A stretch of DNA of 64,000 bases from an alpha proteobacterium BAL199 (GCA_000171835.1 ABHC01000014.1:62001-126000); one strand, 5' to 3'; counted from the stretch's first letter, positions 1-64,000 are shown. The notes: generated by a model not told the origin, from the letters alone. Numbers and translations are program-made.

Positions 1-434
1 ATCCGTCGGGCCGGCCAGTAGCGCTTCAGATCGTAGATCGGCAGCGCCGTGCGGATCCGATCCGCGTCCCATTCCTCGAACGGGATGTTCAGGCGCGACA
101 CCGTGTCGACGATGCGGGTCAGCCGACCGTTCTGCTCGGTCTTCATCACCAGACAGCCGCAGTCGCGAAACTCGGCAAGGCCGCGCTCGTCCGGCGCGCC
201 GAGATAGTCGGCCCAGCCCTTCCAGTCGAAATAGGAGTCATACGCCAGCGCGGTGCCGTCCAGGGTCGAGTAGTGTACCCGGATGATGGCGCAGGAGTTG
301 CCGGTCGAGCCGTAGCCGGCGGCCGGCAGGCGGTCGACGTTCAGCACGCGGCGGCCGGAGCGGGCCAACTCCAGCCCGATCGCGGCGCCGATGACACCGG
401 CTCCGATGACGATGGCGTCGTAGGTCTCGCTCAT
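1..434 (-). CDS. FAD-dependent oxidoreductase (DAO family), C-terminus outside the window
   Basis: Only the first 144 or so residues are inside the window; the gene runs off the left edge. The N-terminus carries the dinucleotide-binding Rossmann motif GAGVIGAA at residues 11-18, followed by LELARSGRRVLNVDR, the pattern of the beta-alpha-beta FAD-binding fold of glycine/D-amino-acid oxidase-like proteins. A substrate cannot be assigned because the substrate-binding half is missing. The ATG at 434 lies 10 bases after the stop of sfsA on the same strand, so it is probably co-transcribed with sfsA and map. Confidence in the family is high; specific function is unknown. Confidence 0.85.
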   Translation of the reverse strand, partial: MSETYDAIVIGAGVIGAAIGLELARSGRRVLNVDRLPAAGYGSTGNSCAIIRVHYSTLDGTALAYDSYFDWKGWADYLGAPDERGLAEFRDCGCLVMKTEQNGRLTRIVDTVSRLNIPFEEWDADRIRTALPIYDLKRYWPARR

Positions 435-444
435 CTTCGTGGCC

Positions 445-1155
445 TCAGACGATGACGGGAAGCGGTCGGCGCAGGGTGATCCGTTCCGGGGTGATCGCGC
501 AATCCCAGGCCAGCACCTCGACCCCGGTCGCCGCCGCGCGGGCCAGGCCGGCGGCGTAGCGCGGGTCGATGTCGGCGGCAGCGATCACCCGGTCGCAATC
601 CATGCGCTGCACGCAAAACATCATCACGGCGCGATGGCCGTCGGCGGCCATGGTGGCCAGTTCCTCAAGATGCTTGGCGCCGCGCACGGTCACCGAATCA
701 GGAAACTCGGCGGCGCCGGGGTTCGGGCCGTCCATCCGGCGCAGGTGGACGTTCTTGACCTCGACATAGCAGAGGCCGCGAGCCGGATCCTCCAGCAGCA
801 GGTCGATCCGGCTGTTGGTGCCATAGCGGACTTCCCGGCGTTGGCTGGCGTAGCCGGCAAGGTCGGGGATCACGCCGGCGGCGATCGCCTCGGCGACGAT
901 GGCGTTCGGACGGCCGGTGTGGATGCCGACGAGACCGCCGTCGGCTTTCAGCAGTTCCAGGGTGTACGGCAACTTGCGCTTCGGGTCGTCCGAGCGCGAC
1001 AGCCAGGCGTGGAGGCCGGGGGTGTTCAGTCCGGTCATCGCACCGGGGTTCGGGCAATGCGCGGTGACGGTCGTACCGTCGAGGTCGATATCGGCCAGGA
1101 AGCGCTTGTAGCGCCGAATCAGGCGGCCTTCGAGAAGCGGGCGTGGCAAGTCCAT
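445..1155 (-). CDS. sfsA: SfsA, sugar fermentation stimulation protein homologue
   Basis: A 236-residue protein, the usual SfsA length. Recognisable family blocks are HCPNPGAM at residues 33-40, NSRIDLLL at 114-121 and CYVEVKNV at 129-136; the last two carry the D and E-x-K residues of a restriction-endonuclease-like core. SfsA binds DNA non-specifically in E. coli and was named for an effect on maltose metabolism; its true role is unsettled. The open frame extends upstream to 1488, but that part is antisense to map and has no SfsA similarity, so the ATG at 1155 starting [19 protein letters not shown] is chosen. It sits 82 bases after map and 10 bases before the FAD oxidoreductase on the same strand. 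Confidence 0.93.
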
Positions 1156-1237
1156 GGCCGGCACCGTAGTGCGCGGTTTGGACCGGCGCCACCCATCTCG
1201 GACGGACAACTGATCCCTCTGTGAACCCGTTCTCTCA

Positions 1238-1987
1238 TCACCCTGGCAAGGTGAGGACACTGGGACCGCTGCGCGTAGCGACGACCGTGTGTTCGTACTG
1301 AACGGTCGCGGCACGTGGCTGACTATAGAGCGTCCACTCGTCGTCACCGTCCTCGGCCCATTCCGCGCCGAGAGACAGGAACGGTTCGACGGTGAAGGCC
1401 AGGCCGTCATGGATGATCCGCGAGTCAGAAGGGTTCGGCCACGTTGCGATCTCCGTCGGCTCCTCGTGCAGGGAGCGGCCGACGCCATGGCTCGCGAGGT
1501 TCTTCACCAGCGAGTATCCGTTTGCTCGGGCGAAGTGCCCGACAGCCTCGCCAATTCCTGCCAGCGGCTTGTTGGCCTGTGCTTGCCGCAAACCAGTCCA
1601 CATCGCACGGCGTCCGTCGCGGCAAAGCTTGGTAGTCGCGCGCGAGACCGGTGGCATCGCGAAGGACGCGCCGGTATCCGCGAAGAAGCCGCCCAGTTCC
1701 GCCGAGACGTCGATGTTGACGAGGTCGCCCGGCTCGATGCGGCGAGGGCCGGGGATGCCGTGGGCAATCTCCTCGTTGACGCTGATGCAGGTCGCGCCGG
1801 GAAAGCCATACGCCAGTTCCGGTGCTGGCCGAGCCCCGCCTGCCTCCAGGACAACTCGGCCGATCTCATCGAGCTCTGCGGTGGTGATACCCGGTTCGAG
1901 CGCTCTTCTCATCGCTTCCAACGTGTTGGCGACGAGGCGGCCGACCCGTTGCAGTCCGGCAAGTTCATGTTCGTTTGAAACCGTCAT
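1238..1987 (-). CDS. map: Type I methionine aminopeptidase
   Basis: A 249-residue cytoplasmic metalloprotease that removes the initiator methionine from nascent proteins. All five metal ligands of the pita-bread fold are visible: D93 (NIDVS), D104 (FADTG), H167 (SHGVG), E201 (FTVEPF) and E232 (VQYEH); H76 in the AHGIPG loop is the usual substrate-contact histidine. Length matches type I enzymes without an N-terminal extension. The ATG at 1987 follows AGGAA at a suitable distance. It lies downstream of the chemotaxis receptor and upstream of sfsA on the same strand. Confidence 0.95.
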
Positions 1988-2053
1988 CGGGGTTCCTGGT
2001 GGATTTGAGGTTTCCCATTGTGCAGCGTCAGGTGAGTTCCCTGAAGTCTGGCA

Positions 2054-4179
2054 TCAGCCGGCCCGGATGCTGTGCACGAACTCCGTCACTTCGTGGGACA
2101 AGGTGTCGGCCGAGGCGGAGAGTTCGCCGCACATCTGCAGGACCTCGGCCGCGCCTTCGCCGGTGCGTTCCGATGCCGCCGACACTTTGGAGATGCCGTC
2201 GGACACCTGCGAGGCCCCCGAAGCCGCTTCCTGGGTGTTGCGGGCGATCTCCTGGGTGGTGGCGCCCTGCTCCTCGACCGCCGACGCGACGGCCGTATTC
2301 ATCTGCTCCAGCGATTGGACGACCTCGGCAATGACCTTGATCGTGGATACCGCCTCCTGGCTGGCGGCCTGGATCTCCTCGATCTGGGTACGGATGTCCT
2401 CGGTCGCCTTGGCGGTCTGACTGGCCAGGCTTTTCACCTCGGACGCCACGACCGCAAAACCCTTGCCGGCGTCGCCGGCGCGTGCGGCTTCGATCGTGGC
2501 GTTCAGCGCCAGCAGATTGGTCTGCTCGGCGATCGTCTGGATCAGGGTGATGACATCGCCGATCTGCTCGGCGGTGGTCGCGAGCGCCTGGATGCGGCTG
2601 TCGCCGCGCGCGGCTTCCTCGGTCGCCTGACGGGACATCTGGGCGGCCCGGGACATCTGCTGGCTGATCTCGTTCACCGTCGCCGCCAGTTCCTCGGCGG
2701 CAGCGGACACCACCTGGACGTTGATGCTCGACTGCTCCGACGATCCGGCGACGACCGAGGCTTCCGAACGCGCTTCGTCGGTCGCCTGCGACATGGTCTC
2801 GGCGCGGTTGCGAACCTCCGAGACGTGACCGCTCAAGGTGCGCACCAGGCCACCGACCGACTGTTCGAACCGGACGGCCAGTTGCTCCATCGCCTGCTGC
2901 TTTTCCTCGGCGGCGCGGCGATCGGCTTCAACCTTTTCGCCCTCGAGTTCGCGGATCCGCAGCGCGTTCTCCTTGAACACCTGCACCGCCTTGGCGATGT
3001 CGGCGATCTCGTCCTTGCGCTCCAGGCCGGGCACATCGACCTCCAGGTCGTTGTCCGCCAACCGGCGCACAGCGGTTGCCATGGCCTGGATCGGGCCGGT
3101 CAGGAGGGTGCCGAGCCAGACGGTCAGGCCGCCGAGTGCGGCGACCACCACGGCCGACAGCACGATCATCGCGTTGCGCATGTCGTCCACCGCGGCAAGC
3201 GCCTTGCCCTCCGGCTGGGCGGCAACCAGGAAGTATTTCGTGCCGGCGATGGTCAGGGGTTCATAAGCGGCGAGCAATTTGCCCGACAACGGATCGTCGG
3301 CAGTCATGAAACCGCGATCGCTCTTGGCCATGGCGTCCACCATCTCGGCGGGTACCGAGAAGTCTAACCCCTTGGCGCCGCCGGCAATTGCCCGGTCTGA
3401 TCGAACGACGCCGTCCGCGCCGACCAGAAGATTGTCCTGGGGCGTACCATCGGACTCGCTGCCGCCGATGACGGTGTTCAACTCTTGGGCCGACATGCGC
3501 AGGACAAGCACCGCCTGGGCCTCTTCGGCGCTTGCGGCACCGGGCGGAAAGATCGCCTCGGCCCAGAAGGCCGACGCCCGGTCCCAACCGCTGTCATAAA
3601 GTGTGAAGTCCCGGAAGACCTGCTGGCCCGGTGGGAGAGTGAGGGCCTTCTTGAAGCTCTCGGCCAGCGGCGTTCCGGCCAGTTCAGAGACGTTTCCCAT
3701 GAAGCCGTCGGTCTTGGTGATCGTATAGAGAATCCGCCCGTCCGGTGCGATCAGGTAGGCGTCGGAGACCGGTGAGCTCTGCCACATCGCCAGGAACGAC
3801 GAGTGAAGTCCGGCATGGCGCCACGAATAGATGTCCTTGTTGCCTTCGCCGGTGATCTCCGCGCGTTGCTGAGCGGTCAGGTCGGGCTTCTGGTAGATCG
3901 CGCGGATTCCGTCGGCCGGTTCGGACATCACGGCCGCCACGAGATTGTCGAGCGCCTGGCGGATACTTTCATTCTGGGCGAGGCCGCTCAGGGTTTTCGA
4001 TGTGCCGTCGACTACCTTCTGCAGGTTTTCAGCCTGGGTTCAGCAATGAAGCTCAGCCGGTTCACGGCGCTGTCGTAGAGGGCGTCGCGGCTCTGGACGT
4101 AACCAAGGACACCGACCAGAACGCACGAGGTCAGGCACAGCAAGACCGCGATCAGCGGCACTTTCATCTTCAAGGTCAT
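2054..4179 (-). CDS. Methyl-accepting chemotaxis protein, frameshifted near its N-terminus
   Basis: An inner-membrane chemoreceptor that signals to CheA. The main open frame (2054-3940, 628 residues) holds most of a periplasmic sensor domain, a second membrane helix ([20 protein letters not shown]), a HAMP domain beginning [15 protein letters not shown], and a signalling domain with the conserved hairpin [20 protein letters not shown]. The missing first segment is present in another frame: an ATG at 4179 starts [19 protein letters not shown], a typical first membrane helix, and reads in frame to about 4040, where the sense must change to [20 protein letters not shown]. Adding one base at about 4034-4041 would restore a 708-residue receptor. 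This may be a sequencing indel or a genuine lesion; if genuine the receptor lacks its first membrane anchor. The ligand is unknown. Confidence 0.85.
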
Positions 4180-4561
4180 TTAGGAAGTCTCCCTTGCCGC
4201 ATGCCGGTTCGGTGAGGTTGAACCTTGCGGGTGTACTGGCGTGGCGATCCGTGGGATCACGCAACGGCCATGTGTCATGCGATGGGCCCGAACCCGGGCT
4301 GGTGAATGAAATCGCTTATGTCAGATTTGCGGCATTTGTCTTTTAATCCACCGGTTGAAAATCTCTGAATCAGGTTGCGGCAATCAGTGTCGGTAATCGC
4401 GCTTAACAAGTCGTTACCTATTTTGCGGAAAGCGGCGCCGGATCGTCGGTGTACAATCTCCAGGACTCACAGGGTCGCAGTCGCTGAGCTTGACTTGCCC
4501 GGTGCTCGGCGGCTCCCATCCTCGCGCGTCCGAACAAACCGCCATCCCGGAGCCGTTCCTC
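4180..4561. other. Intergenic region between divergent chemoreceptor and CinA-like genes
   Basis: About 380 bases without a convincing gene. Short reading frames here have no recognisable features. The segment 4310-4430 is noticeably more A/T-rich than its surroundings and probably holds the divergent promoters, but no confident promoter boxes, operator or terminator hairpin could be picked out. Confidence 0.4.
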
Positions 4562-5344
4562 ATGACCGACCCGTCCGTCACCGCAGCAATCTGCATCATC
4601 GGCAACGAAATTCTTTCAGGCCGAACCCAGGACAAGAATCTGGCATTCATCGGCGAGCGGCTGAACGCCCTGGGGATCAGGCTCTCAGAGGTCCGGGTGG
4701 TCCGTGACGATGAATCCGCCATCGTGGAAGCGGTGCGGGCGTTGTCGGAGCGCTACACCTACGTGTTCACCTCCGGTGGAATTGGGCCAACCCACGATGA
4801 CATCACCACGGCCTGTATCGCCAAGGCTTTCGGCGTGGCGGTCGAGCGCAATTCCGAGGCTATGCGGCGGTTGACTGCCCACTACGCGAACACCGGGATC
4901 GAGTTCAACGAGGCCCGCCGCAAGATGGCGGATATCCCTGTGGGTGCCGCCCTGATCGACAACCCGGTATCGGCAGCGCCTGGATTCATCATCGGCAACG
5001 TCCACGTCTTGCCGGGCGTGCCGAGGATCATGCAGGCGATGTTCGATGGCCTGAAATCCCGGCTGGTCGGTGGGGCGCCGATGCTGTCATGCACGGTTGC
5101 GTGCACGATCGGTGAGGGGACCGTGGCGGCCGGGCTGGGTGCCATTCAGGGGCGTTACGCCGATGTCGAGATCGGCAGCTATCCATACTTTCGGGCCGGC
5201 CATTTTGGCACATCCTTGGTCTTGCGGGCCGCCGACGCGACCCGCCTCGATGCGGCCGCCGAGGAGGTTCGGGCGTTGGTCCGATCACTTGGCGCCGAGC
5301 CGATCGAGGCGGCGGCAGAGCCGGCGGAAGGAGACGCAGCGTGA
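4562..5344 (+). CDS. CinA-like molybdopterin-binding domain protein
   Basis: A 260-residue protein of the MoCF-biosynthesis (MoaB/MogA/CinA N-terminal) fold. Family signatures are IIGNEILSGRTQDKN near residue 14 and the TSGGIGPTHDDIT loop, which in this fold binds the molybdopterin or nucleotide moiety. It has only the N-terminal CinA domain and lacks the C-terminal nicotinamide-nucleotide amidase domain, so it is the short form common in alphaproteobacteria and often annotated as competence/damage-inducible protein A. The frame is open from 4490, but the conserved protein starts at the ATG at 4562. Its stop overlaps the next start (GTGA at 5341), indicating translational coupling with the enoyl-CoA hydratase gene. 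Confidence 0.88.
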   Translation: MTDPSVTAAICIIGNEILSGRTQDKNLAFIGERLNALGIRLSEVRVVRDDESAIVEAVRALSERYTYVFTSGGIGPTHDDITTACIAKAFGVAVERNSEAMRRLTAHYANTGIEFNEARRKMADIPVGAALIDNPVSAAPGFIIGNVHVLPGVPRIMQAMFDGLKSRLVGGAPMLSCTVACTIGEGTVAAGLGAIQGRYADVEIGSYPYFRAGHFGTSLVLRAADATRLDAAAEEVRALVRSLGAEPIEAAAEPAEGDAA

Positions 5345-6093
5345 GCCTTGTCGAGGTCTCCCGGGACGGCGGGGTCGCAACCGTTACGCTATCAAGGGCG
5401 GAAAAGCGCAATGCGGTCTCCAGCGACGTCGCTGCTGCCATTGCCGCCGCCTTTCGGGAATTGTCAAAGGATGACACGCTGCGGGTCGTGTGCCTGAACG
5501 GCGACGGTCCAAGCTTCTGTGCCGGCGCCGACGTCCGCGAGATGGCCACGCTCGACCCGTCGTCAGCGGCGACGTTCATCCGCGGCTTGCACCGCGCCAT
5601 CCAGGCGGTCATGGAGTGTCCGGTACCGGTGGTCGCCGCGATCCACGGCGCCTGCGTGGGGGCCGGCCTTGAACTGGTGGCGGGCGCCGATCTGCGGATC
5701 GCCGCCGACGACGCCCATTTCTCCATGCCGGAGGTCCTGGTCGGCATACCGTCGGTGATCGAGGCGGCCCTGCTGCCGCGCCTGATCGGGCGCGGCCGGA
5801 CAGCGCGCCTGGTGCTGACCGGCGAGACCATCACCGCAGCCGTCGCCGAGCGCTGGGGGCTGGTGGAAGAGATTGTGCCGCACGCCGATCTGGCGACGCG
5901 GGCCGCCGCTCTGGTGCAAGCGATCGACGGCGCCGACCCGGCGGCGATCCGCGCCCAGAAGGTGCTGTGTCGGCAGTGGGACACGCTGTCGATCGACGAC
6001 GCGGTCGAAGCCAGCGTGGCGAGCTTTGCTGCCTGCTATGCGACGGACGCGCCGCGACAGCGCATGGCGGCGATTCTGGGGCGGCGTGGATGA
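5341..6093 (+). CDS. Enoyl-CoA hydratase/isomerase family protein
   Basis: A 250-residue crotonase-fold protein. The CoA-binding/oxyanion-hole segment FCAGADVREM and the block GAGLELVAGADLRIA are clear, and both glutamates that act in water addition in true enoyl-CoA hydratases have equivalents (E in GLELV and E in MPEVL), so hydratase chemistry is plausible. The substrate cannot be told from sequence. It starts with GTG overlapping the stop of the CinA-like gene, and its own stop overlaps the ATG of the next small gene (ATGA at 6090), so the three genes form a translationally coupled unit. Confidence 0.9.
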   Translation: MSLVEVSRDGGVATVTLSRAEKRNAVSSDVAAAIAAAFRELSKDDTLRVVCLNGDGPSFCAGADVREMATLDPSSAATFIRGLHRAIQAVMECPVPVVAAIHGACVGAGLELVAGADLRIAADDAHFSMPEVLVGIPSVIEAALLPRLIGRGRTARLVLTGETITAAVAERWGLVEEIVPHADLATRAAALVQAIDGADPAAIRAQKVLCRQWDTLSIDDAVEASVASFAACYATDAPRQRMAAILGRRG

Positions 6094-6488
6094 AGAAGAT
6101 CGTCGCCGCGTTCCTCGCGCTGTTGTCGATCGGTGTCGGGCCAGCTGTTTCGGCGGCATCGGTTGACGGCATATGGGGAGTGGACCAAGGAAGCGGCGCG
6201 CTGTGCTCCGGAGCCCATGTCATGGTGCTGCGAGACGGCCGTTACATCAAGGCGCTCCTGGACCTGGGAACCACCCAGGGGTTGCGCGATCTTGTCGAGG
6301 GGACGTCGACCTATGTGTTCGACGGCGCGCGGCTGGTGGTCGCGGCGTCGCTTTCGCTGTCCCGCCCCGAGCCTCGGCAGGTGTTTCAATGGGATCCGGT
6401 CGGACAGATACTACGGCGCGAGGAGCCGGTCCCGACCTTGACGTTCCGGCGGTGCCCGGATCGGGAATTACTCCTATTGGATCGCTAG
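6090..6488 (+). CDS. Small exported protein of unknown function
   Basis: A 132-residue protein beginning MKKIVAAFLALLSIGVGPAVS, a classical signal peptide with probable cleavage after AVSAAS, so it is predicted to be periplasmic. The mature part starts VDGIWGVDQGSGALCSGAHVM and has two cysteines that could pair (GALCSG and RRCPD). The opening resembles the lipocalin-like start of DUF2147-type proteins (DGIW...), but the rest is too different to assign. The ATG overlaps the stop of the enoyl-CoA hydratase gene (ATGA), supporting this start and co-translation. The larger open frame beginning at 5967 is only an upstream extension inside the previous gene. Confidence 0.65.
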   Translation: MKKIVAAFLALLSIGVGPAVSAASVDGIWGVDQGSGALCSGAHVMVLRDGRYIKALLDLGTTQGLRDLVEGTSTYVFDGARLVVAASLSLSRPEPRQVFQWDPVGQILRREEPVPTLTFRRCPDRELLLLDR

Positions 6489-6623
6489 TGCAGGTTGCTA
6501 TACGGCGACCCGAAAGCAATACGCCAAAGTCGCTTGCAGTATGAGGTTGGCCGTTCAAAGCTGGTGACGTCGGCGGGTTGTTCTTCGATTGATTGAACGC
6601 GTCGATTCGTCATAGGAATCTGC

Positions 6624-8726
6624 ATGCCGACGGACGCGACCGCTCTCGATGTCACCTGGATGATCGTTGCCGCCGGCCTAGTCTTCGTGATGCAGGTTGG
6701 ATTCTGCGCGCTTGAAGCCGGGTTTGTGCGGGCGCGCAACACGATCAATGTCGCGGCAAAGAACCTGATCGACTTCTGTGTTGCCGGGGCGGTCTTCTGG
6801 GCGGTGGGCTTCGGGCTGATGTTCGGCGCCCGTCCCGACCTGACCACGGCCGACGGCGTTGGTTGGCCGGCGGCGTTCTTCGTGTTTCAACTGATGTTCT
6901 GCGGTACCGCGACCACCATTGTGTCCGGCGCCGTTGCCGAGCGGATTCGATACCTCGGTTACATCCTGGTGTCGGCAGTCATGGCCGGTGCGATTTACCC
7001 GCTGGCCGGCGGTTGGGCTTGGGCCGGGGCCGATGGCGGCGTACAGGGCTGGCTCGAGGCGTTGGGGTTCATCGACTTCGCAGGGTCGACGGTCGTGCAT
7101 TCGGTGGGCGGGTGGGTGGCGTTGGCCGCGGTCCTGGTCGTCGGACCCCGGATCGGGCGCTTCCAGGCCGGAGGAGGCGCGGCACCGCAGCCGCACAGCC
7201 TGCCGTTGGCGGCCATCGGCGCGATGCTGCTCTGGTTCGGCTGGATCGGCTTCAACGGTGGCTCGACCTTGGCGATGGATGGGCGGGTCGCGCCGATCAT
7301 CGTGCACACCATGCTGGCTGGCTGCTTTGGAGGGTTGGCCAGCCAAGGCGTTGCGGCGGCGATGACGCGCAAGGCCCGGGTCGATGCACTGCTGAATGGA
7401 ATTCTCGGCGGTCTGGTGGCGATCACCGCCAGTTGCCATGCGGTCAGCGCCGGCGAGGCGGCGGTCATCGGTGCCGTCGGGGGTGCGCTGGTACCGCCCG
7501 GTGTGCGTTTGCTGGAGCGGTTGCGGATCGACGATGCGGTCGGCGCGATTCCGGTCCACCTGCTCGCCGGCATATGGGGCACGCTGGCCGTCGCCCTGTT
7601 CGGCGATCCGGAGATTCTCGGACGAGGTTGGATGGAGCAGTTGCAGATCCAGGCGATCGGCGTCGTCGGCATCGGTGCCTTCGCCTTCGCGGCTGCCTAC
7701 GTGCTGCTCAAGGCGATCAACCTAGTCTCGCCGCTGCGGGTCTCGGTTGATGGCGAACGGGTCGGACTGAACGCAGCCGAGCATGAAGCCTCGTCGGCCA
7801 TGCAGGACCTGATTGTCTCGATGGAGGACCACTTCCGTTCCGGACGGATGGACGATCCGATCCCGGTCGAGATCGGGTCGGAGGTCGAGCCGGTCGCCCG
7901 GCAGTACAACCGGGTGGTGGCCCGGGTCAGAGAGGATACCCGGCGCATGGAGCAGTCGGTTGAGGCGCTGGCGTCCGCCAAGTCGGAGGCGGAGGCGGCG
8001 AACCGGGCCAAGAGTGCGTTCCTGGCCAACATGAGCCACGAATTGCGTACGCCGCTGAACGCGGTCATCGGGTTTTCGGACCTGCTCGGCAACGAGCCGT
8101 TCGGCAAGCTGGGTGACGATCGGTACAAGACCTACGCCGAGGACATCCGGATGGCCGGCGAGCACTTGCTGACCCTGGTGAACGATCTGCTTGACCATTC
8201 GCGGATCGAAGCCGGCAAGGTCGAGTTGCACGAGATCGACGTGGACGTTCGGGCGGTGGTCCGCAGGGTCGGTCGGATGATGGAAGACCTGGCGAAGAAC
8301 CGTGGCCTGACCCTCGACCTGCACATTGACGCCGACCTGCCGCGGCTGCACGCCGATGAGCGTCTGGTCCGTCAGGTCCTGCTGAACCTGGTCTCGAACG
8401 CGGTGAAATTCACTCAGTCTGGGGGGCGTGTGGAGGTGGTGGGGCGCCTGGAACCGGACGATCGAATCGCCCTGGTGGTGGCCGACACCGGCATCGGCAT
8501 GGACCGCGGGGATATTGCGCGGGCGATGGAGCCGTTCGTGCAACTCAATGATCGCTACGACAAATCATACGGCGGCACCGGCCTGGGCTTGCCGCTTGTC
8601 AATTCCATGGTGCGGCTGCACGGCGGTACCTTGACGGTCGACTCGATGAAGGGGCATGGGACCACGGTCAGTGTACGGTTCCCGGAAGCCCGCACCCTGC
8701 GACTGTCGGTCGACGCCGCCGACTGA
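6624..8726 (+). CDS. Ammonium transporter-histidine kinase fusion
   Basis: A 700-residue fusion. Residues 1 to about 370 form an Amt/Mep/Rh transporter with about 11 membrane helices. The conserved ion-path residues are present: the pore aspartate and first histidine in IDFAGSTVVH (D151, H159), the second twin histidine in AIPVHLLAGIWG (H312), and the FGWIGFNGGS block. Residues 380-455 are a HAMP-like and coiled-coil linker. Residues 460-690 form a histidine kinase with H472 in MSHELRTPLNAVIGFS, an N-box NLVSNAVKFT, and ATP-lid motifs VADTGIGM and GGTGLGLPL. It probably senses or carries ammonium and signals through phosphorylation. Amt-kinase fusions are known in other bacteria (the Amt5 type of anammox bacteria). 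No response regulator or GlnK gene is adjacent. A weak Shine-Dalgarno AGGAA precedes the ATG. Confidence 0.92.
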   Translation: MPTDATALDVTWMIVAAGLVFVMQVGFCALEAGFVRARNTINVAAKNLIDFCVAGAVFWAVGFGLMFGARPDLTTADGVGWPAAFFVFQLMFCGTATTIVSGAVAERIRYLGYILVSAVMAGAIYPLAGGWAWAGADGGVQGWLEALGFIDFAGSTVVHSVGGWVALAAVLVVGPRIGRFQAGGGAAPQPHSLPLAAIGAMLLWFGWIGFNGGSTLAMDGRVAPIIVHTMLAGCFGGLASQGVAAAMTRKARVDALLNGILGGLVAITASCHAVSAGEAAVIGAVGGALVPPGVRLLERLRIDDAVGAIPVHLLAGIWGTLAVALFGDPEILGRGWMEQLQIQAIGVVGIGAFAFAAAYVLLKAINLVSPLRVSVDGERVGLNAAEHEASSAMQDLIVSMEDHFRSGRMDDPIPVEIGSEVEPVARQYNRVVARVREDTRRMEQSVEALASAKSEAEAANRAKSAFLANMSHELRTPLNAVIGFSDLLGNEPFGKLGDDRYKTYAEDIRMAGEHLLTLVNDLLDHSRIEAGKVELHEIDVDVRAVVRRVGRMMEDLAKNRGLTLDLHIDADLPRLHADERLVRQVLLNLVSNAVKFTQSGGRVEVVGRLEPDDRIALVVADTGIGMDRGDIARAMEPFVQLNDRYDKSYGGTGLGLPLVNSMVRLHGGTLTVDSMKGHGTTVSVRFPEARTLRLSVDAAD

Positions 8727-8730
8727 GACG

Positions 8731-9393
8731 TCAGGCTGCAGCGCCGCGCCGGGACTGATGCGCGGTTCCGGCAGCAGCCAGCAGGAACGCCAGTTCGACC
8801 GCCAGCAGGTTCGGGATCCAGGCGCTGTAGGCGAGGAACGGTGCCACGTCGTTGTACATCAGGCCGAACGGCAGGAACGCCAGGATCTGCAGGCGCAGCG
8901 TCACCGCACCGAAGGTCAGGGCGAACGACCGGATCATCCAGCGGCGGTGGGCTGCGAAGTCCCGCTGCATGGCCAGCCGCCAGGCCGTCAGGGTGGTGTA
9001 GAGCCAAGCGGCAGCGAGGATCGAGAACCCGAAGGTCGCGACCCGGCCGCTGGCGGCGTCTGGTGCGATCCACAGCGCGGCGCCGGCGCCCACCACGCAT
9101 CCAAGCACGTAGAAGCGTCCGGTCCAGCGGTGCAGCCGCGGCCAGCGCTGCCGCACGCCGCTGAGGAACTGGAAGCCGCCGACGATCAGCGCAGCGGCTG
9201 ACGCTCCGGCGTGGGTGGCGAAGATCCAGCCATTGGCGATCACAGTGGCCTGCATCCCCTCGCCTGCCATGCTCGGGTCGCCGAGCAGGTAGCGCAGGGA
9301 CGAGACGCCGATCAGTACCGAGCTGACGACGGCGAACCAGAACGCGACCGAGGCGAGAACCGGGTGGGCACGCAGGGCGGATGGGACGGTCAT
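8731..9393 (-). CDS. DUF2306-like integral membrane protein
   Basis: A 220-residue protein with about six hydrophobic segments. The region HAGASAAALIVGGFQFLSG, followed by RLHRWTGRFYVLG and RDFAAHRRWMIRSFALTFGA, matches the pattern of DUF2306 membrane proteins, with conserved histidines and arginines at the membrane boundaries that suggest a cofactor or redox role, though none is proven. The start is the ATG at 9393; the upstream extension to 9486 runs through the operator region and is rejected. The gene is transcribed divergently from the TetR gene, with three spaced operator repeats between them, so it is the likely regulatory target. Confidence 0.75.
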   Translation of the reverse strand: MTVPSALRAHPVLASVAFWFAVVSSVLIGVSSLRYLLGDPSMAGEGMQATVIANGWIFATHAGASAAALIVGGFQFLSGVRQRWPRLHRWTGRFYVLGCVVGAGAALWIAPDAASGRVATFGFSILAAAWLYTTLTAWRLAMQRDFAAHRRWMIRSFALTFGAVTLRLQILAFLPFGLMYNDVAPFLAYSAWIPNLLAVELAFLLAAAGTAHQSRRGAAA

Positions 9394-9419
9394 GGCGGTG
9401 CTCCGGGATCCAGGATAAG

Positions 9420-9457
9420 TGTTCAATGATAACTGTTCAATGAACAGTGTTCGGTGA
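9420..9457. promoter_or_regulatory. Probable TetR-family operator cluster
   Basis: Between the divergent membrane-protein and TetR genes, the decamer TGTTCAATGA occurs at 9420 and 9434 and a variant TGTTCGGTGA at 9448, with an exact 14-base period. The central copy belongs to a perfect palindrome CTGTTCAATGAACAG (9433-9447), and the next overlap gives GAACAGTGTTC, a second perfect palindrome. This is the expected form of a dimeric TetR-type binding site controlling both promoters. The identity of the binding protein is inferred from position. Confidence 0.7.
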
Positions 9458-9515
9458 CAACTAATGTGGCATGCTCGACTCGTCAAGCGCTCGGATGACC
9501 GGTAGAAGCAATCTC

Positions 9516-10178
9516 ATGGCAAAAGCAGGCAAGACCAGCCGGCCCCGCAAGCCGAGGGGTTTCGGGCATGAGCGGATCGACGAGATCCTGGAGGCGGCTA
9601 AGGCGTTGCACGCAGAGGGCGGCTATGCCGGCATCACGACCCGCAAAATTGCCGAGCGGGTCGGGGTGTCGCAGACCGCGCTGTACACCTACTTTCCGGA
9701 CAAGGACGCCATTCTGATCGCGGTTTGCGACCGGGCGTTCCGGAGGCTGGATGGACTGTTGGTAGCGGCTGAGGCGGCGGCGTCACGCGAGGCGGTGTTC
9801 CCCGCGTTGCTGCGGACCTATCTGGATTTCGCGTTCTCGGTGCCGGTGGAATACGAGATCATCTTCATGCCGCCGCGCTCGGATCCGACGGGATCGCCAA
9901 CCGTTCGGCCCGGTCTGTTCGCGTTCCACCGGTTCCGCGATCAGGTAGCGGCACTGATGAGTGAGGGACACCTTCGGCCAGGTGATCCCGACACCGTGGC
10001 GCAGGCGGTCTGGGCGTCGCTGCATGGTCTGGCGACCCTGCTGATCGTCCAGACACGGTTCCCATGGGCCGGCCGCGCGGACCTGATCGACACTCTGATC
10101 GACGGGCTGGTCCGCGGCTACGGCGTTGGTGGCCCCGGCGGGACTCGAACCCGCACGCCCGAAGGCTCGCGATTTTAA
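9516..10178 (+). CDS. TetR/AcrR family transcriptional regulator whose end overlaps a tRNA gene
   Basis: A 220-residue regulator. The helix-turn-helix is TTRKIAERVGVSQTALYTYF, roughly residues 40-60, followed by PDKDAIL typical of TetR proteins; the remainder is a ligand-binding domain with a WASLHGLATLLI helix near the end. It is probably a repressor of itself and of the divergent DUF2306-like gene through the repeats at 9420-9457. The natural C-terminus is odd: there is no stop codon before the tRNA-Leu gene, so the last 17 codons are antisense to the tRNA and encode a GGPGGTRTRTPEGSRF tail. An alternative start at 9495 is possible; 9516 is preferred from the position of the domain. Confidence 0.85.
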   Translation: MAKAGKTSRPRKPRGFGHERIDEILEAAKALHAEGGYAGITTRKIAERVGVSQTALYTYFPDKDAILIAVCDRAFRRLDGLLVAAEAAASREAVFPALLRTYLDFAFSVPVEYEIIFMPPRSDPTGSPTVRPGLFAFHRFRDQVAALMSEGHLRPGDPDTVAQAVWASLHGLATLLIVQTRFPWAGRADLIDTLIDGLVRGYGVGGPGGTRTRTPEGSRF

Positions 10179-10211
10179 GTCGCGTGCGTCTACCAGTTCC
10201 GCCACGGGGCC
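10127..10211 (-). tRNA. tRNA-Leu (anticodon UAA)
   Basis: Read on the minus strand the gene begins GGCCCCGTGGCGGAACTGG, and the acceptor arm GGCCCCG pairs with CGGGGCC before ACCA, so the CCA end is genomically encoded. The D-loop contains GGTAGACGC as in tRNA-Leu, the anticodon loop is CTTAAAA with anticodon TAA, there is a long class II variable arm (GAGCCTTCGGGCGT), and the T-arm contains GGGTTCGAGTCCC. The first 52 bases from its 3' side lie within the TetR coding region on the other strand. Confidence 0.97.
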
Positions 10212-10257
10212 GACGGCTGGTCCCTGATACACCGCGCGGTTGCGGCGTGGGAAGCGG

Positions 10258-11463
10258 TTATGCGGTGGCCACCGCCGTACGCGCCCGGGCGTTGCGGCGC
10301 AGGATCCGCAGCCGCGAGTGCAACTCGTCGCGCTCCAAGTAGATGCCCTGCAGCCAGCGTGACCCGGCCGACGGATCGAAGGCGGCGCGGCCGTGCATCA
10401 GGCGGCGGTTGTCGAACAGCACGAGATCACCCGGCCGGTAGCCGTAGCGGATCTGGAACCGCGGATCGCGGGACAGCGCGAAGATCCGGCGCAGCGCCCG
10501 GTACGCCGGTCCCGTTCGATCGGCCGGCAGGTCTGTCGGCCCGCGCAGGAACCCGGCGATCCGAACTTCGACCGGTGCATTGGTCGTGGGATCCAGCACG
10601 ATCACCGGTGACAGCCAGCGGTAGTCGGAGGTTTTCGAGCGGTTCTGGAAGGTGAAGCGTTCGGTGGTCAGGATCCGATAGGTCTCGGGCTCGTGCTCGA
10701 CCAGGAACCGGGCGATCCGGAGCCCGTCGACCATCACGGCCTCGCCGCCGGGCGCCGTGTTCTCCAGGCAATGCAGGATCTGCAGGCCCGGCTGGTACTC
10801 CCGGGTCGGCAGATCGACATGCGGGGTCAATTCAAGTGCGGTGTAGGCGTTGGAGTCCGGGTCGACCTTGGAGCGGACGTCGAACACCCGGCCAAAATTC
10901 GTCTCGCGGACCGTGCCGATATGCCGGGCGACTGTGTTCACGGTATCGGGTGCCGTTGAAACGCCGCGCAGCCGACCGAAGCCATAGACCGCGACGGCGG
11001 TCAGCCAGGCTTCCAGCGTCGTATCGTCTTCCAGGATTGCACTGCCGTCGAAGCTCGGCGGCTCGGCCATGGTGTCGGCGCCCCAGGCGATCGGCGTCGG
11101 CCGGTCGTCGGCGACGAAGCCGCCGCCGTCATAGGCGTGGGCGGCAAGCCAACCGGGATGGTAGCGGCTGGAAGCAATGCCGTGGCTCCACGTCACATAC
11201 AGCGCGCCGCTCGGCTCGACCGTTGCCGCGGTGGCGTGGAAGTCGTCGGGCAGGGTCGACAGGTCGAGGGTCGCCTCGCGGGTGGCACGGTTGATGTGCT
11301 CGGGCATCGGCGAGTTGTCGATCAGCCACCAGATGTCGAAGCGGCTGGTGGACGCGTCGGTCCAGGTCACCACCACATCGGTGCCGGTCAGGGCGACGGC
11401 GGTCGGTCGCCGCCCGATCGGCCAGACGTCAAAGTCGGGGGTGAGCAGGGGAGCGTCGGTCAT
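10258..11463 (-). CDS. Gamma-butyrobetaine-type 2-oxoglutarate-dependent dioxygenase
   Basis: A 401-residue protein with the two-part structure of gamma-butyrobetaine hydroxylase: an N-terminal DUF971-like domain (about residues 15-110) and a TauD-type jelly-roll domain. The iron-binding HxD motif is visible in LTPHVDLPT and the distal histidine in RRLMHGRAAFD, with arginine close behind as the likely 2-oxoglutarate contact. The family hydroxylates gamma-butyrobetaine to carnitine or related quaternary amines; the substrate here is inferred only from family resemblance. It lies downstream of the desulfhydrase operon on the same strand, 109 bases after the tiny membrane protein gene. Confidence 0.87.
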   Translation of the reverse strand: MTDAPLLTPDFDVWPIGRRPTAVALTGTDVVVTWTDASTSRFDIWWLIDNSPMPEHINRATREATLDLSTLPDDFHATAATVEPSGALYVTWSHGIASSRYHPGWLAAHAYDGGGFVADDRPTPIAWGADTMAEPPSFDGSAILEDDTTLEAWLTAVAVYGFGRLRGVSTAPDTVNTVARHIGTVRETNFGRVFDVRSKVDPDSNAYTALELTPHVDLPTREYQPGLQILHCLENTAPGGEAVMVDGLRIARFLVEHEPETYRILTTERFTFQNRSKTSDYRWLSPVIVLDPTTNAPVEVRIAGFLRGPTDLPADRTGPAYRALRRIFALSRDPRFQIRYGYRPGDLVLFDNRRLMHGRAAFDPSAGSRWLQGIYLERDELHSRLRILRRNARARTAVATA

Positions 11464-11572
11464 GCGCAGCCTCCTCCGGGGACCGGTTCAGAGTATCAGG
11501 CTGGCGCCTGGAAGCCCGCGGTGCTTGCCCCGCGGCGCCGCAACGAGGCGCTTGCGGTGCAATGCCCGTACC

Positions 11573-11728
11573 TCACCGCGACCGCCAGAGCACCGGCCAC
11601 GGGCAGCCGGGATTGGCCTCGCAGGCCAACCGGGCGCCCCACAGCAAGGTCAGCATACCGACGATGACCGCAACCAGGACGGCGGCGCGCCCGAGCCAGA
11701 CCAGCGCAGCCGGGCGTCTCGGCTTCAC
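11573..11728 (-). CDS. 51-residue single-helix membrane protein, coupled to the desulfhydrase gene
   Basis: A very short gene starting with GTG at 11728 that overlaps the stop of the upstream gene in a GTGA arrangement. It encodes KPRRPAALVWLGRAAVLVAV and continues into IVGMLTLLWGARLACE, giving a basic N-terminus and one membrane helix (about residues 8-32), followed by a short tail with two cysteines (CEANPGC) and WPVLWRSR. The overlapping start, positively charged flank and clean hydrophobic helix make a real coding gene plausible. No function can be assigned. Confidence 0.5.
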   Translation of the reverse strand: MKPRRPAALVWLGRAAVLVAVIVGMLTLLWGARLACEANPGCPWPVLWRSR

Positions 11729-12726
11729 GGGTGACCGTCACCGAGGAGAGACGGCTCCCGGGCAATCTGACCGAACAGCGCCGGTGTACCGCCGGTGTGC
11801 AGGAAGCAGGCCGGCTCGTCGGCAGCGATCGCGCCGTCGGCGATCAGTTGCAGCAGGCCCGCGAATGTCTTGGCCGTGTAGGTGTGTTCCAGGAAGAAAC
11901 TTTCCAGCCGAGCCGCGACACCGACTGCGTCGATCGATGCCGGTGTCGGCCGGCCGTAGCCGTCGCCCAACTGGTTCATGTGAATGGCAAGACGCTGTTG
12001 CCAACCAGCGGGCAGGTCGATGCCAGTATGCCGGCACAGCCCGTCGACGATGCCTGCGACCCGCGCCTCCAGTTCCTCCGCGGAGTACTCGACGCTGATC
12101 AGATGCACGGTCACACCGAGATCGAGCAGGGCGCAGCCGAACAGGAACCCGGCTTCGGTCGGTCCCATCGACCCGGACAGCACGACATGGCGCAGCGCCA
12201 GATCCATCGTCCGGGCCTGACGGGCCAATTCCTCGGCGGCGCGGGCGTAGCCGAGGGCGCCGACCACCGGATTGCCGATCAGATAAGGCCGTCGGCCGCC
12301 GCGCGTTAGGTCGGCCACCGCCTGACGCGCGTGCTGTCCACGCTCCGCTTCGTCGACCGGTCCGAGAAACCGGATCTCGGCGCCGAGCAGGCGGTTCAGC
12401 ATCAGGTTGCCGACCTCGTTTGCCGGCGGGTTGCCGCCGTGCAGGATCAGGCAGTCCATCCCCAGTTTGGCGGCCGTAGCGGCGGTCAGCCGGCACTGGT
12501 TGGATTCCGGCGCGCCGGCGACCACGAGGATGTCGCAACTGTCGCGCGCCGCCTCGGCAATCCAGTATTCCAGGCTGCGCAGCTTGTTGCCGCCCAGGCC
12601 GAGGGTCATGAAATCATCGCGCTTCACCCACAGCGATTGGTGGCTGGTGTGGGCCTCGACCCGGGTCATTCGTTGCAATGGCGTCGGGCCGTCCAGCAGG
12701 TCGATACGGGGAAGATGCTCAAGCAT
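11725..12726 (-). CDS. PLP-dependent D-cysteine desulfhydrase / ACC deaminase family enzyme
   Basis: A 333-residue fold-type II PLP enzyme. The Schiff-base lysine is K48 in LGLGGNKLRSLEY, and the PLP phosphate-binding region is APESNQCRLTAATAAKLG. The family contains D-cysteine desulfhydrase and 1-aminocyclopropane-1-carboxylate deaminase; the sequence here cannot separate these, although the HTGGTPALFG block near the end is typical of the desulfhydrase side. The frame is open to 12786, but that part overlaps the upstream hydrolase, so the ATG at 12726 is chosen; it lies 8 bases after the hydrolase stop. The gene belongs to the operon that begins with the aminotransferase at 16274, and the IS insertion upstream could reduce its transcription. 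Confidence 0.87.
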   Translation of the reverse strand: MLEHLPRIDLLDGPTPLQRMTRVEAHTSHQSLWVKRDDFMTLGLGGNKLRSLEYWIAEAARDSCDILVVAGAPESNQCRLTAATAAKLGMDCLILHGGNPPANEVGNLMLNRLLGAEIRFLGPVDEAERGQHARQAVADLTRGGRRPYLIGNPVVGALGYARAAEELARQARTMDLALRHVVLSGSMGPTEAGFLFGCALLDLGVTVHLISVEYSAEELEARVAGIVDGLCRHTGIDLPAGWQQRLAIHMNQLGDGYGRPTPASIDAVGVAARLESFFLEHTYTAKTFAGLLQLIADGAIAADEPACFLHTGGTPALFGQIAREPSLLGDGHP

Positions 12727-13470
12727 CACGGTTCTTACCCGTCCCCGGTGAGGCTGTCGAACCGGGTCCAGATTGTCTCGAACCAATCCGACGAGCCCGG
12801 TCCCATCATCAGGTTGTGCGGGGCGTCGTCGATCCGCAGATGACCCCCTCCGTAGAACGCCGCGATTGCCTGGTCCTGGCCGGGCGGGTGCCGTTCGGGA
12901 TCATCGCGCCCGCCCTCGACCACCAGCACCGGTACCTTGATGGCAGCGGCGTCGACCGGTATCCGGAGATCATAGCGCTCGTTCAGCAGCCGCGGGCTTT
13001 CCGCGCACAGCTTCGCGGCAAGGTCGGCAGCTTCGGCGTCGGACAGATGGGGTGCGTAGCGGGCGCGCGCCACTTCCACGGACAGTGGCGGGACCGGCTG
13101 GCCTTCGGGGACCAGCCTGACCTTGGCAGCGCCCGGCAAGTTGCCGGGCGGGGACGGGCAGAGCAGCAGCAGGCCGGCTGTCGGCCGGCGGGATGCAGCC
13201 AGCGGAACCAGCAGACACCCGAGGCTGTGACCGACGACGACCGGCGGCCGTTCGAACGTGCCGATGGCGGCAACCACGTCGTCGACGAATGCCATCACGC
13301 CGGATTCGGCATAGCCCGGCGGTTGCGGAAGCCCGCCGTGCCCACGCAGATCGAGGGCAGCAACGTCCCGCCCGTCGGCGGCCAGCCGTTCGGCCCAGGC
13401 CGCCCAGCACCACGCCCCGTGATAGCCGCCGTGCACCAGCAGGACCGGCGGTCGTGGGTCGGGAGACCTA

Positions 13471-13488
13471 GTGGATAAAATCCGACAT
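13471..13488 (+). repeat. Left terminal inverted repeat of the IS630-family element
   Basis: The sequence GTGGATAAAATCCGACAT directly follows the TA target base pair and pairs with the right end at 15 of 18 positions. Confidence 0.88.
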
Positions 13489-13539
13489 TAGAATCCCGCT
13501 CAGAATTCCCGCGGGTTCGGTGGCGTGCGAGTCTGGGGC

Positions 13540-14622
13540 ATGCGCACCGGGATCAGCTTCACCGTCAGTACCGCCGATCGCGCCCGCCTGGAGGCGATCG
13601 TGGCGGACCGCAACAGCCCGCAAAAGCACGTCTGGCGCTGCCGGATCGTGCTGCTCACCGCCGCGGGCCTGGGCACCAACGCGATCATGCGCGAGGCCGG
13701 GGTCGCCAAGACGGCGGTCTGGCGCTGGCAGGAGCGCTTCGCCGCCGAAGGCGTGGACGGGCTGCTGCGGGACAAGACGCGCCCGTCGCGGATCCCGCCG
13801 CTGGACCCCTCGGTGGCCGAGCGCGTCGTCGCCCTGACCCTGACCGATCCGCCCGGCGAGACGACCCACTGGACCGCCGCAACGATGGCGGCACAGACCG
13901 GCATCTCGGTTAGTTCGGTGCAGCGGATCTGGCGTGCTCACGGTTTGGCCCCGCATCGGATCCGGCAGTTCAAGCTCTCGAACGACCCGGAGTTCGTGAC
14001 CAAGCTGCGCGACGTGGTCGGGCTCTATGTCGACCCGCCGGCCCACGCCATCGTGCTCAGCGTCGACGAGAAGAGCCAGATCCAGGCGCTCGACCGCACC
14101 CAGCCCGGCCTGCCGCTGAAGAAGGGCCGCGCCGGCACCATGACCCACGACTACAAGCGCCATGGCACCACCACCTTGTTCGCTGCCCTCAACGTGCTCG
14201 ACGGCACCGTCATCGGCCGCAACATGCAGCGTCACCGCCACCAGGAGTTCATCCGCTTCCTCAACCACATCGAGGCCCAGGTTCCGGCCGGCAAGGTGAT
14301 CCACGCCGTCCTCGACAACTACGCCGCCCACAAGCACCCCAAGGTCCGCGCCTGGCTGCACCGCCATCCCCGCTGGACCTTCCACTTCGTGCCGACCTCA
14401 TGTTCCTGGCTCAACGCCGTCGAAGGCTTCTTCGCCAGGCTCGCCAAGCGCCGCCTCAAGCGCGGCGTCTTCCGCTCTGTCGCCGACCTCCAGGCCGCCA
14501 TCAACCGCTTCCTCGACGAGCACAACGCCTCAGATCCGAAGCCCTTCAACTGGACAGCCGATCCCGACAAAATCATCGCCGCCGTCAGGCGTGGGCACCA
14601 AGTGTTGGATTCTATCCACTAG
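13540..14622 (+). CDS. IS630-family transposase
   Basis: A 360-residue DDE transposase. The N-terminus (about residues 25-130) has two helix-turn-helix segments (GLGTNAIMREAGVAKTAVWR and TGISVSSVQRIWRAHG). The catalytic acids are in VLSVDEKSQ, HAVLDNYAAHKH and NAVEGFFARL, with the D-N-x3-HK and NxVEGFF patterns of the IS630 group. Length is normal with no frameshift, so the gene appears functional. The frame is open from a GTG at 13525, but MRTGISFTV at 13540 is the usual family start. The last codon is followed by TAG, whose TA is the duplicated target site and whose G is chromosomal, so the stop codon is supplied by the insertion site. Confidence 0.95.
   Translation: MRTGISFTVSTADRARLEAIVADRNSPQKHVWRCRIVLLTAAGLGTNAIMREAGVAKTAVWRWQERFAAEGVDGLLRDKTRPSRIPPLDPSVAERVVALTLTDPPGETTHWTAATMAAQTGISVSSVQRIWRAHGLAPHRIRQFKLSNDPEFVTKLRDVVGLYVDPPAHAIVLSVDEKSQIQALDRTQPGLPLKKGRAGTMTHDYKRHGTTTLFAALNVLDGTVIGRNMQRHRHQEFIRFLNHIEAQVPAGKVIHAVLDNYAAHKHPKVRAWLHRHPRWTFHFVPTSCSWLNAVEGFFARLAKRRLKRGVFRSVADLQAAINRFLDEHNASDPKPFNWTADPDKIIAAVRRGHQVLDSIH
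14602..14619 (-). repeat. Right terminal inverted repeat of the IS630-family element
   Basis: Read on the minus strand from 14619 it is GTGGATAGAATCCAACAC, matching the left end at 15 of 18 positions and immediately followed on the plus strand by the TA duplication. Confidence 0.88.
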
Positions 14623-14696
14623 CCGCGCGGCACCACAGGCGCGCGTGTCCGAGCGGCCGGGCGATCATCGACTCGGTCGACGGTCCGTCCACTGGC

Positions 14697-15323
14697 CTAC
14701 GCCACGCGACGGCGGGCGGTGCCGGCCTTCAACGCCTCCTCGACGAACGGCAGGAGGTCCTGGCCGAAGAACGGCTCGCCATCCACGATGAAGGTCGGCG
14801 AGCCGACCACACCGGCGGCGAGCGCCCGGCGGCCGTTCTCGGCCATCTCTTCCTGCACATCCGGATCCAGCGCCCGGTCGATCAGCGCCGGATCGACCCC
14901 GGCTCGACAGCAGCAATCGGCCAGGACGGACGCGTCGTCGATGTCGCGGTCGTCCCGCCAGAGGGCGGCCAGGATCTCGTGGGCGAGCGCGTCTGCGTCG
15001 CCACCCTGACGTTGCGCCAGGATGACCAAGCCGGATGGGCGTTCCCTGGGGCCGACATGATGCACAGGGTCCACGATCACCGGGATGGCCAGCTTGCGGG
15101 CCCAGCGTTCCAGGTTGCGCTCGTGGTTGTGGCGCCGAACGGCGTGGACCTTGTCGTAGGTCACGCCACCGTTGACCGCGATCAGCTTCTGCAGGTCGAT
15201 CGGCCGGTGCACCAGCGGCCGCCCGTGCGCATGCGCGAGATGCGCGATGCGCCGGGCGGCCAGATAGGCGAACGACGAGCGGATCGAGTAGTAGAACTCG
15301 ATCGCCGCGGTTTCCTCGGTCAT
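14697..15323 (-). CDS. DsbA-family / 2-hydroxychromene-2-carboxylate isomerase-like protein
   Basis: A 208-residue protein of the DsbA-like thioredoxin fold. It starts with IEFYYSIRSSFAYLAARRIA, where the usual active-site CxxC is replaced by a serine-containing segment (SIRSSFAY) as in glutathione-dependent 2-hydroxychromene-2-carboxylate isomerases, and ends with the cis-proline loop VVGSPTFIVDGEPFFGQD. It has no signal peptide, so it is cytoplasmic. The substrate is not evident; family members act with glutathione on aromatic degradation products. It begins 9 bases after the aminotransferase stop and is followed by the disrupted hydrolase gene. Confidence 0.85.
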   Translation of the reverse strand: MTEETAAIEFYYSIRSSFAYLAARRIAHLAHAHGRPLVHRPIDLQKLIAVNGGVTYDKVHAVRRHNHERNLERWARKLAIPVIVDPVHHVGPRERPSGLVILAQRQGGDADALAHEILAALWRDDRDIDDASVLADCCCRAGVDPALIDRALDPDVQEEMAENGRRALAAGVVGSPTFIVDGEPFFGQDLLPFVEEALKAGTARRRVA

Positions 15324-15332
15324 GGCCGTGGT

Positions 15333-16274
15333 TTACTCGGCCGCTTTTGCAGCAGCGTTGCCGTACACCGGCATCCGCCACTCGGCGTGTGACCCCGACA
15401 GGCCGCTGCAGACGTCGAAGTAGGCTTCCTGCAACCGCTTGGTCACCGCGCCGAGCGCGCCTGTGCCGACCGACATGCGGTCGATCATGGTGACCGGAGT
15501 GACTTCCCAGGCGGTGCCGCAGAAGAACGCCTCGTCAGCCGCCATGATCTCCGAACGGTCGACATCGCGCTCGATCGCAGGCGTGCCCATCTCGGCGAGC
15601 AATTGCAGCACGGTGGTGCGGGTGATGCTTTCCAGGATGTCGTTGCTGGTGCTCGGGGTGATCGGTTGGCCGTCGCGCACGATGAAGAAGCACATGCCCG
15701 GCCCTTCCGAGACCTTGCCACGGCTGTTCAGGAAGATCGCCGTGTCGTAGCCGTCGGCGTTCGCCTGGACGGTTGCCAGCCTGCCGTTGTGATAGTTGGC
15801 GTTGCATTTCACCCGCATCGGCATCGCGTTGTCGGGGATCCGCATCCAGGAGCTGACCTGGGCCGAAACGCCGGAGGTGATCTTCGCGGTGCGCGGGCGT
15901 TCCTGGGCGGTGATAGCCAGTCCGACCGGTCCCGTCACACCCTGGCCGCCGCCACCCTTCAGGTAGGCGGTGGTCATGATGTGCACGTTCTCGCCCTTGA
16001 AGCCATTGGCGCGGATGACCTCGAGCGTCTTCTCGGTCACGAACTCCGGCATGTAGATTTCGTCGAACCGCATGAAGCGCTGCGAGAATGTGAGCCGGTC
16101 CATATGCTCGTCCATCCGGAACAGATACATATCCTGGTCAGCATCGTTCCAGTAGCCGCGCAGGCCCTCGAACACCGAAGAGCCGAATTTGAAGGCCGCT
16201 GAGGAGACATGGACGGTCCCCTCGCTCCAGGGAACGATCGAATCGTCGAGAAATAGGAAACGGGGCTCCGCCAT
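15333..16274 (-). CDS. ilvE: Branched-chain amino acid aminotransferase (class IV)
   Basis: A 313-residue class IV PLP aminotransferase. The Schiff-base lysine is K156 in MRVKCNANYHNGR, and the phosphate-binding and carboxylate-recognition segments SSVFEGLRGYW and KVSEGPGMCFF are present. It converts branched-chain 2-oxo acids and glutamate to valine, leucine and isoleucine or the reverse; other class IV specificities cannot be excluded. The ATG at 16274 follows AGGACC at a good distance; the longer frame to 16337 has no family similarity upstream of it. It is the first gene of a minus-strand operon that continues with the DsbA-like protein. Confidence 0.88.
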   Translation of the reverse strand: MAEPRFLFLDDSIVPWSEGTVHVSSAAFKFGSSVFEGLRGYWNDADQDMYLFRMDEHMDRLTFSQRFMRFDEIYMPEFVTEKTLEVIRANGFKGENVHIMTTAYLKGGGGQGVTGPVGLAITAQERPRTAKITSGVSAQVSSWMRIPDNAMPMRVKCNANYHNGRLATVQANADGYDTAIFLNSRGKVSEGPGMCFFIVRDGQPITPSTSNDILESITRTTVLQLLAEMGTPAIERDVDRSEIMAADEAFFCGTAWEVTPVTMIDRMSVGTGALGAVTKRLQEAYFDVCSGLSGSHAEWRMPVYGNAAAKAAE

Positions 16275-16364
16275 GGGGATGGTCCTTTGCGATCGGGCAG
16301 GTACCCGAGCGTAGAGCCATGGCGAAGCGTCAAGCAAGAGCGCGGGTCGAGTGTCCCGTGTTTG

Positions 16365-17825
16365 CTATGATGCCGTGATGATCGGTAATTGAATGGACAC
16401 AGTGGTGCCGACACCAGGCACGCTGTCAATCTGAAAGGAACCACCCAGCAGATCGACGAAGCTCTTGGTCAACGGCAGTCCGAGGCCTGTGCCGCCCCGG
16501 GTGTAGGACATGGCGCTGTCGATCCGTCCGAAGGGAGTCATTGCCAGGGCGAGCTCGTCTTTGGACATGCCGACCCCGGTATCGGATATCGTGATTTGGG
16601 TCGCCGACAGGTCGGTGTCGACCTCCGTGCTCACCGTCACGGATCCGCCCGGTTTAGTGTATTTGAGCGAGTTCGAGACGAGATTCAGAACGATTTGCCG
16701 AAGCTTTCCTTCGTCGGTTTCCATGACCGGTATCGTCGCGGTCAGGGCTCGCTGGATTTCAACACCGTGCCGTTCGGAGTCGGGACCAAGCATATCGAGG
16801 GCGGCTGCGATGACGCCGGTCGGGTCGATCGTGCTCAGATTCAGATCGACCTTGCCTGCCTCGATCTTACTGAGATCGAGCACCTCGTCGATCACATGGA
16901 GCAGGTGATAGCCGGCCATGTTGATGTCGGTCGCGTACTCGATGTAGCGCTTCTGGCCGATCGGGCCGAACGTCTCGGTTTGCAGCACCTCCGAGAATCC
17001 GATGATCGCGTTCAGCGGGGTCCGCAACTCATGGCTCATATTGGCCAGGAATGCTGATTTTGCACGATTTGCCTCATGCTCGACGGCGTAGTCGGCGGTG
17101 ATCTTCAGCCGTTGCATGTGCTCCTGGTGCAGGCGGCTCTCGGCACGGCGCAGCACCAAGAGCTGAACTCCAAACGCCGCGACGAGGAGGATAGCAATCA
17201 CCAGCATCGCACCGAGTACTTCAAGGCGCCCTAGGATGTTGCCTTCGAGTTCGGTGACGTCGGTGTAGATCTCCATCACCGCGATGACTTTGCTGTCTTC
17301 GGACGGCGAGTGGGCCGGCACGTAGGATTCCAGCACGACCACATCGCTTCGGGGGCCGTGGATACTCTCGAAACGATCGCGGCGGGAAAGGTTGCTGGCG
17401 ACGCCTCCGCCGAGTGCGATCAGGAAGTGCGGATTCTTGCTGTAGTCACCGCCGATCTGCTTTGGATCTGACGAGTACAGCGTGATCCCGGTCAGCGAGT
17501 AGATCTTGACCTTCAACACCCGCGTGCCAGCCGTGATCTTACTGACCTCCTGGTTGACTCCTCGCGTCAGCGGATCGGCTCGGATCTCGTCGGCGGACAT
17601 CGCGGCCGACCGATCCACCAGCGGCTGATAGTCCTTCCACAGCGTGTTGGCGAAGATCTGCGCCATCGAGGCGGCCACACCTTCGACACTGCTTTGCAGG
17701 TTGAACAGGACGACATAACGGTAGGTGCCAATCAACAGCACCGCGGTCAGAATGACGATCGGTAGGCCGAGCCAAGCGAATCGTCTTGTGAGCATCCTCG
17801 GTCGCTTCCTCGGTACTGTGTCCAT
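16365..17825 (-). CDS. Membrane-bound sensor histidine kinase
   Basis: A 486-residue kinase with a first membrane helix (about residues 18-43), a periplasmic sensor of about 155 residues of the Cache-like type (ending SKVIAVMEIYTDVTELE), and a second helix near residue 205-225. A coiled-coil stretch leads directly to the dimerisation domain with the phosphoacceptor histidine in MSHELRTPLNAIIGFSEVL (about residue 265); there is no clear HAMP domain. The ATPase domain has NLVSNSLKYT, ISDTGVGM and GGTGLGLPL. No response regulator is adjacent, so the partner is unknown. The ATG at 17825 is preceded by only a weak ribosome binding site. Confidence 0.9.
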   Translation of the reverse strand: MDTVPRKRPRMLTRRFAWLGLPIVILTAVLLIGTYRYVVLFNLQSSVEGVAASMAQIFANTLWKDYQPLVDRSAAMSADEIRADPLTRGVNQEVSKITAGTRVLKVKIYSLTGITLYSSDPKQIGGDYSKNPHFLIALGGGVASNLSRRDRFESIHGPRSDVVVLESYVPAHSPSEDSKVIAVMEIYTDVTELEGNILGRLEVLGAMLVIAILLVAAFGVQLLVLRRAESRLHQEHMQRLKITADYAVEHEANRAKSAFLANMSHELRTPLNAIIGFSEVLQTETFGPIGQKRYIEYATDINMAGYHLLHVIDEVLDLSKIEAGKVDLNLSTIDPTGVIAAALDMLGPDSERHGVEIQRALTATIPVMETDEGKLRQIVLNLVSNSLKYTKPGGSVTVSTEVDTDLSATQITISDTGVGMSKDELALAMTPFGRIDSAMSYTRGGTGLGLPLTKSFVDLLGGSFQIDSVPGVGTTVSIQLPIITAS

Positions 17826-17935
17826 CAATGCAGTCGCTGCCAGACGGCTCCACGCCGACAGAGAGCACGAGAGACCTTAAGGTTTCTTGAAGGCTCACAG
17901 GGCGGCGTCGGGTTGCCCGGGAGCACTCAATGGAT

Positions 17936-19315
17936 TCACCCGGCCTCCCCGATCGCTTTCAGACCCGCAACCCGCAACCTGTCAGCTTTCTCTGATCCTT
18001 CGACCAGTTCAATCAGCCGGACCGTGTTGTAGAGGTCGATCACCGAGGTGTTCGGATCGTCGACCGCAAGCTTGCGAAGCAGATCATCGCCGCGAGTCTC
18101 CAGTCCAATCGCGATGGCCCGCATGGCCTGTTCGACCAGTTCGGACATACCGGCGTCGTTCGAGAACCGTCGGCACACCCGCAACGCGACGATGCGATCC
18201 TCCGCCTCGCGAAGCCTTTGCAGTTCTTCCTCGTCGGTTGAGATCGGGTCATCGAGGGCGGCCACCGCAGCGAGGGTGGCTTCGCTGGCTCCGGAAACCA
18301 CGATCTCGCGCGCGACCTGCGCAAACTCCGCCTTTACCCGCTCGATCCTCCGTCCATACGCCCGCCCGCCGCCGACAGCCACCGCGGCGCGCTCCAGCGC
18401 GTCAATCTCTCTACCGAGTTCCCGGGCGACATCGGCCTTGGGCAGGTCTTCGTCCCGCAACTCGATGCGTACGTCCAGCATGCGGTCTTCGGCTTGGCTG
18501 ACCACTGCTTCCCCGGCCTGCCCGCTCGCCAGTTGAACCAGGTCGCCGACACCGGCTTCAGTTAATCGTTCGAACAAATCGCCAAGAATGCTGAGATCGC
18601 GAAGACGGGCCATCAGAACGAATATGACGTGGGGAATAGCCTCCTTGTGGAGGCCCGCCACGGTGCGCAGCGCGTGCACCAGGGCGGCCAGGGACTTCCG
18701 ATCAATTGTCTCGATCGGGGCCGGCGGCAACGCACTGCGCAATTCCAGGATGGTCGTCGCCACGCTCAGCAGAGCGTAGATGTCGTCCAGCGAGCTCAGG
18801 ACCGGCTCGCCGCCGAGTGCATCGCGCAGTTGGGTTCGTCCGGTCGGCGTCTTGCGGGCGGCCGCATCGCGCTCCGCGAGGACCCGAGCGGCCTCGGCCC
18901 AAAGCGTGGTGCCGGCCTTCATCAATGCCTGGCTGTCGTTCGGCTCGGCCGACTTCAGGATTGCGGATGTCGCCTCAAGCACGCTGGGGTTGGCATGCTT
19001 GGCGATCAGCGACCAGATCGGCGTGATGGCCGAACGCGGAATGCGACCGATGGCCTTGCGCGGTGTGCCGGGATCGTACAGCAGATCTTCGAACGGCAGG
19101 CAGAACAGGCGCTGCGGTGTCGACCGGCGCGGCGGCTTCGCCAACGACATACGCGGGCGCAGACGGCTCAGTACCGCGTCGGCCGTGGCGCGTTGATCGC
19201 TTTTCAGCCGTCTCGCTTCCAGGGACCGAACCAAGTCGGCGAATTGCGGCTCCGGAATGTCGAACACACGACCAGCCAGCAGGTCCAAGGAGCGGTCCGG
19301 CACATTGGAACTCAT
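17936..19315 (-). CDS. Conserved-looking protein of unknown function, paired with the upstream gene
   Basis: A 459-residue soluble protein with no signal peptide or membrane helix, rich in leucine, alanine and arginine and predicted to be almost wholly helical. It has no recognisable catalytic motif. Visible features are a basic proline-containing segment near residues 50-75 (LRPRMSLAKPPRRSTPQRLF) followed by CLPFEDLLYDPG, then a long run of helical repeats. Codon use matches neighbouring genes, supporting a real gene. It starts 13 bases after the stop of the gene at 19329-20462, so both are probably one transcript and may act together. I do not recognise either family. Confidence 0.75.
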   Translation of the reverse strand: MSSNVPDRSLDLLAGRVFDIPEPQFADLVRSLEARRLKSDQRATADAVLSRLRPRMSLAKPPRRSTPQRLFCLPFEDLLYDPGTPRKAIGRIPRSAITPIWSLIAKHANPSVLEATSAILKSAEPNDSQALMKAGTTLWAEAARVLAERDAAARKTPTGRTQLRDALGGEPVLSSLDDIYALLSVATTILELRSALPPAPIETIDRKSLAALVHALRTVAGLHKEAIPHVIFVLMARLRDLSILGDLFERLTEAGVGDLVQLASGQAGEAVVSQAEDRMLDVRIELRDEDLPKADVARELGREIDALERAAVAVGGGRAYGRRIERVKAEFAQVAREIVVSGASEATLAAVAALDDPISTDEEELQRLREAEDRIVALRVCRRFSNDAGMSELVEQAMRAIAIGLETRGDDLLRKLAVDDPNTSVIDLYNTVRLIELVEGSEKADRLRVAGLKAIGEAG

Positions 19316-19328
19316 GCTCCAGATCCCC

Positions 19329-20462
19329 TCACAACGCTCGAGCGCGGCGGTGCTCGACGCGCAGCAGCAAGTCGATGTCCACCTCGCCGGATTGCCAGTT
19401 CTGAAGCGGCTTTACGAACCGACGAAGCGCAGTCTCCAACTCACCCCACGCGTTGCCCTTGTGCCGCTCCAGTTCCTTCTTCGGGACCAGCGGCAACATC
19501 CGCACGATCTCTTCCATGGCCTCGACTTGTTCCCAGATTGCCGATTCCAGAACGCTGTCCCAGATCGTCAGCACATGCTCCCAGCCGTCCAGCAGCCAGG
19601 ACAATCGATCCAACCGATCCTGAATGACCGGCTCGACTTTCTTCCAGCCGGTCAGCGTCTCGGCGAGGTTGCTTGCAAAGGCGTCAACCTCGGCGATCAC
19701 CGGGTATCCGACATCGAGTGTAAGCTTCGCAACGTCGGCGGCGAGCAACGACAGGCCGTCAGGATCGGCGTTTGACCGCTGGTTCCACTCGCCAGCGTTC
19801 ATGCGAAACGCCTCCAGCCGCTTCATCAGACGTCTCAGACGGCACTCGTGCGGCATCATCGACAGGCCCAGTGGGGCGATCAGATCCGACCAGACCTCAA
19901 GACAGCGGTAGATTTTTTCGGATGACGCGCCGAGCCCGTCGGCGATCTGATCCAGAATCTGACGGGCCTTTCGCTGGCCCTGCGGGGACGACAACTCGGC
20001 GACCGTAAGCGACGCCGGGGTGGGTGACAGCCGGTCGACAACCGAGTTGATCAGATAGAAGTTGGTCAGGAGGCGCTCGTTCTCCTCCTGTTCAAGGGCG
20101 ACCTTGGAACATTCCAGCGAGTCAGGGCCGGCGAGGCCGGTCATGGCGGTCTGATTGGCACAGCGCCGCATCATCCGCGGCGTCGTCGCCTTGGTGTCCT
20201 GTATGGCCTCGTGCAGCGCTCGGTCGTGGACGGTCATCCGGAAGACTTCACGAACCGATGGCCAGGCGATCACGTAGACACCGCTGCCCCCGGACATTCC
20301 CGGAATCAGGATCTCCAGCCCGTCGCGCTGATCGGATCGTACGCGGGAGAACGCAAGCGTCGGCGTGGTGAAGGGGGCGACCACCCCCCGTTCCTCGAAC
20401 GTTGCCGGCCAGTACCGCGTGCTGAGATGCCCGTTCTCGGAGTTGTTCGTCGCATCGGTCAT
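19329..20462 (-). CDS. Protein of unknown function, first gene of a two-gene unit
   Basis: A 377-residue soluble, mainly helical protein without signal peptide. The N-terminal 90 residues (PATFEERGVVAPFTTPTLAF, then ILIPGMSGGSGVYVIAW) look like a small beta-rich domain; the rest is helical, with many tryptophans in the last third (WLLDGWEHVLTIWDSVLESA). No known motif is visible. The start ATG at 20462 directly follows a spacer downstream of the HD-hydrolase gene, and the stop is 13 bases before the next gene. The tight pairing with the 459-residue protein suggests a joint function that cannot be named from sequence. Confidence 0.72.
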   Translation of the reverse strand: MTDATNNSENGHLSTRYWPATFEERGVVAPFTTPTLAFSRVRSDQRDGLEILIPGMSGGSGVYVIAWPSVREVFRMTVHDRALHEAIQDTKATTPRMMRRCANQTAMTGLAGPDSLECSKVALEQEENERLLTNFYLINSVVDRLSPTPASLTVAELSSPQGQRKARQILDQIADGLGASSEKIYRCLEVWSDLIAPLGLSMMPHECRLRRLMKRLEAFRMNAGEWNQRSNADPDGLSLLAADVAKLTLDVGYPVIAEVDAFASNLAETLTGWKKVEPVIQDRLDRLSWLLDGWEHVLTIWDSVLESAIWEQVEAMEEIVRMLPLVPKKELERHKGNAWGELETALRRFVKPLQNWQSGEVDIDLLLRVEHRRARAL

Positions 20463-20527
20463 AGAGCGTCCGTTCCCCCGTTCCCCGCACCGACAGTCGC
20501 TGAAAAGGCCCGGCAGCGCACCTTCAA

Positions 20528-21133
20528 TCAGCAGATGGCCGTGCCCCCCAGCAAGCGGAAGCGGTCAATATAGCGCTGTTTGGCCTCGTTTGGGGACATT
20601 GCCTCGATCCGGATGTCGTTGCCGACCTTTGGAGCGCCGAAGAACCCGCGCGCCTCGCGGGTGGCAAACCCGGCGAGCTGGATCGCTTCCAGATAGGCGG
20701 CGACCCGGTCGGCGCGCTTGATCAGCTTGGCGATCGCCGGCGGCAGTTCCGCCGGTAGCCCCACACGCAGATGGACCGCGCGCATCAGCGCGGCTTCGAC
20801 GGTCTTGTAATCCGGCCCGATCACCGACTTGAACGGCGTGATCATGTCGCCAATGACATACTCAGCAGCATCGTGCAGCAGGGTTGCCAAGCGCCAGCGC
20901 TGCGCGAGGTCCCGGTCGAGAAGTCCGGCGATACGCTCCACCAGGACCGAATGCTGGGCGACGGAATACGCCCATTCGCCCGAGGTCTGGCCGTTCCACC
21001 GGGCAACCCGCGACAGCCCGTGCGCGATGTCCTCGATCTCCACGTCAAACGGTGATGGGTCGAGCAGGTCCAGGCGCCGGCCGCTCAGCATCCGTTGCCA
21101 TGCCCGAGGGGGCGTCGCCGCGATGCGATTCAC
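20528..21133 (-). CDS. HD-domain phosphohydrolase (YfbR-like)
   Basis: A 201-residue metal-dependent phosphohydrolase. The HD-type ligands are visible: H in VAQHSVLVERI, the HD pair in ATLLHDAAEYVIGD, and a later aspartate in IKRADRVAAYLEA. The family includes 5'-nucleotidases of the YfbR type and other nucleotide phosphatases; the substrate is inferred only by family. It starts with GTG at 21133, which overlaps the stop of the upstream small membrane protein (GTGA), implying translational coupling. The larger frame to 21472 crosses that gene in another frame and is rejected. Confidence 0.83.
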   Translation of the reverse strand: MNRIAATPPRAWQRMLSGRRLDLLDPSPFDVEIEDIAHGLSRVARWNGQTSGEWAYSVAQHSVLVERIAGLLDRDLAQRWRLATLLHDAAEYVIGDMITPFKSVIGPDYKTVEAALMRAVHLRVGLPAELPPAIAKLIKRADRVAAYLEAIQLAGFATREARGFFGAPKVGNDIRIEAMSPNEAKQRYIDRFRLLGGTAIC

Positions 21134-21447
21134 GGCTTCGCACCCGAACGGTCGCGGCCCACATAGGCCCAAACACCGGCCCCGACGAGCGGTCCGAACA
21201 CAATGAGAAGCCGGGTGAAGATCGCCATATTTCGTTCCATCACGTACTGGGTCTCGAACAGGATCTGGCAGCGCTCGCGGCCGTCGGTCTCGAAATATCG
21301 GGTCGCGCAACCACGGACCCCCCGATCCTTTTCGGCGGCGACAGCGGCGGCGATCGGCGGCCAGCGCTCGAGCGCGATGGTGCCCGCCACCACCGCCCAG
21401 GCTACGGCAGCTGCCAGTGCGCCCAGAAGGATGAACCGGCGTCCCAT
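21130..21447 (-). CDS. Small membrane protein with two helices
   Basis: A 105-residue protein. An N-terminal helix (FILLGALAAAVAWAVVAG, about residues 5-22) and a second helix near the end (LLIVFGPLVGAGVWAYVG) bracket an extracytoplasmic-looking segment of about 50 residues containing two cysteines (RGCATRYF and ERCQILF) that could form a disulfide. No family is recognised. Its stop overlaps the GTG start of the HD-hydrolase gene, which supports that it is translated and that both are in one operon. Confidence 0.6.
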   Translation of the reverse strand: MGRRFILLGALAAAVAWAVVAGTIALERWPPIAAAVAAEKDRGVRGCATRYFETDGRERCQILFETQYVMERNMAIFTRLLIVFGPLVGAGVWAYVGRDRSGAKP

Positions 21448-21599
21448 GCACTTGACATAGCGTCACCGCCAACCGGCTGCAATCCGGTCCTGGTTACTGA
21501 ATTCGTCCTTCCCCGATTCGACCTGGCCGTCTGGCGCGGCGTCGCGGCAGGCGTTTATAGTCGCGGCCTCGCCTGTGGCTTTCTCCGGAGGACCTGCCC

Positions 21600-22733
21600 G
21601 TGACCATGATCAGCTATCTGACGAACATCACCTTCGAGCACGGCGCGGTGAAGACCCTTGGGGCCGAGATGGATGCGCTCGGGATGAAGCGTCCGTTGAT
21701 CATCACCGATAAGGGGCTGGTCGCGGCCGGGTTGATCGACACGGTGCGGGGCGTGGTGCCGAACGACAAGACGGTGACGATCTTCGACGGCACCCCGGCC
21801 AATCCGACCGAGGCGGCCGCGCGGCAGGCTCTGGCGGCCTATCGTGAAGGTGGTTGCGACGGAATCGTCGCGGTCGGCGGCGGGTCGTCGATGGATCTCG
21901 CCAAGGCGGTCATGCTGATGGTCGAGCACCCCGGTCCATTGGAAACCTATGCGATGATCAAGGGCGGCGTGCCGCGGATCACCGACCGCATGCCGCCGTT
22001 GATCGCGATCCCGACCACTGCCGGTACCGGCAGCGAGGTCGGTCGAGGGGCAGTCATCGTGCTGGAGAGTGGGGTGAAGACCGCACTGGTCTCGCAGCAC
22101 CTGATTCCGAAGCGCGCGATCTGCGACCCGGACCTGACGCTCGACCTGCCGGCTGGATTGACGGCTGCCACCGGCATGGATGCGCTCACCCACTGCATCG
22201 AGACCTACCTGTCGCCGAAGATCAATCCGCCGGCCGAAGCGATCGCGCTGGACGGGGTGTCGCGCGCGGTCCGGCACCTGGAGCGGGCGGTCGCGGACGG
22301 CCATGACCGCGAGGCACGCTGGAACATGATGATGGCGTCGATGGAAGGTGCCATGGCGTTCCAGAAGGGCCTTGGCGCGGTTCACTCGATGTCGCATCCG
22401 CTGGGGGCCTTGCCGGAGCCTCGGCTACACCACGGCACGTTGAACGCGGTGATCATGCCGACCATCCTGCGCTTCAACCACAGCCACGTTGGCGATAAGT
22501 ACGACACGCTGCGCCGGGTCATGGAACTGCCCTCGAACGCCGACTTGCCCCAGGTCATCGCCGACATGAACGCGCGCCTGAAGCTGCCGGCCAACCTGCG
22601 GGCGATGGGCGTTACCGACGCCATGATCCCGGTTGCGTCGGAGCAGGCGGAGTTCGATCACTGCACCCCGACCAACCCGCGTCCGGTCGACCGGGCCGGC
22701 TTCGAGGAACTGTTCGTGCAAGCCATGGGGTGA
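21600..22733 (+). CDS. Iron-containing (group III) alcohol dehydrogenase
   Basis: A 377-residue oxidoreductase. The NAD-binding GGGSSMDLAKA motif is near residue 97, and the metal site is intact: D in ATGMDALTHCIE with its histidine, and the two histidines in GAVHSMSHPLGA and PRLHHGTLNAV. Family members oxidise or form alcohols, aldehydes or lactaldehyde using NAD(P); the substrate is not evident. The ribosome binding site GGAGG lies at a suitable distance from a GTG at 21600, which is preferred to the ATG at 21606. A major facilitator transporter gene follows 122 bases downstream, so uptake of its substrate is possible. Confidence 0.92.
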   Translation: MTMISYLTNITFEHGAVKTLGAEMDALGMKRPLIITDKGLVAAGLIDTVRGVVPNDKTVTIFDGTPANPTEAAARQALAAYREGGCDGIVAVGGGSSMDLAKAVMLMVEHPGPLETYAMIKGGVPRITDRMPPLIAIPTTAGTGSEVGRGAVIVLESGVKTALVSQHLIPKRAICDPDLTLDLPAGLTAATGMDALTHCIETYLSPKINPPAEAIALDGVSRAVRHLERAVADGHDREARWNMMMASMEGAMAFQKGLGAVHSMSHPLGALPEPRLHHGTLNAVIMPTILRFNHSHVGDKYDTLRRVMELPSNADLPQVIADMNARLKLPANLRAMGVTDAMIPVASEQAEFDHCTPTNPRPVDRAGFEELFVQAMG

Positions 22734-22855
22734 GCCGGGGCTGCGTGACGGGCGCGTTGCGACCGGACCGGCATGACTGTCATGCGCTTCAGTGACTTGA
22801 CCGGCCGCGGCGTCAGGCACAACCTGTTGCGATTCCTGACAGGATTCCAAAGCAC

Positions 22856-24109
22856 ATGACTGTTTTGTCCCCGGCCGCCGACGACGGCCAGACCGGAAGT
22901 TTCCGCGGCGATGTGAAGGTCATCAGCCTGATCGGGGTGGCGCACTTCTTCAGCCACTTCTACATTCTGCTGTTGCCGCCGTTGTTCCCGGTCCTGAAGG
23001 ATGTGTTCGGCGTCAGCTACGTCGATCTTGGTCTGATTTTGGTAGCGTTCTCGGGCGCGACCGGGATCAGCCAGATCGTCTGCGGCTATCTGGTCGACAA
23101 GATCGGCGCCAAGGGCATTCTGATCGGTGGCTTGGCGCTGGAGGGGGCGGCGTTCCTGCTGATCGGCCTGACCGGCAGCTATTGGGCGGTCGTTGGGCTG
23201 ATGGTGGTCGCCGGCATCGCCAACGGCGTCTACCACCCGGCCGACTACGCGATCCTTTCTGCGTCGGTGTCGGAGAAGCGGATGGGGCGGGCATTCTCGC
23301 TGCACACCTTCACCGGCTTCTTCGGCGGGGCTGTGGTGCCGCCGACCATCATCGGCCTGGCTGCGCTGTTCGGCTGGCAGACCGGCGTGGCAGCCTGCGG
23401 GGCGGCGGGAATGGTTGCCGCCCTCGGTCTCATCGTGTTCGGGCGTTCGCTGAAGCACGAGCCGGGCTCCGACAAGCGGCGCAAGCCAGGGACCAAGGCG
23501 AGCGCCAGTGCCGCGCCGACATCGGTCCTGCTCAGCCCGCCGATCCTGATGTGCCTGCTGTTCTTCACCCTGCTGGCGCTCAGCCAGGGTGGCATCAACC
23601 AGTTCCTGATCGTGACCCTGAACGCGCTGTACGACACGCCGGTGGCCGAGGCGACGGTGGCGCTGACCTTCTACCTGTTCGGCACCGCCGGGGGCATCCT
23701 GGTCGGTGGGCAGATCGCCGACCGGACCCGTCATCACAACCGGGTGGCCGCCAGCTGCTTCCTGTACACCGCGGTCGCGGTGCTGATCGTCGGCAGCGTG
23801 CCGATGCCGCTGTGGGGACTGATCGTGCTGATGGTCAGCCAGGGCATCGCCCAGGGCATCATCATGCCCAGCCGTGACATGCTGGTGCGGTCGGTGACCC
23901 CGCCTGGCGCCATGGGCAAGGTGTTCGGCTTCGTCTCCAGCGGGTTCAGCATCGGCGGCATCGTCTCGCCCCTGCTGTTCGGCTTCCTGCTCGACAGCGG
24001 CCATCCCAGCACCGTGTTTTATGCGGTCGCCGCGTTCATGGTGGTGTCGCTGGTAACCGTGTTCACGGCAGTCGGCAGCCGGTCATCAGCGTCTGCATCG
24101 GGGATGTGA
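22856..24109 (+). CDS. Major facilitator superfamily transporter
   Basis: A 417-residue inner-membrane protein with about 12 hydrophobic segments in two halves separated by a charged loop near residues 200-220 (KHEPGSDKRRKPGTKASASA). The first half carries the MFS loop between helices 2 and 3 (GYLVDKIGAKGILIGG), and the second half has GGQIADRTRHHNRVA at the equivalent site. The substrate is unknown; placement after the alcohol dehydrogenase suggests but does not prove a linked role. The ATG at 22856 is the first good start. The gene ends 6 bases before the convergent DMT transporter gene. Confidence 0.9.
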   Translation: MTVLSPAADDGQTGSFRGDVKVISLIGVAHFFSHFYILLLPPLFPVLKDVFGVSYVDLGLILVAFSGATGISQIVCGYLVDKIGAKGILIGGLALEGAAFLLIGLTGSYWAVVGLMVVAGIANGVYHPADYAILSASVSEKRMGRAFSLHTFTGFFGGAVVPPTIIGLAALFGWQTGVAACGAAGMVAALGLIVFGRSLKHEPGSDKRRKPGTKASASAAPTSVLLSPPILMCLLFFTLLALSQGGINQFLIVTLNALYDTPVAEATVALTFYLFGTAGGILVGGQIADRTRHHNRVAASCFLYTAVAVLIVGSVPMPLWGLIVLMVSQGIAQGIIMPSRDMLVRSVTPPGAMGKVFGFVSSGFSIGGIVSPLLFGFLLDSGHPSTVFYAVAAFMVVSLVTVFTAVGSRSSASASGM

Positions 24110-24115
24110 CCGGGT

Positions 24116-25045
24116 TCAGCCTTTCTGCCGATTGATCTGGGCCTCACGGTGCAGGACGTACAGGCCGCTTGCCACGAGGATCGTGGTGCCAGCGATCATC
24201 CAGCGGTCCGGAAAGTCGTTGAACACCAGCCATCCGTAGAACGTCGCGAACACGATCTGGGCGTACTGGAACGGTGCCAGCAGCGACGCCGTGGCAACCC
24301 GGTAGGCGTGGATCAGCAGGAGGTGGGACGTACCGCCGAGCGCTCCCATCAGCGCCATCAATCCCCATTGCTCCAGGGACGGGGTCTGCCAGACGAACGG
24401 CAGAATCAGGCTGGCGCCGGCGGTTCCGACCAGTGCGGTGTAAAACAGCATCGGGATCGTCTGCTCGGTCCGGGTCAGAATCCGGGTGGTGATCACGAAT
24501 GAGGCGAAGATCAGCGCCAGCAGGATCACCAGCCCATAGGCCCAGTGCACCTCGGCAAAGCCGGGACGGATGATCACGAAGGTTCCGCCGAGTCCGATCA
24601 GCACCGCCATCCAGCGTCGCGGTCCGACCCGCTCACCGAGCAACGGCACCGACAGGGCTACGACGAACAGCGGCGCCACGAAGCCGATCGCCACAGCATC
24701 GGCCAGGGGGATGTAGCGGATCGCCGTGAAGAAACAGGTCGTTCCGGCCAGCAACTGCACACCGCGAAACAAAACCAAGCCGACACGATTGATCCGCAGC
24801 ACGTCAGCCGGGTGGCGTCGGATCAGGAACGGCAGCATGAACGCCAGATGGAAGGCATAGCGGCCCCAGACCACCATGCCGACCGGCATTTCGCCTGACA
24901 GGTGCTTGGCCGCCGTGTCCATGGTTGCGAACAACAACTCCGCGAACACCAACAGGCCGATTCCAACGGCCGGATCGCTTGACGTATCCGCCGCCCCGCC
25001 TGAGGCGGGGGCGGTTGGAGTGGAGCTCTCGATGGGGGCGGTCAT
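24116..25045 (-). CDS. EamA/DMT-family transporter
   Basis: A 309-residue inner-membrane protein with ten predicted helices arranged as two EamA repeats (about residues 28-160 and 170-300). The N-terminal 30 residues are polar and contain PTAPASGGAADTSSDPAVG. The family exports amino acids, metabolites or drugs; the substrate is unknown. The WYGRYAFH-like motif appears as MVVWGRYAFHLAFMLPF, and the second repeat contains FQYAQIVFATFYGWLVFNDF, both typical of the family. It is convergent with the MFS gene and divergent from the gene at 25170. Confidence 0.9.
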   Translation of the reverse strand: MTAPIESSTPTAPASGGAADTSSDPAVGIGLLVFAELLFATMDTAAKHLSGEMPVGMVVWGRYAFHLAFMLPFLIRRHPADVLRINRVGLVLFRGVQLLAGTTCFFTAIRYIPLADAVAIGFVAPLFVVALSVPLLGERVGPRRWMAVLIGLGGTFVIIRPGFAEVHWAYGLVILLALIFASFVITTRILTRTEQTIPMLFYTALVGTAGASLILPFVWQTPSLEQWGLMALMGALGGTSHLLLIHAYRVATASLLAPFQYAQIVFATFYGWLVFNDFPDRWMIAGTTILVASGLYVLHREAQINRQKG

Positions 25046-25169
25046 GGTCGGACGCTGACATATGGGTGCCGCAATGGGAATGCATCTTCACCCATCGGAG
25101 CCAGCGGGCTAGAACGACCTCCGGGCGGACTCCGGAAACGACGCGACAACCAGAATCCGGGAACGGGTA

Positions 25170-25889
25170 ATGAGTCTATATGAGAGCGACCGCCGGTATC
25201 GTCGGCGTTTCTGGGGCGGCGTCATCAAGTTCGCGGTGCTTGCGGGGTTCATCGTGGCGACGGCGATCATCTCCTATCAGGTCGGGATCGAGGACCTGGA
25301 GAGCCGTGTGCGAGGCTATCAGCAGGAAATTTTCGAGTTGGAGGCACGCCAGAACACGCTGGAGCAGGAGTCCGCCAACCTGCGACTCGGCGCCGAGCGC
25401 GCCAAGCTGGCGGTCGAGGAGTGGGAGCGACGCTACGCGGCCGACGTGCCGATCGGTCCGCGCAAGCAGATGCTCGATCTCGTCATCGAGCGGCTGAACG
25501 CCGGTGTGTCGGTTGAACGTCTCGGGTTCCTGATTCAGTCGGCCAACGATCCGCGCGATTGCAAGCCGGTCGAGAGCAAGCGGTTTCTAGTCAGGACGCC
25601 ATTGTACGATGGCAAGAATACCGTGGTGTCGTTCGCCGATGAGTCGATTTTGGTGAGTGGCAACGGCGTGTCAGCCAAGACCGCCGACGGCCTGCCGCAG
25701 GCCTGGTTCGAGCCGCAGGAACCGCTGACCATCCAGATCGCGCGGATCGATGGTGCGACCCGGGAGATTGTCGGAAAACTGCCGCTCCACGCCTCGATGA
25801 TCCGGGGCGGTGTCGAGTACCGGTTTCAGTTGCGTGCCGGATCTACCGGCTTCGTGCAGGTGTCCGCCGAGGCGTGTGTCTATCCATGA
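25170..25889 (+). CDS. Membrane-anchored coiled-coil protein of unknown function
   Basis: A 239-residue bitopic protein. A basic start (YESDRRYRRRFWGG) precedes one membrane helix (VIKFAVLAGFIVATAIISYQ, about residues 18-37), then a coiled coil of about 50 residues with heptad spacing (ARQNTLEQESANLRLGAERA), then a mostly beta C-terminal domain with two cysteines. The topology resembles periplasmic adaptor-like or DUF6776-like proteins, but no family can be fixed. The ATG of the next MFS gene overlaps its stop (ATGA at 25886), so both are probably translated together. Confidence 0.72.
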   Translation: MSLYESDRRYRRRFWGGVIKFAVLAGFIVATAIISYQVGIEDLESRVRGYQQEIFELEARQNTLEQESANLRLGAERAKLAVEEWERRYAADVPIGPRKQMLDLVIERLNAGVSVERLGFLIQSANDPRDCKPVESKRFLVRTPLYDGKNTVVSFADESILVSGNGVSAKTADGLPQAWFEPQEPLTIQIARIDGATREIVGKLPLHASMIRGGVEYRFQLRAGSTGFVQVSAEACVYP

Positions 25890-27055
25890 CAGCAGCATTG
25901 CCGGTGGTTCTGACCCCAGGCCGGGTGGGCTGGAGCCTGGCGGCGCATTTCGTGAGCTCGCTGTCGATCGGTGTCGCGATCGGCGGGATGGTGCCGCTGA
26001 TGGCGTTGACCCTGGAGCATCGTGGTGTCGACCCGGTGTTGATTGGCGTCAATTCAGCGATCGGATCGCTTGGGGTGATCGTCGGGGCGCCGTTCGTGCC
26101 ATCGATCATCCGTCGGCTCGGTGCCGCCAACGGGATCGCTGCCGGGTTGCTGCTCACCACCCTGGCGGCCGCCGGCCTTGCTTTTACGGACAGTTTCCCG
26201 GTCTGGCTGGTGTTGCGGTTCTTGACCGGCATCGGCGTGGTCACCCAGTGGGTGGTCAGCGAGACCTGGATGCAGGCCATCGTCGCGGAGCGGCGGCGAG
26301 GGCTCGTCATGTCGGGCTACATCACGTCGATTGCGTTGGGGTTCGCGTCAGGCCCGGTGCTGCTGACCTTGGTCGGCACCGAGGGCCCGACGCCGTTTCT
26401 TTTGTTCGCGGGGATGATCGGTCTGACCGCCCTGCCGGTCCTGCCGATCCGCCGGTGGGCGCCGCCGTTGATGCTCGGCGAGCGGGGCAGCGTGCTGCGA
26501 TTGATGCGCGATGCGCCGACCGTAGCCTGCGCCGCGATTGCGGTGGGTTTGGTGGATTCCGCTTTCTTCACCTTCATTCCGCTTTACGGACTCCGGGTTG
26601 GCCTTCCTCACGAGACGGCAATCACCCTGCTGACGGTGGTGCTGGCCGGCAACGTCGTGCTGCAGGTCCCGCTCGGCTGGCTTGCTGACCGTTTCAGTCG
26701 TCGAGCCTTGTTGCTGGTACTGGGCGGTGTGTGTTGCGTCGGTCCGGCGGTATCCGGCTGGGCGCTCACCGTTGGTTCGGTGATTGCCTACCCGGCGCTG
26801 TTCCTGTGGGGCGGGGCCGGATTCGGTCTTTACACGGTTGCAGTAACCATGCTCGGAGAACGCTACCGCGGGGGTGAACTGGCTGCGGCCAACGCCGCGT
26901 TCGTGATCGCCTTCGAACTGGCGAACTTGGTAGGACCGCCGGCCGCCGGATGGGCTATGGAAGCCTGGTTGCCACACGGCCTGATGGTCTGGATGACCAT
27001 CGTCGCGGTCGGGTTCTTCGCAGTGGCCTCAGTTCGGGGGATCCAGCGCCGCTGA
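25886..27055 (+). CDS. Major facilitator superfamily transporter
   Basis: A 389-residue protein with 12 hydrophobic segments. The overall form (short loops, GVDPVLIGVNSAIGSLGVIV in the first half and VPLGWLADRFSRRALLLVLG in the second) fits the YcaD-like sugar/drug MFS group. The substrate is unknown. The ATG at 25886 overlaps the stop of the coiled-coil protein gene; the four extra codons to 25874 lie inside that gene and are not used. It is convergent with the SPOR lipoprotein gene with only 7 bases between. Confidence 0.9.
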   Translation: MTAALPVVLTPGRVGWSLAAHFVSSLSIGVAIGGMVPLMALTLEHRGVDPVLIGVNSAIGSLGVIVGAPFVPSIIRRLGAANGIAAGLLLTTLAAAGLAFTDSFPVWLVLRFLTGIGVVTQWVVSETWMQAIVAERRRGLVMSGYITSIALGFASGPVLLTLVGTEGPTPFLLFAGMIGLTALPVLPIRRWAPPLMLGERGSVLRLMRDAPTVACAAIAVGLVDSAFFTFIPLYGLRVGLPHETAITLLTVVLAGNVVLQVPLGWLADRFSRRALLLVLGGVCCVGPAVSGWALTVGSVIAYPALFLWGGAGFGLYTVAVTMLGERYRGGELAAANAAFVIAFELANLVGPPAAGWAMEAWLPHGLMVWMTIVAVGFFAVASVRGIQRR

Positions 27056-27062
27056 CAACCGG

Positions 27063-28220
27063 TCAGGGCAGAGGGCCCTTTGACTCGCAGAATTGCCGCT
27101 TCGCGACCAGGGGTTGACAGAATTCCTTGGCGGCAGCCTCGCTCGGGAAGCCAACAGCGAGCAATCGGATATAGGTTCCACGGCCCTTGCCGCTGTCGAA
27201 CTCGCTGGTCCGCATGGTCATGCCTTTGAGCTGCGGGAACTGGCGCTGCAAGGTCTTCCAGCCGTCGTTTGCATTCTTTGGAGACCGATAGGAGGCGAGG
27301 TGCACGGCCCAGTTGCCGCCGCTGGCGGCAGCGGCCGGTTTGGCGGCGCCTTTGGCGGGCATGGCGCCACCGGTTTCCATTCCGGCAAGTCTTTCGAGGC
27401 GCGTGACCACGGCTTCAAGCCGCGTCACCAGGGTCTTCTCCATCATCGGGTCGCCAGCTCCGGGCATGCCGGGCTCACCCATCATCTTGCCGTTGTCTCC
27501 GACCATCGGCATGGGGTGCGCCGGCGCACCGATCGGAGCGGTTTCAACCGGAGTCGACGGGGCCGGGATCGGTGCCGCCGCACTCGCCCGGTCGTTCGCG
27601 AGGCTGACGGAGACCAATTCCTTGCGGTTCTGACGGTTGGCGAACTGGCGCATGCGCAGGACATAGTTCTGCACGGTGGGCGCGTAGTAGTAGGTGTCGC
27701 GGTAGTCCTTACGCTGACAGTCGATCCGGAATGCATCGAAACGGCCGGCCTTGACCTCGACGGCCTCGTGGCCGGCGACGACGCACCGGTGTTCGTCCTG
27801 CCAACCTGCGGGCGCGTTCTCGGACGACCCGCGCACCGAATAGGCGATGACGTTACCTTCTTGGAGCGGAAACAACTGGTTGGGCGATCCAATGATGGTC
27901 TGGCGCCCGCGGCCAAGCTCCGGGTCGTCGGACCACATCAACGGCGGTGTGACGACCGCGGTGTCCTTGGTCCAGATCAAGCCACTGTCGTTGGTCCACA
28001 CCACCCGGTCCGGTGAAACGGATACCACCTGCTCGCGGGTAACGGTTCCGCCGTCGTCGAATACGAAAGCATCACCCGGGGCGTAAAGCGGGGCAGGGGC
28101 TGGAGCCGGCCCGGTGTGCGCGGCTGACGAGCCACCGCTTTTGATTGCGGACCCGGTCGAGCACCCGACCAGCGCGAAAGCGCCGATCACGGCGGCGATA
28201 AGCGGCCGACGGTGCGCCAT
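27063..28220 (-). CDS. Lipoprotein with C-terminal SPOR domain
   Basis: A 385-residue protein with a type II signal peptide (RRPLIAAVIGAFALVGC, lipobox ALVGC near residue 20), so it is lipid-anchored, probably in the outer membrane. The middle part (residues 45-200) has a beta-rich region with conserved tryptophans and two cysteines. A low-complexity proline, alanine and methionine linker follows (about 210-310). The last 75 residues (NWAVHLASYRSPKNANDGWK onward) form a SPOR domain, which binds denuded peptidoglycan at division sites, suggesting a cell-envelope role. It is the only SPOR gene in the window. Confidence 0.88.
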   Translation of the reverse strand: MAHRRPLIAAVIGAFALVGCSTGSAIKSGGSSAAHTGPAPAPAPLYAPGDAFVFDDGGTVTREQVVSVSPDRVVWTNDSGLIWTKDTAVVTPPLMWSDDPELGRGRQTIIGSPNQLFPLQEGNVIAYSVRGSSENAPAGWQDEHRCVVAGHEAVEVKAGRFDAFRIDCQRKDYRDTYYYAPTVQNYVLRMRQFANRQNRKELVSVSLANDRASAAAPIPAPSTPVETAPIGAPAHPMPMVGDNGKMMGEPGMPGAGDPMMEKTLVTRLEAVVTRLERLAGMETGGAMPAKGAAKPAAAASGGNWAVHLASYRSPKNANDGWKTLQRQFPQLKGMTMRTSEFDSGKGRGTYIRLLAVGFPSEAAAKEFCQPLVAKRQFCESKGPLP

Positions 28221-28419
28221 TGCTTAGCAGTACTCCGAGCCGAGGAAGAGCGAATCGCGTATAAGCATCAATATTTTGCGGATTTCTGTCAAGGCAACCG
28301 CAACATTCTGATTCGTGACCGATCGATTCGCCATATCGATTGACCACGATCCGTCCGAAGGGTCACAGTTTGCCCTGACGCCGCTCTGGCGTAGATCTTT
28401 CCAAGACGAGGAGGCTGTC

Positions 28420-29202
28420 ATGGCCCTGGCGCTCGCGCCCAAAATTCCGTCCGTTCGCGACCGGGTGAGCGATGAGGAATGGCGTACCCGTATCGATCTC
28501 GCCGCCTGCTACCGGCTGGTCGCGCACTACGGGTGGACCGATCTGATCTACACCCACATCTCGGCTCGGGTTCCGGGCGAGGACGGAGCGTTCCTGCTCA
28601 ACCCGTATGGCTTCATGTTCGAGGAAGTGACGGCGTCCTCGCTGGTGAAGATCGATTTCGAAGGCAAGATCCTGATGGAGACGCCGTTCGAGGTGAACGA
28701 GGCAGGCTTCACCATCCACTCAGCCGTGCACATGGAGCGCCATGATGTCGACTGCGTGATCCACACCCATACGGTTTCGGGAATGGCGGTGTCAGCGCAG
28801 GCCGACGGTCTGCTGCCGCTCACGCAGAACTCGATGATGTTCTACGGGGAGCACATGGCCTACCACGAGTATGAGGGGATCGCCCTGGATCTCGACGAGC
28901 GGACCCGGCTGCAGCGCGACCTTGGCGACCGCTACGCGATGATCCTGCGCAATCACGGTCTCTTGACCTGCGGGCGCACCGTCGCCGAGGCGTTCGAGAT
29001 CATGCAGAATCTGGAGCGCGCCTGCGAGGCACAGCTGTCAGCGCAGGCTGGCGGTGTGAAGCTGACCCACCCCTCGGCGAACGTGTGTGCGCACACCGCG
29101 GACCAGTTTTGGAACTACCACAAGAACAAGCCGTTCGGCGAACGGGCCTGGCCGGCGTTGCTGCGGCTGCTGGACCGGCACAATCCGGGCTACGACGCCT
29201 GA
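28420..29202 (+). CDS. Class II aldolase/adducin family protein
   Basis: A 260-residue metal-dependent aldolase-fold protein. The zinc-binding histidines are seen in VIHTHTVSGMAV, and a further histidine in RNHGLLTCGRTVAEAF; YTHISARVPG and LLNPYGFMFEEV are typical of the fuculose-phosphate aldolase-like branch. The substrate is unknown. The start at 28420 has an excellent ribosome binding site (GAGGAGG, 5-base spacing); the upstream open frame to 28315 is rejected. The gene opens a plus-strand pair with the amidohydrolase at 29244. Confidence 0.9.
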   Translation: MALALAPKIPSVRDRVSDEEWRTRIDLAACYRLVAHYGWTDLIYTHISARVPGEDGAFLLNPYGFMFEEVTASSLVKIDFEGKILMETPFEVNEAGFTIHSAVHMERHDVDCVIHTHTVSGMAVSAQADGLLPLTQNSMMFYGEHMAYHEYEGIALDLDERTRLQRDLGDRYAMILRNHGLLTCGRTVAEAFEIMQNLERACEAQLSAQAGGVKLTHPSANVCAHTADQFWNYHKNKPFGERAWPALLRLLDRHNPGYDA

Positions 29203-29243
29203 CGCGTCCAACTGGGCGAACATCCATCGAGGAGATCTGACGC

Positions 29244-30869
29244 ATGTCGCGTGTGCATGCCGACACGGTTTTGACCGGAGGCAAGGTGTTTCTCGGACCC
29301 GGCCTGGGGTTCGCCGAGGCAGTGGCGATCTTTGGTGGTCGGGTTCTTGCGTCGGGAACGGCCGCCGAGATGGCGGAACTGGTCGGCCCCCGAACGTCGC
29401 GGATCGATCTTGCCGGCCGTCTGGCGGTACCGGGGTTGAACGACGCGCATCAGCACATGATGAGCGTCGGCATGGGCACCTTCGAAGTAAACCTGAAGCG
29501 CGACGACATCCGGACCATTGACCACGTGCTGGCGGCGATCCGGGATAAGGTGGCGCAGGTCGGGCCGGGCGACTGGGTGTTCGGCCGCGGTTACGACCAT
29601 TTCAATCTGGATGTGAAGCGCCATCCGCTGCGTGAGGAACTGGACCAGGTCGCTCCCGACAATCCGGTCTATATCAAGCGGACGTGCGGCCATATGGGCG
29701 TGGCGAATTCCAAAGCTCTGGAACTGGCCGGGATCCGCGAAGGTGTCGCACAGCCCTCCGGCGGGCATGTCGAAGCGCAGAACGGCAAGCTGACCGGTCT
29801 GCTGCAGGAAACCGCCCAAAACTTGGTGTACCGAGCGTTTCCGGCGGCGAGCTTCGACGATTTCGTCTCCGGGATCGAGGCGGGCGCCAAGCTGAACCTC
29901 GGCTACGGTATCACAAGTTGCACCGATCCGGCCGTGGGCCTGCGGGAAGGCTTCAAGGACTGGCAGGCGTATCTGGCGGCCCGACGCCAGGGCCGATTAC
30001 CGGTGCGCATGTATCTCATGCCGTTGGCAGGTGCGACCGGTTGGCCGGAGCGGATCGTCGACATGGACCTGATGACCGGCGATGGCGATGAATGGTTGCG
30101 GGTCGGCTCGATGAAGCTGTTCGCCGACGGATCGGCCGGCGGCAAGACTGCGGCGATGTTCCAACCCTACGCCGACGACACCGAGAACCGCGGTATCTTC
30201 ATTTACGGTGACGAGGAATTGCACGGGATGATCGCGGATTACCATGCCCGCGGCTTTCAGATCGCCACCCATGCCATCGGGGACGCGGCGATCGAGCAGG
30301 TCCTGAGCGGCTATGAACGGGCGATGGGCAACACGATCGATACCCAGCGTCGCCACCGGATCGAGCATTGCGGATTCCTGACTCAGGGGCAGTTGGACCG
30401 GATGGCCGCCATCGGCGTGCTGCCGGCGCCGCAGTCGATCTTCCTGTACGAGTTCGGGGATCTGTACGTCGATGCGCTGGGACATGGTCGGCCGGAAGCC
30501 AGCTATCCGATGCGTCGATGGCAGGATGCCGGTCTGTTTCCGTCCGGCAGTTCGGACGGGCCGGTCTCCTCCACCAACCCGTTTCGCGGCCTGTACACCA
30601 TGGTGACCCGCAAGACCAACAAGGGCACCGTGCTGGGGGCCGAGGAGGCATTGAGCCTTGAGGAAGCGCTCGGCGCCTATACTGTGAACTCGGCCTACGG
30701 CTCGTTCGAGGAGGGCATCAAGGGCACGTTGGCCCCCGGAATGCTCGGCGACGTAGCGGTCCTGGACACCGATCTGTTCACGACCGAGCCGGCCGCCTGG
30801 CTGGCGGCTCAGGCCGATCTGACGATCGTCGGCGGCCAGGTGGCTTATGACCGGTTGGGACAGAACTGA
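29244..30869 (+). CDS. YtcJ-like metal-dependent amidohydrolase
   Basis: A 541-residue enzyme of the amidohydrolase superfamily, YtcJ/amidohydrolase-3 type. The metal-binding HxH motif is in GLNDAHQHMMSVG, and later metal and catalytic positions are in FQIATHAIGDAAIEQVL, RIEHCGFL and SGSSDGPVSSTNPF, ending with the usual small beta domain (GMLGDVAVLDTDLF). It hydrolyses C-N bonds of unknown substrates, acting in the cytoplasm since it lacks a signal peptide. The ATG at 29244 follows GAGGAG. It lies 41 bases after the aldolase gene, so the two are likely one transcript ending at the hairpin at 30911. Confidence 0.9.
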   Translation: MSRVHADTVLTGGKVFLGPGLGFAEAVAIFGGRVLASGTAAEMAELVGPRTSRIDLAGRLAVPGLNDAHQHMMSVGMGTFEVNLKRDDIRTIDHVLAAIRDKVAQVGPGDWVFGRGYDHFNLDVKRHPLREELDQVAPDNPVYIKRTCGHMGVANSKALELAGIREGVAQPSGGHVEAQNGKLTGLLQETAQNLVYRAFPAASFDDFVSGIEAGAKLNLGYGITSCTDPAVGLREGFKDWQAYLAARRQGRLPVRMYLMPLAGATGWPERIVDMDLMTGDGDEWLRVGSMKLFADGSAGGKTAAMFQPYADDTENRGIFIYGDEELHGMIADYHARGFQIATHAIGDAAIEQVLSGYERAMGNTIDTQRRHRIEHCGFLTQGQLDRMAAIGVLPAPQSIFLYEFGDLYVDALGHGRPEASYPMRRWQDAGLFPSGSSDGPVSSTNPFRGLYTMVTRKTNKGTVLGAEEALSLEEALGAYTVNSAYGSFEEGIKGTLAPGMLGDVAVLDTDLFTTEPAAWLAAQADLTIVGGQVAYDRLGQN

Positions 30870-30910
30870 CGGCGACGGATCTGTCGCGCATTCTTAGACG
30901 CTGAAACGCG

Positions 30911-30938
30911 AACGGCCGGTCCCAAGGGACCGGCCGTT
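30911..30938. terminator. Bidirectional intrinsic-terminator-like hairpin
   Basis: A perfect 12-bp stem AACGGCCGGTCC / GGACCGGCCGTT with a four-base loop CAAG lies between the convergent amidohydrolase and TRAP binding-protein genes. There is no strong T-run on either side, so strength as an intrinsic terminator is uncertain. Confidence 0.75.
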
Positions 30939-30961
30939 GCTGATTCGAAAGTGCGGACGGC

Positions 30962-32014
30962 TTACTTCAGGTAGCCGTTGTCCTTCCAGATCGCGTAGTC
31001 CTTGCGGAATGCCGACAACGACGCCCAGATCTTCTTGGCGTCCTCATTTTCCTTGATCTCGTCGGCAATGACTTCCTGCCAGGCCGCCTCGAACTTGGCG
31101 AGATTGGCGTCCGACCAGCGGTGGATCGTCACCCCCTTCGACTGGTGGAACTTGATTGCGTCGAACTGGGAAGCTTCGCCCTTCACGAACATGTACAGCG
31201 TCGCCCGGTCGCACGCCGCGGCCAGCAACTCCTTGTGGGGGTCACTGAGCGCCTCATACTTGCCCTGGTTGACGAGCAACTCGTTGATCGTCGACTGCTG
31301 ATGCCAACCGGGGAAGTAGTTGTGCTTGGCGATCTGGTAGAAGCCGTAGCCCTGGTCGGTCACCGGCATCGAGAACTCGGTCGCATCGATCGAGCCCAGT
31401 TCCAGCGCCGGGTAGATGTCGCCGCCGGCCAGAAGCTGGGTCGATACCCCGAACTTCTCCATGACCTTGGCTCCGAGGCCGAAGAACCGCATCTTCAGGC
31501 CCTTCAGGTCATCGAGCGTTTTGATCTCGTTGCGGAACCAGCCTGAGGTCTCCGGCGGCGCGATCCCGCAGATATAGAAGCGGATACTGTCGCGGCCGTA
31601 CATCTCGCGCGCCATGTCCTCGCCGCCGCCGTAGCGCATCCAGGCAAGGTACTCGCCGGCGCGCGGTCCGAACGGTACGGACGCGAAGAACGCGTAGGCG
31701 AAGTTCTTGTTGACGTTGAATCCGGGGGTACCGTAGGCACTGTCGAGAGCGCCGCTGGAAACTGGATCGTAGTACGCATTGCCCGGGACCAGTGCGCCAG
31801 GCTCGAAATGCTTGATCTTGAACTCGCCGCCGCTGGCCTTGTCGACGGTGTCGATCATCATCGTTGGCGTATCGCCGATGATCGGAATGTTGCTCGCGTA
31901 GGCTGCGTGCAGTTTCCAGCGAACTCGCTCAGCCTGCGTGTCGGTGGCAATCGAAGCCAGTCCGACCACGGCAACGGCGCCCGCGAGGGCATAGCGCCAA
32001 CAACGGCGTGACAT
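30962..32014 (-). CDS. TRAP transporter solute-binding protein (DctP family), no permease nearby
   Basis: A 350-residue periplasmic binding protein. The start at 32014 gives MSRRCWRYALAGAVAVVGLA, a signal peptide with probable cleavage after DTQA, and GGGAG-like pairing (GGGAG) 7 bases upstream supports this start over 32035. Family features include LKMRFFGLGAKVMEKFG and the ALELGSIDATEF segment with the arginine-bearing ligand site (MRFFG) that contacts carboxylates. The mature protein resembles those binding 2-oxo acids or similar. The two DctQ/DctM membrane subunits are not present on either side, so it must work with a permease encoded elsewhere or act differently. Confidence 0.9.
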   Translation of the reverse strand: MSRRCWRYALAGAVAVVGLASIATDTQAERVRWKLHAAYASNIPIIGDTPTMMIDTVDKASGGEFKIKHFEPGALVPGNAYYDPVSSGALDSAYGTPGFNVNKNFAYAFFASVPFGPRAGEYLAWMRYGGGEDMAREMYGRDSIRFYICGIAPPETSGWFRNEIKTLDDLKGLKMRFFGLGAKVMEKFGVSTQLLAGGDIYPALELGSIDATEFSMPVTDQGYGFYQIAKHNYFPGWHQQSTINELLVNQGKYEALSDPHKELLAAACDRATLYMFVKGEASQFDAIKFHQSKGVTIHRWSDANLAKFEAAWQEVIADEIKENEDAKKIWASLSAFRKDYAIWKDNGYLK

Positions 32015-32286
32015 CGTCATTCTCCCATTCGGCATTCACGGTAAATTTTTATAAGCATGCATATAGTAAGCATTCTTATTGAATGGATGCCATTGAGTCA
32101 AAAAATGATATAAATAGACAATATATGAATAAATATATTCTAAATTGGAACGTATGGTGGCTTGAATTGCGGATGCGGACCCCCACGCGTTGGCTGATTG
32201 ATGGGTTTGACGAGGTCGATCCGGCCAAGCACACTTCGGCATCGGTCGGGTCCTGACCGCGTCAACAGGTGTCTTGAGGTATACAA
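32015..32286. other. A/T-rich divergent intergenic region
   Basis: About 270 bases between the TRAP binding-protein gene and the amidohydrolase gene. The part from 32038 to 32150 is strikingly A/T-rich for this genome (for example AAATATATTC and a run ATGATATAAATAGACAATAT) and likely holds both promoters and regulator sites. An AAGCAT motif recurs at 32053 and 32070, but no operator could be fixed. Confidence 0.5.
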
Positions 32287-33741
32287 ATGAGCCGGACGAC
32301 GGTGATCCGTAATGCCGATTGGGTGGTGGCTTGGGATTCGACCGCCGGGCCGGACGGCACTGGCGACCACGTCTACCGTCGGGGCGCCGATGTGGCGTTC
32401 CGAGATCATGAGATCGTCCATGTAGGGGCTGGTTATGACGGTCCCGTCGACGAGACGGTGGACGGCTCCGGTCGGCTGGTTCTCCCGGGCTTCGTGGACA
32501 TCCACTCGCATCCCAGCTCCGAGCCCGGCAACAAGGGGCTCAACGAGGAGCTTGGCTCACCCCGTCTCGGGCAGTCGTCGCTGTACGAATACATGCCGGT
32601 GTTCCGCATGTTGCCGGAAGGCGCGGCTCACGCCACGCGCTTCGCGATCTGGGAAATGCTGCGCAGCGGCGTGACGACGTTCTGCGACCTGTCCGGCGCG
32701 CGCGATGGCTGGGTTGACGAAGTTGCCGACACCGGCATCCGCGGCGTTTTGTGCCCGATGTACCGTTCGGCGACCTGGACCACCAAAGACGGTCACTCCG
32801 TCGTTTACGACTGGGATGAGGCGGCCGGGGAACGCGGACTCGAACGTGCGGTCGCGATCATCGACGAAGCCGACCGTCACGGCTCCGGCCGGATGTCCGG
32901 CATGATGGGGCCGTCGCAGATCGACACCTGCACGCCGGCGCTGATCCAGGAGAGCTTCCGGGTCGCCAAGGACCGCGGCATCACCATGCAGATTCACGCC
33001 GCGCAGAGCGTGGTGGAGTTCAACGAGATGACCCGGCGTCACGGTATGACGCCGATCGAATGGCTGGACGACATCGGCGTGCTGGACGCGGGAACGATCG
33101 TCAGCCATGGGATTTTCCTGAACGACCACCCGTGGCTGCACTGGCCGCAAGCCGACGATTTCGGGCGCCTTGTCCGATCCGGTGCAGCGGTCGCCCACTG
33201 CCCGAACGTGTTCTGGCGGCGCGGCATCGCGCTCAATCATGTCGGCCGCTACATGAGCGCCGGCATTCCCCTCGGGCTCGGCACCGACACCTTTCCGCAC
33301 AATTTTCTGCATGAGATGGAGATCGCCATGGTCGCTGGCCGGCTGATGGCCGGCGACTTCACCAACGCCTCGACCTGGCAGATCTTCCACGCCGCGACCG
33401 TTGGTGGCGCACGGGCGATCGGTCGTCACGACATCGGCAAGCTGGAACCGGGTTGCAAGGCCGACATCGTACTGGTCGACGCAGCCCACCCGTACATGCA
33501 GCCGCTGCGCGATCCGATCCGCAGCCTGATCTACTCGGCTGGCGACCGGGCGGTGACCGACGTCTATGTCCACGGCAAGCGGGTAGTGTCGAGCGGTGCG
33601 GTCGAGACGATCGACATCGCCGCCACCGCGGCCAAGCTCAACGAGTTCCAGCAGATCACGATCTCGGGTGTCCGTCAGCGCGATTGGGCTGGACGAGCCA
33701 TCGATGACATGTCGCCGATGGTGTTCCCAGGCGCCGACTGA
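32287..33741 (+). CDS. Amidohydrolase family protein (TrzA/cytosine-deaminase-like)
   Basis: A 484-residue cytoplasmic metal-dependent hydrolase. The HxH metal motif appears in FVDIHSHPSSEPG; a further ligand histidine is in TMQIHAAQSV, another in IVSHGIFLNDH, and the catalytic aspartate in GLGTDTFPHN. The pattern is that of chlorohydrolase/deaminase members (AtzA/TrzA/SsnA branch); the substrate is inferred to be a nitrogen heterocycle or amide. Its direct neighbours are a TRAP binding protein (divergent) and a D-hydantoinase, fitting a nitrogen-compound catabolic locus. It ends just 3 bases before the convergent FkbM gene. Confidence 0.88.
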   Translation: MSRTTVIRNADWVVAWDSTAGPDGTGDHVYRRGADVAFRDHEIVHVGAGYDGPVDETVDGSGRLVLPGFVDIHSHPSSEPGNKGLNEELGSPRLGQSSLYEYMPVFRMLPEGAAHATRFAIWEMLRSGVTTFCDLSGARDGWVDEVADTGIRGVLCPMYRSATWTTKDGHSVVYDWDEAAGERGLERAVAIIDEADRHGSGRMSGMMGPSQIDTCTPALIQESFRVAKDRGITMQIHAAQSVVEFNEMTRRHGMTPIEWLDDIGVLDAGTIVSHGIFLNDHPWLHWPQADDFGRLVRSGAAVAHCPNVFWRRGIALNHVGRYMSAGIPLGLGTDTFPHNFLHEMEIAMVAGRLMAGDFTNASTWQIFHAATVGGARAIGRHDIGKLEPGCKADIVLVDAAHPYMQPLRDPIRSLIYSAGDRAVTDVYVHGKRVVSSGAVETIDIAATAAKLNEFQQITISGVRQRDWAGRAIDDMSPMVFPGAD

Positions 33742-33744
33742 GCG

Positions 33745-34764
33745 TCAGGCAGCCTTGGGTTCGAACACCAGCTTCGGGTTCGGGTCCCGGGGGTCGGGCA
33801 GGATGTCGGCCATGCCGGTGATCGGGCGTAGGCCATCGTCGGTCAGTTGGAACATCGACCAGCGCGCAGGATCGAAGGGCTTCAGCAAATCCTCGGCCTG
33901 TCGGCGGTAGAGCGTTATCAGGTGCGGATGGAACTCGACGACGAAGATGGTCCGTCCGGTCTCGATAATCCGTCGCGCGCCTTCCAGCACACCGATCTCG
34001 TGGCCCTCCACGTCCACCTTCACGAGCTTCGGCAGGAGGTCGGCATCCAGGAACGCATCGTCGAGGGCCATCATCGGTACGAAATCGTCGACGATCGAGC
34101 GCGGCTCGTTGCGGTTGAAGCGTCCCGTCTGCCCCTCAAGCTGTGTGCCCGGATTTGCCTCGATCCGAGGCATCATCGACAACCCGGATCGAGACGATGC
34201 GCCGACGTGCAGTGCCCGGATCAGATCAAACCCATTAATCGTCGCCATCTGCTCGATCAGCGGCATCAGGTCGCGCTGAATCTCCAGTGCGAATACCGAA
34301 GCGCCGGTGGTGGCGGCGAAGGCACTGATGTAGCCGACATTGGCGCCGACATCGACAAACACATCCTCCGGTCCGAGGCGCGCCGTCACGAAGTCGATCA
34401 ACGTCTTCTCGTAGAGCTGGTCGTATCCATCGACCATCTTCTTGAACTGCGTCGACGAGTAGTCGTTGATCGGAAACATGATCTTGCGACCGTTCGGCGC
34501 GGTCATCGACCATGCTTTGGTCTGACCGTAACGGGTAGATCGGTTCTGCAATGCCTGCACCGCCCGACTGATCCGTCGAGCGAGATAGCCGGCCAGGACG
34601 TTCTGCGGCGTCAGGCCGCCAAGGCGAAGCGCCCTTGAGAACTTGCTCAGTTCGTCACGCGAGTATGGCGGCCAGTTTCCAGCCAGCACGGCATTGATGT
34701 CATCGGGGGCCTGCACCGCCTTGCGACGCTCACGGTCTCGCGGTCCGAAGGCAGGCAATGACAT
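33745..34764 (-). CDS. FkbM-family methyltransferase, copy 1 of the array
   Basis: A 339-residue SAM-dependent O-methyltransferase of the FkbM family. The SAM-binding motif is VFVDVGANVGYISAFAATTG, and downstream blocks VKVDVEGHEIGVLEGARRII and VEFHPHLITLY are typical of FkbM. A family-specific inner motif WSMTAPNGRKIMFPINDY precedes the fold and recurs in the other copies. Such enzymes methylate hydroxyls of sugars or polyketides. The start was set by alignment with copies 2-4 (MSLPAFGPRDRERRKAV); other ATG codons lie at 34767, 34785 and 34788. The C-terminus ends DPRDPNPKLVFEPKAA, nearly the same as in the other copies. Confidence 0.88.
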   Translation of the reverse strand: MSLPAFGPRDRERRKAVQAPDDINAVLAGNWPPYSRDELSKFSRALRLGGLTPQNVLAGYLARRISRAVQALQNRSTRYGQTKAWSMTAPNGRKIMFPINDYSSTQFKKMVDGYDQLYEKTLIDFVTARLGPEDVFVDVGANVGYISAFAATTGASVFALEIQRDLMPLIEQMATINGFDLIRALHVGASSRSGLSMMPRIEANPGTQLEGQTGRFNRNEPRSIVDDFVPMMALDDAFLDADLLPKLVKVDVEGHEIGVLEGARRIIETGRTIFVVEFHPHLITLYRRQAEDLLKPFDPARWSMFQLTDDGLRPITGMADILPDPRDPNPKLVFEPKAA

Positions 34765-34950
34765 CATTTTGGGGAGCTTGGACATCATCAGACTATGACA
34801 GGCAGTCATTCGAAACTCTACCTCGATCCCGATGAACTTCCGTCGGCCTGTGGCCGGAATCCGGGTCTGCCGCATGACGCTTTGTCATGCCGAAACGAAG
34901 GTGCAAGACTTTGCGCCGAACACGGTGCAACGCGCGATCTGGAGGTTGGT

Positions 34951-36411
34951 GTGAGCGAGTTTGATGTGATTGTCCGGGGCGGCACGGTGGTGACGGCGTC
35001 GGAGACGATGCGGGCCGATGTCGGGGTCAAGGACGGCCGAATCGTGGCGCTCGCCGAATCGCTCGGCGGCTCGGCGTCCCGAGTGGTCGATGCGACTGGC
35101 CGATACGTGATGCCGGGCGGAATCGACAGCCACTGCCACATCGAGCAGCCGTCTTCGACCGGCGGGAAGAATGCCGAAAGCTGGGAAAGCGGAACCCGCT
35201 CGGCGGCCTGCGGCGGCACGACCACGGTGATCGCGTTCTCCAGCCAGGAGAAGGGCGAGGGGGTCAAGTCCCAGGTCGACGCGTATCACGAGAAGGCCAA
35301 GCAGGCCTGCATCGACTACAGCTTCCACATCATCGTGTCGGACCCCAGTGATGCGGTGGTGCGCGACGAGTTGCCCGGGTTGATCGAATCGGGCCTGCGC
35401 TCGATCAAGCTGTTCATGACCTATCCGAAGAACCGGGTCGACGACCGCGAGATCCTGCGGATCTTCGAGGTGGCGCGCCGGCACGGGGCGCTGGTGTGCG
35501 TGCACGCCGAGAACCACGACGCCATCATGTACATGACCCAGAAGCTGCTGGATGCCGGCCTCGGCCATACCAAGTACCATGCCTGGTGCAAGCCGGCCCT
35601 GGTCGAGCGGGAGGCCACGACCCGGATCATCATGCTGGCCGAGTTGATGGACCAGCCAATCCAGATCTTCCATGTCACCTGCGAGGAAGCAGCTGAGGAG
35701 ATTCGCCGAGCCCAGGCCCGCGGCTTGAAGATCTTCGCCGAGACCTGCCCGCAGTATTTCGTGCTGACCGCCGACGACCTGGACGGCTCGCAGCGCGATG
35801 GAGCCCGGGTGCTGTGCTCGCCGGCGCCCCGGTCGGTCGCCGACCAGCAGGCGTTGTGGAACCACGTGCGCACCGGGACCATCGGCAACGTCACGTCCGA
35901 CCACGCGCCCTACAACATGGACGCGCCGGACGGGAAGTTCTGGTCCGGCGACAACGCGCCGTTCAGCCAGATCGCCAATGGCGTGCCCGGGCTGGAGACC
36001 CGGATGCCGATCTGCTTCCACGAAGGCGTGGTGAAGGGCCGGATCGACCTGCAACAGTTCGTGGCGCTGACCTCGACCAACGCGGCCCGGCTGTTCGGCA
36101 TCTACCCGCAGAAGGGAACGATCGCGATCGGCGCCGATGCCGACATCGTGGTCTGGGATCCGGAGCGCAAGGTTCGGATCACCCAGGACATCCTGCACCA
36201 CGACACCGACTACACCCCGTATGAAGGCATGGACGTGGTCGGTTGGCCGGCGGTCACCCTGTCGCGCGGCCGGGTGGTGTGGAACGAGGGCGAGGTCGAC
36301 TGCCAGGCCGGCTGGGGCCGGTTCCTGGGCCGGGCGCCATACGACTACATCAAGCCGCGCGGTGTGTTCCCGACCCCGTTCAATCCGATCACCGGCACGA
36401 TAGAAAGCTGA
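34951..36411 (+). CDS. hydA: D-hydantoinase / dihydropyrimidinase
   Basis: A 486-residue cyclic-amide hydrolase. It shows the HxH zinc motif in GIDSHCHIEQPSS (H61 and H63), the carboxylated bridging lysine K153 in LRSIKLFMTYPKN, ligand histidines in CVHAENHD and IFHVTCEE, and the catalytic aspartate in VTSDHAPYN, all of the dihydropyrimidinase family. It opens hydantoins or dihydropyrimidines to N-carbamoyl amino acids. The matching D-carbamoylase is encoded at 44170, on the same strand but 7.8 kb away. A GTG start at 34951 has a clear GGAGG ribosome binding site; the open extension to 34795 is rejected. Confidence 0.92.
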   Translation: MSEFDVIVRGGTVVTASETMRADVGVKDGRIVALAESLGGSASRVVDATGRYVMPGGIDSHCHIEQPSSTGGKNAESWESGTRSAACGGTTTVIAFSSQEKGEGVKSQVDAYHEKAKQACIDYSFHIIVSDPSDAVVRDELPGLIESGLRSIKLFMTYPKNRVDDREILRIFEVARRHGALVCVHAENHDAIMYMTQKLLDAGLGHTKYHAWCKPALVEREATTRIIMLAELMDQPIQIFHVTCEEAAEEIRRAQARGLKIFAETCPQYFVLTADDLDGSQRDGARVLCSPAPRSVADQQALWNHVRTGTIGNVTSDHAPYNMDAPDGKFWSGDNAPFSQIANGVPGLETRMPICFHEGVVKGRIDLQQFVALTSTNAARLFGIYPQKGTIAIGADADIVVWDPERKVRITQDILHHDTDYTPYEGMDVVGWPAVTLSRGRVVWNEGEVDCQAGWGRFLGRAPYDYIKPRGVFPTPFNPITGTIES

Positions 36412-36472
36412 TCGGCCCAAAGAGTCGGGGCTCGACAGTGGCCTTCGTGGATCCGGAAGAAGCCAGCCTTGC

Positions 36473-38028
36473 ATGACTGATATTGAGAAATGCAAACGGT
36501 TCATCATTGAGAATCTCAATGATCGGCCGTTGTTCCGGAAATACACACTCAATACTGTATGCCGACCGGAGTTCCAGAATTCGGACGTCAGCTTTCTTCT
36601 GCGTTATGTATTTCAGTGTGCGAAGAGTGACGAGCGCTACTCGTATCTGATTGCCTATCTTGTGCTGTCGAACGGTCGGGATCTAAAGGACGAACTGATC
36701 GAGAAGTCCGAGTCGATGCGGCTGTTCTACCAGGCGTTCCGAAGCTGGATCGTGGAATGCCTGGTTGGCAACGGCCAAGCCATGCCGCCGGTGGTCGATA
36801 CCTTCGGCATGGCGTTCGTGTCCGATGTTCTGGATCGAGCCGAAGGGCATCTGCTCAGCTTGCGGGCGTTTCGCGAAGCGGTGAAAACCTCGGTCCTGCG
36901 AGGCATGGTCGATGCGGTGTTCCGCCGAATGGGAAGCGAGTGGATCCTGTCGCCGAGCTTCGTCGGAAACATCGGGCACTTCGCCTATGCGGCGACGATC
37001 CTGGAGTTGCAGAAGACCAACAAACTAACCGACCAGCCCGTTAAGATCCTGACGAAGCGAACTTCCAACGAGTACATGCGGAAGTTCTTCGCACCGTATC
37101 TCGTGACCCGCCGCCCGGAGGGGGTGCATTACATCGAGATGATCAGCGCGCGTAAGCGCCACTACATGGTGGACGGTCGTTGGGCGACGATCGGCGAGTT
37201 GCTGTCCGAGGCGGTGCAGGTCTGGGCGACTGGGCGACCCTTCGCGTCCATCGACCCGGAAACGCGCGAGCGCGGCGACTTGGAACTGGGGCGCTCGGGG
37301 TTCCGTCTGATGCACCGATCGTCACCCTGCACGTGCGCGAGGCTGGGTACATTCACCATCGCGCGGATTCGGCTAGTCTCCGTGACGCGCATCTGGCCGA
37401 CTACCGTGCCGCGATCGGTGGTTTGGTCGCCGCTGGCAACTATGTGATCCGACTCGGTGACCGCAGCATGACGCCGGCCGAGCCTCAGGTCGGCCTGATC
37501 GACTATCCGTTCACCGACGCGAAGTCGGACTGGATGGACGTCTATCTGGCCAGCCGTTGCCGGTTCCACATTGGTACATCGTCCGGTATGTCGTTCGTGC
37601 CATTGCTGTTCGGCCGTCCGGTGCTGTTCACCAACTGGATCACCATGGCCCACGTCGTGAGCGCGCCGAGCGTGGTGACTCTGCCGAAGTTGCTGCTCGA
37701 TCCGGAGGGTGGTGTGGTGCCGCTGGAGGACTACTGCGGTCGCCACGGCCAGATCTTGGAGCGCGCTGATGCGGTTCTGCACGGCTTGTCGTTTCGCGAC
37801 AACACCCCGGAGGAGCTTGCCGACGCGGTCCGGTTGATGGACCGCCACATTGATCCGTCAACCGGCCGGCTGAACGTTCCTCCTGAGTTGTTCGAAGAGG
37901 TACAGGCGGTGTTCGCTGCTTCGCCTCTAAAGACACGTCCGCAGATCCCGCCCGCCTTCTGGTCCGAGCACTACGCCGATCGGCGATTGTCGAGGTTCAT
38001 GACGGTCGCGGCTCGAACACCAGCTTAG
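36473..38028 (+). CDS. Glycosyltransferase-like protein (TIGR04372-type), copy 1, frameshifted
   Basis: Homologue of the intact protein at 40368. The first frame (36473-37447) is collinear with it through SARKRHYMVDGRWATIGELL and DPETRERGDLEL, then switches. The other frame (to 38028) resumes exactly with LGVPSDAPIVTLHVREAGY, and includes RLGDRSM, DAKSDWMDVYLASRCRFHIG, TSSGMSF and FGRPVLFTNW. The break falls in a GGGG run at 37288-37291; one added base gives 518 residues aligning without gaps at that point. It could be a sequencing error or a genuine null allele. The pattern of nucleotide-sugar-binding RLGD...FMGTSSG-type motifs matches putative glycosyltransferases of the TIGR04372 group. 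The first 60 codons are unusually A/T-rich, and the end overlaps the convergent FkbM gene by 32 bases. Confidence 0.8.
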
Positions 38029-39010
38029 GGTTCGGGTCGCGGGTGTCGGGGCGGACCTCCGTCATATTCGCCAGGGGACGCAGCCCGTCGTCGGTCAACT
38101 GGAAGATCGACCAGCGGTCCCGGTCGAAGGGAGCCAGTAGTTCGTCGGCCCGCCGTCGGTAGATGCCGATCAAGTGCGGGTGAAACTCCACCACGAAGGT
38201 TGTTCGTCCGGCGGCGATGATCCGTCGCGCGCCTTCGAGCACGCCGATTTCGTGGCCCTCTACGTCAATCTTCACAACTCTCGGGAGCAGATGAGGCGCC
38301 AGGAAGAGGTCGTCGAGCGCCATCATCGGTACGAAGTCGTCGATGACAGACCGTGGGTCCTCGCGGCTGGCCTGGACCGTCTGGTCATCGAGTCGGTTTC
38401 CCGGCGTGGCCTCCATTCGCTGGATCATCGACATTCCGGACCGGGTCGACGCACCGACATGCATGGCGCGCATCTGGTCGAAGCCGTTGATCGTCGCAGT
38501 CTGCTCAATCAGCGGAATCAGGTCGCGCTGGATCTCCATCGCGAAGACCGATGCCCCGGTGGTGGCAGCGAACGCGCTGATGTAGCCGACATTGGCGCCG
38601 ACGTCTACGAACACATCGCCGAAGCCGAGGCGAGCCGCCACGAACTCGATCAGGGTCCATTCGTAAAACTGGTCGTATTCGTCGACCATCTTCTTGAATT
38701 CAATTGAACCGAAATCGTTGATCGGGAACAGGATCTTCTGCCCGTTCGGCGCCGTCATGGCCCAGGTTTGGGTTTTCCCGTAACGGGCCATCCGGTGCTG
38801 CAGGGCGTGCAGGATTCGCGTCAGACGTCGGGTGCAATGACGGGAATAGGGTTCGTCCGGCGTTACCATGCCGCGTCGGATGACCTTCGGCAGGGCCGCC
38901 AGTTCTGTCCGCGAGTAGGGGGGCCACCGCGAGCCGAACAGCGCGGCAAAGTCGGCGGGGTCTTCAACGGCTTTGCGGCGCGCTTCGTCGCGCGACTTGA
39001 AGGTAAACAT
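37997..39010 (-). CDS. FkbM-family methyltransferase, copy 2 of the array
   Basis: A 337-residue intact copy. SAM motif VFVDVGANVGYISAFAATTG is at about residues 133-152; the block KIDVEGHEIGVLEGARRII and C-terminus DPRDPNPKLVFEP follow. It is most similar to copy 1 (for example the DFGSIEFKKMVDEYDQFY and DYSSTQFKKMVDGYDQLY segments). The start ATG at 39010 gives MFTFKSRDEARRKAVEDPAD. The last 32 bases overlap the end of the convergent glycosyltransferase-like gene, suggesting that the two have been fixed together as a module. Confidence 0.9.
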   Translation of the reverse strand: MFTFKSRDEARRKAVEDPADFAALFGSRWPPYSRTELAALPKVIRRGMVTPDEPYSRHCTRRLTRILHALQHRMARYGKTQTWAMTAPNGQKILFPINDFGSIEFKKMVDEYDQFYEWTLIEFVAARLGFGDVFVDVGANVGYISAFAATTGASVFAMEIQRDLIPLIEQTATINGFDQMRAMHVGASTRSGMSMIQRMEATPGNRLDDQTVQASREDPRSVIDDFVPMMALDDLFLAPHLLPRVVKIDVEGHEIGVLEGARRIIAAGRTTFVVEFHPHLIGIYRRRADELLAPFDRDRWSIFQLTDDGLRPLANMTEVRPDTRDPNPKLVFEPRPS

Positions 39011-39093
39011 GATCCTCGTCCATCGCTCGATGAGGCGTAGACGGATTATGACAGCCGGACTGCCGTTTCTCTACACATGTTCCCGGAGGCCGA

Positions 39094-40122
39094 TCAATCC
39101 CGTCTGGTGCGAAGCGGTTCGAACACCAGCTTGGGGTTGGGGTCGCGCGGGTCTGGAACCACGTCGGCCATGCCGTCGATCGGGCGCAGGCCGTCGTCGG
39201 TGAGCTGCGAGCGCCGCCACCGTTCGACGGGGAACGGCGCCAGCAGTTGTTCGGCGGTTCCGTCTTACAGGCCGACCAGATGCGGGTGGAACTCGACCGC
39301 GAAGGTCGTGGTCCCGTGCTCGATGATCCGGTGTGCGCCGTCGATTACCGCAATCTCGTGACCCTCGGCGTCGATCTTGACCATGCTCGGCCACAGGCGG
39401 TCGCGACCGAAGGCGTCGTCGAGGGTGATCATCGGCACGAAGTCGTCGGCGATCGACCGCGGATCGTCGCTAGTGATGCTTCGGTTCGCCGAGGTGAAAC
39501 CGGCCCCCGGCGAGGCGTTGATCCGGGGGATGGCACCCAGCCCGGCCCGGCCCGAGGCACCAGCGTGCAGCGGCCGCAGTGTGTCGAAGGCGTTGAGCGT
39601 GGCCAGTTGCTCGATCAGCGGGATCAACTCGCGCTGGAGCTCGATGGCGAAGACCGAGGCGCCCGTCGTGGCCGCGAACGCGCTGATGTAGCCGACATGG
39701 GCGCCGACATCGATGAACACGTCACCGGGGCCGAGGCGCGTAACAACGTACTCGATGAGGGCTTTCTCGTAGTCCTGCCCGTATTCGTCGGCCATTGCCT
39801 TGAAGGCGACCGCTCCCGGCTCGCCCAGGGGGAACAGGATCTCCTGGCCGTTCGGCGCCGTCATGCTCCAGGTTGCGGTCTTGCCGTAGCGGGCGGCCCG
39901 CTTCTTGAAGACCGTGACGACCTGCATCAGCCGCCACAGCCAGGCCCGGTGTCGTATGTCGACCGCGTCGGGCAACGTGGCCGCGCGGCGCAGCGTGGCG
40001 GGAAGGCGTCCGAGATCGGCGCGGGTTCGCGGCGGCCATGCCGAAGCGAGCAGGGCGGAAGCGTCGTCCGGCGCCTCCAGAACCCGCCGCTTCGCGTCCA
40101 ATGATGATTGAGAAATCGGCAT
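39094..40122 (-). pseudogene. FkbM-family methyltransferase, copy 3, with in-frame stop
   Basis: The gene reads 285 residues from MPISQSSLDAKRRVLEAPDD through the SAM motif VFIDVGAHVGYISAFAATTG and KIDAEGHEIAVIDGAHRII to VEFHPHLVGL, where codon 286 is TAA at 39265-39267. The other copies have tyrosine here (HLITLY, HLIGIY), so a TAC or TAT has become TAA. Beyond it the same frame continues for 56 residues (DGTAEQLLAPFPVERW to DPRDPNPKLVFEP) with no further change, so the mutation is recent or a base-calling error. The truncated product would lack only the last fifth and may still fold, since the SAM core is complete. Confidence 0.82.
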
Positions 40123-40367
40123 GGCGTGCTTGATCGATCCTGGTTGGCGGCCGGCGCTGCCGAAACGGTATCATGCGTCTTTCGGGCGGGCGAGCCGACG
40201 GTCTGAAGCGGCCCGACACCGACGTTTGTTTTCCCAGAGTGGCGCTGCGATACTTTGCGTTCCTGTTGTCGGCAGCTGGTTCGCTGAACTCTGCGTTGCC
40301 AACGGGATTTTATGCCGAATCGGAACACCGATGCCTTTGCTCGATCAACCGACCAAGCGAATCGTGA

Positions 40368-41879
40368 ATGAATATTGATAATTTGAAACGCTCAATAATA
40401 TTGAATCTGAGTGATATGCGGTATGTGAAGCGACATTTGCTGTCACTCGTCTTTGAAAGCAAATGCACTCACGCTCATGAAGAGCGGTTTCTGAAATACA
40501 TCTTTCGACTGGCGCATTTTGTGGAGTTCTTTGAATACCTGATCGCCTACGCGATGCTGTCGGGCGGGCGGCGACTGGATCCGGCGCTGATCGGGCGGTC
40601 GCCGCGGGTGCAGGGGTTGTATCCGTTGTTCGCCGAATGGATCGAGCGCTATTTCGTGAACGGGGAAGCCACCCGCCCGCCAGTGAACGAAACCCAGGGC
40701 ATGGCGTTTGTGTCGATGATGCTCGACGGCGCCGAGGCCCACCTGTTGAGCGTCCGGGCCCTGGCCGAGGCCGAGAAGGTTTCGACCGCAAGAGCGATGA
40801 TCGACCGGTTGTTCCAGACCCAGGGCGACGCCTGGATCCTGTCGTCAAACTTCGTCAGCAACATCGGTCATTTTGTCTATGGCGCGACACTGCTGGAACT
40901 GCAGGGGCGCGGCCGGCTGACCCGGCAAACCATGCGGGTGCTGACCGGAACCTCTCGCAACACGTTCATGTTGCAGGCGTTTCAGCCGCATCTGCTGGCC
41001 GAAATGCCGGCCGGCGTGCAGTACGCCGAGATGATCAGCGCCCGCAAACGTCACCGGATGGCAGACGGGCGCTGGGCCACCATGAGCGAGTTGGTGTCCG
41101 AAGCGGCAACGGCCTGGGCGACCGTCCGGCCGTTCGCCGGCGTCGACCCCGAAACCCAGTCGCGCGGCGATGCCGCGTTGGCGGAACTGGGTGTGCCGCC
41201 TGACGCGCCGATCGTCACCCTTCACGTCCGCGAGGCCGGCTACAACGACAACATCGCCGAGGCGATGAGCCTGCGCGACGCTCGGATCGCCGACTACCGC
41301 GACGCGATCGCCGCACTGGTCGGCACCGGTATCCAGGTGGTCCGGCTCGGTGATCGGAGCATGACGCGGGCCGAGTCCCAGGACGGGCTGATCGACTACC
41401 CGTTCACCGACGCGAAGTCGGACTGGATGGACATCTATCTGGCGGCGCGATGCCGGTTCCACATCGGAACCTCGTCCGGCATGTCGTTCGTCCCGCTGAT
41501 GTTCGGCCGACCGGTGCTGTTCACCAACTGGATCACTCTGGCGCACATCGTCTGTTCGCCGAGTGTCGTCACCGTGCCCAAGCTGCTGCTCGACCAACAA
41601 GGCGGTCTCGTGCCGTTGGCGGAGTACTGCGGGCGCCACGGCCATATCCTGGAGCGCAGCGATGCCGCGCTGCACGGGCTGTCGTTCCAGGACAACACGT
41701 CCGAGGACCTGGTCGACGCGGTCCAACTGATGGATCGGCACATTGATCCGGCAACCGGTCGATTGTCGGCGCCGGCCGGGATGTTCGGCGGCCAGCAGGC
41801 GGTGTTCGCGGCATCGCCGCTGAAGACCCGACCGCAGATTCCGCCAGGATTCTGGCGCCGTCACTACGCCGGCCGGTGA
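40368..41879 (+). CDS. Glycosyltransferase-like protein (TIGR04372-type), copy 2, intact
   Basis: A 503-residue soluble protein. The N-terminal half (about residues 1-260) is helical and has no known motif; the C-terminal half is a probable nucleotide-sugar-binding domain with RLGDRSM near residue 326, DAKSDWMDIYLAARCRFHIG, then TSSGMSFVPLMFGRPVLFTN from about 367, the pattern of TIGR04372 putative glycosyltransferases. It is the intact reference for the frameshifted copy at 36473. The first 60 codons are clearly A/T-richer than the rest (ATGAATATTGATAATTTG). It ends 12 bases before the convergent FkbM copy 4. The acceptor and sugar are unknown. Confidence 0.83.
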   Translation: MNIDNLKRSIILNLSDMRYVKRHLLSLVFESKCTHAHEERFLKYIFRLAHFVEFFEYLIAYAMLSGGRRLDPALIGRSPRVQGLYPLFAEWIERYFVNGEATRPPVNETQGMAFVSMMLDGAEAHLLSVRALAEAEKVSTARAMIDRLFQTQGDAWILSSNFVSNIGHFVYGATLLELQGRGRLTRQTMRVLTGTSRNTFMLQAFQPHLLAEMPAGVQYAEMISARKRHRMADGRWATMSELVSEAATAWATVRPFAGVDPETQSRGDAALAELGVPPDAPIVTLHVREAGYNDNIAEAMSLRDARIADYRDAIAALVGTGIQVVRLGDRSMTRAESQDGLIDYPFTDAKSDWMDIYLAARCRFHIGTSSGMSFVPLMFGRPVLFTNWITLAHIVCSPSVVTVPKLLLDQQGGLVPLAEYCGRHGHILERSDAALHGLSFQDNTSEDLVDAVQLMDRHIDPATGRLSAPAGMFGGQQAVFAASPLKTRPQIPPGFWRRHYAGR

Positions 41880-41891
41880 GTTGGTGCGCTG

Positions 41892-42905
41892 TTACCGGGG
41901 GAGCGGTTCGAACACCAGCTTCGGATTGGGATCGCGCGGGTCGGGCGTGACATCGGACATGCGCCGGATCGGCCGCAGGCCCTCGTCGGTGAGTTGCGAG
42001 TACCGCCAGTAGTCTGCCGGAAACGGCGCCAGCAGCTGACTGGCCGTGCCGTTGTAGTTGATGATCAAGTGCGGATGGAACTCGACGACGAAGGTCGTGC
42101 GTCGCTGCTCGATGATCCGGTGCGCGCCGTCGACCACGGCAATCTCGTGACCCTCGACGTCGACCTTGACCATGGCCGGCCACAGGCCGTCCCGGCCGAA
42201 CGCGTCGTCCAGCGTGATGATCGGCACGAAATCCTCGACGATCGAGTCCGGTTCGTCCTGCACGAAGCGCTGCGCGTCGCTTTCGATCTGACCGCCGGGC
42301 GTGGTGTCGGTCCGCGCGATCATCGACAGCCCGGAGCGACGCGACGCGCCGGCGTGCAACGGCCGCAGCGTGTCGAAGGCGTTGATCGCGGCGAGCTGTT
42401 CGATCAGCGGGATCAGTTCGCGTTGGATCTCGATCGCGAAGGCGGCAGCACCGGTGGTGGCGGCGAACGCGCTGATGTAGCCGACATGGGCGCCGACATC
42501 GACGAACACGTCCCCGGGGCGCAATCGCTCGCAGATGAAGTTGATCAGCGTCTTCTCGTAGTCCTTGCCGTACTCGTCGGCCATCGCCTTGAAGGCGACC
42601 GCGCCGGGGTCGTCCAGCGGAAACAGGATTTCCCGGCCGTTCGGCGCCGTCATGCTCCACGTCTTGGAGCGGCAATAACGGCCGGCCTGTTTGCTCAATA
42701 GTCCGGCAAGCTGGGTTAGCCGGGACAGGAAGTAGCGCGGGCCGTCGGCGCCCGGCAGGGTCGCCGCCTGGCACAGAACCCGGGACATGCGTCCGAGGTC
42801 ACTGCGGGCGAAGGGCGGCCAACTTGATGCCATCAACGCGGCCGGATCGGTCGGCGCTTCCACTGCGCGCCGGCGCGCCTCGGCCTTGGACTTGTAGATG
42901 TGCAT
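41892..42905 (-). CDS. FkbM-family methyltransferase, copy 4 of the array
   Basis: A 337-residue protein with SAM motif VFVDVGAHVGYISAFAATTG, the block KVDVEGHEIAVVDGAHRIIE and the C-terminus DPRDPNPKLVFEPLPR. It pairs most closely with copy 3 (DDPGAVAFKAMADEYGKDYE against the same segment in copy 3, GEPGAVAFKAMADEYGQDYE). The start ATG at 42905 gives MHIYKSKAEARRRAVEAPTD; the open frame continues to 43493 but that part is antisense to copy 5 and has no family similarity. It is 86 bases downstream of copy 5 on the same strand, so the two may be co-transcribed. Confidence 0.9.
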   Translation of the reverse strand: MHIYKSKAEARRRAVEAPTDPAALMASSWPPFARSDLGRMSRVLCQAATLPGADGPRYFLSRLTQLAGLLSKQAGRYCRSKTWSMTAPNGREILFPLDDPGAVAFKAMADEYGKDYEKTLINFICERLRPGDVFVDVGAHVGYISAFAATTGAAAFAIEIQRELIPLIEQLAAINAFDTLRPLHAGASRRSGLSMIARTDTTPGGQIESDAQRFVQDEPDSIVEDFVPIITLDDAFGRDGLWPAMVKVDVEGHEIAVVDGAHRIIEQRRTTFVVEFHPHLIINYNGTASQLLAPFPADYWRYSQLTDEGLRPIRRMSDVTPDPRDPNPKLVFEPLPR

Positions 42906-42991
42906 CGACGGCTCCGCCCGTTCAGTCGTTGATCGGGACAGGATACCAGCGGCGGCGCACCGCTGCGAGGCTGTCCCCCAAGGGCGCGCGG

Positions 42992-44014
42992 TTACGTGGC
43001 CGGCGGGCGGAACAACAGCTTGATGTTCTCCAGGTCGGGATCGTGCGCGAAGTTCCGATCGGCCGCCGTTACTGGGCGGGTCGTGCCGTCGTCCTGCAGA
43101 ACGTCGCGCTGCCAGTTCTCGGGAATGCAGGCGAACAGGTCCTCGGCCTTGTGGCCGAAATCGCCGATCAGGTGCGGGTGGAACTCGATCAGGAAGGTGG
43201 TGCGCCCGCCGGCGATCAGCGATTGGGCGCCGCGCAGCGCGTGCACCTCGTAGCCCTCGACGTCGAGCTTCACCAGATCGGGGACCACCGGATCGCGGCC
43301 GAACACGGTGTCGAGCCGCACGCACAGGATCGCGTCGAACAGCGCCTTGCGGTAGGCGTCCGGCGGCGGTGCGGCGATCTCGTCGTTGACGCGCAGGCCC
43401 GGGGTCGGATTGAAGCGCAGGTTGAAGATCAGGCCGTCGTGATTGCCGACGGCGGCGTTGATCACATGCGCTCGGTCCAGCTTGTTGGCCCACAGGTTGC
43501 GCCGGACCTCCAGCAACAGGTCGGGGTGCATCTCGAACGCCACCACGATCGCGCCGGCCGCCGCCAGGATGGTGCTGTAATAGCCGACATGGGCGCCGAC
43601 ATCGGCGATCACCGCGCCGCGCCTGGCTTCGCGGACCATCCAGCGCAGCACGCCGGGCTCATAGTCGCGGCCGCCCTCGCGGACCAGGCCGAGGAACGAC
43701 CGGGACGCATCGGTGGCGACGCTGAACGACAACGGACCGACGCCGTCGACCTGTACGGTCTCGAACGGCCCGGTCTGCGCCACGATGCCGTCGCGGTGGC
43801 TGAAGGTATCCAGGGTCCGCTTCAGCGGGCCGCGGTGCCGTTCCAGCGAGGCGGCGGGGATGCCCAGCACCTGGACCCAGTCCAGCAGCTTGCGCGATCG
43901 GGCGATGTCGATGCGCGACCGGGCAACGCCCAGACAGGCGGCCAGGGCCATGGGGTTGGCCGGCTCCTGTGTCGCCTTGGCGAGGGCGAGAATGGCCGGA
44001 CGGTCGGCGGACAT
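42992..44014 (-). CDS. FkbM-family methyltransferase, divergent copy 5
   Basis: A 340-residue methyltransferase clearly different from the other four. It retains the FkbM fold: SAM motif AVIADVGAHVGYYSTILAAA near residue 134, KLDVEGYEVHALRGAQSLIA and IEFHPHLIGDFGHK. It lacks the WSMTAPNG motif and the DPNPKLVFEP ending of copies 1-4, ending instead IKLLFRPPAT, and its N-terminus is different (SADRPAILALAKATQ). It therefore probably has its own acceptor or entered the array separately. It lies 155 bases upstream, divergently, of the D-carbamoylase gene. Confidence 0.88.
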   Translation of the reverse strand: MSADRPAILALAKATQEPANPMALAACLGVARSRIDIARSRKLLDWVQVLGIPAASLERHRGPLKRTLDTFSHRDGIVAQTGPFETVQVDGVGPLSFSVATDASRSFLGLVREGGRDYEPGVLRWMVREARRGAVIADVGAHVGYYSTILAAAGAIVVAFEMHPDLLLEVRRNLWANKLDRAHVINAAVGNHDGLIFNLRFNPTPGLRVNDEIAAPPPDAYRKALFDAILCVRLDTVFGRDPVVPDLVKLDVEGYEVHALRGAQSLIAGGRTTFLIEFHPHLIGDFGHKAEDLFACIPENWQRDVLQDDGTTRPVTAADRNFAHDPDLENIKLLFRPPAT

Positions 44015-44169
44015 GGGCGGCGGCTCCTCGGGCGCTGCGAACCGGAAAACTATAGTCGACCGATGGCCGTGGGTCTTGGAGCGCGCGTCGTCGGCTTATA
44101 CACTGGCCGGCGAGCCTCGGCGTCCGCCGCAAGGCCCTCCGAATCGAGCCGTCGAACGAGGAATCTGTC

Positions 44170-45117
44170 ATGAGCCGCATCATCAACGTGGGCGCCGCCC
44201 AGCTTGGCCCGATCGCCCCGGACGAAAGTCGGGTCAGCGCCGTCAACCGCATGATCGACCTGCTGAAGCAGGCCAAGGATCGTGGCGTGAAGCTGGTGGT
44301 GTTCCCGGAACTGGCGCTGACCACTTTCTTCCCGCGCTACTACGAGCAGGACATCTCGAAGATGGACCACCACTTCGAGCGCGGCGACATGCCGACGCCG
44401 GAGACCCGTCCACTGTTCGAGAAGGCCAAGGAGTTCGGCATCGGTTTCTACCTCGGATACGCCGAACTGACCGAGGGCGGCCATCGCTTCAACACCTCGA
44501 TCCTGGTGGACGATACCGGCAAGATCGTCGGCAAGTACCGCAAGGTCCACCTGCCCGGCCATTCCGAGTACGACGGCAAACGGCCGTGGCAGCACCTGGA
44601 GAAGCGCTATTTCGAACCCGGCGACCTCGGGTTCAACGTCTGGCGCTCGATGGGCGGCATCATGGGGATGTGCATCTGCAACGACCGGCGCTGGCCGGAG
44701 ACCTACCGGGTGATGTCGCTGAAGGGCGTGGAGATCGTCATGCTCGGCTACAACACCCCGGACGTGAACACCTCGGCACCCGAGCCGAACCATCTGCGGA
44801 TGTTCCACAACCATCTGGTCATGCAGGCCAGCGCCTACCAGAACTCCTGCTTCGTGGTGGCGACCGCCAAGGCCGGCATCGAGGACGGCTGCATGCTGAT
44901 CGGCGGCTCCTGCATCATCCAGCCTTCGGGCGAGATCGTATCGCTCGCCACCACCGTCCAGGACGAGTTGATCACCTCGGCCTGCGACCTCGACCTCGCC
45001 AAGATGGGCAAGGAGACGGTGTTCAACTTCGCCAAGCACCGCCGGATCGAGCACTACGGCATCATCACCAGCCAGACCGGCGTGGTCGAGCCGGCGATGG
45101 ATCGGGCGGCGGAGTAA
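44170..45117 (+). CDS. N-carbamoyl-D-amino acid hydrolase (D-carbamoylase), nitrilase family
   Basis: A 315-residue cytoplasmic amidase of the carbon-nitrogen hydrolase family. The catalytic triad is present: E47 in VVFPELALTTFFP, K125 in KYRKVHLPGH and C170 in GMCICNDRRWPE. The segments FNTSILVDDTGKIVGKYRK and YFEPGDLGF closely match the D-carbamoylase of Agrobacterium-type hydantoin pathways. It releases ammonia and carbon dioxide from N-carbamoyl-D-amino acids, finishing the reaction begun by the D-hydantoinase at 34951. Between them lie the methyltransferase and glycosyltransferase array genes, an arrangement that separates genes usually kept together. The ATG at 44170 follows GAGGAA. Confidence 0.93.
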   Translation: MSRIINVGAAQLGPIAPDESRVSAVNRMIDLLKQAKDRGVKLVVFPELALTTFFPRYYEQDISKMDHHFERGDMPTPETRPLFEKAKEFGIGFYLGYAELTEGGHRFNTSILVDDTGKIVGKYRKVHLPGHSEYDGKRPWQHLEKRYFEPGDLGFNVWRSMGGIMGMCICNDRRWPETYRVMSLKGVEIVMLGYNTPDVNTSAPEPNHLRMFHNHLVMQASAYQNSCFVVATAKAGIEDGCMLIGGSCIIQPSGEIVSLATTVQDELITSACDLDLAKMGKETVFNFAKHRRIEHYGIITSQTGVVEPAMDRAAE

Positions 45118-45254
45118 GGTTGGTCGCCGGCCCTTCGTGGCCGACCTGCGGTCGGCGCCTCAGGACGGTAGAGTTTGATTATATCAACGAATTATCTCTA
45201 TCGACCTGAGGTGCGAGCGCAGCGCGCCACGACGGGTATGAAGCGCAGAGCGGG

Positions 45255-46529
45255 CTACAGCCCCTTGACCGCGTGCGAGCCGACCTTGAGCGGACGGCGG
45301 GTGGCGAGCAGCAGGCGCGCCTCGGCCGCCCGTCCCTGTTTCAGCAAAGCGCCGAGCAACGCGTACTCGACCAGATCGCGCTGGGCGCGGCTGCCGCCGA
45401 TCCGCTCGTGATCGGCCATGGAGCGCGTCAGGTGCCCGGTCGCTGCCTCCCATTCGCCGTCGGCGATCGCCCGGAACCCCTCGGCTAGGGTGCGGACCAG
45501 ATCGCCGGCCGGTCCCTTGGCGTCGGCGATGATCTTCGATAGCGCGGTACCGTTACCGGCCATGGCGTGGGCCAGGGCGGCGTGGACGTCGGCGAAGGCG
45601 ATGCCCGGGTTCGGGAAGATTCGGGCGGCGGTGTCGCTGACCTGCTTCCAGCGTTCGGCCGGCACGGCGACGCCGGCAAGCTCGGCGCGGTACAGCAGCG
45701 AGGCGGTGTCGGTCACCAGGTTGAGCGGCGGACCCCAGGCGGCGTCCGGTGCGACGTCGGCGTCCAGCACCCGCCACATGGTCTCCACGTCGCCCCGCTC
45801 CAGTGCCCACAGCGCCACGTGCCAGGAGATGTGGCAATGCAACTGGCCGGCCTTGTCGTAGTCGCGCCGCCAGTCGTCGATGTAGCGGTAGCCGGCCTCG
45901 GTCTCGCCGGCCTCATAGTAGACGTGCGAGCGGATGTGGGCGGCGTGGGCGTTGCGCGGGTGGAGTGCCAACGAGCGCTCGATGGTCTCGGTCGCCGGGC
46001 CGGTCTGGCCGGCCTCGACCTGCGAGAAGGCGTGCTGGCACAGGAACCACCAATCCTCGCCGTAATGCGGTGCCAGGGCGGCGGTGAACGCCAGCTGCTC
46101 GGCCTCGCGGCCCGGCTTGCCGCTGAAGCCGATCATGCCGAACACGCCGGTGCAGGTCTGGGCGATCATGGCGTCGCGTGGATGCTCGAGCAGATGTGTA
46201 CGGATCGCCTTGTAGGCGGCCGGGCCGTTGCCAGCGACCAGCAGGCCGAGGGCGTCGACATGCGCCGCCTCGCGGGCCGACAGGCCGCCAGCCAGGGCTT
46301 GGGCCGCTGCCATCGGAGTCTTGGTGTCGCCGCCCATGCCCATGGCCTGCCGGGTGCGGGCGAGGGCGGCGTAACCGAGCGCGAAACCGTCGTCGGCGGC
46401 GACGGCGGCCTCGAACGCTTCCTCGACACCAGGCATGGCGGCCAGGAAGCGGTCGACGCCGTCGACGTAGCGGTCGCGGGCGGTGGCGGAGGCGGTGGCA
46501 AGCGCGTTGCCGTAGCGGTCCTGGAGCAT
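45255..46529 (-). CDS. Tetratricopeptide repeat protein (TTC38-like)
   Basis: A 424-residue soluble helical-repeat protein. Typical TPR packing is visible (LAPHYGEDWWFLCQHAFSQV, then GQTGPATETIERSLALHPRN, then NAHAAHIRSHVYYEAGETEA). The HISWHVALWALERGD segment and overall length match the TTC38-type family found in bacteria and animals. It probably mediates protein interactions; no enzymatic role is visible. No signal peptide is present. The ATG at 46529 is the first clear start. The stop at 45255 lies about 140 bases from the convergent D-carbamoylase gene. Confidence 0.83.
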   Translation of the reverse strand: MLQDRYGNALATASATARDRYVDGVDRFLAAMPGVEEAFEAAVAADDGFALGYAALARTRQAMGMGGDTKTPMAAAQALAGGLSAREAAHVDALGLLVAGNGPAAYKAIRTHLLEHPRDAMIAQTCTGVFGMIGFSGKPGREAEQLAFTAALAPHYGEDWWFLCQHAFSQVEAGQTGPATETIERSLALHPRNAHAAHIRSHVYYEAGETEAGYRYIDDWRRDYDKAGQLHCHISWHVALWALERGDVETMWRVLDADVAPDAAWGPPLNLVTDTASLLYRAELAGVAVPAERWKQVSDTAARIFPNPGIAFADVHAALAHAMAGNGTALSKIIADAKGPAGDLVRTLAEGFRAIADGEWEAATGHLTRSMADHERIGGSRAQRDLVEYALLGALLKQGRAAEARLLLATRRPLKVGSHAVKGL

Positions 46530-46613
46530 GGGTGGTTCTGTCCTGTTCGAGGTTGCCGCGCCATTCTTGCCTGTCCGTTACTGAATTCAAAAGACGAACG
46601 TGTGGCGGCTCCG

Positions 46614-47383
46614 TTATCGGCACACCCCGAACGGCCCCATGTCGAGGTGGAAGTGGTCGTGGTGGGCGGCGTTGTAGTCGGGGCTGAGCACGCCCTTGAA
46701 CAGGCCGCAGGCGCCGTCGCGCAGGTCGCGCAGGAACGCCTGTTCGGCGGGTTTCCCGTCCCAGCCTCCCGTCAAGGTGATACGCCGCCCATCCGCCAAC
46801 CTGAAGCCGGCGACATCGATGGCGTTGGCGGTGGCGTGCTGGCTCGGCAAGCTGGTCGGGCCGTTGCCGATCCGACGGCAGGAATAGGTACCGAGATGGT
46901 CGATGCGGACGACCGGACTGCCGAAATGGCGTTCGGCGGAGGGCGAGACGACTTCGCGTTCCCACAGATACAGCGCAGCTGCCATCGGGCAGGTCACCCG
47001 CACCGGGGCCGAGTAGGCGATGGTCGAGCGTTGCAGTTCCACCGCGTTCAGGAAGCCGCAGAACTCGCCGGTCCGACGGCTGTCGATCGGCCGTGCCTGC
47101 AGCGCCGATATGTCGAGAACACCCCGGCACAACAGGGGATCGTAGCGCAGCGCGGAAAGCTGAAAGCCGGTGGCGATTCCGATCGGACGGTCCAGATCGA
47201 GTCGTTTGTATGGCAGGTGCTGTGGTGGGATCGGGTGCAGCTTGAGCACGGTCGCGCCGGCGGCCAGCAGCACGAGTGCGGCCAGCAAGGGCAGGGCGGC
47301 GTGGGCGGTCGCGCGGCCAAGCCATGCGCTCCGATTGCGTCCAGCGTCTTCGGGCGGCTCAGGCTTCGGCTGGTCGATGGCAT
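46614..47383 (-). CDS. Extensin-like family protein, start region disturbed
   Basis: The main frame encodes an extensin-family C-terminal domain, with SAERHFGSPVVRIDHLGTYS, ATANAIDVAGFRLADG and HHDHFHLDMGPFGVCR, including conserved cysteines and histidines. It follows one membrane helix (AALPLLAALVLLAAGATVL). This frame has no ATG, GTG or TTG before the helix: it opens in the antisense of tlyA and passes an ATC at 47378. An ATG with GGGGA ribosome binding site at 47383 is one base out of frame; adding a base within the second codon would give a 256-residue protein starting MPIDQPKPEPPED. A one-base deletion or an unusual ATC start are the two readings. The gene is divergent from tlyA. Confidence 0.75.
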
Positions 47384-47492
47384 TGTCCCCGCAAGGGCGA
47401 TCGGATAATCGATCCGGCCCACGATCCTGGAATGCTAGGATTGAAACGCGGCCACAGCGTGGCCGGACCGTGTTGAACCCGGGACGACTTTC

Positions 47493-48245
47493 ATGAAGCG
47501 CCGCCTCGATCAGCTTCTCGTCGACCGTGGGCTGGTGGAGTCCCGTTCCCGGGCCCAGGCCCTGGTGATGGCCGGTCTGGTGTTCTCCGGCGAACGTAAG
47601 CTGGAGAAGGCGGGCCTGCAGGTCGCCGAAGACATCGCCCTCGACGTGCGCGGTCAGGATCACCCGTGGGTGTCGCGCGGCGGGCTGAAGCTGGCCCACG
47701 CTCTGGAAGAGTTCGCCATCGATCCGACCGGGTTCGTCGCCCTGGACGTTGGCGCCTCGACCGGGGGGTTTACCGATGTGCTGCTGACCAACGGCGCCGT
47801 CAAGGTCTACGCGGTCGACGTCGGGCACGGTCAACTCGCGTGGAAGCTCCGCTCCGATCCGCGGGTGGTGGTGCTAGAGAAAACCAACGCCCGGCATCTG
47901 ACGGCCGAGCAGGTGCCGGAGCCGATCGACATGGTGGTGTGCGACGCCAGCTTCATCTCGCTGCGGACTGTGCTGCCGGCACCGCTGGCCCTGGCGCGGG
48001 TTGGTGCCCGACTGGCGGCGCTGATCAAGCCGCAGTTCGAGGCCGGTCGGGAGCAGGTCGGCAAGGGCGGGGTGGTCCGCGATCCCGAGGTGCACGAGGC
48101 GGTATGCGCCGATATCCGTCGCTGGCTCGACGGGGCATCCGGCGGGGTGATGTCGGACTGGCGGGTCGACGGCATCACGCGGTCGCCGATCACCGGGCCG
48201 GAAGGCAACGTCGAATTCCTGATCGTCGCAACGCGCGTGTGCTAG
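47493..48245 (+). CDS. tlyA: TlyA-family rRNA 2'-O-methyltransferase
   Basis: A 250-residue protein with an N-terminal S4 RNA-binding domain (MKRRLDQLLVDRGLVESRS to about residue 60) and a FtsJ-like methyltransferase domain with SAM motif VALDVGASTGGFTDVLL, and a K-D-K-E-like set of residues (VSRGGLKL, VCDASFIS, LIKPQFEAG). The family methylates 16S and 23S rRNA; haemolysin names reflect an older assignment. The stop TAG at 48243-48245 uses the TA at the boundary of the miniature element that begins at 48245. Confidence 0.93.
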   Translation: MKRRLDQLLVDRGLVESRSRAQALVMAGLVFSGERKLEKAGLQVAEDIALDVRGQDHPWVSRGGLKLAHALEEFAIDPTGFVALDVGASTGGFTDVLLTNGAVKVYAVDVGHGQLAWKLRSDPRVVVLEKTNARHLTAEQVPEPIDMVVCDASFISLRTVLPAPLALARVGARLAALIKPQFEAGREQVGKGGVVRDPEVHEAVCADIRRWLDGASGGVMSDWRVDGITRSPITGPEGNVEFLIVATRVC

Positions 48246-48338
48246 TGGTGAAAATCAAACGGGTGAGTCCGTCTGGATCGGCAGATTTCCGCCATGCGTT
48301 TGCTGATGCACGGGTTTCATCTGTCTGATTCCCACCAC
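48245..48338 (+). mobile_element. 94-bp miniature inverted-repeat element, copy 1
   Basis: Flanked by TA at 48243-48244 and 48339-48340. Ends are GTGGTGAAAATCAAAC on the left and GTGGTGGGAATCAGAC read inward from the right, 13 of 16 matching. Identical over 94 bases, in opposite orientation, to 56734-56827. No coding capacity, so it must be moved by a transposase acting in trans, probably of the IS630 family. Confidence 0.88.
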
Positions 48339-48373
48339 TAGGCTCGACCCGCCACGGTATGGGAGAGTGGCTC

Positions 48374-49345
48374 ATGATCGACAGTCCGGACCGTTCCAAA
48401 GCCGCCGACCTGCTTGCCTTGGAGGTTGCGCCTCGCCCGCTCGGATTGTCGAAGCCGGTGGGCGCCTCGCCGGCCCAGGCCTCGCCGTCGCTGGCGCGTC
48501 TGAACGATATGGTGGTCGCGACGCTCGGGGCGGTCCAGCGCGACTGGCTGCGCGGTCTGTATCACGCACGGCCGACCGGCGACGGCAGCGGCGATCTGGT
48601 CGATCGCGCCGCAGAGCGGACCGACCACATGGAGTTGCGCCGCCAGATCAACATCGAAGCCATGCTGCAAAGGGCGCTGCGCATCCTGCCCGACACAGTC
48701 GAGGAGGGTACCCCCGATCCGGATTGGTCGGCGCGTTTCTTCAATGCCGTAGCGGACATCTCCGACGCAGAGTTCTCGCGGTTGTGGGCTCGTTTGCTGG
48801 TGACAGAGGTGCGGCGGCCGGGCGCGGTGCCGCTGAACACGCTGCATCAGTTGCCGGGTTTGTCCAAAGAGGGATTGCGGCTGTTCACCCGGTTCGCGGC
48901 GTTCGCCGTCAACAACTTCGTGATCCGGCTGAACCAGGAGTTCTTCGACGGCAAAGACGTGACCGGCGACCAGATCCTGCTCCTTGAGGAGTATGGCTTG
49001 GTGCGAACCAACCGCGACCTGAACCGGGTGTTCCAGAGCCAGCGCAGCGACCGGTTCTCGACCAACCTGCTGTATGCCGACAAGGCCTTGCGGATCACCA
49101 ATCCCGATCAGAAGAAGCAGCTCAACCTGCCGTGCTACCGGTTGACCGAAGCCGGCAGCACGCTGGCCCGGGCGCTGTTCGACGAGGGCGAGATCAGAGC
49201 GGATACCGACTACATCGTGGAGATCGTGCGCACCTTGCAGCGCCAGGGCTTCCAGACCGCCCAGGCCGACATTCTGGAGCGAACCGACGAGCAGGTCGTC
49301 TCAAAGCACTCGCCGTTCTGCGACATCGCGGTGCTGCGGCGTTAG
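48374..49345 (+). CDS. DUF2806-like protein
   Basis: A 323-residue soluble protein. The central part (SARFFNAVADISDAEFSRLW, then ARLLVTEVRRPGAVPLNTLH) matches the conserved core of DUF2806-type proteins, a family of unknown function. The C-terminal part is helical with no motif. The ATG at 48374 is 6 bases after GGGAGAG, which supports it over an ATG at 48359. The miniature element ends 35 bases upstream, so it sits within or beside the promoter region. The stop overlaps the convergent FliL-like gene by 4 bases. Confidence 0.72.
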   Translation: MIDSPDRSKAADLLALEVAPRPLGLSKPVGASPAQASPSLARLNDMVVATLGAVQRDWLRGLYHARPTGDGSGDLVDRAAERTDHMELRRQINIEAMLQRALRILPDTVEEGTPDPDWSARFFNAVADISDAEFSRLWARLLVTEVRRPGAVPLNTLHQLPGLSKEGLRLFTRFAAFAVNNFVIRLNQEFFDGKDVTGDQILLLEEYGLVRTNRDLNRVFQSQRSDRFSTNLLYADKALRITNPDQKKQLNLPCYRLTEAGSTLARALFDEGEIRADTDYIVEIVRTLQRQGFQTAQADILERTDEQVVSKHSPFCDIAVLRR

Positions 49346-49830
49346 ATCATCGACTCGATGAACACGTCGTCGATCATGCTGGGGTAGCGCTCCAGCAGCT
49401 TCACACGGGTGTCTTCCTTGAAGGCCCGGATCTGCTCAGTCGTCGGACGGCCTTGTTCGAACAGGCGCACGGCTAGCGGATAGACGATGCCGTTCATTAC
49501 ATTCTTTTGAGGTTCAAGCTGGGTGCGGGCTAACTCGGTGGTGGTCTGAACCGCCACCCGGATCCGGGCTTCCAGCGGCTGCCCCTGGACGAACAACGAG
49601 ATGGAGAACGGGCCGAGGGCCAGAACCTTCGGGCCGACCGCGTGACGATAGAGAATCTCGCGATTGAACTCCTTGTCCTTCTTCTTCTGGCTCTTCTCGG
49701 CGTCCTTGCGTTGGGTCGTCGATTTCTCTTCCGCGCGGAGTTCGAAGACCGGCGCCGACACGATGCCAATACCCAGCACCACGGCCAGCGCCAGCAAGCC
49801 GCCACGAAGGCCCAGCCATTGTTTGGTCAT
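49342..49830 (-). CDS. FliL-like membrane-anchored protein
   Basis: A 162-residue protein with one N-terminal membrane helix (GLLALAVVLGIGIVSAPVFE), a charged linker (KSTTQRKDAEKSQKKKDKEF) and a C-terminal domain ending TRVKLLERYPSMIDDVFIES, which resembles the end of FliL-family flagellar-stator proteins. No other flagellar gene is nearby, so the flagellar role is uncertain and other membrane-anchored functions are possible. It overlaps the DUF2806-like gene tail-to-tail by 4 bases and is close to sppA on the same strand. Confidence 0.6.
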   Translation of the reverse strand: MTKQWLGLRGGLLALAVVLGIGIVSAPVFELRAEEKSTTQRKDAEKSQKKKDKEFNREILYRHAVGPKVLALGPFSISLFVQGQPLEARIRVAVQTTTELARTQLEPQKNVMNGIVYPLAVRLFEQGRPTTEQIRAFKEDTRVKLLERYPSMIDDVFIESMI

Positions 49831-49846
49831 CGCGAAATTCTCCCCA

Positions 49847-51598
49847 TCATCGCGCCGGGTAAAAACGCGGGGCCTCCGTGTGGATCAGCCCGCTCCCGTG
49901 CGTCGGCACGAAACGCAGCACCGCATCCATATATCTGGTGATGTCCTGCATTTTCGTTAAGACCCCACGAATTTCTCCCGACCGGATCACCTCGAACAGT
50001 GCGTCCAGGGACCCGACTCCGCGCGGGAACCGGATGCGTTCGATCGGCGCGTCAGGGGTCAGCCCGATGGTCTGTCGGGTCAACTGCATCGCTTCGGCAT
50101 AGCCGCCGAGTCCGTCGACCAGCCCGACTCTCTGTGCGTCCTCGCCGGTCCAGATCCGGCCGCGCGCCACCGCGTCGATTTCTCCAGGCGACAGCCGTCG
50201 TGCCTCGCCGACTTTGCCGGCGAAGTCGGCGTAAATGTCGTCCAGCATGCGGCGCAGGTGCTGGCGCTGATCGCTGGTGAACGGTCGGGTGCTGCTGAAC
50301 ATCCCGGCGTTGCGTCCAACCTCCACCCGGTCGATCGCCACCTCCAGCTTGTCCAGCAATCCACTGCCGCTGACCTTGCCGCCGACCGCTCCGATCGAGC
50401 CGGTCAAAGTCGCGGGATGGGCGATGATGTGGTCGGCGGGCAGTGCGGCGAAATAACCGCCGGAGGCGGCAATGTTGGCGAAGCTTGCAATCACCGGCAG
50501 GCCTGCCGCGCGCAGCCGGCCGATGTCGTGACGCATCGTGTCGGACGCCACGTAACTACCGCCCGGACTTGAGATCCGCAAGATGACCGCGCGCACCGCC
50601 TTGTCGGCCAGGACTTCATCAACCGTCTCGGTGATCTGGGCCGAACCGACACTACCTCTGCCGCTCAACCCGCCGCCTTCACCGCGATCAATGGTTCCGT
50701 CCAGATGGATCAACGCGACACGGGTGCCGTCGGCGTTCGGCCGTCCAGCCTGGGCCAGGTAGCGGGCGCCGGTGACGTGATTGTCTATGGTCAGGCCGAT
50801 TGAGGCTTCTGCATCGGACCGGTAGCCGAGGGCATCGACCAGACCGTTGCCGCGCGCCTCTCCGGCGAGCAGAGGGCCACGGTCTATCAGCGCGGACACC
50901 GTCGTGCCACCAAGCCGGCGGGTGCTGGCGATGCCGCTGACCACCTGGCCGTACAGCGAGTTGGCGACACGGGCGAGGTTGTCGCGCACAGCAGCCGGCA
51001 TCGTGGTTTCGGTGAGGGTCGCCATCGCGCCCTTGAATTCGAAACGCTGCTCGAACTCTGGCAACAGACCGACTTCATCGAGCAGGTTTCGCGCCAGCGG
51101 TACCTCCATAGAGATACCGGTCAGCACCAGCAGGCCCGACGGCTGCATCCAGATCCGGTCGAAAGCGCTGGCGAGATAGTAGGGGCCGACTCCGTCGCCC
51201 TCGTAGCTGTCGGCAAAGGCAACGATCGTCTTGCCGGCAGCTCGGAAGCGGAACACCGCGGCGCGCAATTCCTGGGTCTGCGCCAAGCCGATCTGCGCTC
51301 CCGACAGATCGAAGATCGCGCCGGTGACCCGCCGGTCGCCCGTCGCCTGGTCAAGGATATCCACCAGATCGACCAGACCGAGGCCGGCTTGTTCGGGAAA
51401 CAGCTCGGCGAGCGGATCAAGTGGCGAGGCTTCGTCGACAGAGCCGCTCAGATCGATGGAGAGCACGATGTGATCGGGCAGCGGCTCGGGTGTGTCGAAC
51501 GTATCGACCCACCACCACACGCCGGCGGTGCCCACCATCGTCAACAGGATCGAGAGAACGCCGATGGTGGCGAGGAATCCGACCAGAAAGCGGCGCAT
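49847..51598 (-). CDS. sppA: Signal peptide peptidase SppA, long (67K) type
   Basis: A 583-residue inner-membrane serine protease of family S49 with two repeated domains. An N-terminal helix (GFLATIGVLSILLTMVGTAG) anchors it. The catalytic lysine equivalent is in RFEFKGAMATL, in the first domain, and the nucleophile serine in ANIAASGGYFAALPADHI, in the second, as in the E. coli 67K enzyme. It degrades signal peptides left in the membrane. The start at 51598 gives MRRFLVGFLATIG. It lies upstream of the FliL-like gene on the same strand. Confidence 0.92.
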   Translation of the reverse strand: MRRFLVGFLATIGVLSILLTMVGTAGVWWWVDTFDTPEPLPDHIVLSIDLSGSVDEASPLDPLAELFPEQAGLGLVDLVDILDQATGDRRVTGAIFDLSGAQIGLAQTQELRAAVFRFRAAGKTIVAFADSYEGDGVGPYYLASAFDRIWMQPSGLLVLTGISMEVPLARNLLDEVGLLPEFEQRFEFKGAMATLTETTMPAAVRDNLARVANSLYGQVVSGIASTRRLGGTTVSALIDRGPLLAGEARGNGLVDALGYRSDAEASIGLTIDNHVTGARYLAQAGRPNADGTRVALIHLDGTIDRGEGGGLSGRGSVGSAQITETVDEVLADKAVRAVILRISSPGGSYVASDTMRHDIGRLRAAGLPVIASFANIAASGGYFAALPADHIIAHPATLTGSIGAVGGKVSGSGLLDKLEVAIDRVEVGRNAGMFSSTRPFTSDQRQHLRRMLDDIYADFAGKVGEARRLSPGEIDAVARGRIWTGEDAQRVGLVDGLGGYAEAMQLTRQTIGLTPDAPIERIRFPRGVGSLDALFEVIRSGEIRGVLTKMQDITRYMDAVLRFVPTHGSGLIHTEAPRFYPAR

Positions 51599-51676
51599 GC
51601 AATGTCCGATGTGTGGCTGAGTTGAAGGTGCAATTCTACCGACCGCAGCCGACCTTGTCGAACCCGGGCGCTACCG

Positions 51677-52783
51677 TCAGGGCCGGTTGGCCGACGGCAG
51701 GGGACCGCACTGCGCCTCGTGCCGCATCAGGTGGTCGAGCAGCACGCAGGCCATCATCGCCTCGCCAACCGGCACCGCGCGGATGCCGACGCAGGGGTCG
51801 TGGCGGCCCTTGGTGATGACGTCCACCTCGGCTCCGAACCGGTCGATCGACTGGCGGGCGGTGAGGATCGAGCTGGTTGGCTTCACGGCGAAGCGCACTA
51901 CCACGTCCTGGCCGGTGGAGATGCCGCCGAGAATGCCGCCCGAGTGGTTCGACAGGAATCTCGGACGATCGCCGTCCATACGCATTTCGTCGGCGGCTTC
52001 GTGCCCGGGGATCTCCGCGGCTGCGAATCCGTCGCCGATCTCCACTCCCTTGACCGCGTTGATGCTCATCATCGCGGCCGCCAGGTCGGTATCGAGCTTG
52101 CCGTATACCGGCTCGCCCAGGCCGACGGGTATGCCGGACGCCACCACTTCGATAACCGCCCCGGCGGAAGAGCCGGACTTCCGCACCTCGTCGAGATAGC
52201 TGTCCCAGCCGGCGGCTGCCGTGGCGTCGGGACAGAAGAACGCGTTACGGTCGACTTCTTCCCAGTCCCAGCGCGACCGGTCAATCCGATGCGGGCCGAT
52301 CTGCACCAGCGCGCCGCGCACGCCGAAGGCGTTGCCCAGCCGGCGGGCCAGCACCTTCTTGGCGATGGCGCCGGCGGCCACCCGCATCGCGGTCTCCCGG
52401 GCCGACGATCGGCCGCCGCCGCGGTAGTCCCGAATGCCGTATTTGGAGTCGTAGGTGTAGTCGGCGTGGCCGGGCCGGTAGCGGTCCTTGATCTCGCCGT
52501 AGTCCTTGGAGCGCTGGTCCTGGTTCTCAATCACCAGAGCGATCGGGGTGCCAGTGGTCTGACCCTCGAACACGCCGGACAGGATGCGGACCTCGTCCGG
52601 TTCGCGACGCTGGGTGGTGTGCCGCGACTGGCCGGGGCGGCGACGGTCCAGATCGTGCTGGATGTCCACCTCGGCAAGCGGAATGCGCGGCGGTGCGCCG
52701 TCGACCACGCAGCCGATGGCTGGGCCGTGGCTTTCGCCCCAGGTGGTGACCCGGAACAGTTCGCCGAAACCGTTGCTCGCCAT
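51677..52783 (-). CDS. aroC: Chorismate synthase
   Basis: A 368-residue enzyme that forms chorismate from 5-enolpyruvylshikimate 3-phosphate, using reduced FMN, as the last step of the shared aromatic pathway. Family blocks are [17 protein letters not shown] near residue 16, the basic loop [20 protein letters not shown], and [20 protein letters not shown] with [14 protein letters not shown]. Length is normal. It directly follows fabI on the same strand with 19 bases between, an arrangement seen in Rhodospirillales relatives. Confidence 0.96.
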
Positions 52784-52802
52784 GGCGGCGCCTTTCGGAA
52801 GG

Positions 52803-53615
52803 TCAGACGACCGAGATGTCGGGCGCGTCGACCGCCTTCATGCCGACGATGTTGTAGCCGCAATCCACATGATGGATCTCACCGGTGACCCCGGTCGACA
52901 GGTCGGACACCAGATACAAGCCCGCACCGCCAACGTCTTCCAACGTCACGTTGCGGCGCAGCGGCGAGTTGTATTGGTTCCACTTCAGGATGTAGCGAAA
53001 GTCTCCGATGCCGGACGCCGCCAATGTCTTCATCGGCCCGGCCGACAACCCGTTGACCCGGATGCCCTGGCCGCCCAGGTCGACGGCGAGATAGCGCACG
53101 CTGGCCTCCAGCGCCGCCTTGGCTACGCCCATGACGTTGTAGTGCGGCATCACCCGCTCGGCGCCGTAGTAGGTGAGGGTGATCAGGCTGCCGCCGGACG
53201 GCATCAACTCGGCGGCCCGCTTGGCGACCGCCGTGAACGAGTAGCAGGAGATGTCCATCGTGCGCTGGAAGTTATCGCGCGACGTGTCGACATACTTGCC
53301 CTTGAGTTCTTCCTTGTCGGAATAGGCGATGGCGTGCACGACGAAATCGAGGCCGCCCCAGGCCGATTCGACCTTGTCGAACACCCGATCGATGCTGCCG
53401 TCCGTGGTGACGTCGCAGGGTTCGACCAGGGTCGATCCCACCTGTTCGGCCAGCGGGCGGACCCGCTTCTCCAGCGCTTCGCCCTGAAACGTAAACGCCA
53501 ATTGTGCGCCGTGGTCGGCGGCGGCCTTCGCAATTCCCCAGGCGATGGACCGATCGTTGGCCACCCCCATAATCAGACCCCGTTTGCCCGCCATGATTCG
53601 GGAGTCGTCGGCCAT
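52803..53615 (-). CDS. fabI: Enoyl-[acyl-carrier-protein] reductase (NADH), FabI type
   Basis: A 270-residue short-chain reductase-fold enzyme that reduces enoyl-ACP in fatty acid elongation. The nucleotide-binding segment [19 protein letters not shown] and the catalytic pattern Y-x6-K in [14 protein letters not shown] are present. The ATG at 53615 is preceded by GAGGGCAGG; a TTG at 53630 is rejected. It is the first gene of an operon with aroC and lies divergent from the YihY-like gene. The enzyme class is the target of triclosan-like inhibitors, so its presence suggests this pathway is FabI-dependent. Confidence 0.95.
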
Positions 53616-53735
53616 CCTGCCCTCTTGCAAACCTGATTGTTCAATATGTGCCGCATCCTACACCATCAACGTGCCCCCGCAAGCAACGGCGCGGGCGCCG
53701 CGCCATGGTCCGCGCCTGTCCGGCCACGTGCTATC

Positions 53736-55130
53736 ATGCCTGCGATGGCAGAGCGTTCGACCCCGGTAGAGGTGTGGCGAAGCGTGCACACGTCGCGCGT
53801 GCTGCGCGATGGAGGGGCCTATGTCCTGTATGCGGTCCGGCGGTTCTACCGTGACGGCGGCTTGCAGGCAGCGGCTGCCCTGACCTACACGACTCTGCTG
53901 GCGCTGGTGCCGTTGATGACGATCGCCTTTGCGATCTTCTCGGCATTTCCCGCGTTCCAGGCAGTCCAGTACCAGATCGAACTTCTGCTGTTCCAGAATC
54001 TGGTTCCGGAAGTGGGCTCGATCATCCAGTCCCACATATCGGAGTTCACACGGAACGCGACGAATTTGACGACGGTTGGTGTCGTTGCGCTCGCGGTATC
54101 GGCGGTCCTGCTGCTCTCGACGGTCGAATCGGTGTTCAACCGGATATGGCGAGTCGAGCGGGAGCGGCCGATCCTGACCCGTTTGCTGATCTTCTGGACG
54201 GTGCTGACCCTGGGCCCGGTTCTGATGGGGGCCAGCTTCACCTTGACGACCGGCGTGTTCGACTGGATCGGACAGTTTGCCAATGAAAGCGTCGGTCTGG
54301 CACCGATCTCACTCGAGGGCGACCGATGGGTCATCGGCGGCCGATTGCTGGCGGCCGCGCTGCAGGCCACAGCGTTTACGATCCTGTTCGTTCTGGTGCC
54401 GGCGCGGCCGGTGCGGCTACGCGATGCCGCGGTCGGAGGCGCGATTGCCGGTGTCGCGCTTGAGATCCTGAAGTGGGTGTTTCGGCTCTACGTGGTCGGG
54501 TTCCCCAGCTATCAGGCGATCTACGGCGCGCTCGCGGCGGTGCCGATCTTCCTGATCTGGCTGTATCTGTCGTGGACCGTGATCATCATGGGAGCGGTGT
54601 TTGCCGCGTCGTTCTCGGAATGGCGTAGCGCTCGTGCCGTCGACGTAGAGGCGCATCTCGATCCGGCCCGAAAATTGGAAGCAGCCGTTGTCCTGCTGTC
54701 GTTGCTGAGCGAACGCGCCCGGACCGGCGGGCAGGTAAGCCAGGCTGAAATGACCAAAGCGTTGCCGATGGACGCCCGCGACGGCCTTGCTGACGCCCTG
54801 CGACAGGCTGGCTATCTCTCGATGACGGAGCGTGGAGAGTACGCGCTGACCAGGGATCTGCACGCCACGTCGTTAGTCCAGTTGGCTCGCGACCTCGGTC
54901 TCACCCTAGGCCTCGACACGCAGGCCGTGGTGGGAGCGTCCGATCGCCGCGCCGCCCGTCGCCTGGACGCCGCCACCGGCGATCTGGCGGGCCAGCTTGC
55001 CGAAGTCTTCACCGCGGAAGAACGCATCCTCGGGATGTCGATCGCATCGTTGCTGGAAACTGCGGAAGGCTCGGCCGGGTCCGAAGCGGTCCCGCTTCCG
55101 ATAACCCTGTCCAGGACCCCGGGGGCATAA
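53736..55130 (+). CDS. YihY/BrkB-family integral membrane protein
   Basis: A 464-residue protein. The YihY core has about six hydrophobic segments from residue 40 to 290, with DGGLQAAAALTYTTLLALVP and WLYLSWTVIIMGAVFAASF as family blocks. A soluble C-terminal domain of about 140 residues follows (ARKLEAAVVLLSLLSERAR onwards), of winged-helix-like look, as seen in longer members of this family. The function is unknown; it is not the ribonuclease BN despite older names. The ATG at 53736 is chosen, with 53745 as alternative; upstream in-frame codons to 53637 look non-coding. Confidence 0.87.
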   Translation: MPAMAERSTPVEVWRSVHTSRVLRDGGAYVLYAVRRFYRDGGLQAAAALTYTTLLALVPLMTIAFAIFSAFPAFQAVQYQIELLLFQNLVPEVGSIIQSHISEFTRNATNLTTVGVVALAVSAVLLLSTVESVFNRIWRVERERPILTRLLIFWTVLTLGPVLMGASFTLTTGVFDWIGQFANESVGLAPISLEGDRWVIGGRLLAAALQATAFTILFVLVPARPVRLRDAAVGGAIAGVALEILKWVFRLYVVGFPSYQAIYGALAAVPIFLIWLYLSWTVIIMGAVFAASFSEWRSARAVDVEAHLDPARKLEAAVVLLSLLSERARTGGQVSQAEMTKALPMDARDGLADALRQAGYLSMTERGEYALTRDLHATSLVQLARDLGLTLGLDTQAVVGASDRRAARRLDAATGDLAGQLAEVFTAEERILGMSIASLLETAEGSAGSEAVPLPITLSRTPGA

Positions 55131-55148
55131 CCTTCGGATCCGGCCGCC

Positions 55149-56135
55149 TCAGACACCCATCTTGTGGCGGGGATTGTGGGTTCCGGCCGGCTTCCAGGAC
55201 TCCGCGAACGCCTCCAGCGCGGGGTCCGCTTCGCTCGGTAGCATGACCGACAGCGTGACGTACTGATCGCCGGCGGGCGTCGCCCCGATGTCGGGCACGC
55301 CTTTGCCGCGCAGTCGGAGTTGCTGGCCGGTATTCGCTCCCTTGGGGATCTTGAGGCTGACATTCCCGTGGATCGTGGGGACCGTCACAGACGCGCCCAG
55401 CACCGCCTCCTTGAGCGTTACCGGCAGATCGATGTGGATATCCTGGCCGTCGCGTCGGTAGAAGCTGTGGGCCTCTACCTGCAGCTCAAGGTAGGCGTCA
55501 CCGGCCGATTTTCCGGCGCTCGCCGGTTTGCCCTGGCCCTTAAGCCGCAGGGTTGCACCATCGTCGGTGCCTGGCGGGATGGTCAGGTTGATGATCTTTC
55601 CATCCGACAGGGTCACGCGCTTCTTGATCCCGCCGACCGCTTCGACGAACGGCACTTTCAATCGGTATCTCTGATCCTGGGGTGATCGCTTGGTGGCCGA
55701 GCGGTTCCCGGCACCTGCGCCTGGGGGGTCGCCCGCACCTTGATTCGGCTTGCTGCTGCGCCACGCTTTCAAGATCTCGTCGATCGGATCGGATTCGTTC
55801 TCGAAATCCTCTCCGAAGTCGAAGCGCGTGCGAGTGCCGCCCGACGAATCGGCGCCCGCCGAACTGCGGCGGTTCCAGTTTCGCCAGAAGCCGGATCCGG
55901 TTCCCGAGCGATCACGCCCGCCGGCGTCGAACTCGCCGCGGTCGAATTTCGCACGCTTGGCCGAATCACCGAGCACATCGTAAGCGGCGCTTACGTCCTT
56001 GAAGCGGCGCTCAACGTCAGCATCACCCGGATTGAGGTCCGGGTGATACTTCTTCGCGAGCTTGCGGTAAGCCGACTTGATCTCCGCCTGGTCCGCCGTT
56101 CGCGAAACCCCCAGCGTCTTGTAGGGGTCGTTCAC
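55149..56135 (-). CDS. cbpA: J-domain protein of the CbpA (DnaJ class II) type
   Basis: A 328-residue co-chaperone. The J-domain at residues 3-65 has the HPD tripeptide in KYHPDLNPGD. After a G/S-rich and F-containing linker (about 70-145) come the two C-terminal substrate-binding domains (RYRLKVPFVEAVGGIKKRVT, and FYRRDGQDIHIDLPVTLKEA), with no zinc-finger repeats between, so it is a CbpA-like, not DnaJ-type, protein. It stimulates a DnaK partner encoded elsewhere. The start codon is GTG at 56135. It is convergent with the YihY-like gene. Confidence 0.9.
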   Translation of the reverse strand: MNDPYKTLGVSRTADQAEIKSAYRKLAKKYHPDLNPGDADVERRFKDVSAAYDVLGDSAKRAKFDRGEFDAGGRDRSGTGSGFWRNWNRRSSAGADSSGGTRTRFDFGEDFENESDPIDEILKAWRSSKPNQGAGDPPGAGAGNRSATKRSPQDQRYRLKVPFVEAVGGIKKRVTLSDGKIINLTIPPGTDDGATLRLKGQGKPASAGKSAGDAYLELQVEAHSFYRRDGQDIHIDLPVTLKEAVLGASVTVPTIHGNVSLKIPKGANTGQQLRLRGKGVPDIGATPAGDQYVTLSVMLPSEADPALEAFAESWKPAGTHNPRHKMGV

Positions 56136-56187
56136 GATCGGCGTTCCACATCGGCGGAAACGGCGCCGAGGATTCCTCGGCGTGCGT

Positions 56188-56655
56188 TCAGTTCACAACT
56201 TGCCAGGTTCCGTCCGGCTGTCGACATGCGGTTCCATACGCCTCCTCGCTACGGCCACCGATGTTAACCGTTTGCGAGAATTCCCGACAATACTGACCAC
56301 TGCTGTTCTGATAGGTGCTGGTCGGCGTGACCGTGCCGTGGTGGCCGGAGTCCGGATTGCGCCAGGTTGAGCTGGTGCCTACCGGTGCCGTTTCCAGGGT
56401 TGATTGCGTGGTGCGGGCCATCGCCATCTGATCGGCCTTATCCAACGATAAGCCAACCTCGCTGCCGATCAACGCACCCAGCAGCGTGCCCGCTGCGACC
56501 GCGGCCAGTTTTCCGGTGCCTTGTCCGAATTGTGCGCCGGCCACCGCGCCGCCGACGCCACCGAGCAGCGCGCCGCCGGTTTGCTTCGGTCCGGTGCCGC
56601 TGCACGCGGCCAAGCTGACAGCCAATGCCGTCACGACAGCCAATTTCTGCATCAT
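56188..56655 (-). CDS. Glycine-zipper surface-antigen-like lipoprotein
   Basis: A 155-residue lipoprotein with signal peptide and lipobox ([13 protein letters not shown]). The segment [20 protein letters not shown] and following [17 protein letters not shown] form a glycine zipper of the 17-kDa rickettsial surface antigen type, thought to insert in the outer membrane. The C-terminal part contains [20 protein letters not shown] and cysteines in CREFSQ and ACRQPDG, as in that family. It is upstream of the DnaJ-like gene on the same strand, 52 bases away. Confidence 0.88.
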
Positions 56656-57046
56656 AGCCTTCCAGTCCTTTCCATTAGACGCATCCCATTGTGAGTGCGT
56701 CCCACCTCCCGAAGACCGACAATTGCCGTACTAGTGGTGGGAATCAGACAGATGAAACCCGTGCATCAGCAAACGCATGGCGGAAATCTGCCGATCCAGA
56801 CGGACTCACCCGTTTGATTTTCACCACTAGCGCCTAAACTGATCGCCGCAGGTCCCCGTCGTATTGCGACGCATATTGACCTGCATCACAGATCAAACGC
56901 ATCAAGCAATCTATTCCGTCGCAACGTCTGGAAGCCCTAAACGGTTCCCTCCTTGCCGATTGGCATGGCAAGCGTTAGTGGGCACGTAGAATATGGCTGG
57001 GACAGGGCAAAGTTCCAACGCTAGGCAGTTGTGGAGGACAGGGACG
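56656..57046. other. Intergenic region containing miniature element copy 2
   Basis: About 390 bases between the lipoprotein gene and pdxH. The central part, 56734-56827, is the second copy of the miniature element. The remainder (56828-57046) contains the presumed pdxH promoter region but no gene is seen; the open frame starting at 56993 is only an upstream extension of pdxH. Confidence 0.45.
56734..56827 (-). mobile_element. 94-bp miniature inverted-repeat element, copy 2
   Basis: Base-for-base identical to 48245-48338 when reverse-complemented, and flanked by TA at 56732-56733 and 56828-56829 within CTAG sites. It lies between a lipoprotein gene and pdxH. Perfect identity implies recent transposition of one copy or gene conversion. 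Confidence 0.88.
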
Positions 57047-57643
57047 ATGTTCGAGCCCGACACCGACGATCCGTTCGAGCAGTTCCGGCGGTGGTTCGCC
57101 GACGCGGAAGCTGCAGAGCCCAACGACCCCAACGCCATGACGTTGGCCACCGCGGGATCCGACGGCCGGCCGTCAGCCCGGATTGTCCTGCTTAAGGACA
57201 TCGACGAGCGCGGGTTCGCGTTCTTCACGAACACCGAGAGCCAGAAGGGCCAGCAGCTTGAGGTCAACCCTTTCGCTGCACTGTGCTTTCACTGGAAGTC
57301 GTTACGTCGGCAGGTGCGTATCGAGGGTTCGGTGGCGAGCGTCAGCGAGGCGGAGGCCGACGCGTACTACGCCAGCCGACAGCGCGGCAGCCGGATCGGC
57401 GCCTGGGCCTCCCAGCAATCCCGACCGCTGGCCGACCGTCCCACCTTGCTGGCGGCGGTAGCCCGGTTCGAGGCCGAGTACGACGGCCGAGAGGTGCCAC
57501 GTCCCTCGTACTGGTCCGGATATCGCCTGACGCCGCTGCGCATCGAGTTCTGGCACGATGGCGAGTTCCGGCTGCACGACCGCTTTGTGTTCTCCCGAGC
57601 GGGGGACGGGCTGCCGTGGACGATTCAACGGCTGTTCCCCTGA
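57047..57643 (+). CDS. pdxH: Pyridoxamine 5'-phosphate oxidase
   Basis: A 198-residue FMN enzyme that converts pyridoxine or pyridoxamine 5'-phosphate to pyridoxal 5'-phosphate. Family blocks are AMTLATAGSDGRPSARIVLL, YRLTPLRIEFW and the conserved C-terminal RLFP. FMN-binding arginines and lysine in SARIVLLKDID and the stretch SQKGQQLEVN are also as expected. The start at 57047 has a ribosome binding site GGAGG with a slightly long spacing; the frame extends to 56993. The next gene starts 5 bases after the stop, so it is in an operon with the cation efflux protein. Confidence 0.95.
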   Translation: MFEPDTDDPFEQFRRWFADAEAAEPNDPNAMTLATAGSDGRPSARIVLLKDIDERGFAFFTNTESQKGQQLEVNPFAALCFHWKSLRRQVRIEGSVASVSEAEADAYYASRQRGSRIGAWASQQSRPLADRPTLLAAVARFEAEYDGREVPRPSYWSGYRLTPLRIEFWHDGEFRLHDRFVFSRAGDGLPWTIQRLFP

Positions 57644-57647
57644 CGTG

Positions 57648-58604
57648 ATGGGTGATGCCACAGCGCTCGATCCGATTGGCCAGGCACCGCAAGTCGCACG
57701 CCTGACACGTCGCGCGGCTGTGGCCGCGACGGCGGTGGCGGCCGTTCTGGTGGTCGCCAAGACCGGTGCGTGGTGGACCACCGATTCGGTTGCGATGCTG
57801 TCCAGCCTGGTCGACTCGCTGCTCGATGCGGGCATGTCGCTGGTGACACTGTTGGCGGTCCAGAAAGCGGCCAAGCCGGCGGACCGGGAACATCGATGGG
57901 GCCATGGCAAAGCCGAATCGGTCGCCGCTCTCAGCCAAGCCGCGTTCATCGGCGGCTCGGCCGCACTGGTTCTCGTGGAATGCGCGCGCCGGCTGATCGA
58001 CCCGGCGCCGATCCGGCATGAGTGGCTCGGCATCCTGACGACTCTGTTCGCCATCCTTCTCAGCTTTGCGTTGGTCGGGGTGCAGAGCTATGTGATCCGC
58101 CGTACCGGGTCGCTGGCGATCGCAGCGGATCGGGCTCACTACAGCGCCGACTTGGTGGTGAACGCAGGGGTGATCGGCTCACTGCTGCTGGCCGGATTAG
58201 GCGGCTGGACGTGGGTTGACCCGATCATTGCCGGCGTGATTGCGGCATGGATGGGCCGCAGCGCGTGGCGGATCGGCCGCGACGCGGTGGACCTTCTGAT
58301 GGACCGGGAACTCCCCGATGACGAACGCAACCGGATCCGTCGGATCGCCCTCGAACACCCCGAGGTGAAGGCGGTTCGCGATCTGAGAACCCGACGCTCG
58401 GGTACCGACACTTTCGTACAGATGATCCTGGTGGTGGACGGTGCGCTGTCGGTCAATCAGGCGCATCGAATCGTCGACACCGTCGAGGCTGCGGTGTGCG
58501 CAGCCTACCCGAGCGTCGAAGTGCTGATCCACGAAGAACCGGAGCAACTTCCGGAGGAGCGGTCGACCGCGCGCCGACCGGGGAGCCGGCATGGCGGCGT
58601 CTGA
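57648..58604 (+). CDS. Cation diffusion facilitator (zinc/iron efflux type)
   Basis: A 318-residue inner-membrane exporter with about six helices. The metal-coordinating positions appear in MLSSLVDSLLDAGMSLVTLL (D on helix 2) and AADRAHYSADLVVNAG (H and D on helix 5), and the loop HRWGHGKAESVAAL is typical of the FieF-like branch. The C-terminal cytoplasmic domain (from about residue 215) is a CDF dimerisation domain ending with proline-rich residues. It begins 5 bases after pdxH and overlaps the next gene by 14 bases. Confidence 0.92.
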   Translation: MGDATALDPIGQAPQVARLTRRAAVAATAVAAVLVVAKTGAWWTTDSVAMLSSLVDSLLDAGMSLVTLLAVQKAAKPADREHRWGHGKAESVAALSQAAFIGGSAALVLVECARRLIDPAPIRHEWLGILTTLFAILLSFALVGVQSYVIRRTGSLAIAADRAHYSADLVVNAGVIGSLLLAGLGGWTWVDPIIAGVIAAWMGRSAWRIGRDAVDLLMDRELPDDERNRIRRIALEHPEVKAVRDLRTRRSGTDTFVQMILVVDGALSVNQAHRIVDTVEAAVCAAYPSVEVLIHEEPEQLPEERSTARRPGSRHGGV

Positions 58605-60174
58605 TACGTTTTCCGAAGGGGATAAGCACCTGGAGCGTCTGGCGGCATTCCTCAGCAACCCGAAAACGCACGGAGTGCATGCTTCAGCGATCTCGGATGC
58701 CATTGAAACCCACGGCGCGATGATCTTTCTGGTCGGCGACCGCGCCTACAAGATCAAGAAGCCGGTGGCGCTGCCCTATATGGACCTGTCCACAGTGGCA
58801 CGCCGGCGCCGGATCTGCCGGCGCGAGGTGGAGATCAACAGGCGCACCGCCCCGGATATCTATCTCGGCGTTGGGGAAGTGGTCGTCGGGCGCGATGGAC
58901 ATTGGCGATTGCTCGGACCTGACACAGATCGCGCCGACGGTGAGCGTCTGGTGGAATCGGTGGTGGTGATGCGCCGATTCGACGACGGGCTGTTGTTCGA
59001 TCGGCTGGCCGAGCGTGGAGCGCTGACGGACCACGATCTTGACGCGCTGGCGGTGACGATCGCTGAAGCGCACTCCGAGGCACCGAAACGCCGACAGCGG
59101 TCCGGGGCGTCGCGCGTTGCCGACGTCCTGGAGATCAACACATCGGGCCTGGAAGCCGGAGTACCCGAGGTGTTCGAGGCAGCGCCGGTGCGCGATCTGG
59201 TGGAACGGACCGAGGCGGTGGCAGCTCACCTGCGGTCACCGCTTGATGCGCGAGCGCGCCGTGGCGCTGTGCGGCGCTGCCACGGCGATCTGCATCTGCG
59301 AAACGTCTTCCGGGGCGATGACGGTCAGCCGGTGCTGTTTGACGCGCTGGAGTTCGATGAGGACCTGGCAACCATCGATGTTGCCTACGATCTGGCATTC
59401 ATATTGATGGATCTTCGGCACCGCGGCCTTACGACCGAGGCCAACAGGGTTTGGAACGGCTGGGTTTCTGCGACTGGTGACGACGGGGCGGCGGCGGTGC
59501 TGCCATTGTTCCTGTCGATGCGGGCAGCCGTGCGCGCCCATGTCGGCGCAACGGCAGCTGTTCAGCGCAAGCTCGATTCCGCAAAGTCCGATGAGGCCCG
59601 CCGCTACCTTGAGCAGGCGCGTCAGGCGCTGAATCCGGTTGTGCCGGCGGTGGTCGCGATCGGCGGCATCTCCGGAACCGGCAAGACCACTCTGGCGCGG
59701 GCAGTGGCGCACTTGCTTGGACCGCCGCCGGGCGCGGTCGTCTTGCGCTCGGACGTTGTTCGCAAGCGTCAGCTCGGTGTCGCGGAGACGGAGCGCCTGC
59801 CCAAGGCAGCTTACGAGCCGGCCGTCAGCAGCAAGGTCTTTGCCGAGATCCATCGACGGGCTCGCCGGCTTGCTGAGTTCGGTTCGGCGGTCATCGCCGA
59901 TGCGGTCTATGGACGATGCGAGGATCGGCGGGCGATAGCGCGGGCAGCCGGACGCGCCGGCACCCGTTTCCTGGGGGTCTGGCTTGAGCTCCCGAAGGAA
60001 GAAGCCCAGTCGCGCGTTGCCAAGCGCAGAGGTGACGCGTCCGACGCAACGGTCGACGTGGTCGCAAAGCAAGCCACCAGCATTGTTTCACCCCGTAACT
60101 GGCTTGTCCTTGATGCAACGCGCCCTGTTGCAGAACTCGCGGCCGAAGTCGTCGAGGCCGTCCGAAACCATTGA
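58591..60174 (+). CDS. Two-domain protein: kinase-like (APH) domain plus P-loop ATPase
   Basis: A 527-residue protein. The N-terminal part (about residues 20-340) resembles aminoglycoside-phosphotransferase-like kinases: a conserved lysine pair (YKIKKPVALPYMDLS), the catalytic-loop pattern RCHGDLHLRNVF, and FDALEFDEDLATIDVAYDLA. The C-terminal part has a Walker A GGISGTGKTTLARAVAHLL near residue 357 and looks like a small nucleotide kinase. It is the fused form of COG2187 and COG0645 proteins, of unknown substrate. It overlaps the cation efflux gene by 14 bases and a universal stress protein gene lies downstream. Confidence 0.87.
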   Translation: MAASDTFSEGDKHLERLAAFLSNPKTHGVHASAISDAIETHGAMIFLVGDRAYKIKKPVALPYMDLSTVARRRRICRREVEINRRTAPDIYLGVGEVVVGRDGHWRLLGPDTDRADGERLVESVVVMRRFDDGLLFDRLAERGALTDHDLDALAVTIAEAHSEAPKRRQRSGASRVADVLEINTSGLEAGVPEVFEAAPVRDLVERTEAVAAHLRSPLDARARRGAVRRCHGDLHLRNVFRGDDGQPVLFDALEFDEDLATIDVAYDLAFILMDLRHRGLTTEANRVWNGWVSATGDDGAAAVLPLFLSMRAAVRAHVGATAAVQRKLDSAKSDEARRYLEQARQALNPVVPAVVAIGGISGTGKTTLARAVAHLLGPPPGAVVLRSDVVRKRQLGVAETERLPKAAYEPAVSSKVFAEIHRRARRLAEFGSAVIADAVYGRCEDRRAIARAAGRAGTRFLGVWLELPKEEAQSRVAKRRGDASDATVDVVAKQATSIVSPRNWLVLDATRPVAELAAEVVEAVRNH

Positions 60175-60260
60175 TCTGGCTCAATGCCGGAACTGCTCAA
60201 AGGCTCCAGGTGTTGACGGTGCAGGGCACGCTGCCCACGTCGATCAATGGAGGTTCTGCG

Positions 60261-61109
60261 ATGAAACGGCTTCTGGTTCCGTTGCTGGGAGACGCTGGCG
60301 ACCGGGCGGCCCTCGACCTGGGTACTGGTATCGCGCGGCGCAACGGCGGGCACATCGAGGCGGTGCTGTTCCTGCGCGACCCGAACGATATGATCCCTCT
60401 GGTCGGCGACGGCTTCAACGCCGGGATGGTCGACAGCATCGTCGAAGCCGGTCAAGCCCAGTTGGAGGAACGAGAGGCTGCGGCGCGCGCGACATTCGCG
60501 GCGTGGCAGGAGGCTGCTGCCCCTTCGCTGGAACCGGGTCCGGGCCGTTTGTCGGCTTCGTTCACGTCGGTGACCGGCCCCGTGCCGAACGGGATTGCAC
60601 GCCAGGCTCGGACCGCCGACATGACGATCCTTGCGCGCACCGAGCCGGAGGACGGGCAGGAGCGCGGCGGGCTGATCGAGACCGCCATGTTCGAGGGTGG
60701 CCGTCCCGTCGTACTGGCTGGTTCCACCGGCGGGGTCGAGGTTGGACGCCGTATCATGATTGCCTGGAACGGATCCGCGGAGGCAGCCCGTGCGGTATCG
60801 ATGTCGATGCCGATGCTGCAGGCAGCAGACAGTGTGACGGTCGTTGTTGTCGATGACGGAGACGCGCAAGAGGCGCCGGACGAACTGGTGCGGACGCTGT
60901 TGTTGTGGGGCATCGCCGCGACCGGCGTGACCATTGCAGTTTCCGACGAAGGGATCTCAGAAACCTTGGAGGCGGAGGCCCGGCGGACTGACACGGACCT
61001 GATTGTGCTCGGTGCCTACAGCCACAGCCGCATCCGGGAGTTCGTGATGGGGGGTGTGACCGACGACGCCCTGCATGACGCATCGGTCGCGGTGTTGCTC
61101 GCGCGTTGA
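60261..61109 (+). CDS. Universal stress protein, tandem UspA-type domains
   Basis: A 282-residue protein with two UspA-like halves. The first half starts KRLLVPLLGDAGDRAALDLG; the second has MIAWNGSAEAARAVSMSMPM followed by LGAYSHSRIREFVMGGVTDD, with the G-x-R-E-F-like nucleotide-binding loop of the ATP-binding subgroup. It probably binds ATP and acts under stress. The ATG at 60261 follows GGAGG at 7 bases, and the open frame upstream to 60171 is rejected. It lies between the kinase-like gene and a small unknown gene. Confidence 0.9.
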   Translation: MKRLLVPLLGDAGDRAALDLGTGIARRNGGHIEAVLFLRDPNDMIPLVGDGFNAGMVDSIVEAGQAQLEEREAAARATFAAWQEAAAPSLEPGPGRLSASFTSVTGPVPNGIARQARTADMTILARTEPEDGQERGGLIETAMFEGGRPVVLAGSTGGVEVGRRIMIAWNGSAEAARAVSMSMPMLQAADSVTVVVVDDGDAQEAPDELVRTLLLWGIAATGVTIAVSDEGISETLEAEARRTDTDLIVLGAYSHSRIREFVMGGVTDDALHDASVAVLLAR

Positions 61110-61130
61110 GGGATGCAGGGAGGATCAGGA

Positions 61131-61499
61131 ATGCTGTTGCGTAGTATCCGGCTCGAACTGGCGCGAAACCCGGAGTTCCCGGAGGGCAGTTCCTCGCGTG
61201 GCTATGAGTTCAAGGCCCCGCTGACCGATGACGGTGCCTTGGATCATGAGGCATGGAAGACGGTCAAGGACGCCTGCACCGTCCGGCGCTTTTGGAACGG
61301 CCAGCCGGACGAGAACGGATTGCTGATCCATACCCGCGGCAAGCGATGGATGTTTCACTATGACCATCCGGGTGTGGTCGACGATCACGACGACCCGATC
61401 TTTCGGTTCGACCGGCACCATTTCGTGGAAGGCGAGTACGTCTCGATCACCGAGCACGATGAGGAGCAACGGACGTTTCGCGTTGTAAGCGTGCGGTAG
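61131..61499 (+). CDS. Small conserved-looking protein of unknown function
   Basis: A 122-residue soluble protein without signal peptide. It is rich in acidic and aromatic residues, with VEGEYVSITEHDEEQRTFRV near the end and a histidine/aspartate-rich stretch DHPGVVDDHDDPIFRFDRHH, which could bind a metal. The ATG at 61131 has a good AGGAGG-like ribosome site (GGGAGGATCAGGA). It is 21 bases downstream of the universal stress protein gene, so it may share its regulation. No family is recognised. Confidence 0.65.
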   Translation: MLLRSIRLELARNPEFPEGSSSRGYEFKAPLTDDGALDHEAWKTVKDACTVRRFWNGQPDENGLLIHTRGKRWMFHYDHPGVVDDHDDPIFRFDRHHFVEGEYVSITEHDEEQRTFRVVSVR

Positions 61500-61557
61500 T
61501 TCCGAACGAGTCCGCAGCCCCTTTCACAGCCACGACGCCTCGGCTATCGTCCGCGCC

Positions 61558-62298
61558 ATGTCCGACGACGATAAGCTCCTCCTTCTCACCGGCGCCAGCC
61601 GGGGTATCGGCCATTCGACGGTGGCGTTCTTCCTCCATCGCGGTTGGCGCGTGCTGACGTGTTCGCGCGATTCCCCGCCGCCGGAGTGCAAGATGGACCC
61701 GGCGCGCGCTCATCACATTGCCGCTGATCTCGGCGACCCGGCCAGCCTCGACCGGTTCGTCGCCGAGGCCAATGAATGGCTCGATGGGCGACCGTTGCAC
61801 GCCCTCGTCAACAACGCCGGGTGGTCACCCAAGACCCCGTACAAAGAGCGGCTCGGTTGTCTGAACGGCGACCTGGATGCCTGGCGGCAGGTGTTCGAGT
61901 TGAACTTCTTCGCGCCGCTGAAGCTGGCGCGCGGATTCGGCCAGGCGCTGCATCGCGGCCGTGGTGCGATCGTCAACATCACCTCGATCGCAGGGCACGC
62001 CATTCATCCGTTTGCTGGATCGGCGTACTCCACGTCGAAAGCCGCCCTGTCGGCGTTGACTCGAGAGATGGCGAACGAGTTCGCCGAGCTGGACGTTCGC
62101 GTGAACGCCGTGGCGCCAGGCGAGATCGAGACCGCCATGCTGTCCCCGGAAACCGAGGTGCTCATCCCGCGCATCCCGTTGCACCGTCTGGGACAACCCA
62201 AGGATGTGGCGTCGACCATTTACTATCTGTGTTCCGAGGACAGCAGCTACGTGACGGGGACCGAGATCTTCGTCACTGGCGGCCAGCACCTGTTATGA
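61558..62298 (+). CDS. Short-chain dehydrogenase/reductase
   Basis: A 246-residue NAD(P)-dependent reductase. The nucleotide-binding GASRGIGHS motif is at about residues 13-21, the NNAGWSPKTPY segment follows, and the catalytic serine and Y-x3-K are in ITSIAGHAIHPFAGSAYSTS followed by KAALSAL. The substrate is unknown. The ATG at 61558 is the likely start. The next gene begins 10 bases after the stop, so both are probably in one transcript with the glutamine amidotransferase. Confidence 0.93.
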   Translation: MSDDDKLLLLTGASRGIGHSTVAFFLHRGWRVLTCSRDSPPPECKMDPARAHHIAADLGDPASLDRFVAEANEWLDGRPLHALVNNAGWSPKTPYKERLGCLNGDLDAWRQVFELNFFAPLKLARGFGQALHRGRGAIVNITSIAGHAIHPFAGSAYSTSKAALSALTREMANEFAELDVRVNAVAPGEIETAMLSPETEVLIPRIPLHRLGQPKDVASTIYYLCSEDSSYVTGTEIFVTGGQHLL

Positions 62299-62308
62299 GG
62301 ATGTCGGT

Positions 62309-63061
62309 ATGCGAGTGTGCGTGATGATGTGCGGTCGGGTGGCAGAGCCGCTGGCCGACGTGATGCCGAGCTACCTGCAGAGCTTCAAGGCGTTGCTGTC
62401 GCCGCATCTGCCGGAGGCGGTGTTCGTGTCGTCCTCGACGATAGACGGCGAGTTTCCGGCATCGGTCGACGATCACGATGTCTATATCTTCACCGGCAGT
62501 CCGCACGGGGTGTACGAAGACCTGCCCTGGATCCGGGCCGCCGAAGCGTTCGTGCGAGATGCGGTCAATGCGGGAAAAGTGATTGTCGGCGGATGCTTTG
62601 GCCATCAGTTGGTTGCGCAGGCGCTCGGTGGCGAGGTCCGCAAGTCCGAGCGGGGCTGGGGAATGGGCGTGCATTCTCACGCGCTGACGGCGCGCGAACC
62701 GTGGATGGTTGGCGGTCCAGACGCGCTGAACGTGCTGGTCAGCCACCAGGATCAAGTGGTCCGGGCTCCGGATGGCGCAGTCGTACTGGCGTCGAGCGAG
62801 TTCTGCCCGAACGCGATGCTGCGAATCGGCGACCGGGTGATCACCATGCAGGGACATCCGGAGATGAATGTGCCGACCGTCAACCGCCTGCTCGACATGC
62901 GCCGCGACCGGGTCGGCGAGGCGGTTTATGCCGACGGCAAGGCGTCGCTTGAAACGCCGCTCGACCACAACGCGATGGCTCAGTGGCTGGCTGGGTTCAT
63001 CCGGTCGGCGCTCAACGGCGAAGTTGCGGTCAGCGCAACCGTGAGGGTTGGAGCCGCATAA
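62309..63061 (+). CDS. Type 1 glutamine amidotransferase (GMP-synthase-like)
   Basis: A 250-residue class I glutamine amidotransferase. The nucleophile cysteine is C96 in VGGCFGHQLVAQALGG, the histidine in MQGHPEMN, and a glutamate follows it. It starts MRVCVMMCGRVAEPL. The domain can hydrolyse glutamine and pass ammonia to a partner, or act as a gamma-glutamyl hydrolase; no synthase domain is present, so it is a stand-alone unit, perhaps a PuuD/GuaA-like hydrolase. Its end overlaps the convergent gene by 32 bases. Confidence 0.85.
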   Translation: MRVCVMMCGRVAEPLADVMPSYLQSFKALLSPHLPEAVFVSSSTIDGEFPASVDDHDVYIFTGSPHGVYEDLPWIRAAEAFVRDAVNAGKVIVGGCFGHQLVAQALGGEVRKSERGWGMGVHSHALTAREPWMVGGPDALNVLVSHQDQVVRAPDGAVVLASSEFCPNAMLRIGDRVITMQGHPEMNVPTVNRLLDMRRDRVGEAVYADGKASLETPLDHNAMAQWLAGFIRSALNGEVAVSATVRVGAA

Positions 63062-63932
63062 CCAGCGGATGGAATGCCGGCCAGTTCAGGTACTTCCCGG
63101 CACCGGCCTCCGACACGGTCCACATCCGACCGGCCGCATCCATGCCCAGGTCTTCGGTTCCGACGGGGGCGGCGAACTCCGCCAGCACGTCGCCGTTCGC
63201 GGGGTCGAGACGGTAGAGCTTGCCGAACTGGCTGGATGAGGCCGACACCCAAAGCGTTCCGTCCGCCGCGACCGTGGCGCCTTGAGAACGGGCGGGCGTC
63301 GGGATCTCGCGTTCGATCACGTCGCCGGCCAGTCCGGTTGCCGGGTCGGCGGCATCGATGGATGCAAGGCTGACGAACCGCAATGACGCACCGGTGGACC
63401 GCTTGTACTCGCCGATCCACAGGCCCTGCTCGGTTCCGGCGGCAAAGGATCCGCGGATCGGAAACCGCAGCGAGGTGGTCTTGAGGACGCTTCGGTCATG
63501 CCGCGCGGGATCGAACAGCGCGTCGGCGTCGAGTTCGATCAGCGCCCAGGTGTCGGTGACGAACAGCCGACCGCCTGCCACGGCCATCCCACCGCCGTGG
63601 CTGCACGCCGTGGGCACGTCGGCAGAGCCGGTGTGGGCGCCGGTCTCCGCGTCGAATCGGTGGAGCCGGCAATCCTGTGGTCCGGCCTTGCTTTCGCGAT
63701 AGGTTGTGACCAGAACGTGCTTTCCGTTCAGCACGGTCAGCCCTTGCGGCACATCGCCCTGGTCGAGATCAGGAACCCAGATCCGAAGTTCCATCGCATC
63801 GGCATTCGGGGGCGTGGTGAGCGTGCGACCGGCGGCGTATGCCGGCGGAGTGCCAAGCGGCTCGTCGGCAAGGGCAGGGGGGGATGCCCACAGCAACGCA
63901 ACAGCGGCGGCGGCCAAGGGTAGAAAGCGCAT
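63030..63932 (-). CDS. Secreted beta-propeller-like protein
   Basis: A 300-residue exported protein with signal peptide (RFLPLAAAAVALLWASPPAL, then ADEP). Repeated strand patterns such as RFFVTDTWALIELDAD-like motifs, and GLWIGEYKRS and GTLWVSASSSQFGKLYRLDP, suggest a six- or seven-bladed beta-propeller of the NHL or YVTN type, of unknown function. The start ATG at 63932 is chosen from the signal peptide; the extension to 63971 is not needed. The end overlaps the amidotransferase gene by 32 bases. Confidence 0.78.
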   Translation of the reverse strand: MRFLPLAAAAVALLWASPPALADEPLGTPPAYAAGRTLTTPPNADAMELRIWVPDLDQGDVPQGLTVLNGKHVLVTTYRESKAGPQDCRLHRFDAETGAHTGSADVPTACSHGGGMAVAGGRLFVTDTWALIELDADALFDPARHDRSVLKTTSLRFPIRGSFAAGTEQGLWIGEYKRSTGASLRFVSLASIDAADPATGLAGDVIEREIPTPARSQGATVAADGTLWVSASSSQFGKLYRLDPANGDVLAEFAAPVGTEDLGMDAAGRMWTVSEAGAGKYLNWPAFHPLVMRLQPSRLR

Positions 63933-63946
63933 CGTCTGTTCCGTCG

Positions 63947-64000
63947 TCAGGGGGTCAGCAGGCCTCGGCACCAGGCGATACGTTGGTCGACTTGGTTGAT
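63947..64000 (-). CDS. C-terminal end of a gene running off the right edge
   Basis: From the window edge the minus strand reads INQVDQRIAWCRGLLTP then TGA at 63947-63949. It is 17 residues only, 14 bases upstream of the propeller-like gene start, so it could be the last codons of an operon partner. Nothing more can be said. Confidence 0.3.
   Translation of the reverse strand: MNQVDQRIAWCRGLLTP

Follow-up and report, generated by a model that had tools for sequence, protein, structure and literature searches.

A variable set of FkbM methyltransferase and TIGR04372-type glycosyltransferase genes within a conserved catabolic cluster of Thalassobaculum and a few relatives

Flagellin glycosylation islands described in Enterobacteriaceae and Geobacillus contain genes of the FkbM methyltransferase family, which may be present in one strain and absent from a close one (PMC4875605, PMC5109656), and such genes are also reported for an O-antigen cluster (PMC10888714). 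Another FkbM enzyme, EreM, N-methylates a peptide (PMC9259500). For the glycosyltransferase family TIGR04372, none of the papers listed by a literature search used this name. The locus analyzed here resembles the flagellin glycosylation islands and O-antigen clusters in its variable content of glycosyltransferases and methyltransferases (PMC4875605, PMC5109656, PMC10888714). Nevertheless, the neighbors examined beside the array include no gene for flagellin or for the synthesis of O-antigen, and the array itself lies inside a catabolic cluster. As several flagellin genes were reported for a Thalassobaculum isolate (PMC12016528), flagellin is a possible acceptor.

The window, i.e., the whole stretch of 64,000 nucleotides that was analyzed (G000:C56:62001-126000), belongs to a genome of 6.1 Mb which genome grouping places in the same genus as Thalassobaculum fulvum. 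The array and its immediate neighbors comprise the following features.

32287..33741, plus strand: Trz/Atz-type amidohydrolase (PF01979), 90% identical in T. fulvum; conserved upstream neighbor
33745..34788, minus strand: F1, FkbM-family methyltransferase (PF05050 E 2.8e-8; TIGR01444 E 3.7e-21); the ORF start lies possibly as far up as 34875
34951..36411, plus strand: dihydropyrimidinase (D-hydantoinase), TIGR02033 and PRK13404 above cut-off, 92.6% identical in T. fulvum
36473..38028, plus strand: GT1, TIGR04372-type glycosyltransferase, frameshifted, with ORFs 36473-37447 and 37180-38028 in different frames
37997..39010, minus strand: F2, FkbM-family methyltransferase (PF05050 E 1.9e-10), 3' end overlapping GT1
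39094..40122, minus strand: F3, FkbM-family methyltransferase, interrupted by an in-frame TAA (39265-39267) after residue 285
40368..41879, plus strand: GT2, intact TIGR04372 glycosyltransferase (E 1e-59), predicted GT-B fold
41892..42905, minus strand: F4, FkbM-family methyltransferase (PF05050 E 7.2e-7; TIGR01444 E 1.9e-19)
42992..44014, minus strand: F5, divergent FkbM-family methyltransferase (PF05050 E 1.7e-14), adjoining the nitrilase gene
44076..44104, plus strand: promoter-like TTGGAG-17-TACACT upstream of the nitrilase gene, read by eye and absent from the promoter-scan list
44170..45117, plus strand: carbon-nitrogen hydrolase (nitrilase / beta-ureidopropionase-like; PF00795 E 3.4e-52), 95% identical in T. 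fulvum

The initial annotation had placed five FkbM genes and two TIGR04372-type glycosyltransferase genes on opposite strands (minus and plus, respectively), arranged as F1, GT1, F2, F3, GT2, F4, F5, which agrees with the ORF calls and HMM scans. The array is thus real; the complete dihydropyrimidinase gene between F1 and GT1 (34951-36411, plus strand), the frameshift of GT1 and the stop codon of F3 had been missed. Five of the seven array genes are intact. In GT1, the frames meet near 37289-37291 and the frameshift sits at CTGGGGCG, a run of four G, while the TAA codon of F3 (39265-39267) corresponds to a Tyr codon in the paralogues F1, F2, and F4. Both breaks look recent, with sequencing error being a possible cause.

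Membership of F1 to F5 in the FkbM family is well founded, since all of them exceed the curated cut-offs of PF05050 (28.1-54.8 vs. 22.7 bits) and TIGR01444 (68.4-84.5 vs. 37.7 bits). The homology of the array copies is far above chance, and their resemblances follow the pattern described earlier, with 66% identity of F1 and F2, 68% of F3 and F4, 55-56% between the two pairs and 29-33% of the divergent F5 to all others. F1 to F4 keep the SAM motif (DVGANVGY or DVGAHVGY) as well as a KxDxEGHE motif, and the structure model of F4 features the class-I methyltransferase fold of the family (Z 13.5 over 168 residues to the solved FkbM protein 2py6, which was likewise the best match when solved structures were searched by sequence with an FkbM query). 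Unlike the family in general, the FkbM proteins of the array carry about 80 extra, mostly helical N-terminal residues, and F1 to F4 share the conserved ending DPNPKLVFEP that had been noticed at the outset. The upstream motif WSMTAPNG, assigned to the same four copies, is present in F1, F3, and F4, but reads WAMTAPNG in F2. The three genomes of the genus are rich in FkbM genes (25, 19, and 16 matches), so finding some of them here is in itself unremarkable. A role in anti-phage defense was considered and dismissed, as the PADLOC matches were weak (mad2, E 6e-7 to 2e-4) and did not extend beyond the immediate surroundings of the SAM-binding motif. Carriage by phages was considered as well, but a scan of viral contigs with F4, which detects close relatives only, revealed no relative.

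The glycosyltransferases are likewise assigned with ease to their family. GT2 passes the curated TIGR04372 cut-off by far (201.5 vs. 45 bits), and the C-terminal piece of GT1 (C56:99312-99911) also lies above it (E 2e-53, 182.5 bits). The family model spans the C-terminal 200 residues only, to which the proteins described here add a variable N-terminal half of about 255 residues. Neither a Pfam family at E 0.001, including the GT9 model, for GT2, nor a meaningful match among solved structures by sequence was obtained. In the structure model of GT2 (pLDDT 91.8, from an alignment of 27 sequences), residues 1-152 are nearly all helical and are followed by a predicted GT-B fold, which begins at about residue 152. 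Its nearest solved fold is the GT9 protein 3tov (Z 16.7, rmsd 4.0, 266 aligned residues), and heptosyltransferase II (1psw) and the heptosyltransferase TibC (4rb4) scored Z 16.2 and Z 14.4, respectively, the sequence identity to these three being 9-13%. Hence, the GT9 heptosyltransferases and TibC are the best structural matches, although GT2 is only 7-13% identical to them in sequence, lacks a Pfam match and has roughly 150 additional helical residues at its N-terminus.

The two halves of these glycosyltransferases differ in their conservation. GT1 and GT2 are 47% identical in the N-terminal and 75% in the C-terminal half, and the glycosyltransferases of the window, T. fulvum, and G005 show 37-51% and 63-75%, respectively. 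Accordingly, the C-terminal, donor-binding half appears to be conserved, and the varying N-terminal half is probably the acceptor side. Gene conversion was considered as a cause of the higher C-terminal identity of GT1 and GT2 (72% vs. 48% in the N-terminal half) but rejected, because the same contrast exists between glycosyltransferases of different genomes.

The genes surrounding the array are of a different kind. Judging from their family names, they may form a cluster that breaks down pyrimidine- or hydantoin-like compounds. The top NCBIfam match of the upstream amidohydrolase (32287..33741), PRK06151, stays under its cut-off, and further neighbors are a class II aldolase-like gene, a YtcJ-like amidohydrolase gene (both named from sequence alone) and the gene of a TRAP solute-binding protein. 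The dihydropyrimidinase is a core gene of the invaded cluster, and the nitrilase-type gene (44170..45117) marks the other edge of the insertion. The promoter-like element at 44076..44104 may serve the latter gene and has a counterpart in G005 (TTGGAC-17-TACACT, by eye); scans for consensus promoters and terminators gave counts close to those of shuffled sequence.

Comparison with relatives, based on one genome per species so that copy variation is compared between species, places the set in the TrzAtz-dihydropyrimidinase-nitrilase region of the cluster. In at least five genomes of the family (G006, G003, G410, G020, and G019), dihydropyrimidinase and nitrilase genes are adjacent, 36-61 bp apart and without insert. 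Glycosyltransferase and FkbM genes occupy this place in six genomes, and the five carriers besides the window feature one glycosyltransferase and one to three FkbM genes in four arrangements, given below with HYD for the dihydropyrimidinase and NIT for the nitrilase-type gene.

Window (G000): F1-HYD-GT1-F2-F3-GT2-F4-F5-NIT
T. fulvum (G001): F1-HYD-GT-F4-F5-NIT
G002: F1-HYD-F-GT(minus)-NIT
G005: HYD-GT-F4-F5-NIT
G401 and G413: HYD-(382-aa gene)-F-GT-F5-NIT, with additional TRAP-type genes in G413

F1 has positional orthologues in T. fulvum and G002, as F5 does in T. fulvum, G005, G401, and G413. The many frame breaks in the catabolic genes of G002 appear to stem from faulty assembly. In the window, GT2 and F4 converge with a gap of 12 bp, and convergent 3' ends of glycosyltransferase and FkbM genes recur in T. 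fulvum, G005, G401, and G413, in line with the earlier remark that this is not an ordinary operon. The proposed count of copies across related genomes thus revealed gene content that differs between species, and not one fixed order without copy variation. These are accessory genes lodged in a conserved catabolic cluster, and the set varies between species.

The physical interleaving of both gene groups might suggest a shared pathway, in which the dihydropyrimidinase and the nitrilase act on a nucleobase, hydantoin or related compound that is also modified by the glycosyltransferases and FkbM enzymes; FkbM-family enzymes do act in natural-product pathways, including those of nucleoside antibiotics (PMC9259500). 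Such a partnership is very unlikely, as several genomes of the family possess the catabolic genes without glycosyltransferase or FkbM genes at the site, and the array and the catabolic genes differ greatly in their evolutionary rates. Moreover, the same junction holds other cargo elsewhere, i.e., an ORF of 1148 aa with RTX repeats in G022 and, in G411 and G412, the 382-aa gene alone, which belongs to no Pfam family.

The difference in rates becomes apparent between the window and T. fulvum, where the flanking enzymes are 90-95% and the array genes 57-74% identical. Orthologous FkbM and glycosyltransferase pairs show dS values of 0.57-1.05 and dN/dS ratios of 0.18-0.50, compared to 0.30-0.66 and 0.09-0.12 for the flanks. 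The GC3 of F1, F2, and GT1 amounts to 0.75-0.80 vs. 0.82-0.92 in the flanks. The mostly higher dS together with this lower GC3 fits import or exchange, to which contrast a weaker codon bias could contribute, and the array genes seem to have been gained rather than lost. An imported cluster might by now be mostly decaying and have no present role, as the broken GT1 and F3, the in-frame TAA in the glycosyltransferase of G005 and the lower GC3 of some genes would suggest. Nevertheless, F1, F2, F4, F5, and GT2 are intact, the SAM-binding and KxDxEGHE motifs are retained in F1 to F4, and the pairwise dN/dS of 0.18-0.50 between species indicates that the array genes have been under purifying selection; a set of mere leftovers is therefore unlikely.

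In the phylogenetic trees, F1 of the three Thalassobaculum genomes cluster (99/96; 92/92 in a second tree) with F2 as their sister, so that the split of F1 and F2 predates that of the three species' F1. F3, F4, and the F4 genes of T. fulvum and G005 form a second clade whose inner order is without support, F5 forms a lineage of its own that is represented by orthologues in five genomes, and GT1 and GT2 fork without support as a pair. The tree suggested earlier for F1 to F4 hence portrays related rather than independently acquired copies, F5 standing apart. With 55-68% identity the paralogues are old, and F3 and F4 as well as GT1 and GT2 show about the divergence of orthologues from different species. 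Either the extra block GT1-F2-F3 was gained long ago, or T. fulvum has lost it.

This age bears on the initial proposal of a self-amplifying or phase-variable cassette, in which recombination or slippage would multiply the copies and switch them, giving single cells different glycans. Paralogous FkbM and glycosyltransferase genes do lie side by side, their number differs between species, and one copy is frameshifted and another stop-interrupted. However, F1 to F4 share direct repeats of 300 nt with just 64-79% identity, the longest exact run common to two copies measures 40 bp, and the F1 orthologues group across three species and not with F2. Within the window neither inverted repeats of at least 20 nt nor long tandem or simple repeats were found, nor long identical or near-identical copies or an invertible segment, and the frameshift of GT1 coincides with only four consecutive G. 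Contingency switching or recent amplification is consequently not suggested by the sequence, and the idea of such a cassette, now highly improbable, is not supported for either of its parts.

What persists is a real, variable, and partly decayed accessory set for which a reading in terms of glycans is reasonable. Its best explanation, which we hold to be probable, is an accessory, fast-evolving sugar-decoration locus in a conserved catabolic cluster of Thalassobaculum and a few relatives. As in glycan-modification clusters, the content of glycosyltransferases and methyltransferases varies between relatives, and glycan methylation and glycosylation by the array enzymes is plausible from their families. 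The core of the locus would be one TIGR04372 GT-B glycosyltransferase with its 3' end converging on an FkbM methyltransferase gene, joined in most carriers by the divergent F5 next to the nitrilase gene and in the species of the window by the additional block GT1-F2-F3, where F2 alone is still intact. The glycosyltransferase may put a sugar on a surface acceptor such as O-antigen, exopolysaccharide or flagellin, the variable N-terminal half picking the acceptor and the conserved C-terminal half binding the donor. Subsequently, the FkbM enzymes would O-methylate sugar hydroxyls on the surface glycan or glycoprotein, each paralogue presumably having its own acceptor or position.

Some observations count against a glycan locus. 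EreM illustrates that an FkbM enzyme can N-methylate a peptide (PMC9259500). Among 30 TIGR04372 loci of the class sample, examined in 1.5-kb flanks with a homology profile built for this analysis, an FkbM gene adjoins in 4, all within this family and 2 of them being this array; elsewhere in the class, TIGR04372 genes are thus mostly not beside FkbM, and the pairing seen here is rare. In addition, the neighbors examined beside the array (amidohydrolases, TRAP binding protein, nitrilase-type gene, and one protein of no NCBIfam family) include no gene for nucleotide-sugar synthesis, a flippase, a polymerase or flagellin.

A more specific version of the sugar-decoration locus can be envisaged, in which the TIGR04372 glycosyltransferase and the convergent FkbM enzyme form a dedicated two-enzyme module that adds a sugar and then caps it with a methyl group on a surface protein, e.g., flagellin. 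Its chemistry would be TibC-like, it would diversify via the N-terminal acceptor half, and it would have settled repeatedly at the same catabolic junction; we regard this conjecture as unlikely.

The comparison of relatives clearly documents how an accessory set of glycan-type genes lies amid a conserved catabolic cluster, including sites without it, several arrangements and decaying copies. Furthermore, the structure model would link the poorly described TIGR04372 glycosyltransferase family to the GT-B/GT9 fold, and the N-terminal half is pointed to as the diversifying part of these enzymes.

FkbM and TIGR04372 glycosyltransferase genes also occur outside the array of the window, at further sites in the genome of BAL199 (G000; L-numbers denote extracted stretches):

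L051:9787-11941 (G000:C65:169787-171941), second tandem FkbM pair
L050:7209-9534 (G000:C69:188209-190534), FkbM gene and, immediately after it on the same strand, a TIGR04372 gene
L132:8184-10412 (G000:C51:28184-30412), 2.2-kb stretch, copy 1
L133:10476-12704 (on G000:C37), 2.2-kb stretch, copy 2

The pair on C65 is adjoined by a TRAP binding-protein gene, with DegT-type aminotransferase and GNAT genes nearby, and resembles FkbM pairs in Thalassobaculum fulvum (C12), another Thalassobaculum genome (G002, C3) and the relative G005 (C185). A sensor histidine kinase-like gene lies near the C69 pair. The two copies of the 2.2-kb stretch are 99.9% identical and carry a TIGR04372 gene of 521 aa with an unusually low GC3 of 0.52; the C51 copy adjoins a DDE transposase, a RepB-type gene and a resolvase.

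Other genes lie within the catabolic cluster in relatives:

L121:10168-11615; L119:2081-3528, folate genes (THF dehydrogenase/cyclohydrolase, cyclodeaminase-like)
L124:10507-13953 (G022), 1148-aa ORF with RTX calcium-binding repeats
L120:1500-2648; L121:13176-14324; L123:13231-14379; L119:5082-6230, 382-aa gene

In L121 and L119, the folate genes separate the Trz/Atz amidohydrolase from the dihydropyrimidinase. In G002:C17:200000-219999 (L047), the YtcJ, Trz/Atz, dihydropyrimidinase and TPR genes are each broken across frames, which probably reflects sequencing errors. The RTX-repeat ORF, from a different genus, occupies the same dihydropyrimidinase-nitrilase junction as the array of the window. 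Within one genus, the 382-aa gene is located directly 3' of the dihydropyrimidinase; the two copies searched gave no Pfam match, and its sequence in L045 has the look of a SAM-methyltransferase.
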